DNA of 40,186 nt from a virus. Below the pieces are notes generated by a model that saw nothing but the letters and a program-made list of their open reading frames with translations, had not been told where the DNA came from and did no database searches. The stretch is taken from IMG/VR virus record IMGVR_UViG_3300035185_000006, positions 1 through 40,186 of that record; one strand, 5' to 3'. Both the position numbers and the translations under genes were made by a program. Every line of letters begins with the position of its first letter. The stretch's first letter is position 1. Below are positions 1 through 40,186 of the stretch, piece by piece.

Positions 1-17
1 GAACTAGGAGCATCGCT

Positions 18-389
18 ATGTTGAAACGTGAATACATGGAGGCTACAGAGTACTCTGGGCTAGCCAATGCAGTAATCAAACAGATAGGTGGGTGGCAGAC
101 ATTCAAAGAACTAGCCGGAGACATAGTCAAAGGGGGAGCTGCCGCAGGCTGGCCTGGGTTCATCTACTTAAATGACATCAAGAGTTTTTACAAAAATAAT
201 AACGTATACATAGTATCTGCCTGGGAATCAGAAGCGTTCGAATACGGTGTAGATGTAACAGCAATTACCCCAGCTCACGTAGTGGACTACCAGGTGGTGG
301 AGACTACCCACCCTCCTATTGTTGAAAAGCTAGTGTGGTTTGCACTGGAATTGATTGCAAAAGAATACATGGAGGTTGCTAGCTCATGA
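18..389 (+). CDS. Small phage protein, possibly DUF7222-like
   Basis: A 123-residue soluble protein with no signal peptide or membrane segment. An AGGAG ribosome site lies 7 bases before this ATG, which favours it over the later Met at residue 7. The centre carries an aromatic and glycine pattern (AAAGWPGFIYLNDIKSFYKNN) followed by an acidic, hydrophobic C-terminal helix. From memory this resembles a family of short phage proteins of unknown function (DUF7222-type), but I could not test that. Its stop overlaps the next start by four bases (ATGA), so the two are translationally coupled. If the contig is circular, this gene continues the plus-strand operon that starts near 38.5 kb. The function is unknown. 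Confidence 0.75.
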   Translation: MLKREYMEATEYSGLANAVIKQIGGWQTFKELAGDIVKGGAAAGWPGFIYLNDIKSFYKNNNVYIVSAWESEAFEYGVDVTAITPAHVVDYQVVETTHPPIVEKLVWFALELIAKEYMEVASS

Positions 390-1009
390 AGTGTACTAAA
401 AAATGCTGGGATAAGCTGCTATTCATCTATAACTTAGGGAATAGTTATGAATCCCTGGAAGATACCAGGAGTTTATTCGAGAACGGGTATGTAATAATTG
501 ACTCTCGTTTTACTAACAGCAAAGGCCATGTGAGAACTATCATATCCCCTAAAGGGGTAGAAAAAGCAAAAGAATTACTTGCATCATCTTGTGGTTCATC
601 TAGCATTAAAGATAAGAACAAGAACAAGAATGATGAGAAGAAGAAGAATAGTATTGATGTTATAAAAACAATAAACAACAAAGGTGAACGTATGATTGAA
701 TACACAATACGGGATGACATACCAGTACCACCGCGTAAAGCAGGTACACAGAAATATCCATTCGCATTATTGGACGTCGGGCAAAGTTTTCATGTGCCAG
801 AAGATGCAGACACAACACATAGAGCCTTACAGGTTAAGGTAGCAAACCAGAATCTGAAGGGTAAGGAGCTTGATCCTGCTGGTGGCACCCATGTAAATCG
901 TGCAGGTAACGAAGTTGCTAACACTGTGCAAGTCAAACACTACGTGCTACGCAAAACCGACGATACAGATCCAGATGGCCCAGGCTACCGAGTATTTAGA
1001 GATATCTAA
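386..1009 (+). CDS. Two-part hypothetical protein with lysine/asparagine linker and C-terminal DUF7303-like domain
   Basis: A 207-residue protein in two parts. Residues 1-70 are a small alpha/beta segment with the look of a winged helix (Cys-rich start, ISPKGVEKAKELL helix). Residues about 71-90 are a low-complexity Lys/Asn/Asp/Glu linker. Residues about 103-207 form a second domain starting near IPVPPRKAG and containing YPFALLDVGQSF, a pattern I associate with small stand-alone phage proteins (DUF7303-type). An internal ATG at 694 has AAAGGTG upstream at suitable spacing, so the C-terminal domain may also be made alone. The ATGA overlap with the upstream gene shows coupling. It is the last gene before the strong terminator at 1030. 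The function is unknown. Confidence 0.75.
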   Translation: MKCTKKCWDKLLFIYNLGNSYESLEDTRSLFENGYVIIDSRFTNSKGHVRTIISPKGVEKAKELLASSCGSSSIKDKNKNKNDEKKKNSIDVIKTINNKGERMIEYTIRDDIPVPPRKAGTQKYPFALLDVGQSFHVPEDADTTHRALQVKVANQNLKGKELDPAGGTHVNRAGNEVANTVQVKHYVLRKTDDTDPDGPGYRVFRDI

Positions 1010-1029
1010 CCTGTAGCTACCTCGCTATT

Positions 1030-1061
1030 GCCCGCTTCCAGTGCGGGCTTTTTTCTTTTTT
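1030..1061 (+). terminator. Rho-independent terminator
   Basis: A six-pair GC-rich stem, GCCCGC (1030-1035) with GCGGGC (1043-1048), closes a 7-base loop. It is followed directly by TTTTTT, a C and six more T. It lies 20 bases after the stop of the preceding gene and ends the plus-strand transcript that enters from the left edge of the window. Confidence 0.92.
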
Positions 1062-1158
1062 GTGCATTCTGAGCACCGTAATCCATTCTAAGAGCATTTC
1101 TCACACCCACCTGAGCTACCCTACACGCCGCATTACCACTGCGTTCTGGAGCTTTACA

Positions 1159-1174
1159 GGCCCATTCCTGGGCC
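1159..1174. repeat. Perfect inverted repeat GGCCCA-TTCC-TGGGCC
   Basis: A six-base perfect inverted repeat with a 4-base loop sits between the terminator at 1030 and the promoter near 1205. No T-run follows on either strand, so it is not a classical terminator. It could be an operator or an RNA hairpin. The rest of 1062..1204 shows no open reading frame with a ribosome site. Confidence 0.5.
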
Positions 1175-1204
1175 ATATATTTCAGCTAGTATTTACCAAG
1201 CAAA

Positions 1205-1250
1205 TTGATAGATAATAATTATATCTAGATAATTTGTAAATAATTATAAT
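1205..1250 (+). promoter_or_regulatory. Sigma70-type promoter(s) for the replication operon
   Basis: TTGATA at 1205-1210 is followed after exactly 17 bases by GATAAT at 1228-1233, close to both host consensus hexamers. A second perfect TATAAT lies at 1245-1250 without a good -35 box. The stretch is very AT-rich and lies just upstream of the primase gene, after a strong terminator, so a new promoter is expected here. Host sigma70 use fits the absence of a phage RNA polymerase in the window. Confidence 0.65.
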
Positions 1251-1279
1251 GTAAATGTACTCACTTAAGATTATTAAAT

Positions 1280-2089
1280 ATGAATTTGGTAGATAAAATA
1301 AAACTACTTGCTATTGATTTAGCTGATGGAGAGACACGCAGGGTTGAGTGTCCAGCCTGTGGTAGCGTTGATTCGTTCTGCGTAACTCTGGCCGGCAACG
1401 AGATAAAATATATAGATTTTTCAGCATCTTGTGGAATTAGTGGGGTGATCTCCTCGCATGGATTCCGTGGCAAACCCGCTAAGCCTAAACCCCTCCCGGA
1501 GTTACCAGGGTTATATCCACTAGATGCCGAGCAACATCAATACCTGACGAAGAAGTTCAATGTAGCGCTGCCCTACTTGTGGCACATCCGTTATAGCCAT
1601 GCTGACGGGCGCGTGTATATCCCTCTTTATGATGGTGCCGGCGGTATTGCAGCGTACATAGCGCGCTACTACGTGGATCTTGCTAACGGCCCACAGATAG
1701 GAAGCAAAGCCTTATTTAAACCAGTCACAAGCACATGCGAGCAGCTGCTGTGGTCCATGCCTGAGGTGATGCTATCAGCTAGAGAATGTAAACGTGTGCT
1801 GCTGGTAGAGGATCCTATGTCAGCACTACGCGTATGGGCACAATGTGGTGTGCCAGTAGCGCCTTTATTAGGCACATTCATGAAAGAATATCAGCTAAAT
1901 ACTATATTAGAGATGGGTATAAACAAAGTATACGTAGCGCTAGATTCTGATGCTACAATAAAAGCAGTAGATATGAAGAGGAGGATAAACGTATTAGTCG
2001 ATACTTCAGTAATACCACTGACAGGGAAAGACATAAAAGACCTAAGTATTGAAGCACTAGATAATCTATTAATTGAGTACAACTTATAG
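1280..2089 (+). CDS. DNA primase with zinc-finger and TOPRIM domains
   Basis: A 269-residue protein that would lay down RNA primers at the fork. Residues 20-55 form a T7 gp4-like zinc-binding domain: C24-x2-C27 and C51 are present, but the position where relatives usually have a third Cys reads Asp46; Cys34 is an additional Cys nearby. The TOPRIM core follows, with VLLVEDPMSALRVW (Glu177, Asp178) and VYVALDSDATIKAVDM (Asp222-x-Asp224), the metal-binding acids of the fold. T7 joins primase and helicase in one protein. Here the helicase is a separate gene two genes downstream. No clear ribosome site precedes the ATG, so the exact start is less certain than the identity. Confidence 0.9.
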   Translation: MNLVDKIKLLAIDLADGETRRVECPACGSVDSFCVTLAGNEIKYIDFSASCGISGVISSHGFRGKPAKPKPLPELPGLYPLDAEQHQYLTKKFNVALPYLWHIRYSHADGRVYIPLYDGAGGIAAYIARYYVDLANGPQIGSKALFKPVTSTCEQLLWSMPEVMLSARECKRVLLVEDPMSALRVWAQCGVPVAPLLGTFMKEYQLNTILEMGINKVYVALDSDATIKAVDMKRRINVLVDTSVIPLTGKDIKDLSIEALDNLLIEYNL

Positions 2090-2108
2090 AGGAAAGAGGA
2101 AGACAACT

Positions 2109-2306
2109 ATGTCAAATGACAAAAGAGACAAGCTTTTGGATGACCTGTGTAAAGATATGGAAGATATGATTGATACTTGTGGCATAGGCAAATACAAAAA
2201 GGAAATACTTAGTGCTATAAATCACTCATACAGCATTGGTAGACTATCAATACTGGTTGAACTGTCGAAAGATATTGTTAAAGACAGTAATAAGAATTCT
2301 AATTAG
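2109..2306 (+). CDS. Small hypothetical protein between primase and helicase
   Basis: A 65-residue, charged, mainly helical protein. AGAGGAAGA sits just before this ATG and supports it over an in-frame start 36 bases upstream that would overlap the primase. The N-terminal half is rich in Asp and Lys, with one Cys pair region (MIDTCGIGKYKKE) and a C-terminal helix. It lies between primase and helicase and may be an accessory factor for either. No family is recognised. Confidence 0.7.
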   Translation: MSNDKRDKLLDDLCKDMEDMIDTCGIGKYKKEILSAINHSYSIGRLSILVELSKDIVKDSNKNSN

Positions 2307-2320
2307 TCGGAGCATACATC

Positions 2321-3535
2321 ATGGAAATAAGAATCTTAGCAGCCATGATAAAGAACAGGAATGCATATGATTCTGTTTCCATGTACCACACAGAGAATGA
2401 TTTCAGTTCCATTGGCAATATCATTTACAAGGAAATAGCCAATTATTATGGGGCAGATGCCAATGCAGCTGAGGTAGACACCACTGTACTCATGGCTAGA
2501 TTATCCAGGAAGTACACTAAGCATGCTGATAGCTTTAAGAAGATATTAGAAAGCCTACCAAATATCTCACATGAGAATATATTGAGTGACTATCGCTCAA
2601 TGAAGCTGGATTCGTATGGTGAGATTATTGGTGGGTTTCTGCTGGCTGGAAAGCACGACAAGGCCAGGGAAATTATGGATATGTACAACTCACTGTACAT
2701 ATCAGGGTTGGGTAATGATGCAGCTACGAACAGCTACGAGATTATTAAGGACGCTAAGACAGAAGACTTTAACGATATGTTTAAGTCCGGCAACCGTTTA
2801 GCGCTAGCGCCAAAAGAAATCAATGATTTGCTAAATGGTGGGCTGCTACCAGGTAGTCATGCCGTGATATATGGCCCGCCTGAGAGCTGTAAAACTGCCC
2901 TAGCGATAACATTCACGTTTGCCTTGTGTTTCCGGGGTAAGAAGGTGCTGTATGTTGGCAATGAAGAAGCCAAATCAATGTATTTACTCAGACTTAAGTG
3001 CCGCTTCTGCTGCTTAACTGAGGAGGAAATTATGGCTGACCCCAAGACAGCAGATGAATTGGCCGACTCTCGTGGATGGGGTAACTTAGTGTTCATGTAT
3101 GCTAGCCATGGGTCGATGGAAGATGTGCATAAAGAGGCGCTGGCGCATGAAGTTGATGTAGTTGTTGTAGATCAACTGCATAATCTGAGAATAAACACAG
3201 TAGGGAGGAAGATAGAGGGAACCGTACTGCTAACTGAGTTAGCCTATCGGCAGCGCGCTTTCCTGAGCAAGCACGATATAGCTGGTATCTCTGTGACACA
3301 GGCAGGAGACTCTTCTATAGGTAAATTATTCTTATCAATCAAGGACATATATAATTCTAATATCGGTGTACAGGGGACAGCGGATCTCATGCTAGGGATT
3401 GGTTATAACGACGAGTACGCCGCTAGGAACAGGAGGGTATTAAACATTACCAAGAACAAAATTGCTGGGAAGCATGGGTATGTAGTTGTACAACTAGATG
3501 CTCCTAAAAGTGTAGTTAAATCAGTAAGGAAATGA
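2321..3535 (+). CDS. Replicative DNA helicase, RecA/DnaB-type
   Basis: A 404-residue ATPase of the DnaB/T7 gp4 helicase class that would unwind DNA at the replication fork. Residues 1-130 are a helical N-terminal domain. The RecA core starts near residue 165 with LLNGGLLPGSHAVIYGPPES, and a Walker A reading G185-PPES-C-K191-T192. Relatives have Gly where this protein has Cys190. Walker B is VDVVVVDQLHN (Asp284). A KKVLYVGNEE strand with the usual catalytic Glu follows Walker A, and a DIAGISVTQAG motif resembles the Q-containing H3 motif. GGAG lies 11 bases before the ATG. It is separate from, not fused to, the primase. Confidence 0.9.
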   Translation: MEIRILAAMIKNRNAYDSVSMYHTENDFSSIGNIIYKEIANYYGADANAAEVDTTVLMARLSRKYTKHADSFKKILESLPNISHENILSDYRSMKLDSYGEIIGGFLLAGKHDKAREIMDMYNSLYISGLGNDAATNSYEIIKDAKTEDFNDMFKSGNRLALAPKEINDLLNGGLLPGSHAVIYGPPESCKTALAITFTFALCFRGKKVLYVGNEEAKSMYLLRLKCRFCCLTEEEIMADPKTADELADSRGWGNLVFMYASHGSMEDVHKEALAHEVDVVVVDQLHNLRINTVGRKIEGTVLLTELAYRQRAFLSKHDIAGISVTQAGDSSIGKLFLSIKDIYNSNIGVQGTADLMLGIGYNDEYAARNRRVLNITKNKIAGKHGYVVVQLDAPKSVVKSVRK

Positions 3536-3549
3536 GGAGTAAACAAGTT

Positions 3550-3768
3550 ATGAAGATTAGATTATTAACAGATGGTGGATATAACGGTATGGAAAACGTA
3601 AAGTTTCCAGTTATCGTAACCGGATTTCCATATGGTTCACCGGAGAATTGTATGTTCGTATATGTGCTCTCAGATGAGCTACTACGTATTGGCAAGACTA
3701 CGGCAATTGAGGGTGAATATCCATTTGCATTAGGAACTGAATGCGAGATAGTTGAGGATGACATATGA
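3550..3768 (+). CDS. Small hypothetical beta-rich protein
   Basis: A 72-residue protein. GAGGAG (3534-3539) lies 10 bases before this ATG, which favours it over an ATG 18 bases upstream that overlaps the helicase stop. The sequence alternates short beta strands (MKIRLLTDGGYNGM, VKFPVIVTGF) and ends acidic (ECEIVEDDI), suggesting a small single-domain beta barrel. It overlaps the next gene by four bases. No family is recognised. Nearby small proteins at 5938 and 6352 have a similar size and acidity. Confidence 0.7.
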   Translation: MKIRLLTDGGYNGMENVKFPVIVTGFPYGSPENCMFVYVLSDELLRIGKTTAIEGEYPFALGTECEIVEDDI

Positions 3769-3962
3769 ATAGCACTATAATATTTAGCTTTGTTATTAAG
3801 TCATTCTTTCTTACTATCAAGTTTGGCAATTTGTATGTTTGTATGTATAAAGGCACATGGAAATATCCAATGATAAGCGTTGAATTGTTTAAAACTAATA
3901 CAATGTCTTGGGTTACTATCAGCCTCTTATTGATCAGTTTTGACATGGGGTTCACGCGATGA
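3765..3962 (+). CDS. Small hydrophobic protein overlapping polymerase start
   Basis: A 65-residue protein coupled to both neighbours through ATGA-type overlaps: its ATG overlaps the upstream stop, and its TGA overlaps the polymerase ATG. It has hydrophobic stretches at residues 3-17 and about 48-60, which may be weak membrane segments, with a Tyr/Lys-rich middle. The double overlap is the main evidence that it is translated. It could also serve only to couple translation into the polymerase gene. No family is recognised. Confidence 0.55.
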   Translation: MNSTIIFSFVIKSFFLTIKFGNLYVCMYKGTWKYPMISVELFKTNTMSWVTISLLLISFDMGFTR

Positions 3963-5935
3963 TACCAGAGCATATTAAGAACCTACTCCCGGACAAGCTA
4001 CTACATCCAAATCCGTACATATATCTAACTGACAACTTTGTAGTATTTGATCTGGAGACAACTAGCAAGGGGGATGACCACTCGCCATCTCCATGTTGGG
4101 AAGAGAATAGCATAGTGTGTGGTAGCTGGTGCTGTGGCATGATGGGGGCTACACGCAATATCTACGGCAATGAATATGAGATGCAAGAGCTAGTGGATGC
4201 ATTGGAGTCTGCGGACTTCTGTGTGGCTCACAATGGTAAGTTCGATTTAGGGTGGCTACTTCGGGCCGGCATAGATCTTAGCAAGATCTTACTATACGAC
4301 ACTATGATAGGTGAGTATGTGGCCTTAGGTAACAGATTGGGGAAGACTACCAAAGACTCCAGAGGTAAAGCTAGGAAGCCGCTATCACTGGACAATTTAC
4401 TAACCATAAAGTTCTGGGAAAGTAAGGATCCATTCGTGGATATCTGCATCAAAGGTAAAGTTGACGTATCCGAACTGCCCAAGTCTATGGTAATAAAGCG
4501 TTGCAATAGTGACGTTAGGATGACACGCAAGCTATTCCTATTGCAAAGTCGACAGTTGTATTCAGCTGGCCTGTTGCCCTGCATGTATACTAGCTGCCTG
4601 CTAACGCCAATCCTGGCAGACATTGAGAGCAAGGGTATGTGCGTGGATGCTGATGCAGTAGATAAGCAATACACAGAGGCAGTTGCCAGCCTAGTTGCAG
4701 TAACCGCTGAAATGGATGAATTCACCGGCGGGGTTAACCCACGCTCACCTAAGCAGATGAAGGAGTTTATCTACGAGACCCTGAAATTTAAGCCACCGAT
4801 ATCCGGCTATGGAAAAAATCAGGTGCCTGATTATACGACAGAGACAGATAAGATAACCCAGCTAAAAGCTACAACTAGCAAGCAGAAGAAATTCATCGAA
4901 TTGAAGAAGCGCTACGCCAGACACCATGCTGACGTTAGTAAAGCTCTGCAATTTTACCAGGGGGTTGCAACCGATGACAGATTTGATGCACCGATATTCT
5001 ACGCCAAGCTAAACCAATGCAATACAAAAACACATCGTCTAAGTTCATCTGGAATAAAAAGAGTATTCACTAAATTAAAAGATGCTGGTGGCAAAGCAAT
5101 CCAGAAAGGAATTCAATTTCAGAATATGCCTAGGAAATATAAGCCATTGATTAGAGCTAGGCTAGACGATTGGCTCATAACTGAGATAGATGCTTCACAA
5201 TTGGAGTTCAGAGTGGCAGCACACCTGGGTAGTTGCCCCGTTGCTACGCAAGAGATAATAGATGGTGTTGACGTGCATAAACAATCAGCATCAGTAATAA
5301 ATAATTGTAAAAAAGAAGAAGTAACAAAAGCACAAAGAACATCTGCAAAATCACACACATTTAAGCCATTATATCATGGTACTAAAGGGACAGTGGATGA
5401 AGAGAGATACTATAAATGGTTTAAAGAGCATTATATAGGTATAACAAAAACCCAGCAAGAATGGATAGATGAATCATTAGCTACCAAAAAGCTAAAATTA
5501 CCTACTGGTTTCATTGCCTATTTTCCTGGGGCAAAGCTAACTAGGAGTGGCTACGTTACTGACAGCACTAAGATATGTAATCTACCTGTGCAGAATCTTG
5601 CTACAGCAGAGATCATACCAATAGCCATAATATTTCTATGGCATCTTATGTTAGATATGGAATCATATCTCATAAATACTGTTCATGATTCAGGTATTAT
5701 AGAGACCCACCCAGATGAAATAGACAGGATTAAAGAGTACGGTTTATATTCATTTACGATATTAACTTACTACTATCTTTCTGCGACGTATGGTATAGAG
5801 TTAGTAGTACCACTAGGAATAGAGATTAAAACAGGGAGGAATTGGGGCACAGGAGATGAGCATAGCATTGATACACTGCCCCCTGGTAGGTTAGAAGACG
5901 TAGACTATTCAAAACTAAACACTAACTGGAGATAA
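3959..5935 (+). CDS. DNA polymerase, family A, with 3'-5' exonuclease
   Basis: A 658-residue Pol I-type replicative polymerase, the size of T7 gp5 and without a 5'-3' exonuclease domain. Exo I is VVFDLETT (Asp31, Glu33) and Exo II is HNGKFD (Asp96). Exo III is RCNSDV (Asp184), with Arg180 where a Tyr is usual. Polymerase motif A is ITEIDASQLEFR (Asp410). Motif B runs R459-xxx-K463-xxx-F467-xxx-Y471, so the residue matching E. coli Phe762 is Phe. Motif C is TVHDSG (His575, Asp576), with Ser where many relatives have Glu. The 5'-3' nuclease is separate at 8570. The start overlaps the upstream stop. Confidence 0.97.
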   Translation: MIPEHIKNLLPDKLLHPNPYIYLTDNFVVFDLETTSKGDDHSPSPCWEENSIVCGSWCCGMMGATRNIYGNEYEMQELVDALESADFCVAHNGKFDLGWLLRAGIDLSKILLYDTMIGEYVALGNRLGKTTKDSRGKARKPLSLDNLLTIKFWESKDPFVDICIKGKVDVSELPKSMVIKRCNSDVRMTRKLFLLQSRQLYSAGLLPCMYTSCLLTPILADIESKGMCVDADAVDKQYTEAVASLVAVTAEMDEFTGGVNPRSPKQMKEFIYETLKFKPPISGYGKNQVPDYTTETDKITQLKATTSKQKKFIELKKRYARHHADVSKALQFYQGVATDDRFDAPIFYAKLNQCNTKTHRLSSSGIKRVFTKLKDAGGKAIQKGIQFQNMPRKYKPLIRARLDDWLITEIDASQLEFRVAAHLGSCPVATQEIIDGVDVHKQSASVINNCKKEEVTKAQRTSAKSHTFKPLYHGTKGTVDEERYYKWFKEHYIGITKTQQEWIDESLATKKLKLPTGFIAYFPGAKLTRSGYVTDSTKICNLPVQNLATAEIIPIAIIFLWHLMLDMESYLINTVHDSGIIETHPDEIDRIKEYGLYSFTILTYYYLSATYGIELVVPLGIEIKTGRNWGTGDEHSIDTLPPGRLEDVDYSKLNTNWR

Positions 5936-5937
5936 TT

Positions 5938-6342
5938 ATGTGTTCTTTTATAAAAAATCAATGGTATATTGCTAGCTACCTAGACACAGATATATTGCTA
6001 ACTTATGCAGGTGATGACGAGTTTAGCGTTGGGACAAAAAATAGCCCATATTGGCTGCACACAGACGTATTGGATGATGTAGTTCCAGTAGTTATGGAGA
6101 ATATAAAACACACTACTGATCCTGAAGAAGGCAAATGGTACAGTATATCAGGTGATGTTGGTGATACTGTAGTTACAGTTTTGTGTAAATGTTTCATAGC
6201 TGATGGCACTGAAACTGAAAAAATATCAGATGGAGATGTAGTATTCGGTCTGGGAAGTAGCTCTGGACCAAAACTAATCACAGCAGAGTTAGCGAAAAAG
6301 AAATACACGATAACAGAAATTGCGGTTAACCCACTCAGTTAG
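5938..6342 (+). CDS. Hypothetical acidic protein with two tandem WY-type small domains
   Basis: A 134-residue acidic beta-rich protein. Two segments start alike: NQWYIASYLDTDI near residue 7 and GKWYSISGDVGDTV near residue 63. Each continues into alternating strands, as expected of two copies of one SH3-like barrel. The protein at 6352 has the same plan (GEWYKVEA and EEWLKVTY), so the four segments look like products of duplication. It starts two bases after the polymerase stop and is co-transcribed with it. No catalytic motif is seen. Binding to DNA, a host protein or a nucleotide are all possible. Confidence 0.75.
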   Translation: MCSFIKNQWYIASYLDTDILLTYAGDDEFSVGTKNSPYWLHTDVLDDVVPVVMENIKHTTDPEEGKWYSISGDVGDTVVTVLCKCFIADGTETEKISDGDVVFGLGSSSGPKLITAELAKKKYTITEIAVNPLS

Positions 6343-6351
6343 GAGGTTGCT

Positions 6352-6762
6352 ATGAGTAGATCTATGATGGATTTTAAAGAAGGTGAATGGTACAAAGTTG
6401 AAGCACTATCAGGAGGACTCCCATTTATTTGTGAGTGTGTGCTAGATGATACTGATGAGTTATGTTTGTCTCTAGATGATATTAATTGCCTAGATTTAGA
6501 CATAGCAGATAAAGATAAAGACATATCAATACGACACGTAAAATTAAACACAACACCTTTTTCTGGGCTAAAACTTGAGGAATGGTTAAAGGTTACATAT
6601 AAGGAATATGGGGAATCTCTTGTTTGTAGAGTGTTTGAGGATATTAATGGTGAATACGCATTGTGTATTGGTGGGCACCCTGATAAACGCCAATTAAGTA
6701 CATCTGTGTTAGACGATGATGATTTTCTAATTGAAGATTTATCTTTCTCAGAGATTAATTAG
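6352..6762 (+). CDS. Hypothetical acidic protein, paralogue of the 5938 gene product
   Basis: A 136-residue acidic protein. AGGAGG lies about 7 bases before the ATG, a strong ribosome site. Two repeats are visible: GEWYKVEALSGGLPFICECV near residue 11 and EEWLKVTYKEYGESLVCRVF near residue 77. Each is followed by an Asp-rich stretch (DDTDELCLSLDD; EDINGEYALCIGG). The shared pattern is W-Y/L-x-V, then a Cys-containing strand, then an acidic turn. It matches the upstream neighbour and sits between polymerase and SSB. A replication accessory role is conceivable but only by position. Confidence 0.75.
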   Translation: MSRSMMDFKEGEWYKVEALSGGLPFICECVLDDTDELCLSLDDINCLDLDIADKDKDISIRHVKLNTTPFSGLKLEEWLKVTYKEYGESLVCRVFEDINGEYALCIGGHPDKRQLSTSVLDDDDFLIEDLSFSEIN

Positions 6763-6771
6763 GAGGGAACT

Positions 6772-7374
6772 ATGAGCTACGCACAAGGCACGGTGCAACG
6801 GATAGCTACAAAGCAAACAAAGACTGGTGGGACCGCTTGGAATGTGCAGCTACGTTCCAGCAAAACAGGTGATGTAGCCTGGTTTGGGTGTGGGTTTATG
6901 GAGCCCCCATTTAAGGAAGGTGATGAAGTCCAATTCACCTACAGTGGGCAATGGAAGACCATAGAGAGGGAATCAGTCAAGATACTCAGCCGCCGCCCCT
7001 CACAGCCCGGCAACACCGGAAACCAGCAATATTCCAGACAGCCAGCGGCAAATAGTGGCAAGGATGCGTATTGGAAGAACAAGGAAGAGCGTGATATCAA
7101 GAAAGACGAAATCATCCAGCGCCAGGCCTGCCGCAACACTGCCATTGCTTTTGTTGATTTGGCGCTAAAGCACGACGCAGTAGCTCTACCAACTAAGAAG
7201 GCTGATAGGTACGATGCATTACTTGCCCTAACTGAGGAGGTGGCCATAGAGCTATACAACCGCAACCACAGCATTGGTGAGAGCCATGGTCATGAAGAAC
7301 AGAACGGTGAGCACCATGAGCCAGACCGTCCAAATGAGCCGCCGATTGATTTCACAGATGATCTACCATTCTAG
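6772..7374 (+). CDS. ssb: Single-stranded DNA-binding protein
   Basis: A 200-residue protein. The N-terminal 70 residues form an OB-fold-like beta domain (GTVQRIATKQTKTGGTAWNVQLRS; KEGDEVQFTYSGQWKTI). A flexible Gln/Asn/Gly region, a helical segment (ACRNTAIAFVDLALKHD; LTEEVAIELYNR) and a very acidic C-terminal tip ending IDFTDDLPF follow. That tip is the hallmark by which SSB proteins contact partner enzymes. AGGAGGG precedes the ATG. The place directly after polymerase and its accessory genes agrees. It binds exposed single strands at the fork. Confidence 0.82.
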   Translation: MSYAQGTVQRIATKQTKTGGTAWNVQLRSSKTGDVAWFGCGFMEPPFKEGDEVQFTYSGQWKTIERESVKILSRRPSQPGNTGNQQYSRQPAANSGKDAYWKNKEERDIKKDEIIQRQACRNTAIAFVDLALKHDAVALPTKKADRYDALLALTEEVAIELYNRNHSIGESHGHEEQNGEHHEPDRPNEPPIDFTDDLPF

Positions 7375-7395
7375 ATTGCAAATTGAGGAATTACC

Positions 7396-7767
7396 ATGCT
7401 TAAACCGTTTGACATAGAAAAAGCCAAAGCAGGTGCAAAAGTCGTAACACGACTTAACCATGATGTTGAAATTATCAAATGGGATTTAGATCATCCTATG
7501 GAGCCTAAGATAGTAGGAGTGGTAACTAACAAACATGGGAAAGAGTCAGTACACGTCTTTAATTATGATGGTAAATTTATAGAAACACACGAGTCAGATA
7601 TAGACTTGTTCTTGTCATGTAATATAAAAGAATACTATATGAATGTGTATACGGATGGCAGTGATTTTATGTATGGTGAATTATTTAAATCAAAAGAGGA
7701 CGCAGAGAACAATATTGATTTGCTTGAGTCTCTTGTTCGTACAATATCAGTTTCGTGGGAGGAATAA
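7396..7767 (+). CDS. Conserved-type phage protein of unknown function
   Basis: A 123-residue protein starting KPFDIEKAKAGAKVVTRLNH and containing VVTNKHGKESVHVFNYDGKF. From memory this N-terminal pattern recurs in short proteins of many unrelated phages: a compact beta domain that begins with KPFDLE-A-AG and ends with a glycine turn. Residues about 75-123 are an extra alpha/beta tail (FMYGELFKSKEDAENNIDLL). TGAGGAA lies 8 bases before the ATG. No enzyme motif is visible and its role is unknown. Confidence 0.75.
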   Translation: MLKPFDIEKAKAGAKVVTRLNHDVEIIKWDLDHPMEPKIVGVVTNKHGKESVHVFNYDGKFIETHESDIDLFLSCNIKEYYMNVYTDGSDFMYGELFKSKEDAENNIDLLESLVRTISVSWEE

Positions 7768-7770
7768 TTT

Positions 7771-7938
7771 ATGGCTGATTATGTTTCGTTGCTATTAGGT
7801 GTGTTCATAGTGGTGTTCTCACTAGGCATGGTTATTATGTCATTCATAGACAAGCCAATAAAAATAAAATTAAAGATAAGCCTATACATGTCAACATTGG
7901 TTGCTGCGTTTGTTTTGTTATTGTCATGTGCTAATTAA
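7771..7938 (+). CDS. Short two-span membrane protein
   Basis: A 55-residue protein. GGGAGGA lies 7 bases before the ATG. Two hydrophobic segments, about residues 5-25 and 38-52, flank a short basic loop (DKPIKIKLK), a hairpin topology typical of small phage membrane proteins. It ends LLLSCAN; the late Cys could resemble a lipobox only if the second span were a signal, which is unlikely. It lies four bases after its neighbour's stop and starts a run of three membrane or exported products (7771-8564). A holin role is possible but unproven. Confidence 0.65.
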   Translation: MADYVSLLLGVFIVVFSLGMVIMSFIDKPIKIKLKISLYMSTLVAAFVLLLSCAN

Positions 7939-7952
7939 TTATGAGGAAATCA

Positions 7953-8336
7953 ATGAAGAGTTTATGTGGTGTTCTTTTCTGGGTATTGATATCAATATTT
8001 ATTTTCATACTTGTTAGAGATGCTAAAGCTATGGAACCTACAAAACTGATATGCACCTGCGTACCAACACAGGCCGGTGCAGTTACCTTATCCTGGCAGC
8101 CCCCCACAGAGCGCTGCAATGGTGATGCTATGCCAGCGGAGGAGATAGCTGCATATATTATACGATGGGGTAATAACATCTACATGACCAGTATGCTCAA
8201 AGTTGATGGGCATTTAACTGAATACACAGTTTATGATTTAACCCCTAACACAACATATTATTTCTCAATTCAGACAGTGGATACAGAAGGAAGACATAGT
8301 TCTTTCTCCAAGACAGTGTCTGTAATGGCAGAATAA
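7953..8336 (+). CDS. Exported or membrane-anchored fibronectin type III protein
   Basis: A 127-residue protein. GAGGAA sits 5 bases before this ATG, which favours it over an ATG at 7941. Residues 1-26 are a classic export signal: short basic start, hydrophobic core (GVLFWVLISIFIFILV), then DAKA, a plausible signal peptidase I site. The rest is one fibronectin III domain: VTLSWQPP strand, a Cys-containing insert, AAYIIRWGNN, and the diagnostic YTVYDLTPNTTYYFSIQTVDTEG. Such domains mediate adhesion or protein contact. The product should act in the periplasm or on the inner membrane, surprising within a replication operon. It may be a superinfection-exclusion or envelope-modifying protein. Confidence 0.82.
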   Translation: MKSLCGVLFWVLISIFIFILVRDAKAMEPTKLICTCVPTQAGAVTLSWQPPTERCNGDAMPAEEIAAYIIRWGNNIYMTSMLKVDGHLTEYTVYDLTPNTTYYFSIQTVDTEGRHSSFSKTVSVMAE

Positions 8337-8354
8337 ATTATTGGAGATAATAGG

Positions 8355-8564
8355 ATGATTGCTACCATATCAATAGTACTTAGTTTTTGGTTGATATTAT
8401 TTTTATTAGTTCTAGGTTCATACTATATTGTTGATCACATAGTTAAACCTAAGCGCCAAAGAACTGCTGATATGTTAGGTGTACTGTCAGGTGCGCTTAG
8501 TTTCTGGGGTGCATTTATAATTATGTTCTATTTATATCCTTATTACATTTCTATTTTAGGATAA
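8355..8564 (+). CDS. Small two-span membrane protein
   Basis: A 69-residue protein with two clear membrane spans, about residues 2-26 and 44-66, joined by a short basic loop (HIVKPKRQRTADM). Basic residues in the loop predict a cytoplasmic loop with both ends outside. It follows the exported fibronectin III protein by 18 bases and precedes the exonuclease by 5, so it belongs to the same transcript. No family is recognised. Partnership with the fibronectin III protein is an inference from adjacency only. Confidence 0.7.
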   Translation: MIATISIVLSFWLILFLLVLGSYYIVDHIVKPKRQRTADMLGVLSGALSFWGAFIIMFYLYPYYISILG

Positions 8565-8569
8565 TATCT

Positions 8570-9592
8570 ATGAAAGGCTTCTGGGCTGAATTTAGATTCG
8601 GCCCAATTAATTTGTATAACGCACCCCCAAGCCCGGAAATGCGGCGCTTGCTAAGGGAAGAGATGACAATGGACAGAGTGTTGATAATAGACGCTGATTC
8701 CCTGGTTTATTCACACGGATTCACAGCACAGCATAAAATATACACAGCATCGATAGATGGTAATATAATATTCTCGTCTACCAGAAAGCTAGAAATTAAA
8801 TTCTGGGTAGAAGAGAATAAAGACAAATATAATGAGGACATAGAGTTAGGGAAAGACGAGCAGCTGGATCCATTGGAGGATTGTTTGGCTATCCTGGATG
8901 CTACCATAGAGAGAATGCTGTACTGTACCAAATGCTCCAGCTGTGTGTTGCTATTAACAGATGGGGGTAATACGTTCAGGGATAAATTAGCCACCATAAA
9001 GCCCTATAAGGGAAATAGAGACCCCAACCACAAGCCAACATATTATGATGAAATACGGGAGCATCTAGTTCTGGAGCACGACGCACTATTATATAATAAA
9101 TGGGAAGCTGACGATGCTGCCGGAATGTTAGTGTCAGCACAACCAAATGCAGAATATATCATAGTTTCAATAGATAAAGATTTAGATCAGCTCCCAGGCC
9201 TCCACGTAGACCCAAAACATATAGAGGATGGAGAGTACTGGGTTAGCCCTGTTGAAGCTTGGTGTTCTTTCTACGCTCAGATGCTGTCCGGGGATAGCTC
9301 AGACAACATTAAAGGCCTCTCTGGTATCGGCCCAGTAAAGGCAGCTAAGCTCCTACACGGCTGTGAGACGCCAGAAAAGATGTGTCAGGTAGTGTGGCAT
9401 GCCTACCAGGAGAGATACTCTGAGAATGCCTTACAGGCGTTCAGAGAGAACGCTGATTTGTTGTACTTGCTCCGTCATCGCTACGATCAATACACCCCGC
9501 ACTGTGACATACCAGGGTGGGTGCCATACCCTAATGGAGTTGTTGACTACTTCCTAAAACCAGCATCCTCTGGAGTAGAAAAAGATGGGTAA
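8570..9592 (+). CDS. 5'-3' exonuclease / flap endonuclease (FEN family)
   Basis: A 340-residue protein of the T7 gp6/T5 D15 class that removes RNA primers and flaps and degrades DNA. Seen in order: RVLIIDADSLVY (Asp41, Asp43), YKGNRDPNHKPTYYDEIREH (arch region), KWEADDAAGML (acid pair), YIIVSIDKDLDQLPG, and SGDSSDNIKGLSGIGPVKAAKLL, the helix-hairpin-helix DNA site. The catalytic core begins at an internal Met (8663 or 8669) with GGGAAG upstream. The first 31-33 residues are an unusual extension (FWAEFRFGPINLYNAPP), so the true start is open. It complements the polymerase, which lacks this domain. Confidence 0.93.
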   Translation: MKGFWAEFRFGPINLYNAPPSPEMRRLLREEMTMDRVLIIDADSLVYSHGFTAQHKIYTASIDGNIIFSSTRKLEIKFWVEENKDKYNEDIELGKDEQLDPLEDCLAILDATIERMLYCTKCSSCVLLLTDGGNTFRDKLATIKPYKGNRDPNHKPTYYDEIREHLVLEHDALLYNKWEADDAAGMLVSAQPNAEYIIVSIDKDLDQLPGLHVDPKHIEDGEYWVSPVEAWCSFYAQMLSGDSSDNIKGLSGIGPVKAAKLLHGCETPEKMCQVVWHAYQERYSENALQAFRENADLLYLLRHRYDQYTPHCDIPGWVPYPNGVVDYFLKPASSGVEKDG

Positions 9593-9848
9593 ACTACCTA
9601 TTTATTATTATCAATGCCTTGGGACCTACATGGAGCCACAGGAAGTAGTTGAACATTATGCTAGAAGTAGAGGGTACAGAGCAAATAATAATACAATACG
9701 ACAAATATATTCTAATAAATTAGATAGAAATTCATACTTTAAATTGGACGTTGGTCGTTTTGTGCAGTATATAGAAGTTAGGCCTAACAGAGTCTTGGTA
9801 ATTACCGAGGTGATGGAATATCTAACATTTTCTGATGAGGAGAAATAA
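9585..9848 (+). CDS. Small hypothetical protein
   Basis: An 87-residue protein, basic and Tyr-rich, that overlaps the exonuclease gene by eight bases. It contains EPQEVVEHYARSRGYRANNNTIRQIYSN, an amphipathic helical region, then a beta segment (FVQYIEVRPNRVLVITEVMEYL) and an acidic end (FSDEEK). The mix could suit a small nucleic-acid-binding or regulatory protein. Its stop abuts the next ATG directly. No family is recognised. Confidence 0.65.
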   Translation: MGKLPIYYYQCLGTYMEPQEVVEHYARSRGYRANNNTIRQIYSNKLDRNSYFKLDVGRFVQYIEVRPNRVLVITEVMEYLTFSDEEK

Positions 9849-10130
9849 ATGATACACAAAAACTATGCATTTTCTGATAGCTTCGAAGAGAAGATAGAAG
9901 AGAATTCCAAAGAACTTGCTAGAGTGGTAGCTGGTTTCGGAGAATGTACCCCGGCAGTTACTATTATTAGCAGGGACAAAAGCAGCTATGAATTTAGGTT
10001 TGTAGCTAATGGAGTTACATTAACCCCTAATGAAATTTTGCTATATGTTGATAACGGCAATCTTTGCTTCGGTGGTTACTGCTTCGAACAGGAAGACGGA
10101 GTATATACCGGGAAGGTATACACAGACTAA
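9849..10130 (+). CDS. Small hypothetical protein
   Basis: A 93-residue acidic protein starting immediately after the previous stop, with TGAGGAG 9 bases upstream. The first 30 residues are helical and charged (SFEEKIEENSKELARVVAG). The rest is beta-rich with two Cys (GNLCFGGYCFEQEDGVYTG). It reads as a complete small domain with no transmembrane segment. Position within the DNA-metabolism operon is its only context. No family is recognised. Confidence 0.65.
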   Translation: MIHKNYAFSDSFEEKIEENSKELARVVAGFGECTPAVTIISRDKSSYEFRFVANGVTLTPNEILLYVDNGNLCFGGYCFEQEDGVYTGKVYTD

Positions 10131-10143
10131 GGAACATAATATT

Positions 10144-10689
10144 ATGTTAGAGCATTTACTAAAACAAAAAGAAATAGAACAAAAATTATGTGGTACTGGT
10201 AAATATACATCTATGAGAGATGCACAACTGGAGGAGCAGGAAAAATATAGCAGCTTAACAAAGAACCTAAATGAAGAAGAAATGAATTATAGAACATACT
10301 TATTAAATCTATATGCTCTGTTGCGCAGTAAAAAACTTGTTGGTGAAATAATCGGCTTAACCTCAGGAGGCGTCCAGGGTAGATGCCGGCGCTACGGAAT
10401 AAATAAAGAAATGGCTGAGGAATACCGGGAAGCCCTCTGTACAAGTGGTGGGATATTGGTTAGTACCACCTACGAGAACGCCCATCAAATAACTAGTAAG
10501 CGTATTTACGCAGCCTGGTTGCGCCCGCGTGGTAGAGCTTTGCTAGTTAACGATGCCGGGGAAAGGATCGAGATATACCTAACTGGTCGTTGCCCTCATT
10601 TAGGGGGAGTTGGTAGGTGGACTCGGGAGAAGCTGAAGGAGAGCACATACGTTAACAATTGGCGTATAGCATTAAACCCACATGACTAG
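10144..10689 (+). CDS. Hypothetical protein with helical N-terminus and basic C-terminus
   Basis: A 181-residue protein. AAGGA lies 11 bases before this ATG. A longer in-frame version would begin inside the preceding gene and is not supported. Residues 1-55 are a charged coiled-coil-like helix (KQKEIEQKLC; QLEEQEKYSSLTKNLNEEE). The middle carries LTSGGVQGRCRRYGINKEMAEEYREAL, which looks like a helix-turn-helix or basic hook. The end is beta-rich and basic (RIYAAWLRPRGRALLVNDAGERIEIYL). DNA binding is plausible from composition. It lies upstream of the HNH nuclease. Confidence 0.65.
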   Translation: MLEHLLKQKEIEQKLCGTGKYTSMRDAQLEEQEKYSSLTKNLNEEEMNYRTYLLNLYALLRSKKLVGEIIGLTSGGVQGRCRRYGINKEMAEEYREALCTSGGILVSTTYENAHQITSKRIYAAWLRPRGRALLVNDAGERIEIYLTGRCPHLGGVGRWTREKLKESTYVNNWRIALNPHD

Positions 10690-10706
10690 TGCAGGAGTAG
10701 TAATCT

Positions 10707-10922
10707 ATGTTTGCGTTATTGAAAAAACTACTTTCTCCTAAGCCAATCACTGATAGAGAGAAAAGATTGGCCAAAGGTTTGGCTGACGGCACATTATTAG
10801 TATCTGAAAAAGGAGAACTTAGTGTTAATCTTGAATCACCATTGGTGAAAGAAAGAATTATAAGAGAAGCCAAACGTTTAAGTAAACCTGATAAAAAGGA
10901 AGTAGAAGATGATACCATCTAA
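10707..10922 (+). CDS. Small hypothetical charged protein
   Basis: A 71-residue, mostly helical, highly charged protein (FALLKKLLSPKPITDREKRLAKGLADG; ERIIREAKRLSKPDKKEVEDD). GCAGGAG lies about 10 bases upstream. It overlaps the HNH nuclease start by 14 bases, which suggests coupled translation and perhaps a functional link. The acidic last residues overlap the nuclease initiation region, which constrains its codon choice. No family is recognised. Confidence 0.65.
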   Translation: MFALLKKLLSPKPITDREKRLAKGLADGTLLVSEKGELSVNLESPLVKERIIREAKRLSKPDKKEVEDDTI

Positions 10923-11511
10923 CAAGGATCTTGAAAAGAGGAGCATGAGGATAAATGGGCTCGAAGAGATATTAGACAGTAACGGTAAGCTGCCAGAAAA
11001 TAAGCAGATGCAGATGCTACGTGGAGCTATCAGGCAAGCTTGGATGTACCATCCTGTTAAATTGCTGAAGATAGAGGAAGCAGCAGAACCTGACTATGAT
11101 GAAAGCAACAGGAGGAAGTGGAAGATCCAGTGTGCAAAATGTAAGCGTTGGTTCATGAAGTCCCAGGTTGAGGTAGACCACATAGATGGTGGTCATTCTC
11201 TAAAATCAATGTCAGATTTACTAATGTTCTGCCATAAAATATTGAATGTGTCCACTGATGATTTGCAGATATTGTGCAAGGGTTGTCATGGCATAAAAAC
11301 ATACCAGGAAAAGCATGTTGGCATGTCATGGGAATCAGCTAGCATAGAAAAAAGACTTATCCAATGGCTGAAGAAACCAGCCAGAGCACAGCGTAAAGAC
11401 TTATCAGAGCTTGGGAGACTACCGGAAGACTCACGGAACCCAGAGCAGCGTAAAGCTGCTTACAGGCAATATCTTATTGAATGTGATTTGAAAGATCTTG
11501 GATACGAATAG
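10909..11511 (+). CDS. HNH endonuclease
   Basis: A 200-residue protein with a zinc-stabilised HNH core. C75-AK-C78 and C123-KG-C126 are the two metal-binding knuckles. VEVDHIDGGHS (Asp90, His91, His96) is the first catalytic segment, and LQILCKGCHGIKT (His127) is the last. Residues about 1-70 and 140-200 are helical extensions. It is not next to an intron or intein and lies among replication genes, so it may do the junction-resolving or host-DNA-nicking job that T7 gives to gp3, rather than being a homing enzyme. That role is inferred. The HNH fold itself is clear. Confidence 0.85.
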   Translation: MIPSNKDLEKRSMRINGLEEILDSNGKLPENKQMQMLRGAIRQAWMYHPVKLLKIEEAAEPDYDESNRRKWKIQCAKCKRWFMKSQVEVDHIDGGHSLKSMSDLLMFCHKILNVSTDDLQILCKGCHGIKTYQEKHVGMSWESASIEKRLIQWLKKPARAQRKDLSELGRLPEDSRNPEQRKAAYRQYLIECDLKDLGYE

Positions 11512-11530
11512 CAAATATAGGAGCAATGCT

Positions 11531-11905
11531 ATGTGTGTAACAAATATTTACTTCGGAAAAATATCAGAAGAACTGGATACGTATGTATTTTATACTCAAT
11601 ATAAAATAGCTGAAGCTTTAGATGAAGAACCATCTGTATCAAAGGTGGTACTCAGAATTGCTGAACAAGAAGAGTATGGTCTCCCTGATATGGTTGATTT
11701 TTTGGGCGCAGTTGGTTCAGAGATAGTAGAAGATATAACAGTTCAGGGAGATTTTGACGAACACATGCTTCAGTGGAAACCGCTACCTACTTCTTACGAC
11801 CCAGAAGAGGGACACAGAATGATAAATCTAGGTGAATTTGATGATGTTAATTCCTTTTTTGACAAATGTGATGATATATTCAGCGGAGGTAATGAAGATG
11901 CTTAA
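11531..11905 (+). CDS. Hypothetical acidic protein
   Basis: A 124-residue acidic protein. AGGAG lies 7 bases before this ATG, so the longer TTG-initiated reading from 11498 is not needed. It has a helical, hydrophilic character with VSKVVLRIAEQEEYGLPDMVDFLGAVGSEI in the middle and an Asp-rich end (FDDVNSFFDKCDDIFSGGNED). Strong acidity is common in phage DNA mimics and host-protein inhibitors, but nothing specific supports that here. The last bases provide the ribosome site of the next gene. Confidence 0.65.
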   Translation: MCVTNIYFGKISEELDTYVFYTQYKIAEALDEEPSVSKVVLRIAEQEEYGLPDMVDFLGAVGSEIVEDITVQGDFDEHMLQWKPLPTSYDPEEGHRMINLGEFDDVNSFFDKCDDIFSGGNEDA

Positions 11906-12059
11906 TGGATACATAACACAAAAACTAGTAATTCTTGGATTTATCTTACTTGGGCTAGGCATTGACCTAGGCTACTGGACAATCTCCCTATCAGGGGTGG
12001 GCATTGCAATAGTTGCATGTTTAGATTGGGAGGATGATGAGGAAGAAGACAATGAGTAA
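11898..12059 (+). CDS. Small membrane protein with acidic tail
   Basis: A 53-residue protein. GGAGG lies 8 bases before this ATG; a Met two codons upstream is too close to it. One long or two short membrane spans occupy residues about 7-40 (VILGFILLGLGIDLGYWTISLSGVGIAIVA), followed by a strongly acidic cytoplasmic-type tail (DWEDDEEEDNE). The acidic tail codons overlap the start of the next gene. A holin-like hairpin topology is possible. No family is recognised. Confidence 0.62.
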   Translation: MLNGYITQKLVILGFILLGLGIDLGYWTISLSGVGIAIVACLDWEDDEEEDNE

Positions 12060-12324
12060 AAAAGTAACCAACATAAAGGCAACTGAGACAGATTCCAGAA
12101 AGATAACACCTGTTGAATGCCTTAGGATTGTACTAGATGAAATAGAAGATGGCGAACTAGAATGCAAGAAACTGGTTTTGCTTGGACTGTATGAAGGGGA
12201 TGATGATGATGGTACATTCTACACATTCTATAGGCAAGCAGGCACAAGTTTATACGAGAGTGTTACATTACTGGAGATAGCCAAGTCTGATTTCATATGG
12301 CTTCTCAATCATCCTGGTAGTTGA
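12052..12324 (+). CDS. Hypothetical acidic protein, last gene of the plus-strand operon
   Basis: A 90-residue protein. GAGGAAG lies about 10 bases before this ATG, which is preferred over the ATG 18 bases upstream. A basic N-terminus (SKKVTNIKATETDSRKITP) leads into an amphipathic helix (VECLRIVLDEIEDGELECKKLVL), then an Asp-run turn (YEGDDDDGTFYTFYRQAG) and a C-terminal helix with Trp. It overlaps the upstream gene by eight bases. It ends the rightward operon before the convergence zone. No family is recognised. Confidence 0.65.
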   Translation: MSKKVTNIKATETDSRKITPVECLRIVLDEIEDGELECKKLVLLGLYEGDDDDGTFYTFYRQAGTSLYESVTLLEIAKSDFIWLLNHPGS

Positions 12325-12350
12325 GTTTTAATGTATATTCTTAATAGTGT

Positions 12351-12384
12351 GGGTATTGATTAAAATGCATACTAATCAATACCC
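12351..12384. repeat. 11-bp perfect inverted repeat in the convergence zone
   Basis: GGGTATTGATT (12351-12361) pairs perfectly with AATCAATACCC (12374-12384) across a 12-base loop. It lies 27 bases after the last plus-strand gene. There is no T-run behind it on either strand, so it is either a weak terminator, a transcript-end stabiliser or a protein site. Such a long perfect AT-rich dyad is unlikely by chance. Confidence 0.65.
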
Positions 12385-12429
12385 TGTATTTCGCTAACCA
12401 TTGTTTTGTTGAATTGTGTAATTTATAAT

Positions 12430-12447
12430 AAGCTCACCAAAGAGCTT
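12430..12447 (-). terminator. Candidate terminator of the Acb2-like gene
   Basis: AAGCTC (12430-12435) and GAGCTT (12442-12447) form a six-pair stem with a 6-base loop just after the stop of the minus-strand gene at 12456. Read leftward it is followed by ATTATAAATT, only a weak U-rich tail, so termination strength is doubtful. Confidence 0.4.
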
Positions 12448-12455
12448 TACAATTC

Positions 12456-12698
12456 CTAAAATGTTTCTGGTTGTTCAACAGCTCGAACCCAACACATAAT
12501 ACCTTTCTGTAAATCAGTTTTACCTTCAGCTAACCATCTTGCATCTATAGCGTGGCCACCAGTAGCAGTATGCATTTCACACATAGAATTGTGTAACTTA
12601 TCAAGTTCCTCTCCTTTGGCTTTTATCTTGTTCATGAGATCAATCTCATCCTGATTAAGCTCTCGGTAACCTTTAATTTTACGATGCTGATTTTCCAT
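12456..12698 (-). CDS. acb2: Acb2-type anti-CBASS protein (cyclic-nucleotide sponge)
   Basis: An 80-residue protein that matches the Acb2/Tad1 helical-hairpin family. The diagnostic parts are HRKIKGYREL-x-Q-x-EIDLMNKIKAKGEEL at the N-terminus and RWLAEGKTDLQKGIMCWVRAVEQPETF at the C-terminus. The family forms hexamers that bind and sequester CBASS cyclic di- and trinucleotides, blocking effector activation. The Tyr11 and Lys26 that I recall as ligand contacts in Acb2 are both present. The short turn MHTATGGHAID links the two helices. AAAGAG lies 9 bases before the ATG. It is the only minus-strand gene beyond the late terminator, so it probably has its own promoter. Confidence 0.85.
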   Translation of the reverse strand: MENQHRKIKGYRELNQDEIDLMNKIKAKGEELDKLHNSMCEMHTATGGHAIDARWLAEGKTDLQKGIMCWVRAVEQPETF

Positions 12699-12731
12699 AT
12701 ATACATACTCTTTTTAGTTAGCTGAGAAAGT

Positions 12732-12760
12732 GTTATACTTGGTATGTAAGGAAAGAAAAG
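12732..12760 (-). promoter_or_regulatory. Weak candidate promoter for the Acb2-like gene
   Basis: Read leftward, TATAAC (12737 down to 12732) is a fair -10 box, about 34 bases before the gene start. The hexamer 17 bases upstream is CTTTTC, a poor -35. The call rests mainly on the gene lying beyond a strong terminator and needing its own start. Confidence 0.3.
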
Positions 12761-12772
12761 TTGGCATATAAC

Positions 12773-12803
12773 AATAAAGCCCTCCAGCCGGGGCTTTATT
12801 TTT
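12773..12803 (-). terminator. Bidirectional terminator at the end of the virion operon
   Basis: AATAAAGCCC (12773-12782) pairs with GGGCTTTATT (12791-12800) around an 8-base loop. Read leftward it ends GGGCTTTATTGTT, right after the stop of the muralytic protein gene. Read rightward it ends GGGCTTTATTTTT. It closes the long virion transcript and would also stop read-through from the plus-strand operon. Confidence 0.88.
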
Positions 12804-12806
12804 GCG

Positions 12807-13589
12807 CTATAGCTTCGCTAATATGGAGAATTTCTTTCTATACAATTCAGTATCCTTCTTATGCTTGCTTTTAGCGTAGTTACTCCCCCCATGCCATACG
12901 CTAGCAGCTTCTAATTGATCCCCATTTGCGCGGCGAAGATGATCATTTAGAATTTTGCGAGAGAAATTCTCATAGAGAACTTGCCAATCGACATCGTTCT
13001 CTAGGCCGTAAGTACCACCATAGTCAAAAGCGTCCAGGAAGCTCTCTACGCTATCAAACCCCTCAGCCTTAGCCCATGCCTTAGCTTGAGCATGGTCTAC
13101 TCCTCCTGCCTCATAGCGTGGCCTATCTGCCCCACCTATAGCGATAGCTATACCCTGCCTACGCACTAGCTCCTCCATTGCCCCGCGTTCCTCCTCTGTG
13201 AACATGTTAGCCTCATTTTGTAAGTACCCCCGTAGCAACCCCCTAGTTATTTGATAAGTCCCATAGGCTGTGGATTGAGCTTTATTATTTTGGGTTCTCA
13301 CCCATTCACTCTTGAGGCCCCCGGTCTCCAATTGTTGGATAGTGTTCTTGAACATCTCCTGTTTTTCGTCCATAGGGACTAGGGCTGAATCAAAGGCTAG
13401 CCCCCCACTATCTGGCTTCATCGCCTGTTCACTTAGCACAGCCTTGTCTACTTCTGATAGCTCACCCTGCGATGCCGGCTGTGTTAGCTGGTCTCCCTCA
13501 GAATAGGAAGCTAGTGCTTTTGATATTTCTGCATCTGTCCAATCATCAGGGAATTCATGGACGGTGCCCTCGAAGTCTACTAATGGCAT
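12807..13589 (-). CDS. Virion-associated peptidoglycan hydrolase, lytic-transglycosylase-like
   Basis: A 260-residue protein. It begins VDFEGTVHEFPDDWTDAEISKAL, a short tag I have seen at the start of phage internal and tail-tip proteins, probably a docking peptide. A hydrolase-like domain from residue 80 has QLETGG (Glu88, likely catalytic), WVRTQNNKAQ and STAYGTYQITRGLL, an SLT/lysozyme-type pattern, and later AASVWHGG. It lies at the end of the internal-virion-protein run. In T7 a transglycosylase is part of gp16; here it seems to be a separate chain that would open the cell wall during DNA entry, or serve as the endolysin. No other lysozyme is seen in the window. Confidence 0.72.
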   Translation of the reverse strand: MPLVDFEGTVHEFPDDWTDAEISKALASYSEGDQLTQPASQGELSEVDKAVLSEQAMKPDSGGLAFDSALVPMDEKQEMFKNTIQQLETGGLKSEWVRTQNNKAQSTAYGTYQITRGLLRGYLQNEANMFTEEERGAMEELVRRQGIAIAIGGADRPRYEAGGVDHAQAKAWAKAEGFDSVESFLDAFDYGGTYGLENDVDWQVLYENFSRKILNDHLRRANGDQLEAASVWHGGSNYAKSKHKKDTELYRKKFSILAKL

Positions 13590-13591
13590 TG

Positions 13592-15415
13592 TTATTGTCC
13601 TCCAGCTACGCGTGGTATTCCGTCATCACCACGTACCCATTTCACAGGAGCTGCTGCCGGCGCAGTTGTGGCAGCGCCACGTTGCCGTTGGTCTTCCTGA
13701 ATATTAAGAGCATCGAATGTATCTTTGGTTATCATCCTGAAATAATCCTGCGGATTAGGATATAATGCTTGGTTCATAATACCCCCATCCACATACATCT
13801 TGCTGATTCTTGACACTTTATTGAATTCGTTAACCCATTCTTGTATTTCGAATTGACCACCTGGGGCTATGCCAGCCTCAAATGCTGTAGCCGAGTCTTT
13901 GTATGTTAACGTGTTACCCTCGAAGCCAAACTTGCTAGCCGCAAAAGCTGGCAGCCTAGCTATGTTCGGGAACGTATTGCTTAGAGCTGCTGTTTGTGTT
14001 CTCTGCAATCCTTCCAAGGCTTGCCCCATTGTTTGGGGGTTAACTGCTTGGAGGATGTTTCTGTCTTCCAGCGCTCCGAAAGCAAAGTCTTCACCATGTT
14101 GATTTACTAGTTCCTTCAATGCGCTAGATTGCACTACAGGATCTGTTGAAGTCATAGCTGTGTGAGCAGCGATCGCATGCAGATTCTTCTCTTCAGTGGA
14201 TACTGGATCTGGGGTATCAATCTCACCGTTAGTAATCAACTTATTGTAGTAGTTGAAGAATTTTGTTCTTGCACCTTCTGTTTCATTAAACAACTTGGCA
14301 ACTGTAGAAAGTTCCCCGGCAAGCTTGCGTCCTTCTTCACCGTACTGTTGCATTTTAGCTACCAAATCTATACCCTTAGTAGCGTCACCAGGAGCAACAG
14401 CGAAAGCGAAGGCCATCTCTGGACTCTGCTGCATTATCTCCAGGCGCAATCCTTTCTCTAGCAAGTCCCTTCTGTCCGTTACTAAATTAACCATACTTCC
14501 ATCTTTTATCTGACCAATCATCCTATTCCTGGCGATGTTAATCATGTTGATATCTGCATTAGCTATGCTTGGGTTTGCTCCTGGTGGTAGATCAGCTATT
14601 AGCTCGGCAATCTTGGCGTCAACTCTCTCGTTATATTGCGCTATCATTAATTCCTTATCGACAACCCCACCAGTCTTAACTTGCTGCATTAGATCTACTA
14701 AGGTGTCTTGTGTCACAGCATTCACCGTTAGGCGAGCACGGCGTTTTAGATTAATTGACAGTCTCTCCCCACGTTTAGTCAATGCTTTCAATTGGTTATC
14801 TTCTAAATCAGCCATGAATCTAGCTTGGTTAGCTGTCACCACGGTGTTTCTGTCAAAGCCGGTTAGAGCCATCTGCTCCTGTATTTTCTTCTCGGCTTGT
14901 TGCACAGCTTTTTCTTGCTCGGTGAGCTGGCGCGGTGCCAATAGCTCTGCAAAGAATGCTTTATTAGGATCCCTTCCTGTTACATCCTGCACGGCAGCGG
15001 ATATTTCATCAGCGAATTCCGGGGCTGCTTCTATTGCATTGCTCTTTATCACTGATAAGCGTTGCAACGCATATTGATGAGGTAACACACCCTGCCGTAA
15101 GGCATTGCTTATATCACCCATTTCCATCATTGCATTTTTTACTATTGGATCATCCTTGGCATACTCAGAGAACAATTGATTAGCAAATTTTGGGAAGGCC
15201 CTGGCGGTTAGGGCAAGCTCTAGTGACTGTGCCTTAGTTGCTATCTCTTCTTGTATGTTCCTCTTGTAATTTTCTTTCGCTATACCTCCAACAACCTGAA
15301 TGGCCTGGCCTACTTGCTGTACAACAGCATTGTTATCCACAGGAGTGAAGCCTCCCCTGAGCTGTACTGGGGCTATGTTAGCTACTTCCCCCTTGTAACC
15401 AAATGGTCCAGCCAT
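13592..15415 (-). CDS. Internal virion protein, T7 gp15-like
   Basis: A 607-residue, Ala/Gln-rich, mainly helical protein with coiled-coil stretches (for example QLTEQEKAVQQAEKKIQEQMAL near residue 170). It has no signal peptide. The start MAGPFGYKGEVANIAPVQLRGG and the place between the giant 1562-residue core protein and the muralytic protein fit the T7 gp15 class, which forms the middle of the ejection tube. It abuts both neighbours within three bases, so it is made in step with them. The family is assigned by size, composition and order, not by a diagnostic motif. Confidence 0.7.
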   Translation of the reverse strand: MAGPFGYKGEVANIAPVQLRGGFTPVDNNAVVQQVGQAIQVVGGIAKENYKRNIQEEIATKAQSLELALTARAFPKFANQLFSEYAKDDPIVKNAMMEMGDISNALRQGVLPHQYALQRLSVIKSNAIEAAPEFADEISAAVQDVTGRDPNKAFFAELLAPRQLTEQEKAVQQAEKKIQEQMALTGFDRNTVVTANQARFMADLEDNQLKALTKRGERLSINLKRRARLTVNAVTQDTLVDLMQQVKTGGVVDKELMIAQYNERVDAKIAELIADLPPGANPSIANADINMINIARNRMIGQIKDGSMVNLVTDRRDLLEKGLRLEIMQQSPEMAFAFAVAPGDATKGIDLVAKMQQYGEEGRKLAGELSTVAKLFNETEGARTKFFNYYNKLITNGEIDTPDPVSTEEKNLHAIAAHTAMTSTDPVVQSSALKELVNQHGEDFAFGALEDRNILQAVNPQTMGQALEGLQRTQTAALSNTFPNIARLPAFAASKFGFEGNTLTYKDSATAFEAGIAPGGQFEIQEWVNEFNKVSRISKMYVDGGIMNQALYPNPQDYFRMITKDTFDALNIQEDQRQRGAATTAPAAAPVKWVRGDDGIPRVAGGQ

Positions 15416-15418
15416 AAT

Positions 15419-18400
15419 TTATTCCTCTTTGTCTAGTACACCACTGAATGGTTGAGTAATAGCCTGGTCTCTACTGAATACAGTTTTAACTATGCCGGCG
15501 TCGAGCATGATATTTTCTGTCAACTCACCGCTTAGCCTATCCCAATATTTCTTAAGCTCCCTCTCCTTAATAGTTTTAGGATCCGTGAATACCCTACGCT
15601 CTACAGACTCATTTATCTTCTGGATGAGAACTGGATCATCGATAGACTCTAGCAGTAGTTGCCGCTTCACCCGCATTACCTCAGCGTGTTGATCATCAAA
15701 ATCGTATTTGTACACCAGGTCATGGTGCATATCTATGATAGTGTCTGAGTATTCGCGTACTAGCTGGTCAAAGTCCCTATTGTCCAGTTGAAGCATACGT
15801 GTTCTGGTTTCATCAGTAGGTCTGAAACCAAGGCCAACAGCTATTTCTGTAGCAAGATTGAAGTCATCTTCAACTACTGGTCTATTTCTCCTATCCAATA
15901 TCTTGTTGTATCTATGCATTATCCATGCTTTCATCAGATTCCTGCCACCAGATGGTATTTCGGTTAGTAGGGCTGTCAGTCCTTCTTTTAGCTGGGCTGT
16001 TGTTAAGTCCTGTTCACTCCTGTTATCAGCCAAGAACATCACTGATGCCTTATCAAGCGCACGGAAGAATCTGCTACCTGTCTCCGCACTGGCACCGAAT
16101 GCGGCTAGCCATAGCGGATCATCGTTTGTAGCTATATCTCTGAGTGACTGGAAGATAGCAGCACCCAATGCCGCCCTGTTGGCTATGTCTATTTCTGCAC
16201 CAAGGAATTCATGCAGGAATACACCAGCTATACCTTGGTTCACAGCATTGGCGACTTCCGGGGTTGGATCAACCCCAAGCCTGCTTAGCATTGTTGGAAC
16301 TACTGCGCCAATTATGGGCATGCCGGCCGCACCATATAAACCAATCTGTGCCAATGCTATCCTGGTTTTCTGTTCGCGAGTGAAGCCGCCTCTGCTCGGC
16401 CCCTTCAATATGAGCTCACCCACTTTGGCCTGCACCTGCATAAATTGGGTGGCCATACCAAGTAGTTGTCTTCCAACACCAGAACCATATCCACCTTGCC
16501 ACCACGCAGCGTTAGCCCTGTTTAGTTCAAGCATTGCTTTATTGGCCTCAGCTACTATCCCGGATAGAGTATCGTCATCTATTGATTCGAATAGTTTATT
16601 AGGGTTCTTGTTTTTCCAATCTTCCAGGGCTGCCAAGAAAGACCAGCGTCTATTCATCTTCTCGCCACCTCTCCAGATGTACAGAGAAGCGTTCTCTATC
16701 TTGCCCATCACAGCTTGGGATACCCCTAAGCCTGTGCTCCCCATCATGGCTACGTCTGCATTAGTCTCTACAGCCTCTACTAATCCTGACTTTCTCCATA
16801 AATTGTATTTAGCGGCATCATCCGCTGACAAAATCCCTTTACGTTTCATCAGAGTTATTGATTCTCGTAAGACAGTACTGTCTAGTACGTTATCCAGTGT
16901 TCTGAAATTCCACCCAACTTTCAATACCTTAGGTACATCCTTGACAGGTAGGATAGATAGAGCAACTGTAGCTGCTTGTGCTTGTATGAATGCCTGGACA
17001 GGATTTAGAGTACCAATCAAGGTATGCATAGTTACTGCTTTAAGTGCATTAACAGGATTGGCATGTTTCAGGTACAAAACAGAAGGGACATTCTCTGCGG
17101 TAATGCCGAGAGTTCTTTTACCGGTTAACGCCCAATCATGCAGTTTCTGTATCCAATTCTCCATTAATGTTTCTTCTTTGGTTGGCACCCCATTCCAAAC
17201 TTTTATCTGTTCACGTTGCAAGTTCAGAGATCTACCAAGGGCTGTGTCAGAGTTGAGCTGTGTTGAATTGAATCCCTTAATCTCCGGGTTACCTAGCTTG
17301 TGGGAGTACCGGCGCACAGTGTTCAGCCACTTCTGTTCAGCACCAATGCGCCATTCATTCATTGATACCACTTTGGCAGCATGAGATATGTACCGTTGGT
17401 ATGCTTCTGACGGACGCATACGCTCTGGCTGTACCCCTTTCAAACCAAGCAACAGATCACCCTTAGCCCTTGTGCCTACGTACAACCCTTCGCCGCTGGA
17501 TAGTGCGTTCTCCATACGCTCTAGTTGACCCATCACTGAGCCATCGGCTACTTCATATTGCTGGGCTATAGCCTCGCGTAGCCGCTGTACATCCTCTGGT
17601 GTTTTGTTAACCACATTTAGCTTAAGCAGTTCATCTTCTACCAGCTGGTTTTTGAACTGTTCCAAATCCGCGCGAGAGCTGAATGCCCGTAGCGCTGTTG
17701 TTCTGTGTGCTGTGGGTTCCCCTGCTTTGGAATAAGGTAGTCTTTGCCGCAATACGAATTCCACACCTTCATTGATCTTCGGTACGTAACCTGGATGGTA
17801 AGGAATTATCTGTTCTGGCAACTCCCGCATACGCTTGGAGCTGTTGATGAGGATGTATTCTACGCGCTCCCCACCTTTAGCCATTTCACCGGCACCAGTG
17901 GTATTGTAATCGTATCTGGTACGCACAAGTCTTTGGTCTTTAGCGTAGGCTTGCTGTATCAAGTCATCACTCCAGGGTACTACTTCCAATGTATCTTGCT
18001 TCAGCACATGGTGGCCGGCCTTAGTGCGCAAAGACATTAGCGCCGACTCCGGTGTATCAAACATCTTCCCGATAACCTCATTGCCTTGCACTCTGGTTAC
18101 CCCGAAACCACCTAGCTCAAGCTCCCTGCGGGAGGCATAGTTTCGCATGGCGTGTAATTGGTCTGCGAATATACGGCGCTTATAGTATGCTTCTACAAAT
18201 TCTGGATCGGTTAGTCCCCTGGCAGCTAACTCTGCTTGGTTAAATACTTTACCTCTGGCAGATGATTCAGGATTCACGAAATCATCACCTTCTAGCTCTA
18301 TCGCATCAAGTAACTGCCTTTTCTTGGTATTTGACACACCAAGTATCTTGCTATTGGCGTCCAGCCATAGCCTATTCATCCGTACTTTTGTGGCATTAGC

Positions 18401-20107
18401 TGTATCTTGTAATTGGATAGCTTGCTTAACTGTATCGCCGAAATCTAAACGGCCATCTACTCCCATCTTACTCCAGGCAGATGGGGATCTACCGCCTGTA
18501 ACACCTTGGAATTTAAGCAAGTCGTCCGTGGTTTCACCGTAATGGCCGGTGTTCGCATTGATGCGCCACGACATACGGCCGGTGTGGGTTTTCGGGGCGA
18601 CAGTGGTCTTGATTACTTGTGTCCTGCTCTTGCCTTTCTGGAATCCTCTACCTGGTTTACGCTGTAATGTTTTTGTAGTTTGAACTTTTGTGTTTAGTAG
18701 ATCGTAAGAGAATTCAAATCCTGTATCGTCTTGTTTCAATATCTTGACATTATCTAGATGGATACCTTCAGTTAATAAATCCTCTCCTTTTCTATCCATA
18801 TCTTGTAGGAAATTGGATACAACACGCTTCCTATCAGACTTATCAAGCGCCCCTATTTTGAGCAAGTCACTTTCATCTGTGATACTACGAACAAACCCTT
18901 GCGCTTGCCTTTGATAATTGTTCAGTTCCTCGACAATAGCTCCTGACAACCCCTCTGCTTTCTCCGGGTCAAACGCTGTGGGAGTGGTAGGGATCATATT
19001 GTCCCTGGCTTGTTGCTTAGTCATACCAGCAGATTCAGCGACAGCGTCATCTAGCATTGACTTGATATTAACCACTGCCGCTTGCTTTTTGTTGCCTAAG
19101 TCACTGGCTGTTTTAACTAAGTTACTGCGGCGTATGGTGTCCTCCGCCGCTATCTTCATAGCTTCCCCCATACGAGCTTTGGTAAGTTTGCCCAGCTTGC
19201 CTAGCTTGGCTAACGCTTGTGCCGGCAATACATCAGCAGAGCTGAATGCTGCATCTAACGTAGCTTGACTCTGTAGCTTCTCTCCGCCTAACGGCTGGAG
19301 AAACTGCATTAGTATGCTGGAGGCTTCCAGGAGATTCTTATCTTTGTCTATTAATCCGATAAATTCGGTGCCGGTAGCCCTGATAACAGCTTGCATAAGC
19401 TCTGGCCATACCGCTTCCTTACGCTCTAGCGGCAATGCCTGGAAGCTGGTTACCATACCCTCTATGCTGTCGGCTGACAGGGTCTCAGATAATACCTTGT
19501 TATTTGCTATTTCTCCCTTTATATCAATGATATCCTTTATTTCACCAAAGGGTATGAAATAGGATGCCATATCAGTTATCGTATCAAATATCCCGTTTTG
19601 GTCAGCCATCATGGCCACATCGTTACGGGCAGCTAGCAAGAACTCTTTCTGCTTCCTGAAATCCTCCTCAGCTGTAGTAGCTAAAGACTCAACCAGAGCC
19701 TTTTCGGTAGCTGTAGGAGCTGTTCTATTCTCTGTTATCTTCTTCCTCTGCTCTATTCCTTGCTTAACATGCACCTCGGTATTGATTGGTGCCACGGAAG
19801 TAGACCTAACGCTTTCCAGGTAGGCATCGTTCTCCTTGAGGAGCCTGTCATAAAATTCCTGTGCCGCATTGTTGGCTGAATTGCGCCCGTCGTAAGTGTA
19901 TCTGGCCCTATCTACGGTTTGCTCGTCGCCGAAGTTGCCTAGTATTGCGGCTATCTGGCCAGCGCGCATTGCTGTTTCCCTGCTGCCTGTGATTTGTTTG
20001 CCGTACATCTCAGCAAAGAAATCTGGAGTAATTGGCTGTACAGCATCTGGTGCTGTTTCCAATTGTCCTAGTGTCCCAGGGGATATATTTGCTTTGTTAT
20101 CTGGCAT
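15419..20107 (-). CDS. Giant internal virion protein, T7 gp16-like
   Basis: A 1562-residue protein, the largest in the window and the size range of podovirus core and ejection proteins. It is helical throughout. It contains regions typical of the class near residues 1050-1110 (a hydrophobic stretch, HANPVNALKAVTMHTLIGTLNPVQ) and 1200-1330 (WWQGGYGSGVGRQLLGMATQFMQ; IALAQIGLYGAAGMPIIGAVV), where amphipathic or membrane-inserting helices would enter the envelope. No transglycosylase motif was found at its N-terminus, unlike T7 gp16; that activity appears to sit in the 12807 gene. It is stored in the capsid and ejected ahead of the DNA. Confidence 0.82.
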   Translation of the reverse strand: MPDNKANISPGTLGQLETAPDAVQPITPDFFAEMYGKQITGSRETAMRAGQIAAILGNFGDEQTVDRARYTYDGRNSANNAAQEFYDRLLKENDAYLESVRSTSVAPINTEVHVKQGIEQRKKITENRTAPTATEKALVESLATTAEEDFRKQKEFLLAARNDVAMMADQNGIFDTITDMASYFIPFGEIKDIIDIKGEIANNKVLSETLSADSIEGMVTSFQALPLERKEAVWPELMQAVIRATGTEFIGLIDKDKNLLEASSILMQFLQPLGGEKLQSQATLDAAFSSADVLPAQALAKLGKLGKLTKARMGEAMKIAAEDTIRRSNLVKTASDLGNKKQAAVVNIKSMLDDAVAESAGMTKQQARDNMIPTTPTAFDPEKAEGLSGAIVEELNNYQRQAQGFVRSITDESDLLKIGALDKSDRKRVVSNFLQDMDRKGEDLLTEGIHLDNVKILKQDDTGFEFSYDLLNTKVQTTKTLQRKPGRGFQKGKSRTQVIKTTVAPKTHTGRMSWRINANTGHYGETTDDLLKFQGVTGGRSPSAWSKMGVDGRLDFGDTVKQAIQLQDTANATKVRMNRLWLDANSKILGVSNTKKRQLLDAIELEGDDFVNPESSARGKVFNQAELAARGLTDPEFVEAYYKRRIFADQLHAMRNYASRRELELGGFGVTRVQGNEVIGKMFDTPESALMSLRTKAGHHVLKQDTLEVVPWSDDLIQQAYAKDQRLVRTRYDYNTTGAGEMAKGGERVEYILINSSKRMRELPEQIIPYHPGYVPKINEGVEFVLRQRLPYSKAGEPTAHRTTALRAFSSRADLEQFKNQLVEDELLKLNVVNKTPEDVQRLREAIAQQYEVADGSVMGQLERMENALSSGEGLYVGTRAKGDLLLGLKGVQPERMRPSEAYQRYISHAAKVVSMNEWRIGAEQKWLNTVRRYSHKLGNPEIKGFNSTQLNSDTALGRSLNLQREQIKVWNGVPTKEETLMENWIQKLHDWALTGKRTLGITAENVPSVLYLKHANPVNALKAVTMHTLIGTLNPVQAFIQAQAATVALSILPVKDVPKVLKVGWNFRTLDNVLDSTVLRESITLMKRKGILSADDAAKYNLWRKSGLVEAVETNADVAMMGSTGLGVSQAVMGKIENASLYIWRGGEKMNRRWSFLAALEDWKNKNPNKLFESIDDDTLSGIVAEANKAMLELNRANAAWWQGGYGSGVGRQLLGMATQFMQVQAKVGELILKGPSRGGFTREQKTRIALAQIGLYGAAGMPIIGAVVPTMLSRLGVDPTPEVANAVNQGIAGVFLHEFLGAEIDIANRAALGAAIFQSLRDIATNDDPLWLAAFGASAETGSRFFRALDKASVMFLADNRSEQDLTTAQLKEGLTALLTEIPSGGRNLMKAWIMHRYNKILDRRNRPVVEDDFNLATEIAVGLGFRPTDETRTRMLQLDNRDFDQLVREYSDTIIDMHHDLVYKYDFDDQHAEVMRVKRQLLLESIDDPVLIQKINESVERRVFTDPKTIKERELKKYWDRLSGELTENIMLDAGIVKTVFSRDQAITQPFSGVLDKEE

Positions 20108-20139
20108 TGTGATGATTCCTCTTTACACCTTCCTTAAGG

Positions 20140-20601
20140 TCATCCACCAAAACCAATGGCCCTTAGCAATTGCGGGTCAGCAAATGGTTGTGCCAGTGTT
20201 TGAATGGCTGCGAACGGATTCAACTGCGATTGAATGGTTGAGATTTGGTTCTGGCTTGCAGCAAGTAGCTCAGCAGTGCCTAGTTGTCTCTGAGACGCAC
20301 CTAATGTTGTGGCCAGATCAGATGTTAACGCACCTGTTGCCTGTGCAACGGCGGAGCTTCCTGGAACTCCTAGGCCTACACCAAGCTGTTGTAGCTCAGC
20401 TCTTCGTACCCTGGTCTGTGCGATACGTTGCCGCACTTGCCTAGCTCTCTCAGCTCTTGCCAATCTGTTACTGATCTGCGCCTGCCGGCGCTGTTCCGCC
20501 GCCACCTGCTTAGCCTGATTACGCTGGCTGATAGCTGAAGCTACTCCTGCACCGGCGCTAGCTATTGCCGCGAATGACGCTACTGTTGATAGTGCTACCA
20601 T
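20140..20601 (-). CDS. Internal virion protein, T7 gp14-like
   Basis: A 153-residue protein with the standard features of gp14-type core proteins. There is a small-residue hydrophobic N-terminus (FAAIASAGAGVASAIS), a long Ala/Gln/Arg helix (RNQAKQVAAEQRRQAQISNRLARAERARQVRQRIAQ), then a Gly/Ser/Ala-rich flexible part ending in Phe/Gly. In T7 this protein inserts in the outer membrane and forms the first part of the DNA channel. Gene order, directly between the GNAT protein and the giant core protein, agrees. Confidence 0.82.
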   Translation of the reverse strand: MVALSTVASFAAIASAGAGVASAISQRNQAKQVAAEQRRQAQISNRLARAERARQVRQRIAQTRVRRAELQQLGVGLGVPGSSAVAQATGALTSDLATTLGASQRQLGTAELLAASQNQISTIQSQLNPFAAIQTLAQPFADPQLLRAIGFGG

Positions 20602-20604
20602 AAT

Positions 20605-21090
20605 TTATTCCTCTTCAACATCATCTATCAACACTTCCCTTGTGTAAGTAGAATATGTGTGAGCAAAACTATTTTTCCTTAAAAACTCTTCAAATTCAGA
20701 AACATGCTCGAAGCGCATGCTTGGTGCAACAGATAGCCACCGTATGCCATAGCGCCGGCATAGCCCCTCTGCGTAACCAAGCAATGATTTAAACACCCCG
20801 GAATTTCTATATTCTGGGTCTACATAGAATGTGTTGGTTAGCAATTCATATTCGCCGGATATGTGCTGTACAGGTACTGTAACAACGACTAAATACCCAA
20901 CCAAATTATCCTCATCGAAAGCACCAATGGCTTTCAAGAAGCCTGTCCTTTCCATTTCTAAATGCTGCTCCACATCGATGTTTAGCGCAGCGTCAGCGGT
21001 GCGCACTTCATCCCAATGAGCCTCAGCTAATTTATCATTCATCAAATCTATCATCTTCCTAGCTGATATCTCTTTTATTTTTACAGCCAT
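20605..21090 (-). CDS. GNAT-fold acetyltransferase-like protein, T7 gp13-like
   Basis: A 161-residue protein with a GNAT fold. A FLKAIGAFDEDNLVGYLVVVTVPV strand pair is followed by NTFYVDPEYRNSGVFKSLLGYAE, the acetyl-CoA loop and helix in which R95-x-x-G98 replaces the full Q/R-x-x-G-x-G/A, then a CRRYGIRWLSVAP strand. T7 gp13, found at the same place in that genome, is also GNAT-like and is needed for core assembly. Whether it acetylates anything is unknown. The four-base gap to the gp14-like gene shows close coupling. Confidence 0.82.
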   Translation of the reverse strand: MAVKIKEISARKMIDLMNDKLAEAHWDEVRTADAALNIDVEQHLEMERTGFLKAIGAFDEDNLVGYLVVVTVPVQHISGEYELLTNTFYVDPEYRNSGVFKSLLGYAEGLCRRYGIRWLSVAPSMRFEHVSEFEEFLRKNSFAHTYSTYTREVLIDDVEEE

Positions 21091-21145
21091 AATCAGGCTC
21101 CTTTAAAGGCTGCATATGATAAATACATACACAGCCTTTTAGTTG

Positions 21146-21358
21146 TTATTTACCTTTTTTATCTTCGTATTGAAGTTTTGCTAAGTAGTTGTCAGCTGCT
21201 ATCTTAGCGTTCTTCTGATCTGTCCACCCGCCTAGTAGCTCGGGGGGTAGCTGGCCTCCTGTAGAGAACTGGATAACCCCTATACGCCCTTTGCGTACAA
21301 ACTCTATTGTCTTCCCTCCAGGGGTAGTACATAAAACTACTTTTTCTTTAATAGACAT
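21146..21358 (-). CDS. Small hypothetical virion-operon protein
   Basis: A 70-residue basic protein: a beta hairpin (KVVLCTTPGGKTIEFVRKGRIGVIQFSTG), a QLPPELLGGWTD turn and a C-terminal helix (KNAKIAADNYLAKLQYEDKKG). It lies five bases after the tail tubular A-like gene. Small proteins with this WTD-x-x-xA-x-x-A-x-x-YL ending occur in podovirus structural operons. The role is unknown, possibly assembly. Confidence 0.7.
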   Translation of the reverse strand: MSIKEKVVLCTTPGGKTIEFVRKGRIGVIQFSTGGQLPPELLGGWTDQKNAKIAADNYLAKLQYEDKKGK

Positions 21359-21362
21359 TTAG

Positions 21363-22130
21363 TTATCTCCATCTTCTTGAATAATCTATTTCGTTTCTAT
21401 CTTTGTTTACTCTCGCCTCCGACTCCCTCAATCTGTTGAATTGCCTGTTAGCGTTACGTGCTGCGATTGGGTCCGGCACCTGCCGTAGCCTAACTGAGCA
21501 CAGCTGTATAGCCTCCTCTAATATGAGCCTTTCAACTCTTTCCGGGACAGGGAGGAATGCAGCCTCGTTAGTCCAATCAACCGTTGGTAAGATAGTACCT
21601 AGAATTATGGCATCCCCGGCTATGTTGCCTGTACCCCTGGAGCTGTCGTAAGCATCAAACCATATATATTGTTCATCGAACGACGTGTAATAAGTAGGAT
21701 CTGCGTCATTACGAATCAACATAGATACACCATCAGTATTTAGTATGGTGTCTACATTGGAATCGTTTTCGTTTAATTGCTGGACGTGTTCTAGGAAATC
21801 GTATGGGGCTAGATAGACAAGCTCTTTAAATACTTCATCACGGCTATCTGTTGGTGAACGGTAGCGGAGTACCAGCTCGGACAATTGCATTATATCTGTT
21901 GGTATCTTCAGCCTGTTTATTTGTGTGTCTCCTGCCTCCCTGGCATCTAGCACTCTAACTCTGTTCCTAGCAAACTCCCAATCTCTACGCTGTATTACCT
22001 CATCAAAAGCCATTATTAGAAAGTTGAGAATATCATCTGATTCAGTAGTTTCGTCCAAAGAGTCGATCTCATCAGATCCAATACTACGGCCTATATCCTG
22101 GACTAGTTCTAAGATTGTTCTCTGCGTCAT
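21363..22130 (-). CDS. Tail tubular protein A-like adaptor (T7 gp11-like)
   Basis: A 255-residue protein. It starts with ILELVQDIGRSIGSDEIDSLDETTESDDILNFLIMAFDEVIQRRDWEFAR, the four-helix pattern of podovirus tail tubular A / head-tail adaptor proteins. Beta strands and a late helical part (VPERVERLILEEAIQLCSVRLRQ) follow. Such proteins form the dodecameric ring below the portal. The C-terminus is strongly basic. Its order relative to the tail tubular B-like and internal proteins is that of T7, except that extra small genes lie between A and B here. Confidence 0.83.
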   Translation of the reverse strand: MTQRTILELVQDIGRSIGSDEIDSLDETTESDDILNFLIMAFDEVIQRRDWEFARNRVRVLDAREAGDTQINRLKIPTDIMQLSELVLRYRSPTDSRDEVFKELVYLAPYDFLEHVQQLNENDSNVDTILNTDGVSMLIRNDADPTYYTSFDEQYIWFDAYDSSRGTGNIAGDAIILGTILPTVDWTNEAAFLPVPERVERLILEEAIQLCSVRLRQVPDPIAARNANRQFNRLRESEARVNKDRNEIDYSRRWR

Positions 22131-22257
22131 TGTTCATGATCTCCTTAACAGGGGCTTTAGGTAATGCTTTAATTCCAGTTCCTAGCGCTAACATCTTTCT
22201 CTTTCTTAAAAAACATCTAGCTCTCTTTCGTATTCTTCTCCTACGCCCGTCGCTCAT
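22084..22257 (-). CDS. Very basic small protein overlapping the tail adaptor start
   Basis: A 57-residue protein. AAAGGA lies 8 bases before this ATG. The N-terminal half is almost a nucleic-acid-binding peptide (DGRRRRIRKRARCFLRKRK); the rest is short and neutral to acidic. Its last 47 bases overlap the adaptor gene in another frame. The overlap and lack of a known family make this less certain, but the ribosome site and composition argue for translation. It may be packaged with DNA or only couple translation. Confidence 0.5.
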   Translation of the reverse strand: MSDGRRRRIRKRARCFLRKRKMLALGTGIKALPKAPVKEIMNNDAENNLRTSPGYRP

Positions 22258-22261
22258 ACCG

Positions 22262-22432
22262 TTATTTCCTTTGAGATTTTGGTATATTAATAGCCGTTGC
22301 TTGCGCTTGCGCTGCTTTCTTGCTGGAATGTCCACCACCATCTACAGCCTTGTTATTTTTCGTAACAAGCTTACCAGTTCCTTTCTCAACTACTCTCCAT
22401 TTACCACCCCGTTTAGCTACTATTGCTGGCAT
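22262..22432 (-). CDS. Small basic protein (56 residues)
   Basis: A 56-residue protein, MPAIVAKRGGKWRVVEKGTG at the start and a Ser/Lys/Ala/Gln-rich helical end (HSSKKAAQAQATAINIPK). This two-part plan, a KRGGKWRVV strand pair, a GKLVTKNNKAVDGGG turn and an A-Q-rich helix, recurs in small phage proteins from structural operons as I remember them. It lies 5 bases after the upstream stop and provides the ribosome site for the next gene. The role is unknown. It is likely translated. Confidence 0.7.
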   Translation of the reverse strand: MPAIVAKRGGKWRVVEKGTGKLVTKNNKAVDGGGHSSKKAAQAQATAINIPKSQRK

Positions 22433-22437
22433 TTTTG

Positions 22438-22725
22438 CTACCCCCGAGTTGTTGTGGTGAATTCCATTGCGAACCCAAGAAGCTCGAAGTCCTTTCCTTC
22501 TGTACTCTCATATCTTAGTACTACTGTACGTCCTACTCCCCTAGTTCTTATTCGTGTGTCTACTACGTCGAACGGATAATCTGCTTCGATGCCATTAACA
22601 CTGTTAAGATGTAATGTTGAATACATCCACGACTCGGCCGTGGAACTGTATTTACCAGAGATTGAGCTATTTCCCCAATCCCACTTGCTGCTTAACAAGC
22701 AGCTATAAAAATCACTTGGTGTCAT
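22438..22725 (-). CDS. Hypothetical tail-region protein
   Basis: A 95-residue protein with a Ser/Trp-rich start (YSCLLSSKWDWGNSSISGKYSSTAESWMYS) and beta strands ending in VVLRYESTEGKDFELLGFAMEFT. The FDVVDTRIRTRGVGRTVVLRYES-x-GKDFELLGF pattern is like the C-terminal half of larger podovirus proteins that join the tail tube. It is one base from its neighbour. It is probably a virion component or assembly factor. No family is assigned. Confidence 0.65.
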   Translation of the reverse strand: MTPSDFYSCLLSSKWDWGNSSISGKYSSTAESWMYSTLHLNSVNGIEADYPFDVVDTRIRTRGVGRTVVLRYESTEGKDFELLGFAMEFTTTTRG

Positions 22726-22726
22726 A

Positions 22727-23791
22727 CTATGTTTCCTTGAAGGTTAGCTTGTACCCTGAGGCAGCAGCATCAAGGCCTGACACAGTCCACGCTATCCCGG
22801 TGCTCGGGTCTACTTGGTGGATGAAAGCTGTGCAATAGTAACTGCTACTAGCTTCCTTATCTGCTGAGTAGTAGGAAGTGCCGCCGGATACGAATACATC
22901 CTGGTAACGCACCTCAGCTGCATCAGTCTTTCTAACACAATTAACTGTTTGCACTGCGTATACAGTGCTTGGTGATACACCTATATCTGTTGTTGTTTGC
23001 TGAGTAAAATTATCTTCTGCACCGACGGATCCACTCTCATTGTAAGTAGTATCTTCGTCGATTATGGTCTCATCAACCATTTCGTAGTTGCTACCACTAA
23101 GAGGGGAAAATTGTGTTGAAGTACCAGCAGCTTTAGGATTTTTTACACTTACCCTTTTATCCCCTAGGAAATCATTAAATGGTGCTGCTCCTGTGCCGTC
23201 CATTACCCACATACTATCAATTAGACCTAGTGCAACAGATGATCCAGTACATACAACCTGTACAGCTGTGACACTATTTGTTGCTAATCCTTGCGTGTCA
23301 ACGCTTGATATGGTTAAAACAGGAATGGTGTCAACACGTACTTCGACGCTCCCAGATGAATTATCTATAACAGCCTTAAATTCTATGTGTGCCCATACAT
23401 CATCACTTATAACTCCTGGGCTGCTTGTGGCTAATAGAGTACCTATATCATGTCTCCCACGCCTAACTGCTATTACTCCAGTATCAGACCTAATATTAAT
23501 TGATAATTGCTCATGTGAAGATCCAGCTGATTCACCTGTTAGCGTTATTGAGGTTTCCTGGAGAGCACCTATAGCTTTATAAGCGAACCCAACAATAACA
23601 GCACTACCTTGTTGTAATTCTACATTCTTTGATAAATATTCGTCACTACCCCCATCGATAACTAAAGCATGCCCACCAAACCTCCCTGAGGTAGTGCTTA
23701 TAGAAATTGCTGTACCGAAAGCAGCGTCAAATCTACGTGGTAATGTATCTGTATCGTAGTGGTCAAATGATGTAAAAAATTTAATAGCCAT
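22727..23791 (-). CDS. Tail-associated protein with LamG/concanavalin-like domain
   Basis: A 354-residue beta protein. Residues 1-210 have the LamG/concanavalin plan: FTSFDHYDTDTL start, GRFGGHALVIDGGS, IVGFAYKAI, an ISDDVWAHIEFKAVIDNSSGSVEVRVD strand series and GLIDSMWVMDG. Residues 230-354 are Ser/Thr-rich, less regular, and could be an adhesive or spacer domain. It sits among the tail genes and likely decorates the tail or binds surface sugar. No catalytic residues can be named. Confidence 0.72.
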   Translation of the reverse strand: MAIKFFTSFDHYDTDTLPRRFDAAFGTAISISTTSGRFGGHALVIDGGSDEYLSKNVELQQGSAVIVGFAYKAIGALQETSITLTGESAGSSHEQLSINIRSDTGVIAVRRGRHDIGTLLATSSPGVISDDVWAHIEFKAVIDNSSGSVEVRVDTIPVLTISSVDTQGLATNSVTAVQVVCTGSSVALGLIDSMWVMDGTGAAPFNDFLGDKRVSVKNPKAAGTSTQFSPLSGSNYEMVDETIIDEDTTYNESGSVGAEDNFTQQTTTDIGVSPSTVYAVQTVNCVRKTDAAEVRYQDVFVSGGTSYYSADKEASSSYYCTAFIHQVDPSTGIAWTVSGLDAAASGYKLTFKET

Positions 23792-23804
23792 ATCTACCTC
23801 TGCA

Positions 23805-26093
23805 TTAATCCCATATAAACTCTGTTACACTCTGTGTAGTGCGCAGCTCTGCGCTACCTGTGTATATCCCCTCAACGATAGATTGAGTTGGCCGTAATAA
23901 TGCGGTGCCTGTATATAATCCCTCAACAACAGATTGGGTAGGCCTGAACCCACCAGATACAGAAAACGATGGCAGTTCGTAGTAACCACCTTGTTTTAAG
24001 TTCTTACTTTCCTTAGAGAAATAGCTATGTACATAAATTGCTGTACCTCTAGTATGTACAGCCCCCATGTAGTTATAACCAAACTCTATATAGCTGGAGT
24101 AATTCACACCGCCGAGAGGAGCAAAGTCCCAATCTTTGAAGGATCGACTATTGAATTCAGAGAATGTTAGCAACCAACCACCCTGGACTGTAGAGTTAAC
24201 AGCGGTGAGTAGCTTGAGCTGTGGGAATTGGGTTGATGTTATTTGCACAGTGGATGTCACCGGCGTAACCCCATCAATTAGATATATGGTTTCCCCGGAG
24301 ATAGTTGTTAAGTCTTCTGATACTTCTGTGGCTACTAGTGGTGGTATAGAGGTGAATCCTAATACTCTAGGATAATCATTAGCATTATCTACTGCAATTG
24401 AATACTTATAAAAACCACCTATGTTAAGGTCTAGTACCAATATAGTGTCGATATGCTCATTATCTGTATCACCTACAAACCCCCAGTAAACTTTCCTTTG
24501 CTCTGGGATGTGAATACCAATTGCATTACTCAAACTGTTTTTGTCTTGGCTAACATAATAAGCCTGAATAGTTTTCTCAGTAAGGTTGGTAACCGTAGGA
24601 ATACCTATCTGCCCGAGGGTCACTACCATAATGCCCTCTAGGCTGAAGTAGTAAGCCGTAGAGCCGGTGTTAACATAAGAGCTGACACTGAGTAGGCCCG
24701 TATCGGAAATCTTCACCAGGCGATTACTGGTGGCTGTGAAGCCACTATCTACATCAGCTCCGGTGAGATACCAGATACCATTGCTTGCACCTATCAACAC
24801 ACCATTATGGAATTCTGACAGAGTTAATATCTCACCTACATTCGGTGTTGATACAAAACCACCATCTGTGGCTATTAATTCGTTTATTTCTTCCGCTGTA
24901 GGATCTGCCTCGGGGAAACACTGGCCTATGAATTTGGTGCTTATCAATGTCCTGGAATAGTAAACTCCTGTGGATAAGTTCGTTGACTCATTCCTGGCAT
25001 AGAAAAGCTTACCATTGTGGAATGCTATTGCCGGCGGTCTGTTTACTAGGGTTCGTATGCTATCTGAAGATAATATATTCTTTGTGCTAACTTGCTTGTT
25101 AACTGGTTCTAAGAACGCTTCTGGGAATTTAGAGGTTAGCCCTAGGTCTTCAAGCGAATCACCTCCAGGGGTACTGATCACTATGGGTATGGTTACAGAC
25201 CTCAGCGCATTGTTCCTGTTTTGTGTAAAGGCGTCTATTACGAAGTGTCCCTTCGGTGCCGGCGTAGTGCCCAGATAATGCTCTTGGGTTAATGCAGATC
25301 TTTCAAATACTGGATTACCCGAGCCATCCACGGTGAAACCTAAGTACATTATATCGGCATTACTTGGCCAATCATTACTGCCGGCAGCGGCCAGGGTGCC
25401 CGTTGTTACCATCGCCTCCTCAATGGATGTTGTTGATGGCAACCCAGCAAATATCAATAAGTTAGTATCATTCCACCCCTGGTTCAATAAGTTGTAGTAA
25501 TGCTCTGGGGTGAGTAGTAAAGGTCTTTCATTAATTGACAGGCTATCATCTACACCAGTGAAATCTCTTTCATATAATGGGATCGATATAGCTATGAAGC
25601 CAACTCCATCAATATAAGTTATTTGTGTTGGCTGCATATAATCGTTAGTTATGTACAGGTTGCCTAAGCCTTGCGTGTAGCTGAGCCTAGCACTCTTAGC
25701 TGTTGGTATATCCCCAGCAACAAATGGTGATATATCTAATTCACCTATCAATCCAGAAGATATAGTACCAACCTGTGGGTAGAATTGTAGGATAAGCCCT
25801 ACTTGTACTACCACAATGTTAAATGTTCCAGAGTTATTAACATTCTCCCATAAGAATGTATTTATTGATAAATCTTCTGTCTCAGAAATCCCCAACACAC
25901 CGCTATCAACTTGGTTTAAGACGTAGTTCACCTCATAACTCAGCCCTGGGCGACGCCGTACAGACCCATCGATATCGATTATGCAATTGTCTATGTCTAC
26001 AGCAGCGTCGCTAGGAAACTGGGTGGGGGTAAACTCCGTCACAAACCCCTTAACCGGGGTAAATATCTGTGATAACCCTCCTCTTCTAGCCAT
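23805..26093 (-). CDS. Tail tubular protein B-like (T7 gp12-like)
   Basis: A 762-residue beta-rich protein of the tail nozzle class. The start, RRGGLSQIFTPVKGFVTEFTPTQFPSDAAVDIDNCIIDIDGSVRRRPGL, holds the usual N-D-G-S-RRRPG signature. Mid-region PAIAFHNGKLFYARNES and EILTLSEFHNGVLIGASNGIWYLTG match nozzle beta-propeller blades. The last 46 residues are three copies of a 17-residue unit, RPTQSVVEGLYTGTALL, RPTQSIVEGIYTGSAEL and a partial RTTQSVTEFIWD, which I do not know from T7. It forms the lower tail tube above the cell surface. Confidence 0.85.
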   Translation of the reverse strand: MARRGGLSQIFTPVKGFVTEFTPTQFPSDAAVDIDNCIIDIDGSVRRRPGLSYEVNYVLNQVDSGVLGISETEDLSINTFLWENVNNSGTFNIVVVQVGLILQFYPQVGTISSGLIGELDISPFVAGDIPTAKSARLSYTQGLGNLYITNDYMQPTQITYIDGVGFIAISIPLYERDFTGVDDSLSINERPLLLTPEHYYNLLNQGWNDTNLLIFAGLPSTTSIEEAMVTTGTLAAAGSNDWPSNADIMYLGFTVDGSGNPVFERSALTQEHYLGTTPAPKGHFVIDAFTQNRNNALRSVTIPIVISTPGGDSLEDLGLTSKFPEAFLEPVNKQVSTKNILSSDSIRTLVNRPPAIAFHNGKLFYARNESTNLSTGVYYSRTLISTKFIGQCFPEADPTAEEINELIATDGGFVSTPNVGEILTLSEFHNGVLIGASNGIWYLTGADVDSGFTATSNRLVKISDTGLLSVSSYVNTGSTAYYFSLEGIMVVTLGQIGIPTVTNLTEKTIQAYYVSQDKNSLSNAIGIHIPEQRKVYWGFVGDTDNEHIDTILVLDLNIGGFYKYSIAVDNANDYPRVLGFTSIPPLVATEVSEDLTTISGETIYLIDGVTPVTSTVQITSTQFPQLKLLTAVNSTVQGGWLLTFSEFNSRSFKDWDFAPLGGVNYSSYIEFGYNYMGAVHTRGTAIYVHSYFSKESKNLKQGGYYELPSFSVSGGFRPTQSVVEGLYTGTALLRPTQSIVEGIYTGSAELRTTQSVTEFIWD

Positions 26094-26097
26094 AATA

Positions 26098-28092
26098 TTA
26101 TCCTCTTATAACTAAGCATGAGTTATCACATACTATGTTAGCTGTCGTAGTATTATTAGCTACTTGTAATGATACGGTGTCCCCGGTGGATAATGTGAAT
26201 AATCCATTAACAGGTAGTGCTGTTGGGGTTGCATTCTGTGTCTGTGTGTTAGTCTTAGCTGCTGGAGTACCGTTTATAGCTATGCGCATTGCTATTACGT
26301 CTGAACCACCACCAACTTTACTAACGGTAGCCGTTCCGGTAACAGTAATAGGTAAGTCCCGTTCCCCTATGTAAGTAACCACACCTGCCGTGGTGGTTGT
26401 AAACCTAGAAGCAAAATCACTAGCCCAATTAACCCCACCTATATCATAGAAAGTACTTATAGCTGACACTGTCACTGTAGTCTGTGCTGTTAAATACACT
26501 TCAGCGTCTGATGTGCTGTTCTCTAGGCCTGTGTTATCTTCAAAATTCCATCGTATATCTGATGGAACTATGTTTCCACCAGTGGCTACGATACCACCAG
26601 TGAATGTGCAATTAGTTACTTGAGCTACACGATCTGCTAATATGTTAGCGCTGTTTGCTGCCCCTTCAATAGCTATGGCTCCTGATGGAGCATCCAAATT
26701 CATACTTCTAAACAGAACAGTGTTAGATACGCTAGTACCTAAATCTAAAAATACGAATGTTGCAGATGAGCTATCTACTAAACATTTCTCGAAGTCTAAA
26801 ACACCCCCAGTACCTAGGATTGTGAACCCTTGATCTATGTCACTATACCCATTCCTGTAGGAAGCAACGGCAGTCATACTATCCAATGTGCCTAAGGTTG
26901 CTACATCTGCAAAAGCGCAGAAATCTAGGGTTACTATGGCTGCACCAGAGGTGCGACTTAGATCAAACATGGTTCCGTTAGGGCAGCTGAACCTGGCGAA
27001 ACGTGCGGAGAAGTTAACATTCTCGCCAGTAAACATCGTGTTCGCACCGGTATAGGTTAAAGTGCTAAGGCGATTACTAGCCATAGATAGAGTGGCATTG
27101 GAACTAAGGGCAAACCTGTTTGATGTAGTTATGTCCGCACCAATCCAATAAACTACATCTGGCTCTAGAGTTATTACACCGCCAACTGGGGCAGGAAAAT
27201 CTTCTTCGTAATTGATATAGCGGAAAGATAGAGGTAGTAAATTACTGTCTATGATCCCAAAATTATCTACGAACACCCAAGCGTCGTCTGTTCGCAAAAT
27301 GTTACCATCTGTGGCATCCATACCACCACCAAACACAACTTCTTTAACTATCCCTAAATAACCAGATAGGATATTGGCACCTAATGGAGCACCGGCTAAA
27401 CCAACTGCCCCGGCTGGTGCGTTAAAATTTAGCTTGTTCATGGAGAAAGATTCAAACTCTACGGTGCCTAAATCAAACCCCACAAAACTAGCTGAGGTAC
27501 TAGCAAAGACTGAATCAGTTATGTTCATGAAACGCAAGGTTTCTGTTCCTAGATACTCTGCGCCCTGGTCTGCATCCAGGATTGAACAGCGGTTGATTAC
27601 TGTGCCTAGCAGATCGGTGAATACTGCCAGCTTGGCGCATTCAACGATTGTAGAGAAATCCATCCGCAAGACAACTGAGTGGGTAGTATCACTTATGTCT
27701 AATAAAGTTGCACTAGGGCAGGAAATCCGTGCGTTGTCTATGGTGAAGTTAACATCTGTACCGGTAAACATCACACCAGTACCTGAGTAAGTTAGTGTTA
27801 CACCAGATGTACCAAAGCTAGATATAACGTTATTATGCCCCAACGTGAACTTGTTAGTAGTTGAAATATCTGCACCGATTGAATAGACAGTGTTATCTTC
27901 TAAGGTGATTACCCCACCAACTGGCGTAGGAAAGTCAGCTTCTGTGTTAACGAATACAAAATTGCCTGGGGCATTGTCCTTCCACTCGCCGGAGCCGGCA
28001 CCGTTAGAGACGTAAACAGAACCAGCCGAGGCGGTGTTTATATCCTTCGGTTCGTGGAGATCAACATTAGATAAATCCCTATGAATAGCCAT
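26098..28092 (-). CDS. Tail spike / receptor-binding protein with duplicated beta-helix
   Basis: A 664-residue protein. Residues about 44-276 and 289-520 are two divergent copies of one unit, each starting with a DFP(T/A)PVGGVITLE motif, then a D-x-VY-x-IGADI turn, MFTG-x-x-VNF and SCP-x-x-T, and ending in GGNI. The unit reads as a right-handed beta helix. The C-terminal 140 residues look like a jelly-roll head of TNF/C1q type (FYDIGGVNWASDF, NGLFTLSTGDTVSLQVAN). The N-terminal 40 residues probably attach to the tail. It likely binds or cuts cell-surface polysaccharide. A terminator precedes the gene at 28104..28139, so expression is set apart from the head genes. Confidence 0.8.
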   Translation of the reverse strand: MAIHRDLSNVDLHEPKDINTASAGSVYVSNGAGSGEWKDNAPGNFVFVNTEADFPTPVGGVITLEDNTVYSIGADISTTNKFTLGHNNVISSFGTSGVTLTYSGTGVMFTGTDVNFTIDNARISCPSATLLDISDTTHSVVLRMDFSTIVECAKLAVFTDLLGTVINRCSILDADQGAEYLGTETLRFMNITDSVFASTSASFVGFDLGTVEFESFSMNKLNFNAPAGAVGLAGAPLGANILSGYLGIVKEVVFGGGMDATDGNILRTDDAWVFVDNFGIIDSNLLPLSFRYINYEEDFPAPVGGVITLEPDVVYWIGADITTSNRFALSSNATLSMASNRLSTLTYTGANTMFTGENVNFSARFARFSCPNGTMFDLSRTSGAAIVTLDFCAFADVATLGTLDSMTAVASYRNGYSDIDQGFTILGTGGVLDFEKCLVDSSSATFVFLDLGTSVSNTVLFRSMNLDAPSGAIAIEGAANSANILADRVAQVTNCTFTGGIVATGGNIVPSDIRWNFEDNTGLENSTSDAEVYLTAQTTVTVSAISTFYDIGGVNWASDFASRFTTTTAGVVTYIGERDLPITVTGTATVSKVGGGSDVIAMRIAINGTPAAKTNTQTQNATPTALPVNGLFTLSTGDTVSLQVANNTTTANIVCDNSCLVIRG

Positions 28093-28103
28093 ACTGCCAC
28101 CTT

Positions 28104-28139
28104 TAAAAAATAAGGGACCAATATCACTATTGATCCCTT
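28104..28139 (-). terminator. Strong rho-independent terminator after the head genes
   Basis: Read leftward, a 12-pair stem (28139-28128 with 28123-28112, one G-U pair) and a GTGA loop are followed by ATTTTTT. It lies 20 bases after the stop of the head decoration gene and 12 bases before the tail spike start. It should reduce transcription of tail genes relative to capsid genes. Confidence 0.9.
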
Positions 28140-28158
28140 TGTCTTATCTGTACTTTCC

Positions 28159-28674
28159 CTAATCGTTCAGTTCAGCGCGGTCGAATAGACGCTCATACTC
28201 AACATAAAGCATCGCCTTACCGGCAGTGAACGTACCAGTGGCAGCAATTACTACTTGCCCAGCAGCTGTACCAATACCAGCAGTATTACCTACCAAGGCA
28301 CCATCGCAATCGACAGTTTCGCCTACGGCGTCAATAGCTGCCAGTAGGACGGCAGCATCAATACCGTCTGCATCAATCTCTGTTCCATCTGATTCATACA
28401 GACCAATATCGTATGATGTACCACCAGCGAACGGTGTGATTACTTTCAATGTTGCGGATAATACCCTGGAATTAGCAGGTAGTTTCTGTACCAGCTCGTC
28501 AGTGCTATATGTTGGCAAATCATCATAAGCAAAAACAAACTCAAGCACTTCTTTACCTTGATCAACAGAATGCTTTCCAGGTGCTACGTCTTCGTGTAAC
28601 CGTGGACCATAATGAGTAGCTGCCCGCTTGGTGCTACCCCCAGTGGTTCCGGTTGTGATAGATACTCGTGCCAT
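28159..28674 (-). CDS. Putative head decoration or minor capsid protein
   Basis: A 171-residue beta-rich protein, the last head gene before the terminator. It has LPANSRVLSATLKVITPFAGGTSYDIGLYESDGTEI, a strand pattern used by small capsid-cementing proteins, and AGKAMLYVEYERLFD near its end. It lies nine bases after the capsid gene and, with it, would be expressed strongly. Decoration protein is inferred from location, size and composition. Confidence 0.65.
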   Translation of the reverse strand: MARVSITTGTTGGSTKRAATHYGPRLHEDVAPGKHSVDQGKEVLEFVFAYDDLPTYSTDELVQKLPANSRVLSATLKVITPFAGGTSYDIGLYESDGTEIDADGIDAAVLLAAIDAVGETVDCDGALVGNTAGIGTAAGQVVIAATGTFTAGKAMLYVEYERLFDRAELND

Positions 28675-28683
28675 GATAACCCC

Positions 28684-29637
28684 CTATCCGACTTGATCTG
28701 TATCTGAAAGAATAACTACCAGGTTTTCATCACGTACCAAACCTGAGCCATAACGAGCTGTAGTTTTAACTTTCAGGTCGCCCGTATCGTCATCAACCCA
28801 TGATTTCATGGTTGGCTGTCTACGCCAGGCAAGTACAAATGGGTTAATACCAGGGCGCGCCATTGACATAAACAAGTTAGCAACACCGGCTGTGGTTGTT
28901 ACGCTGTCAATTGTTTCATTGGCTGCCGGCAACAGATTTGATTCAAAGACGTCAAAGCCGTAAACGTTTTTGATGAATCTGAATTCACTGTTAAGGCCAG
29001 TGGCAATGATGCCTTCCCAACGTGGGTTATTGGTGACATTAACTAGGTCAGTGGATGTTTCCAAGGCATATGATACAGATGGATCAACTAACGCCATAAG
29101 ATTAGTCATTGGCACTTTTGCTTTTTGCAATGCATATTTAGCATAAGCAAAATCAGCCGGAGTCATAACCTCGTTAGTACCACCTGCTACTTTCCGGTGA
29201 GCAATACCGTTAATTAAATTTTGATTGCTTGTACCGGCAAATTGGAAGGCACTTAGTGCCAACAGATCTGTTTCGATCCGTTCCATGATAGCCATAGCTT
29301 GTTCCATAGGAATAGCGGCCAACAATTCTGCGCGCCACATACTATCTTCAAGCAGCACCTCAGTTAGGCTATTAGCTGCAACGATAGGGGCGTTCATTGT
29401 AATGGATGATTCACCGGTGTCCAGGGCATCGAAGATAACTTCAGTACCTTCAGGTAGATCCCGAGTAACAGGAGTACCAATTGAAGGCATTGTGAATTTA
29501 TCGCCATCAGGGAAGTCAACTTGCCGCATCAACCCAGAAAAGCCTACCAAATGCTCATGTAGGATCTCTTCCAATTGTTGTTGCCATAATTCAGTACGAA
29601 TTAAGGCTTGCGTATTGACTGTGCTATTACCTGCCAT
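28684..29637 (-). CDS. Major capsid protein
   Basis: A 317-residue protein of HK97-fold size. Its place after scaffold and before the decoration protein and head terminator is diagnostic. Visible parts: helical N-arm (LIRTELWQQQLEEILHEH), a beta-rich region (FPDGDKFTMPSIGTPVTRDLPEG), a spine-like helix (DSMWRAELLAAIPMEQAMAIMERIETDLLALSAFQF), and the P-domain end (FVLAWRRQPTMKSW, then a strand KTTARYGSGLVRDENLVVIL). The arrangement EVL-ED-x-x-W-x-AEL-LA resembles podovirus capsid proteins. Confidence 0.88.
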   Translation of the reverse strand: MAGNSTVNTQALIRTELWQQQLEEILHEHLVGFSGLMRQVDFPDGDKFTMPSIGTPVTRDLPEGTEVIFDALDTGESSITMNAPIVAANSLTEVLLEDSMWRAELLAAIPMEQAMAIMERIETDLLALSAFQFAGTSNQNLINGIAHRKVAGGTNEVMTPADFAYAKYALQKAKVPMTNLMALVDPSVSYALETSTDLVNVTNNPRWEGIIATGLNSEFRFIKNVYGFDVFESNLLPAANETIDSVTTTAGVANLFMSMARPGINPFVLAWRRQPTMKSWVDDDTGDLKVKTTARYGSGLVRDENLVVILSDTDQVG

Positions 29638-29647
29638 AACTCATTCC

Positions 29648-30367
29648 TCATTTCCAAAAATCCTCTCCTAGTTGAGTGAAGCCATCATTCTCAAGTCTGT
29701 GTTTTTGATCAAGTGATATCTCACCTTTTGCATACCTGGCTTGGATAGCTTTTTTACTCAACGCATGTTGTCCAGAATTCATAGAACCTTGGTCTCGGTT
29801 ATGACCACCTGACAACCCTGAAGCCGATTTACTCTCTGTCTGATGAGCTGTTACCAGCTTCAACACAGCCTTCGGGCTGGTTTCTGCCAACTGTGTTAAA
29901 TCGATATCAACGGAAGCTTTCGCGGCATTATATAATTCTGCTGCTGCGTCTCCATACTTATCGGTTAACACTTTAGTCACATATTCTCTATTAGCTTGTG
30001 CTCTACTAATGGCATCGCGGTCTGCTAGTTTCTTCTCAAGTAGAGCCTCTATATCTACAGTATCTTGCCCTTGGGACTGCCTACTTTGGTCATTTTCAGC
30101 GGAATTCCCTTGAGGTGGTTGGTCATGCTCTGACAAGTTACCGTTCCTTATCTGCGCTAGCAGCTCATCTACAGTGGCTGCCTTCGCAACTTGATCGCGT
30201 AATTGTGCATTCTCCTCTTCTATCTTGGTTATGTGCGCTTGCCCATGAAGGGCTGCCTTTGCTAAATCTTCCACTGTTTTATACTTAGCGTTATCCCCTA
30301 CTAATTGCTCAAGCGCTGCTTTTCCATCTATTGGAGAATTATCTTTGTTATTAAATAGATCGCTCAT
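29648..30367 (-). CDS. Capsid scaffolding protein
   Basis: A 239-residue, strongly charged, helical protein (EEENAQLRDQVAKAATVDELLAQI) with an acidic Gln/Asn/Ser-rich middle and a basic C-terminal part (KKAIQARYAKGEISLDQKHR), typical of scaffolds that bind capsid through a basic hook. It is located directly before the capsid gene and after the portal. Expected to be lost on maturation. Confidence 0.85.
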   Translation of the reverse strand: MSDLFNNKDNSPIDGKAALEQLVGDNAKYKTVEDLAKAALHGQAHITKIEEENAQLRDQVAKAATVDELLAQIRNGNLSEHDQPPQGNSAENDQSRQSQGQDTVDIEALLEKKLADRDAISRAQANREYVTKVLTDKYGDAAAELYNAAKASVDIDLTQLAETSPKAVLKLVTAHQTESKSASGLSGGHNRDQGSMNSGQHALSKKAIQARYAKGEISLDQKHRLENDGFTQLGEDFWK

Positions 30368-30370
30368 AGT

Positions 30371-30679
30371 TTAGTCCTCTATACCAAATTCGTCAATAAC
30401 ATAGGTAGTCAAATATTTATGAAATTCAAGCAGACACGACCTTTTTGCTAGCAGAGCTGCGACGTACAATTCGGCGGATCCACGTTCGTACAATGCTTTT
30501 GTATTGTTTAGTTCATAGTCAATCGCATCAAGCTGATGTTCTATTAATTCCACTATCGCCCCTATAGGTTTGTCAGCCGCCGCAAAGGCCCTGGAAAGAT
30601 TAACAATCTCTCGTGGAGACCTGCGGGAAGCTAGTGCATTATGCTTGCAAATTCTCAGCATCTTCGTCTGCTTGGACAT
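30371..30679 (-). CDS. Hypothetical protein between portal and scaffold
   Basis: A 102-residue helical protein: MSKQTKMLRICKHNALASRRSPREIVNLSR, then AAADKPIGAIVELIEHQLDAIDYELN, and a Cys-containing C-terminal helix. Its start is uncertain: Met at 30679 is adopted, Met at 30661 is equally possible and a longer reading starts at 30748. In every case it overlaps the portal 3' end in another frame. Overlap and position suggest co-expression with portal and scaffold. No family is recognised. Confidence 0.6.
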   Translation of the reverse strand: MSKQTKMLRICKHNALASRRSPREIVNLSRAFAAADKPIGAIVELIEHQLDAIDYELNNTKALYERGSAELYVAALLAKRSCLLEFHKYLTTYVIDEFGIED

Positions 30680-32459
30680 CTCGTAAGACCTCATCCTCTG
30701 CTGCAACTGCTTCGGCAGTTTGTATTTGTTTTTGCGCTTCAGCAGCAAGTTGTTGCTGCTCCATTGATTCCTGGATAGCTATATTAGGAATAATAATGTT
30801 GAACTTACCTATGTCTGCTAAATCCTCCACAGCCTTAGCCAATCTCTTGGTGCTTATATGTGGTGCTATCTGTTGTCCAAGACCTGTGCTAGTTATTGTC
30901 ATTAGGTTTTGCAAAGCATTTGCTTTTTCTGCAAATAGAGCGCTGCCTCTAGCTCTCATCTGGCCAGATACAAATAAATCTTCACGTTTAACACTTATAA
31001 AAGTTTCTATATTAAATTCACTACTTGTAGTACCAACTAAATCAACTTCACCTAGATTCTCCCTACCGAATGCTACTATATCATTCAATATTGGCTCTAT
31101 GAATTCTTTTTCGAATTGCTTTGTTTTATCTCTGAAGATTCTATTTGCACCTTGATCTAGTATCTGTACTTCGAACTTGGTTTTCTCTCCAGGGGTTCTA
31201 AAGCCGGAAGCATTCTGCGGGGAGCCGGCCATCATTTCCATGATGTTCATTGTGTTGTTGATCTGGAAATCCGCTTGTAGGGCATCCTGCGGGGGAGTTA
31301 GGTAGCTTACCCTACCTTGTGCATCATCAATTACGTAGCGGCCACCAGGAGCGCCATATACCCCGTAGAATTCTACGTTACCAGATTCAACGGTGATAGG
31401 GTTGGCGAACTTATCGAATATGTCAGCTCGTAAATTCTCTAGCTTATCAATCTTAAATTGCATACCTACTATCCGCGCTAGCGGAGAGATGGCCATTAAA
31501 TTATCTGGGCGTTGCTCCCATCCGCTGTAGTAGAGCCTCTGGCTTCCGTTCTCTGTGGTTAGTTGTTCATCGTATATAACCAAACGTCTATCTGCTATTA
31601 TTATCTTGTGATTCTTTTTAAATTCTCCATCTATTACTGAGTATATATCACCGTAAAATTCTAGAACTTCTACCAAATCCCCTGACATATATTCAAGTAA
31701 ATCCCCAAAACCATCCCTAGTTAAGCTCAAGCCTTCCCAATCTATACCCTCTGGAGCTTTCTTCATGCCTGACTGGCGTACAGCTATCCTGACATCGCGC
31801 ATGTTTTCAAGATCTTCTTTGGTGAAATAAGATCCAGAGTTCTCCTCGATGTCTCTTGCTATATCACCTAGTGTGTAAACCCGCCTAACTATCTTAATAG
31901 CTTTATCAAATGAGTCTGCGGTAACGTCAAAAACTATATCTTGTGGCGGTATCCTTTCCAGCACAGTTCCTTGATATAGCACTTTTTCATTACCCATTGG
32001 GTCAACACCATACTCGGTGACGTACCGTTGTGAGGCGAAACATACCCCTGTATTAACCCAATCAGTTAGGCATTTCTTAAGTTCGTGCTCGTAATCTTTT
32101 CTTTTTATCTTTGTTCTCACGTAGGCTTCTATAACTCTTCTGTTTTCTTTACTAAGTGAATCGTTATCAAAACCCTCAAAGGATGCCCATTCGGGAGAAG
32201 CGAACAAATGAGCGGAGTAGTTAGCCATCAAATTCACAGCTATCTGAGCTAGTTTTGGTATCGTTGTGCTGTTTTTGAACGGCAGCATCCCTACTTGCGT
32301 GTCTTTTGTGCTGGTGGCATAGAGAAAAGTACGCAACTCTATCATTTCATTTTCCCAATCAACCCTGGCGTTTTTATAGGTTGACCACATGTTGCTTATT
32401 TCACTAGCTAATGAATGTGGGGTTAGCAGCGCTACTATACTCTTTGCATTAGTGCTCAT
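30639..32459 (-). CDS. Portal (head-tail connector) protein
   Basis: A 606-residue podovirus portal. AGGTGA lies 6 bases before this ATG; a GTG three codons earlier is not needed. The start SLASEISNMWSTYKNARVDWENEMIELRTFL, the LPFKNSTTIPKLAQIAVNLMANYSAHLF helix and the GTVLERIPPQDIVFDVTADSFDKA segment match T7-like connectors, and the C-terminal third is helical with an acidic tip. It forms the dodecameric ring through which DNA is packaged and released. Its place directly after the terminase genes agrees. Confidence 0.9.
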   Translation of the reverse strand: MSTNAKSIVALLTPHSLASEISNMWSTYKNARVDWENEMIELRTFLYATSTKDTQVGMLPFKNSTTIPKLAQIAVNLMANYSAHLFASPEWASFEGFDNDSLSKENRRVIEAYVRTKIKRKDYEHELKKCLTDWVNTGVCFASQRYVTEYGVDPMGNEKVLYQGTVLERIPPQDIVFDVTADSFDKAIKIVRRVYTLGDIARDIEENSGSYFTKEDLENMRDVRIAVRQSGMKKAPEGIDWEGLSLTRDGFGDLLEYMSGDLVEVLEFYGDIYSVIDGEFKKNHKIIIADRRLVIYDEQLTTENGSQRLYYSGWEQRPDNLMAISPLARIVGMQFKIDKLENLRADIFDKFANPITVESGNVEFYGVYGAPGGRYVIDDAQGRVSYLTPPQDALQADFQINNTMNIMEMMAGSPQNASGFRTPGEKTKFEVQILDQGANRIFRDKTKQFEKEFIEPILNDIVAFGRENLGEVDLVGTTSSEFNIETFISVKREDLFVSGQMRARGSALFAEKANALQNLMTITSTGLGQQIAPHISTKRLAKAVEDLADIGKFNIIIPNIAIQESMEQQQLAAEAQKQIQTAEAVAAEDEVLRDVQADEDAENLQA

Positions 32460-32479
32460 AGTGTTCACCTAGTTATTAG

Positions 32480-34039
32480 TTAGTAGGCCCCACCGAAACG
32501 TCGATGTGACTTCAATACAGTATATTGATCTTCGAAATCTGAATCTCTTGGTCGCCGTGGCCGGCAAATAAAGTTGGCTGATATCCCAGAAGCTAAAGCA
32601 TCGCTAATATCATCGTGCTCTGGATTATCCAATATTATCTCTTCTTCCAATAATGTGCATTCACCGCCTTTATAATGGTAAATCTTACCTTCTTCATAGC
32701 GTGGCAATAATGCAGCATCAATCCTTTCTTCCTTGGCCCCATCCCTACCTAATGGCCTGTGCTGTTCTATCCTGACATGCAAGCCTTCGCTGAGAATTAA
32801 GTCCTTCAAGCTATTCACTATCACAACCTGAGCTGCCGTAACCTCAGCCCTAAGCTGTGTGTATTCCCATCTAACTATTGAGTTCCTCAGATATTTAAAA
32901 TACCCGGCAGTGTTATCAGTCCTGAACCTGTCAATCTGTAGAACGTAAATGTTGAATTCCCAGTCTATGCCAAATACAACTATGCATGAATAATCTGCTT
33001 TTATTCTTTTTGAAAAGGCGAAGTCCATTGATGCATAAACATTTAGCTTGCGCTCCCTATAATACCAATTACCACCCTTACGTACTATATGCTCTTTCTT
33101 GTAATAATTGAAGTTTATGCGCATTAATCTACGCTTTTCCAAGTCGTTTGGATTATTATAATACTGCGCGTAGTATTGCAATCTGTCTGTATACTTTGCT
33201 TTCTTCCTTTCAAGCTCAGCCCAATTGAAACCAAACATTGCACCATCATACGCTCGGCGCTGTCTAGGCCACAAGAACACACCATTGTCCTCTACCTGTC
33301 TTTCATGCACAGCGTATACTTTTCGTTCATCTATGTAATCACCTGTTTCCTCATCCCTGATATCTTCGTACATGTTTATCAGTGTATTGTAATGGTCGTC
33401 AGGGTGATAGCGAGTACCGACACAGCACTCTACTCCGCCGGTGCTGAGCACTGAAGCTAACTGAGAACACGAATCTTCTACTTTCTTACGGGCTGTCAAG
33501 GTGTAGGCGTTGTCTTTAACCACGACGTCATCCTTAGCCAGGAAGCCGCAGTGCCAGCCTGTTATGTTGGATTCTAGCCCGGCAATAGATACTGTTGGAT
33601 CACGTACGCCTTCACGTATCCTTGTTGGGTGGTCAACAATTATTGCCTGGGTATTCCACATCTTGCGTCGCTTCTCTTCCTTATTTATCATATCAGGACT
33701 TAACATCCTAAAAGGATTAGAAGTTAATACATTTTTTATCTCAAGTAATTGCCTTTCTGCTAGCCCCATTGTTGCAGATACATATATGATTGTTATAGCT
33801 GGATTACGATATATCTCCCAACAACATCTGATAGCTAAGCAAAAGCTTTTTCCGTGATCTCGCGGAATTAAAACTAATGTATTATTTATATTCTCTACTT
33901 CTGCCTTCTGCCAAAAATCAAAGATATCCCTATGACATTCACCATATACTCTATATGGAACAACTGTGTGTGCAAACTTCCACAAAGAATCGTAGCATTC
34001 TTCTCTGAGAGATTCTATTCTACTCTTTCTATCTTTCAT
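32480..34039 (-). CDS. terL: Terminase large subunit
   Basis: A 519-residue packaging motor. Walker A is LVLIPRDHGKSF (Lys64, Ser65), Walker B is GFLAKDDVVV (Asp170, Asp171), and a coupling motif follows near ASVLSTGG-V-ECCVGTRYHPDD. The RNase H-type nuclease domain has NVYASMDFAF (Asp337), and a last acid cluster DNPEHDDISDALA near residues 470-480. ATP-driven packaging and cutting of genome concatemers is its job. It lies one base from the small subunit gene. Confidence 0.96.
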   Translation of the reverse strand: MKDRKSRIESLREECYDSLWKFAHTVVPYRVYGECHRDIFDFWQKAEVENINNTLVLIPRDHGKSFCLAIRCCWEIYRNPAITIIYVSATMGLAERQLLEIKNVLTSNPFRMLSPDMINKEEKRRKMWNTQAIIVDHPTRIREGVRDPTVSIAGLESNITGWHCGFLAKDDVVVKDNAYTLTARKKVEDSCSQLASVLSTGGVECCVGTRYHPDDHYNTLINMYEDIRDEETGDYIDERKVYAVHERQVEDNGVFLWPRQRRAYDGAMFGFNWAELERKKAKYTDRLQYYAQYYNNPNDLEKRRLMRINFNYYKKEHIVRKGGNWYYRERKLNVYASMDFAFSKRIKADYSCIVVFGIDWEFNIYVLQIDRFRTDNTAGYFKYLRNSIVRWEYTQLRAEVTAAQVVIVNSLKDLILSEGLHVRIEQHRPLGRDGAKEERIDAALLPRYEEGKIYHYKGGECTLLEEEIILDNPEHDDISDALASGISANFICRPRRPRDSDFEDQYTVLKSHRRFGGAY

Positions 34040-34040
34040 G

Positions 34041-34604
34041 CTAATTCATCTTGCTCTTATCTATAGGAACACTGTCAGCATGATCGAGCAATTCATCAAC
34101 TTGGTCTAGGCTCATGCTGTCCTGTACTCTATCCTGAGCTTTTTTGGGTTGGGTACTCCTGGTCTTTGGTTGGCTGAGCTTGATCACGGAACGTGCAGCG
34201 GATAAATCACCTTCCTTCGCGGCAGCCAGTAGTATTTGCTTGGCCATAGCTTCATCCCGGAGGCGCATATCCTCACGCCATTTCAATAGCTCGTCGTAGA
34301 ACCAGGGTGACTTACATAGCTTCTGCCAATGAGGCAGAGTACCAACCAGTTTCATAGCTGCTTCATACTCAGTGGCGCAGGTCATGTAAATCAAATACAT
34401 TGACTTGTATGTAACACCATCTATGAGATGATCCTGGCGCTTCAGCGTATATGGCGGTGGTACACCACGGTAGAAGGCCACGTTGCAATGGCGGCGTTCC
34501 CAGAACAAACCATTAGTAGCCATGTACAGCTTATCGTCTATGGGTAAGCTGCCAATGCCTAATGGCTTGGTAGTGTTTATAGTTCTCTTGTCTTTAAGAT
34601 TCAT
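34041..34604 (-). CDS. terS: Terminase small subunit (probable)
   Basis: A 187-residue protein directly upstream of the large subunit. A middle part with many helices (YLIYMTCATEYEAAMKLVGTLPHWQKLCKSPWFYDELLKWREDMRLRDEAMAKQIL) leads to AAAKEGDLSAARSVIKLS, a repeat-like helix, and an acidic C-terminal tail (SLDQVDELLDHADS). Small subunits are very diverse. The call rests on position, size and the LL-AA-EGD-AAR-x-V-KL pattern shared with terminase small proteins. It recognises the packaging site. Confidence 0.78.
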   Translation of the reverse strand: MNLKDKRTINTTKPLGIGSLPIDDKLYMATNGLFWERRHCNVAFYRGVPPPYTLKRQDHLIDGVTYKSMYLIYMTCATEYEAAMKLVGTLPHWQKLCKSPWFYDELLKWREDMRLRDEAMAKQILLAAAKEGDLSAARSVIKLSQPKTRSTQPKKAQDRVQDSMSLDQVDELLDHADSVPIDKSKMN

Positions 34605-34614
34605 AATTATCCCC

Positions 34615-34791
34615 TTAGCCGTTGTACCTGTTTTTCCAAGGAGATAATTTCATGGTACGTGGAGGGTAAACTATAATTTTCTCTGTTATAAGATTTCCAC
34701 ATTCTTTGCAAATTATCTCCGGTTGCTCCAGCATTCCATGCTTAACCTCTTGTATATGTTTACACTTACTGCATTTGTATGTGTAAGTCAT
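34615..34791 (-). CDS. Small zinc-ribbon protein, FmdB-like
   Basis: A 58-residue protein starting MTYTYKCSKC and having IICKECGNLI later. The two C-x2-C pairs (residues 7/10 and 28/31) form a zinc ribbon like that of FmdB-type proteins (Y-x-Y-x-C-x-x-C). A C-terminal basic patch (RTMKLSPWKNRYNG) follows. It lies between the collagen-like gene (four-base gap) and the terminase small gene. It could regulate late transcription or aid packaging. That is inference. Confidence 0.72.
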   Translation of the reverse strand: MTYTYKCSKCKHIQEVKHGMLEQPEIICKECGNLITEKIIVYPPRTMKLSPWKNRYNG

Positions 34792-34795
34792 AATG

Positions 34796-35539
34796 TTATC
34801 CCAAAGTGTAATGTATTAATATACCTACACCACCATTAGCTGTTGGTGTGCCGCTTCCATAGGTGAAATCATCACCTACTTGTGGGTCATTATCAGCAGT
34901 CCTGGCTTGCTCAAAAGAAGAAATATGTGGACCATTTGGATTAATGCTATCACCAGTAAAAACTATTCTACATGTTGAACTACCAGTGCCACTGGTTAAT
35001 ACTAACAGAACAGCATATTGGGCTGATGGGTCAGCTGTGAGTTGCACAGGTGTATCAAAAGCGAAGTGACCAAAATGAGTAACAACTAGAGCTGGGGCGG
35101 TTAATGTGTTACTTGTGCCTAATACAGCAGCTATCTGTCTAGGAATTAACTCTTCTTCTTTAATTATTACTACTTTGTAAGACTCACTTGTACCAGGATC
35201 ATACAAACATTCAACTGAATGGATAGTTATAGTAGTGTCTACAGTAAACCATATTCCTTTGCTGGCAAATGAAGATGTACTAATTGATGTTGCCTGGGGT
35301 CCCATATTCTGTGTATACGTGGCGCTGCCACCTCCACCGCCTCCGCCAGTGCTAGACACTATTGGATTTGCCGGATCAGTTGCGTCAACTGATATGTCAG
35401 TACCAGCAACAATACTCTGCACTACACCAGGATCCCCTTGCGGCCCCTGTGGACCTGCTGGTCCTGGAGCACCAGGTTGCGAATTCCCAGTCCAGATGTC
35501 AGGATTTATAGAACCTGAAGTACTCCCTAACTTGCTCAT
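34796..35539 (-). CDS. Virion protein with short collagen-like segment
   Basis: A 247-residue protein. Residues 23-38 read GAPGPAGPQGPQGDPG, five Gly-X-Y triplets that would form a short collagen-type trimer stem. Residues 65-71 are seven Gly in a row, a flexible joint. Residues 75-247 are beta-rich (GIWFTVDTTITIHSVECLYDPG; YAVLLVLTSGTG), fitting a trimeric head domain. It may be a head fiber or whisker. It lies far from the tail genes, near the operon start. No enzyme motif is visible. Confidence 0.7.
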   Translation of the reverse strand: MSKLGSTSGSINPDIWTGNSQPGAPGPAGPQGPQGDPGVVQSIVAGTDISVDATDPANPIVSSTGGGGGGGSATYTQNMGPQATSISTSSFASKGIWFTVDTTITIHSVECLYDPGTSESYKVVIIKEEELIPRQIAAVLGTSNTLTAPALVVTHFGHFAFDTPVQLTADPSAQYAVLLVLTSGTGSSTCRIVFTGDSINPNGPHISSFEQARTADNDPQVGDDFTYGSGTPTANGGVGILIHYTLG

Positions 35540-35551
35540 AATAACATACCT

Positions 35552-35836
35552 CTAATCTATAACTTGCCTGATTACCAATGTGGCTGTACCTGTTCCACTA
35601 TTTACTTTAACTCTAACACTTCCAAGCGGTAATATATAATTGAAATCAATATCAGCAGATTGACTAACTACGTCTGTATTCTCGATAAAATTTATGTCAT
35701 CTAATGAATGCTCTACAGTGTAGTTAACTGTACCTTCAACTTTAACCAATCCGCTAACTCTAGTACTAGACTTAATGCTTATTGCTTCACTGGTTCCAAC
35801 ACCAGTCTGTGATACTGCCTTAGTTGGTATCTTCAT
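35552..35836 (-). CDS. Small beta-rich protein, possible virion component
   Basis: A 94-residue protein, Ser/Thr/Val-rich, with alternating strands (EAISIKSSTRVSGLVKVEGTVNYTVEHS; LPLGSVRVKVNSGTGTATLVIRQ). It ends 12 bases before the collagen-like gene and could be the base or partner of that fiber, judged by size, strand content and location. No family is recognised. Confidence 0.6.
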   Translation of the reverse strand: MKIPTKAVSQTGVGTSEAISIKSSTRVSGLVKVEGTVNYTVEHSLDDINFIENTDVVSQSADIDFNYILPLGSVRVKVNSGTGTATLVIRQVID

Positions 35837-35845
35837 AGCTGCCTC

Positions 35846-36394
35846 CTAGTCTAAGCTATATAGGTAACTCATAGCTGCGTCATTAGCTAGGCGAGCTACC
35901 ATAAAATTGTTAGGTGTGTCTACTCTCCTACTTACATATTTGAAGTCAACATCTATACCCTTGTCATATACAAGGCTATACAAATCTATCCACAATCCTT
36001 TATTCCTGAGAGTACCGAGTCTTGTTTTCCAGCGGTTCTTACGCCATTCATGGATTTCATTGGTTATGCAAGACACGACAAAGCTATCATCGCAATACAC
36101 AATAGCTTTTAAATATCCCATTTTCCAGGCAGTATGTACAGCCCTTATGGCAGCTAAAATAGCTAGAGACCTGTCTGTTGGGTAGTAGCGTTCCTCGTAC
36201 ATATCTGGGATCCCAACCCCTGTAGCAACTTCAGCATCGAACGAAGCTATATATTTATGATCTGCATGATTAGCAGATACTGGTATTGGGGTGAGACTAA
36301 AAGCCCATGCACCAACCTTTGACTCTTTGGGAACTCTTGGATTAGCAACATGTGAGGATGTATATAATATTGCTATTTTCTTTGATATGAACAT
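35846..36394 (-). CDS. RNase H-fold protein lacking most catalytic acids (paralogue 1)
   Basis: A 182-residue protein with RNase HI-like order: KKIAILYTSSHV strand, LAILAAIRAVHTAWKMGY helix, LKAIVYCDDSFVV strand, EIHEWRKNRWKTR helix, LWIDLYSLV and a strand and end VDFKYVSRRV-x-x-PNNFMVARLAN. In active enzymes the first strand has Asp (TDGS), the helix has Glu and the last motif has Asp. Here these read Thr/Ser, Ala and Ala. Only the Asp in the third strand is kept. Hence probably a binder, not a nuclease. An alternative GTG start at 36418 exists. A paralogue lies at 37676. Confidence 0.6.
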   Translation of the reverse strand: MFISKKIAILYTSSHVANPRVPKESKVGAWAFSLTPIPVSANHADHKYIASFDAEVATGVGIPDMYEERYYPTDRSLAILAAIRAVHTAWKMGYLKAIVYCDDSFVVSCITNEIHEWRKNRWKTRLGTLRNKGLWIDLYSLVYDKGIDVDFKYVSRRVDTPNNFMVARLANDAAMSYLYSLD

Positions 36395-36445
36395 TAGATG
36401 ATATTCAGTGGGGAGCACAATTTAATAGTAGCATACTGAATAAAG

Positions 36446-36483
36446 AAGCCCCCAACCAGCGGAAGACAAATAGTAGGGGGCTT
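36446..36483 (-). terminator. Candidate terminator or attenuator hairpin
   Basis: AAGCCCCC (36446-36453) pairs perfectly with GGGGGCTT (36476-36483), loop 22 bases. Read leftward it is followed by CTTTATT. It lies between the accessory cassette (ending at 36548) and the RNase H-like and virion genes, so it could limit read-through between them. Confidence 0.55.
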
Positions 36484-36547
36484 AAATATGAAATCACATC
36501 CCTGGAGCTGAAAGACGTGACTTCCTGGCTTGCAATCTAATTATGAA

Positions 36548-36850
36548 CTATCTCCAGGATTTTACAAGCTCTTCTAATTGTGACAAAACTCTAGCAGCCT
36601 TAGGTGTACCTATTATATCAGCTAGTATATGTAAGTCACTGGATAGTATGAAATTAACATTCTTCGGTGTTGAATTAACCATTAAGCGAACACATTGTTT
36701 GTTTTCAGGCTTTAACCTAGATAATATGCTTAGGTAGCTATGTGCTCCAGCTAAAATACATAAATCTTTTATAACGAAAAAATAGTCATCTACTTCTTCA
36801 ACAAACCTTAATTGCTTATTCTTGAATTTGAATTTATCTAGATATAACAT
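36548..36850 (-). CDS. Possible Bro-N-domain protein
   Basis: A 100-residue protein. AAGG is next to this ATG; a longer reading starts at 36901 inside the upstream gene. VDDYFFVIKDLCILAGAHSYLSILSRLKPENKQ fits the Bro-N plan, in which a W/F-F-x-x-KD-x-C-x-x-L segment is followed by an N-x-x-x-x-L-x-x-L helix. VNFILSSDLHILADIIGTPKAARVLSQLEELV corresponds to its second half. Bro-N domains are DNA-binding parts of phage antirepressors. It is the last gene of the accessory cassette. Confidence 0.55.
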   Translation of the reverse strand: MLYLDKFKFKNKQLRFVEEVDDYFFVIKDLCILAGAHSYLSILSRLKPENKQCVRLMVNSTPKNVNFILSSDLHILADIIGTPKAARVLSQLEELVKSWR

Positions 36851-36852
36851 CC

Positions 36853-37137
36853 TTAATCTTCCTTCCCTGGTTCCATTATTAGCGCGTGGTAGCCGTCCCA
36901 ACCACCTGGTAGAACGAAAGCGTTATACAGCTCTCCGGTGACTGCATGCTCAACTAATGGGGTTAGCTTTAGTAGCTTCTCGGCTACCATCTGAAATTGG
37001 TGTAGGTTGACACCAAGCTCTTCCATTAGCAGAGGGTTTAAGCCTCCATCTTTTGGATCCTTTATCAATTCCTCTGTCTGCTCATCTGTCAGCCCCAACG
37101 CTGCCCAGGCTAGCATTTGTATTTCATGGTATTCCAT
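36853..37137 (-). CDS. Hypothetical helical protein
   Basis: A 94-residue protein. AAGGAG lies 8 bases before this ATG, so the longer reading from 37161 is not needed. It is helical and acidic: MEYHEIQMLAWAALGLTDEQTEELIKDPKDGG, a EELGVNLHQFQMVAEKLLKLTPLVEHA helix and a C-terminal part with Trp. It lies two bases from the Bro-N-like gene and after a 9-pair hairpin (37159-37185). No family is recognised. Confidence 0.65.
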   Translation of the reverse strand: MEYHEIQMLAWAALGLTDEQTEELIKDPKDGGLNPLLMEELGVNLHQFQMVAEKLLKLTPLVEHAVTGELYNAFVLPGGWDGYHALIMEPGKED

Positions 37138-37158
37138 AATATGTCTCCTTAATGATGG

Positions 37159-37185
37159 CAACTATCCTGGATTACCGGATAGTTG
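37159..37185. repeat. 9-bp perfect inverted repeat upstream of the 36853 gene
   Basis: CAACTATCC (37159-37167) pairs with GGATAGTTG (37177-37185) across a 9-base loop, in the only noncoding gap of the accessory cassette. No T-run follows, so it may be an operator or leader hairpin rather than a terminator. It is 22 bases from the downstream start codon. Confidence 0.55.
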
Positions 37186-37224
37186 GAAGCTTAGTAAATT
37201 TCTAGATAAGTTTATGCTATCGTT

Positions 37225-37689
37225 TCAATTGGTCATCCTATGTTTCAGATACTCTAATGAAACACCAAAGAAATCAGCCATCTTATAATGGCTCCAGCCA
37301 CGTTTTTGCAAATCTTCAACCATTTCATTTGGCATCAGCAGATGTGCGGCGAACTGGTTTGCAAAAACATCCTCATGATCTGATTTACCACGAAAATCTA
37401 CATACCCATACTCGCTGGTAGACTCACCAGAGTTAACGCGAGAAATATAATTACCAAGCTCTCGAGCGCAGGAAAAGCGCTTTCTGCTGGGGTGGTCATC
37501 CCTATCAATAGTAATCATAGGATCATGGCCTGCTTCCTTAAGCAAAGCGCCAGATACATTACCAGGTAATTCTGTTTCAAACACCTCCAACCCAAGCCGC
37601 CTAGCAATGACCACAGGGCTTACTGGAAAAGTACGCCAAGCCCAGAAGTGCTCTAACAACTTGGTAGCTTCTGTTTTAGGATCTAACAT
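37225..37689 (-). CDS. ImmA/IrrE-like protein with missing zinc ligands
   Basis: A 154-residue protein with the ImmA/IrrE plan: helices LLEHFWAWRTFPVSPVVIARRLGLEV, a strand GALLKEAGHDPMITIDR, the helix RFSCARELGNYI, then VFANQFAAHLLMP and a C-terminal helical part (YKMADFFGVSLEYLKHRM). The family is a zinc metalloprotease, HExxH, with a third ligand just before the AN-x-FAA motif. Here HExxH reads R76-E-L-G-N80 and the position before A110-N111 is Phe109. Glu77 is kept. It should not cut proteins in the usual way; it may bind a repressor-type target or act as a decoy. It overlaps the RNase H-like gene by 14 bases. Confidence 0.75.
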   Translation of the reverse strand: MLDPKTEATKLLEHFWAWRTFPVSPVVIARRLGLEVFETELPGNVSGALLKEAGHDPMITIDRDDHPSRKRFSCARELGNYISRVNSGESTSEYGYVDFRGKSDHEDVFANQFAAHLLMPNEMVEDLQKRGWSHYKMADFFGVSLEYLKHRMTN

Positions 37690-38323
37690 AGACGCTATAT
37701 TTCTCCTTATCTGGGTACATAAAATCTAACCAACCAAGATTATGGTTAGTGCCATCATCGCTAATAATTATATCATTATATGTTATCCCATTTAGATGTG
37801 CCCAATCCTGGGAATAACTTCTGGATTTGATATGAGCAACTATACTAGCCTTTAAATCTTTTAGTAATAGTGAATGTTCATAAAAATCATTGCCAGGGAA
37901 GGTAGCTGCTGGGTATACAAAGTAGAATTTTACATTTATTCCTAGATTAAACAAATGCCTATATAAAGACCTCCACATGTCTACGCATCGCGGAGGGGAT
38001 CCTTTTGTTGTTTTCCATCCTAGTGATTTCCAATTACTTATATACCTAGTAACTACGTTGTAAAAATATTCATCATCTAAATAAACTACTACTTCTTTCT
38101 GGTCTTGTACTGGATAAGTTTGGAACGCACATAACAAAGCTCTACCTAGAAACAATCCTGAACATATGTCCTTTTTGCTGCATTTAGGTAACGTGTGCTT
38201 ATCTAGTATTATGCCTTTGTCATATTCTTTGTAGAATAATCTGTAAGCAGACGCATATGTACGTATACCTTCTCTAGTTTCATTGAAGTATGAATATATG
38301 TATAACGTAGGAGATGTATGCAT
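37676..38323 (-). CDS. RNase H-fold protein lacking most catalytic acids (paralogue 2)
   Basis: A 215-residue protein. GAGAGG lies about 7 bases before the ATG. Order of parts resembles paralogue 1 at 35846: LYIYSYFN strand, a helix with GLFLGRALLCAFQTY, EVVVYLDDEYFYNVV strand, ISNWKSLGWKTT, VDMWRSLYRHLFNLGINVKFYFVYPAATFPGNDFYEHS. First Asp of RNase H is Ser/Tyr, the helix Glu is absent, and only the Asp in the LDD segment remains. The GWKT and DMW-x-L-Y-x-H segments are shared with RNase HI. It is the first gene of the leftward transcript and probably expressed early. A non-catalytic binding role is likely. Confidence 0.55.
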   Translation of the reverse strand: MHTSPTLYIYSYFNETREGIRTYASAYRLFYKEYDKGIILDKHTLPKCSKKDICSGLFLGRALLCAFQTYPVQDQKEVVVYLDDEYFYNVVTRYISNWKSLGWKTTKGSPPRCVDMWRSLYRHLFNLGINVKFYFVYPAATFPGNDFYEHSLLLKDLKASIVAHIKSRSYSQDWAHLNGITYNDIIISDDGTNHNLGWLDFMYPDKEKYSVYVRS

Positions 38324-38342
38324 AATAGCCTCTCTGTTGGCT

Positions 38343-38406
38343 CTCTGACTTGGGGATGGGCAAGATAGTCAGAGTTCTATCCTTTCGGATGGTGGTAGCT
38401 AACCAC
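38343..38406 (-). other. Hairpin cluster in the leader of the leftward transcript
   Basis: Three neighbouring inverted repeats: CTCTGACT/AGTCAGAG (38343-38350 with 38367-38374), ATCC/GGAT (38379-38382 with 38387-38390, loop TTTC) and GTGGT/ACCAC (38392-38396 with 38402-38406). They lie 20-83 bases upstream of the first minus-strand gene, so the leader RNA would be folded. Regulation by protein or by folding is possible. I did not find a convincing minus-strand promoter further right (38407..38520). Confidence 0.5.
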
Positions 38407-38519
38407 TTCCTAGCCCTATCCATAGCATACGTCTAAATGGCTGAGTTTGCTATGTAAAAAAAATATTTGACAATTGTTGTTTGTAAGTGTTTGAATAATT
38501 CGCTATTTATTTTAGGACA

Positions 38520-38548
38520 TTGCTTAAGTGTTTGATTCTTATTATATT
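38520..38548 (+). promoter_or_regulatory. Sigma70-type promoter, rightward (upstream of two)
   Basis: TTGCTT (38520-38525), 17 bases, TATATT (38543-38548). Good match to both host boxes, directed into the structured AT-rich region and then toward the genes at 39171-40149. Confidence 0.6.
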
Positions 38549-38575
38549 TGTGTATTTCTTGTATTGTACTATACT
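38548..38575 (+). promoter_or_regulatory. Sigma70-type promoter, rightward (downstream of two)
   Basis: TTGTGT (38548-38553), 16 bases, TATACT (38570-38575). The -35 box overlaps the -10 box of the upstream promoter, so the two are tandem. Transcripts would begin at about 38582, within the first hairpin of the putative untranslated RNA. Confidence 0.6.
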
Positions 38576-38643
38576 GCCTCTAGGCAAGGAGCACAGTATC
38601 TGTGCGGCAAGGAACTGAAGAATACTGAAGTATGTAAAATAAT

Positions 38644-38682
38644 AAATACAAATAAGAAATACGAATAACAAATACAAATAAA
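38644..38682. repeat. Three 13-bp direct repeats (iteron-like), candidate origin
   Basis: AAATACAAATAAG (38644-38656), AAATACGAATAAC (38657-38669) and AAATACAAATAAA (38670-38682) follow one another with an exact 13-base period. The units differ only at position 7 in one copy and at the last base. They lie immediately before the most AT-rich tract of the window. Tandem 13-mers next to AT-rich DNA recall the melting region of bacterial origins. No initiator gene is recognised, so the role is inferred. Confidence 0.7.
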
Positions 38683-38703
38683 ATTATAATTAGTAGAGTA
38701 TGT

Positions 38704-38815
38704 TATATTTTTTTTTTATTTTTTATTTTAATCTTTTTTTTTATTAATTCATGTTGTTTATATTTATCTATGTTAATATTTATTGTTACTAATTAATTCT
38801 ATTTGCTACGAGCTA
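38704..38815. other. Extremely AT-rich tract with T-runs
   Basis: The tract is almost all A and T, with runs of T on the plus strand and no coding frame. It lies just right of the 13-bp direct repeats and would melt readily. It may be the unwinding site of an origin, or a bent DNA segment. The remaining stretch 38972..39170 is also noncoding and AT-rich. It holds a 12-bp perfect palindrome TACATGCATGTA (39019-39030) and, just before 39171, a TAAGGGA ribosome site. Confidence 0.6.
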
Positions 38816-39170
38816 TTTATATAAATTTGAAGCTTGTACATGCGAGTAGTAGTGCACTGCACTGTGCTGAGAAATCAGCACCCCCCTAGCCCCTTCAACC
38901 TCCTAGTTGAGGAAACATTGCCTTAATGTCAACCAGCTACGCAGTGTGTGTGCAACACACTCTTTAGTTTTACATAATGTCATTTATGCTTACGTTTTGT
39001 ACAATATCAATGCATTCATACATGCATGTACATATAGCTTGCATATCTTGATTTATGTGTAATACTGTAAATATGGAAAGATATGTGAGTATTTTAAGGG
39101 TTTAAATCCAAACACTACTCCCCACTATTTTATTGAAATATCTTTTATCATCTAATGTAAGGGATATACA

Positions 39171-39248
39171 ATGAACACTAATGATATAGCATTATTAATT
39201 ATCTCAGCATTTGGAATAGTAGGTACATTACCAATTATATTAGTATGA
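39171..39248 (+). CDS. Very short hydrophobic peptide
   Basis: A 25-residue reading frame, MNTNDIALLIISAFGIVGTL then PIILV, a single hydrophobic helix. TAAGGGA lies 7 bases before the ATG, a convincing ribosome site, and its stop overlaps another ATG (ATGA at 39245). It is either a genuine micro-protein inserted in the membrane or a remnant of a longer membrane protein. Confidence 0.45.
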   Translation: MNTNDIALLIISAFGIVGTLPIILV

Positions 39249-39367
39249 ATGAATTCATAGACATTCAATTTACCCTAAATTGAATTGGTTTATTCAGAGC
39301 ATTGCCATTAATATTGTTCATATCTGCAATAGGGTGGACAGTAACATCAATATTAAATTTATATTAA
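39245..39367 (+). pseudogene. Membrane-protein frame interrupted by TGA
   Basis: From the ATG at 39245 the frame codes MNEFIDIQFTLN, meets TGA at 39281, then continues open as IGLFRALPLILFISAIGWTV and TSILNLY to TAA at 39365. The continuation is one clear membrane span, so a nonsense change in a roughly 40-residue protein is likely. TGA serves as a normal stop for other genes here, so recoding is not favoured. Confidence 0.35.
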
Positions 39368-39392
39368 AATCTAAAAAACAATGGAGCATATC

Positions 39393-39824
39393 ATGTATAA
39401 ACTAATAGCAATATCATTGTTAGCAATGTCATTGAATGCTAACGCATACACAAAAGAAGAAGCTAAATCAGAAGCAACGAAGACAGTAACATTCTTATTA
39501 GTCCTGGACAGATGCCACGCTAGTGGCTTCATATCGCAAGAGAAGAAACTATCATTGCAATTGTTTGAGTATTTGATGTACGGCTACACATACGGTGAGG
39601 CTAATCTCGGACAAGTGATGCGAATCTACAGCCAAGTTCTACCAAAGGTATTCCATAATATGGAATCCATACCTGATACATCAGAAGCCTATTACGATTG
39701 CAAAGAAGTGCAGCATACGCTAGAAGATGTTGATGCATCATGGCTGAGAGTACACGGTGATGAACCATTACCAACATGGCTGCGTAGTATAGCAAATGCT
39801 ATTCTTAACATGAGGGAATTCTAA
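39393..39824 (+). CDS. Exported small protein with cleavable signal peptide
   Basis: A 143-residue protein. GGAG lies 8 bases before this ATG; a Met four codons upstream overlaps that site and is not preferred. MYKLIAISLLAMSLNANA-Y is a textbook signal peptide with an Ala-x-Ala cleavage site. The mature part is helical with Cys in LDRCHASGF and YYDCKEVQHTL, a possible disulfide in the periplasm. Candidate roles are superinfection exclusion or lysis control. No lysozyme or spanin motif is seen. It forms a group with two small membrane proteins downstream. Confidence 0.75.
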   Translation: MYKLIAISLLAMSLNANAYTKEEAKSEATKTVTFLLVLDRCHASGFISQEKKLSLQLFEYLMYGYTYGEANLGQVMRIYSQVLPKVFHNMESIPDTSEAYYDCKEVQHTLEDVDASWLRVHGDEPLPTWLRSIANAILNMREF

Positions 39825-39970
39825 TGTATTCATTACTTGGATATTCTTTTATGTTAGCACTTGTATGCATCTTTATATACATGTTACATGATGTATTGAC
39901 AGATATTGAGATGATGCTATATTATGCAATATACAACATGGAACTAACGGTGACAGCATGGAAGCATTAA
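39824..39970 (+). CDS. Small single-span membrane protein
   Basis: A 48-residue protein, MYSLLGYSFMLALVCIFIYM as a membrane span, then an amphipathic tail with several Met (LTDIEMMLYYAIYNMELTVTAWKH). Its ATG overlaps the stop of the exported protein by one base, and its end overlaps the next gene by 13 bases, so the three are coupled. No family is recognised. Confidence 0.55.
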   Translation: MYSLLGYSFMLALVCIFIYMLHDVLTDIEMMLYYAIYNMELTVTAWKH

Positions 39971-40149
39971 TAGTTGGAATCATTATCATAGTTTTAGCGC
40001 TAGTATCTATATTTTTATTATCCATTAGCAGGTTCAAGGCTACTGGTAATTACTTCTACTCCGGGGTAGCGCTTGGAGCCATTGCTACAGTGGCATTCGT
40101 AATACTCGGGGTAGCATTAGGGGTAGCCCTACATTATTTAGCTATATGA
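39958..40149 (+). CDS. Small two-span membrane protein, holin candidate
   Basis: A 63-residue protein with two membrane spans, about residues 3-22 and 35-62, joined by a short basic turn (SRFKATGNYF). Small size and a hairpin topology fit class II holins. It lies in the same coupled group as the exported protein, but no endolysin lies beside it, so holin is a guess. A hairpin follows its stop. Confidence 0.6.
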   Translation: MEALIVGIIIIVLALVSIFLLSISRFKATGNYFYSGVALGAIATVAFVILGVALGVALHYLAI

Positions 40150-40180
40150 GCTCACGCTCATATATCTTCCATTTCAATGG
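40144..40180 (+). repeat. Two hairpins after the last gene
   Basis: ATATGAGC (40144-40151) pairs with GCTCATAT (40156-40163) around a 4-base loop, including the stop codon of the preceding gene. CCATT (40169-40173) pairs with AATGG (40176-40180). No T-run follows. The first could be a weak terminator or an RNA-stabilising end. The contig ends six bases later with AACTAG. Confidence 0.5.
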
Positions 40181-40186
40181 AACTAG

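Follow-up and report, generated by a model that had tools for sequence, protein, structure and literature searches.

What is the role of a short ladder of 13-bp direct repeats that stands beside an extreme A/T tract, in the space from which the two gene arms of a phage diverge? The stretch of DNA analysed here (the window) is one complete virus record of 40186 bases. A first-pass annotation of this locus, made from the letters alone, proposed a replication origin, either promoter-primed or bound by an initiator. In this group of aquatic phages, our analysis shifts the likely function from a 'new origin' to a 'genome end': genome-end machinery is more likely here than a replication origin of a new kind, both roles being putative.

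On the evidence of its proteins and layout, we assign the record to a Zobellviridae-like podovirus, with VpV262, SIO1 and the Lentibacter phage ICBM1 among its relatives. Its polymerase, terminase, tail and internal virion proteins are related to those of this family, its genes form two outward-facing arms, as they do in VpV262, and no RNA polymerase was found. Protein matches (polymerase, terminase and tail proteins) include VpV262, the Vibrio phages 1.015.O, 1.209.O and 1.070.O, and the cobaviruses. The closest kin in IMG/VR share 61-67% identity in the terminase and 53-56% in the polymerase, and hence the 'near relatives' used for comparison are not very near.

Two observations on the genes stand apart from the question of the locus. 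The leftward arm carries two separate RNase H-like genes (35846-36418 and 37676-38323), one of which borders the divergent gap; the second has a Pfam match that falls under the curated cut-off, and single-sequence searches returned no relatives for either the RNase H-like gene or the helicase. In one related locus (L040, 9965-12349), the DNA polymerase ORF is 794 aa long, compared to 658 aa here, and its best-matching segment stops at residue 544, so that an inserted element such as an intein is possible.

Coordinates of the features discussed here, with the strand where one applies
Feature	Position	Strand	Details
Divergent noncoding gap, 850 bp	38324-39173		Leftward structural arm on one side, rightward replication arm on the other (ORF map)
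TTGACA and two exact copies of TAAGTGTTTGA, 41 bp apart	38467-38535	+	Possible promoter/operator; TTGACA at 38467
Tandem array, unit AAATACNAATAAN	38637-38681	+	Period 13, 3.5 copies, TRF score 69
AT-rich, easily melted block	38640-38830		T-runs at 38708-38717 and 38734-38742 (A+T and stability scans)
Hairpin-rich stretch	38830-38975	+	Fold z -2.5; terminator-like hairpin at its end, 38943-38961 (terminator scan)
C-rich stretch	38876-38906	+	CCCCCC at 38881; tentative 5' part of direct terminal repeat (DTR)
Second AT-rich gap	1010-1279		Immediately precedes primase gene; AT-rich stretch after a terminator-like hairpin
DNA primase-like gene	1280-2089	+	phrog_47
DnaB-like replicative helicase	2321-3535	+	phrog_19
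Family A DNA polymerase	3959-5935	+	42-45% identity to Zobellviridae phages over 98%
Terminase large subunit	32480-34039	-	43-49% identity to Zobellviridae phages

The locus had been placed between divergent transcripts, and the ORF map bears this out, with the gap at 38324-39173 separating the leftward and rightward gene arms. If the record is taken as circular, the rightward arm runs past the record's end into the primase, helicase and polymerase genes. This gap is indeed the largest, but to call it the only large noncoding region was an overstatement, given the second AT-rich gap at 1010-1279, where the genome reaches its second-lowest stability. The AT-rich site at ~1200-1279, directly upstream of the primase gene, is an equally natural candidate for an origin or promoter. 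In three related loci (L032, L035 and L087), stability is likewise at or near the minimum of the locus within the 400 bp ahead of the primase gene.

The two rightward promoters reported for the gap were not recovered. Our promoter scans, which considered the sigma-70 consensus only, gave no plus-strand site of at least 9/12 in 38324-38976 and no site of at least 10/12 on either strand in the whole gap; the TTGACA at 38467 has a poor -10 partner. The gap contains no DnaA boxes, Rfam and tRNA scans gave no matches, and DNA similarity searches of the gap against phage records yielded nothing, or one chance match at E 0.3. The divergent gap of one relative (L124, about 570-655) carries a tRNA-like sequence.

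The array of 13-mers is real, though statistically not overwhelming. Its three copies, 18 nt each, begin at 38638, 38651 and 38664, exactly 13 bp apart in both intervals, and show 89-94% identity to the reference copy. TRF likewise finds a period of 13, and the array at 38637-38681 is the top-scoring one of the whole 40186-base record; the three near-identical 13-mers in perfect register described in the first-pass annotation are thus upheld. The unit is nearly all A/T and is internally a 6+7-bp near-repeat. With Markov shuffles of the same composition in the local block, the P value of the lag-13 self-match is about 0.0005; stricter 60-bp block shuffles raise it to 0.002-0.007 when only lag 13 is considered, and to 0.044-0.053 when the strongest of all lags is taken. 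A search of IMG/VR for the exact array pattern gave 0 matches, and pairing of the A-rich array with the T-rich tract into an RNA hairpin is no better than in shuffles (z 0.5).

The extreme AT tract said to follow the 13-mers is equally evident. A+T content reaches 91% at 38699-38798, the maximum among all 100-bp segments of the record, and 96% over the 50 bp from 38703. By nearest-neighbour energies, no 100 bp of the genome is less stable than 38703-38802 (z 4.1). The genome's least stable 100 bp also falls in the divergent gap in G005 and ICBM1, where the block is about as extreme (z 4.2 and 4.0, respectively). The gap ranks second in G006, third in Vibrio phages 1.015.O and 1.209.O, fifth in VpV262 and sixth in CW02, and is not among the six least stable stretches in Vibrio phage 1.070.O. 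In most phages that have C-runs, the AT block lies to their left; in L121 and L157, it lies to their right. Conservation of the block's sequence with G005 (alignment score 39) was also considered and dropped, composition-matched shuffles giving P values of 0.025-0.05.

The gaps of G001, G005, G006, L119, L121, L124 and L174 lack the 13-mers themselves. The comparison with relatives suggested in the first-pass annotation has two sides: a melting-prone block recurs in the gap, but the 13-mers are missing from the nearest relatives available, an outcome that the annotation itself had listed as refuting its origin. Short repeats of similar period do occur elsewhere. In ICBM1 and SIO1, TTACCTA-type units are spaced at 13 bp immediately left of the DTR (lag-13 P values of 0.001 and 0.01), and in T7 CCTAAAG recurs mostly every 12-13 bp at 175-332, beside the left DTR; these spacings were all computed from the records. 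RIO-1 (L177, 122-250) has an array with an 8-bp period immediately right of its DTR (P = 0.002), and SP6 has one of 12 bp close to its left end. No lag-13 signal was seen in VpV262, the Vibrio phages, RIO-1 or the right-end flank of T7. The match in period across phages was noticed after the fact, and we treat it as a lead.

Genome ends of relatives lie in this same gap. The DTR is inside it in VpV262 (138 bp), ICBM1 (172 bp) and RIO-1 (121 bp), and was assigned to it by homology in SIO1 and P12053L. Previous work re-placed the SIO1 ends into an ORF-free inter-module region on the strength of ~80% identity to the DTRs of ICBM1 and ICBM3, and described the 5' end of the cobavirus DTR as conserved and G+C-rich (PMC6775973). 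The published cobavirus DTR similarity was reproduced here for SIO1 and P12053L. The G005 and G006 contigs each overlap their own start by 127 bp at the end, which would fit genomes that are terminally redundant or were assembled as circles; the two ends of the record overlap by only 7 bases.

When the 5' ends of known DTRs were compared with the record, 38876-38906 was the best match for P12053L and SIO1 and ranked third for ICBM1. Because shuffled C-rich queries give P values of only 0.06-0.15 for this site, marking the match as mostly composition, and because the DTR ends of RIO-1 and VpV262 do not pick it, the exact position of the genome end is tentative. With a DTR starting near 38.87 kb, unique DNA on the right of the mature genome would end in the array and AT block. 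Four relatives have in common a block of ~190 bp with invariant CCCCCTTGTACCCCC and CCCCCCAC (L020, 4648-4843; L040, 1340-1531; and the gaps of L121 and L174), which is a candidate for that clade's terminal repeat or terminase site. Another contig (L014) starts, at 1-17, with GTTTCCCAGTCACGATC, which resembles a primer from random amplification that stayed in the assembly, so that the left part of this contig's gap is missing.

We give about an even chance to the proposal that the array and AT block belong to a genome-terminus (concatemer-junction) control region of this Zobellviridae-like podovirus. It is favoured because the genome ends of cultured relatives occupy the same divergent gap, which is also where the array lies. 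Also in its favour are the family placement, the recurring melting-prone block, the match of cobavirus DTR 5' ends at 38876-38906 and the period-13 units beside other DTRs; against it stand the tentative nature of that match, the relatives whose gaps lack the 13-mers, the phages with no lag-13 signal, and the position of the least stable block to the right of the C-runs in L121 and L157. Ends of the T7 type are regenerated when the concatemer junction is nicked and strands are displaced there. Here, replicated concatemers would be cut in the gap and the terminal repeat duplicated there; the AT block would provide easily opened DNA for the nick and strand displacement or for entry of the phage helicase and polymerase, and the 13-mers would serve as a short-repeat array peculiar to the lineage, placed beside the terminus. 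We infer each of these biochemical steps, as we do the exact end. In the literature surveyed, no function has been demonstrated for such short-repeat arrays.

Among the alternatives, a replication origin survives best, although we consider it unlikely. An initiator would bind the 13-mers, or the 13-mers would melt as in oriC, and the AT tract would open and load helicase and primase. The array does adjoin the least stable DNA of the genome, and primase, helicase and polymerase are all phage-encoded in the rightward arm. The GC-skew check proposed earlier gave a compatible result, with a cumulative minimum at 38171 and a plateau from 37734 to 39695, but it is confounded by gene orientation. With transcription leading outwards on both sides of the gap, skew does not tell an origin apart from transcription bias; divergent transcription alone predicts the turn, and we rejected GC skew as proof of an origin. 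Also counting against an origin are the absence of the 13-mers in the nearest relatives and the presence of a second AT-rich site directly upstream of primase. The initiator or iteron version found no initiator-like gene among the proteins scanned, a negative that covers those proteins only (many small ORFs have no family match), and no DnaA box in the gap.

The promoter-primed, T7-type version is contradicted: PHROG and Pfam searches of the main ORFs detected no phage RNA polymerase, and the promoters that would support it were not found. A genome search with PF00940 was uninformative, as the control genomes gave no match either. Relatives have been reported to lack a phage RNA polymerase (PMC6775973, PMC9960094), and our literature search found no paper on a Zobellviridae replication origin. 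What stands of the original inference is that this is probably a replication or packaging control region of a T7-supergroup phage. The feature is real and the region is of a known kind, while the claim of an origin is unproven.

Somewhat less probable is transcription control, whereby the AT block and repeats would act as UP-element or regulator-binding DNA for host-type divergent promoters and have no replication role. The site does lie between divergent arms, the G005 and G006 gaps have a conserved rightward TTGACA-17-TATACT with LexA-like palindromes, and the cobavirus gap has a perfect leftward TTGACA-17-TATAAT. In the record, however, the gap holds no promoter of at least 10/12, the 13-bp direct repeats are not helically phased, and what G005 and G006 have are palindromes instead of tandem direct repeats. 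These LexA-box-like palindromes (CTGTATAAACGAACAG and similar; L020, 4105-4250, and L040, 925-1110) lie directly upstream of TTGACA-17-TATACT in a region that is near-identical in G005 and G006, and they are absent from the record.

A broader version of the terminus proposal is, in our estimation, a long shot: that T7, the cobaviruses and this phage, as members of the T7 supergroup, share a cis-element in the form of a ladder of short direct repeats with a 13-bp period, set next to the terminal repeat. Such an element would be conserved in period and position and not in sequence, and the terminase or replisome would recognise it so as to place or process the ends. The proposal offers a testable parallel, as short-repeat ladders of the same period flank one T7 terminal repeat and those of sequence-unrelated cobaviruses. 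Least probable of all is neutral slippage, a 13-bp duplication in a low-complexity AT-rich spacer with no selected function; it accords with the mere 3.5 copies, the 6+7-bp near-repeat within the unit and an array conserved in no relative found (0 pattern matches in IMG/VR), but not with the recurrence of the AT-rich block in relatives' gaps or of period-13 units beside the cobavirus and T7 DTRs.

Several known systems resemble the locus in part. The 13-mer unwinding element of E. coli oriC and the iterons of plasmids and lambda likewise place tandem AT-rich 13-mers beside AT-rich DNA; the record differs in that DnaA boxes are lacking, an initiator gene was not found and the repeats are not kept in its kin. 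The primary origin of T7, a promoter plus an AT-rich stretch, is similar in that the intergenic DNA is AT-rich and the phage encodes replication genes of its own, whereas in the record a phage RNA polymerase and supporting promoters were not found. With the short-repeat arrays beside the T7 terminal repeats, which we take to be SRL and SRR (no paper giving both names was found in the open-access literature), the array shares a 13-bp period of short direct repeats, those of T7 standing beside the left DTR. The T7 unit, CCTAAAG, is present in about 12 copies to the right of the left DTR, while the record has its 3.5 copies probably to the left of the predicted DTR; the two arrays have no sequence homology, and the record's unit is not of the CCTAAAG type. 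The termini of the Zobellviridae (VpV262, RIO-1, ICBM1 and other cobaviruses) share the divergent arms and similar gene content. They differ in that the tandem A/T-rich 13-mer is found only in the record's phage, whose DTR position is predicted. The C-rich 5' end of the cobavirus DTR has a short C-rich match in the record, with otherwise no alignable DNA, and in ICBM1 an AT-rich block adjoins the DTR, as the AT block does in the record's gap if the predicted DTR is correct.
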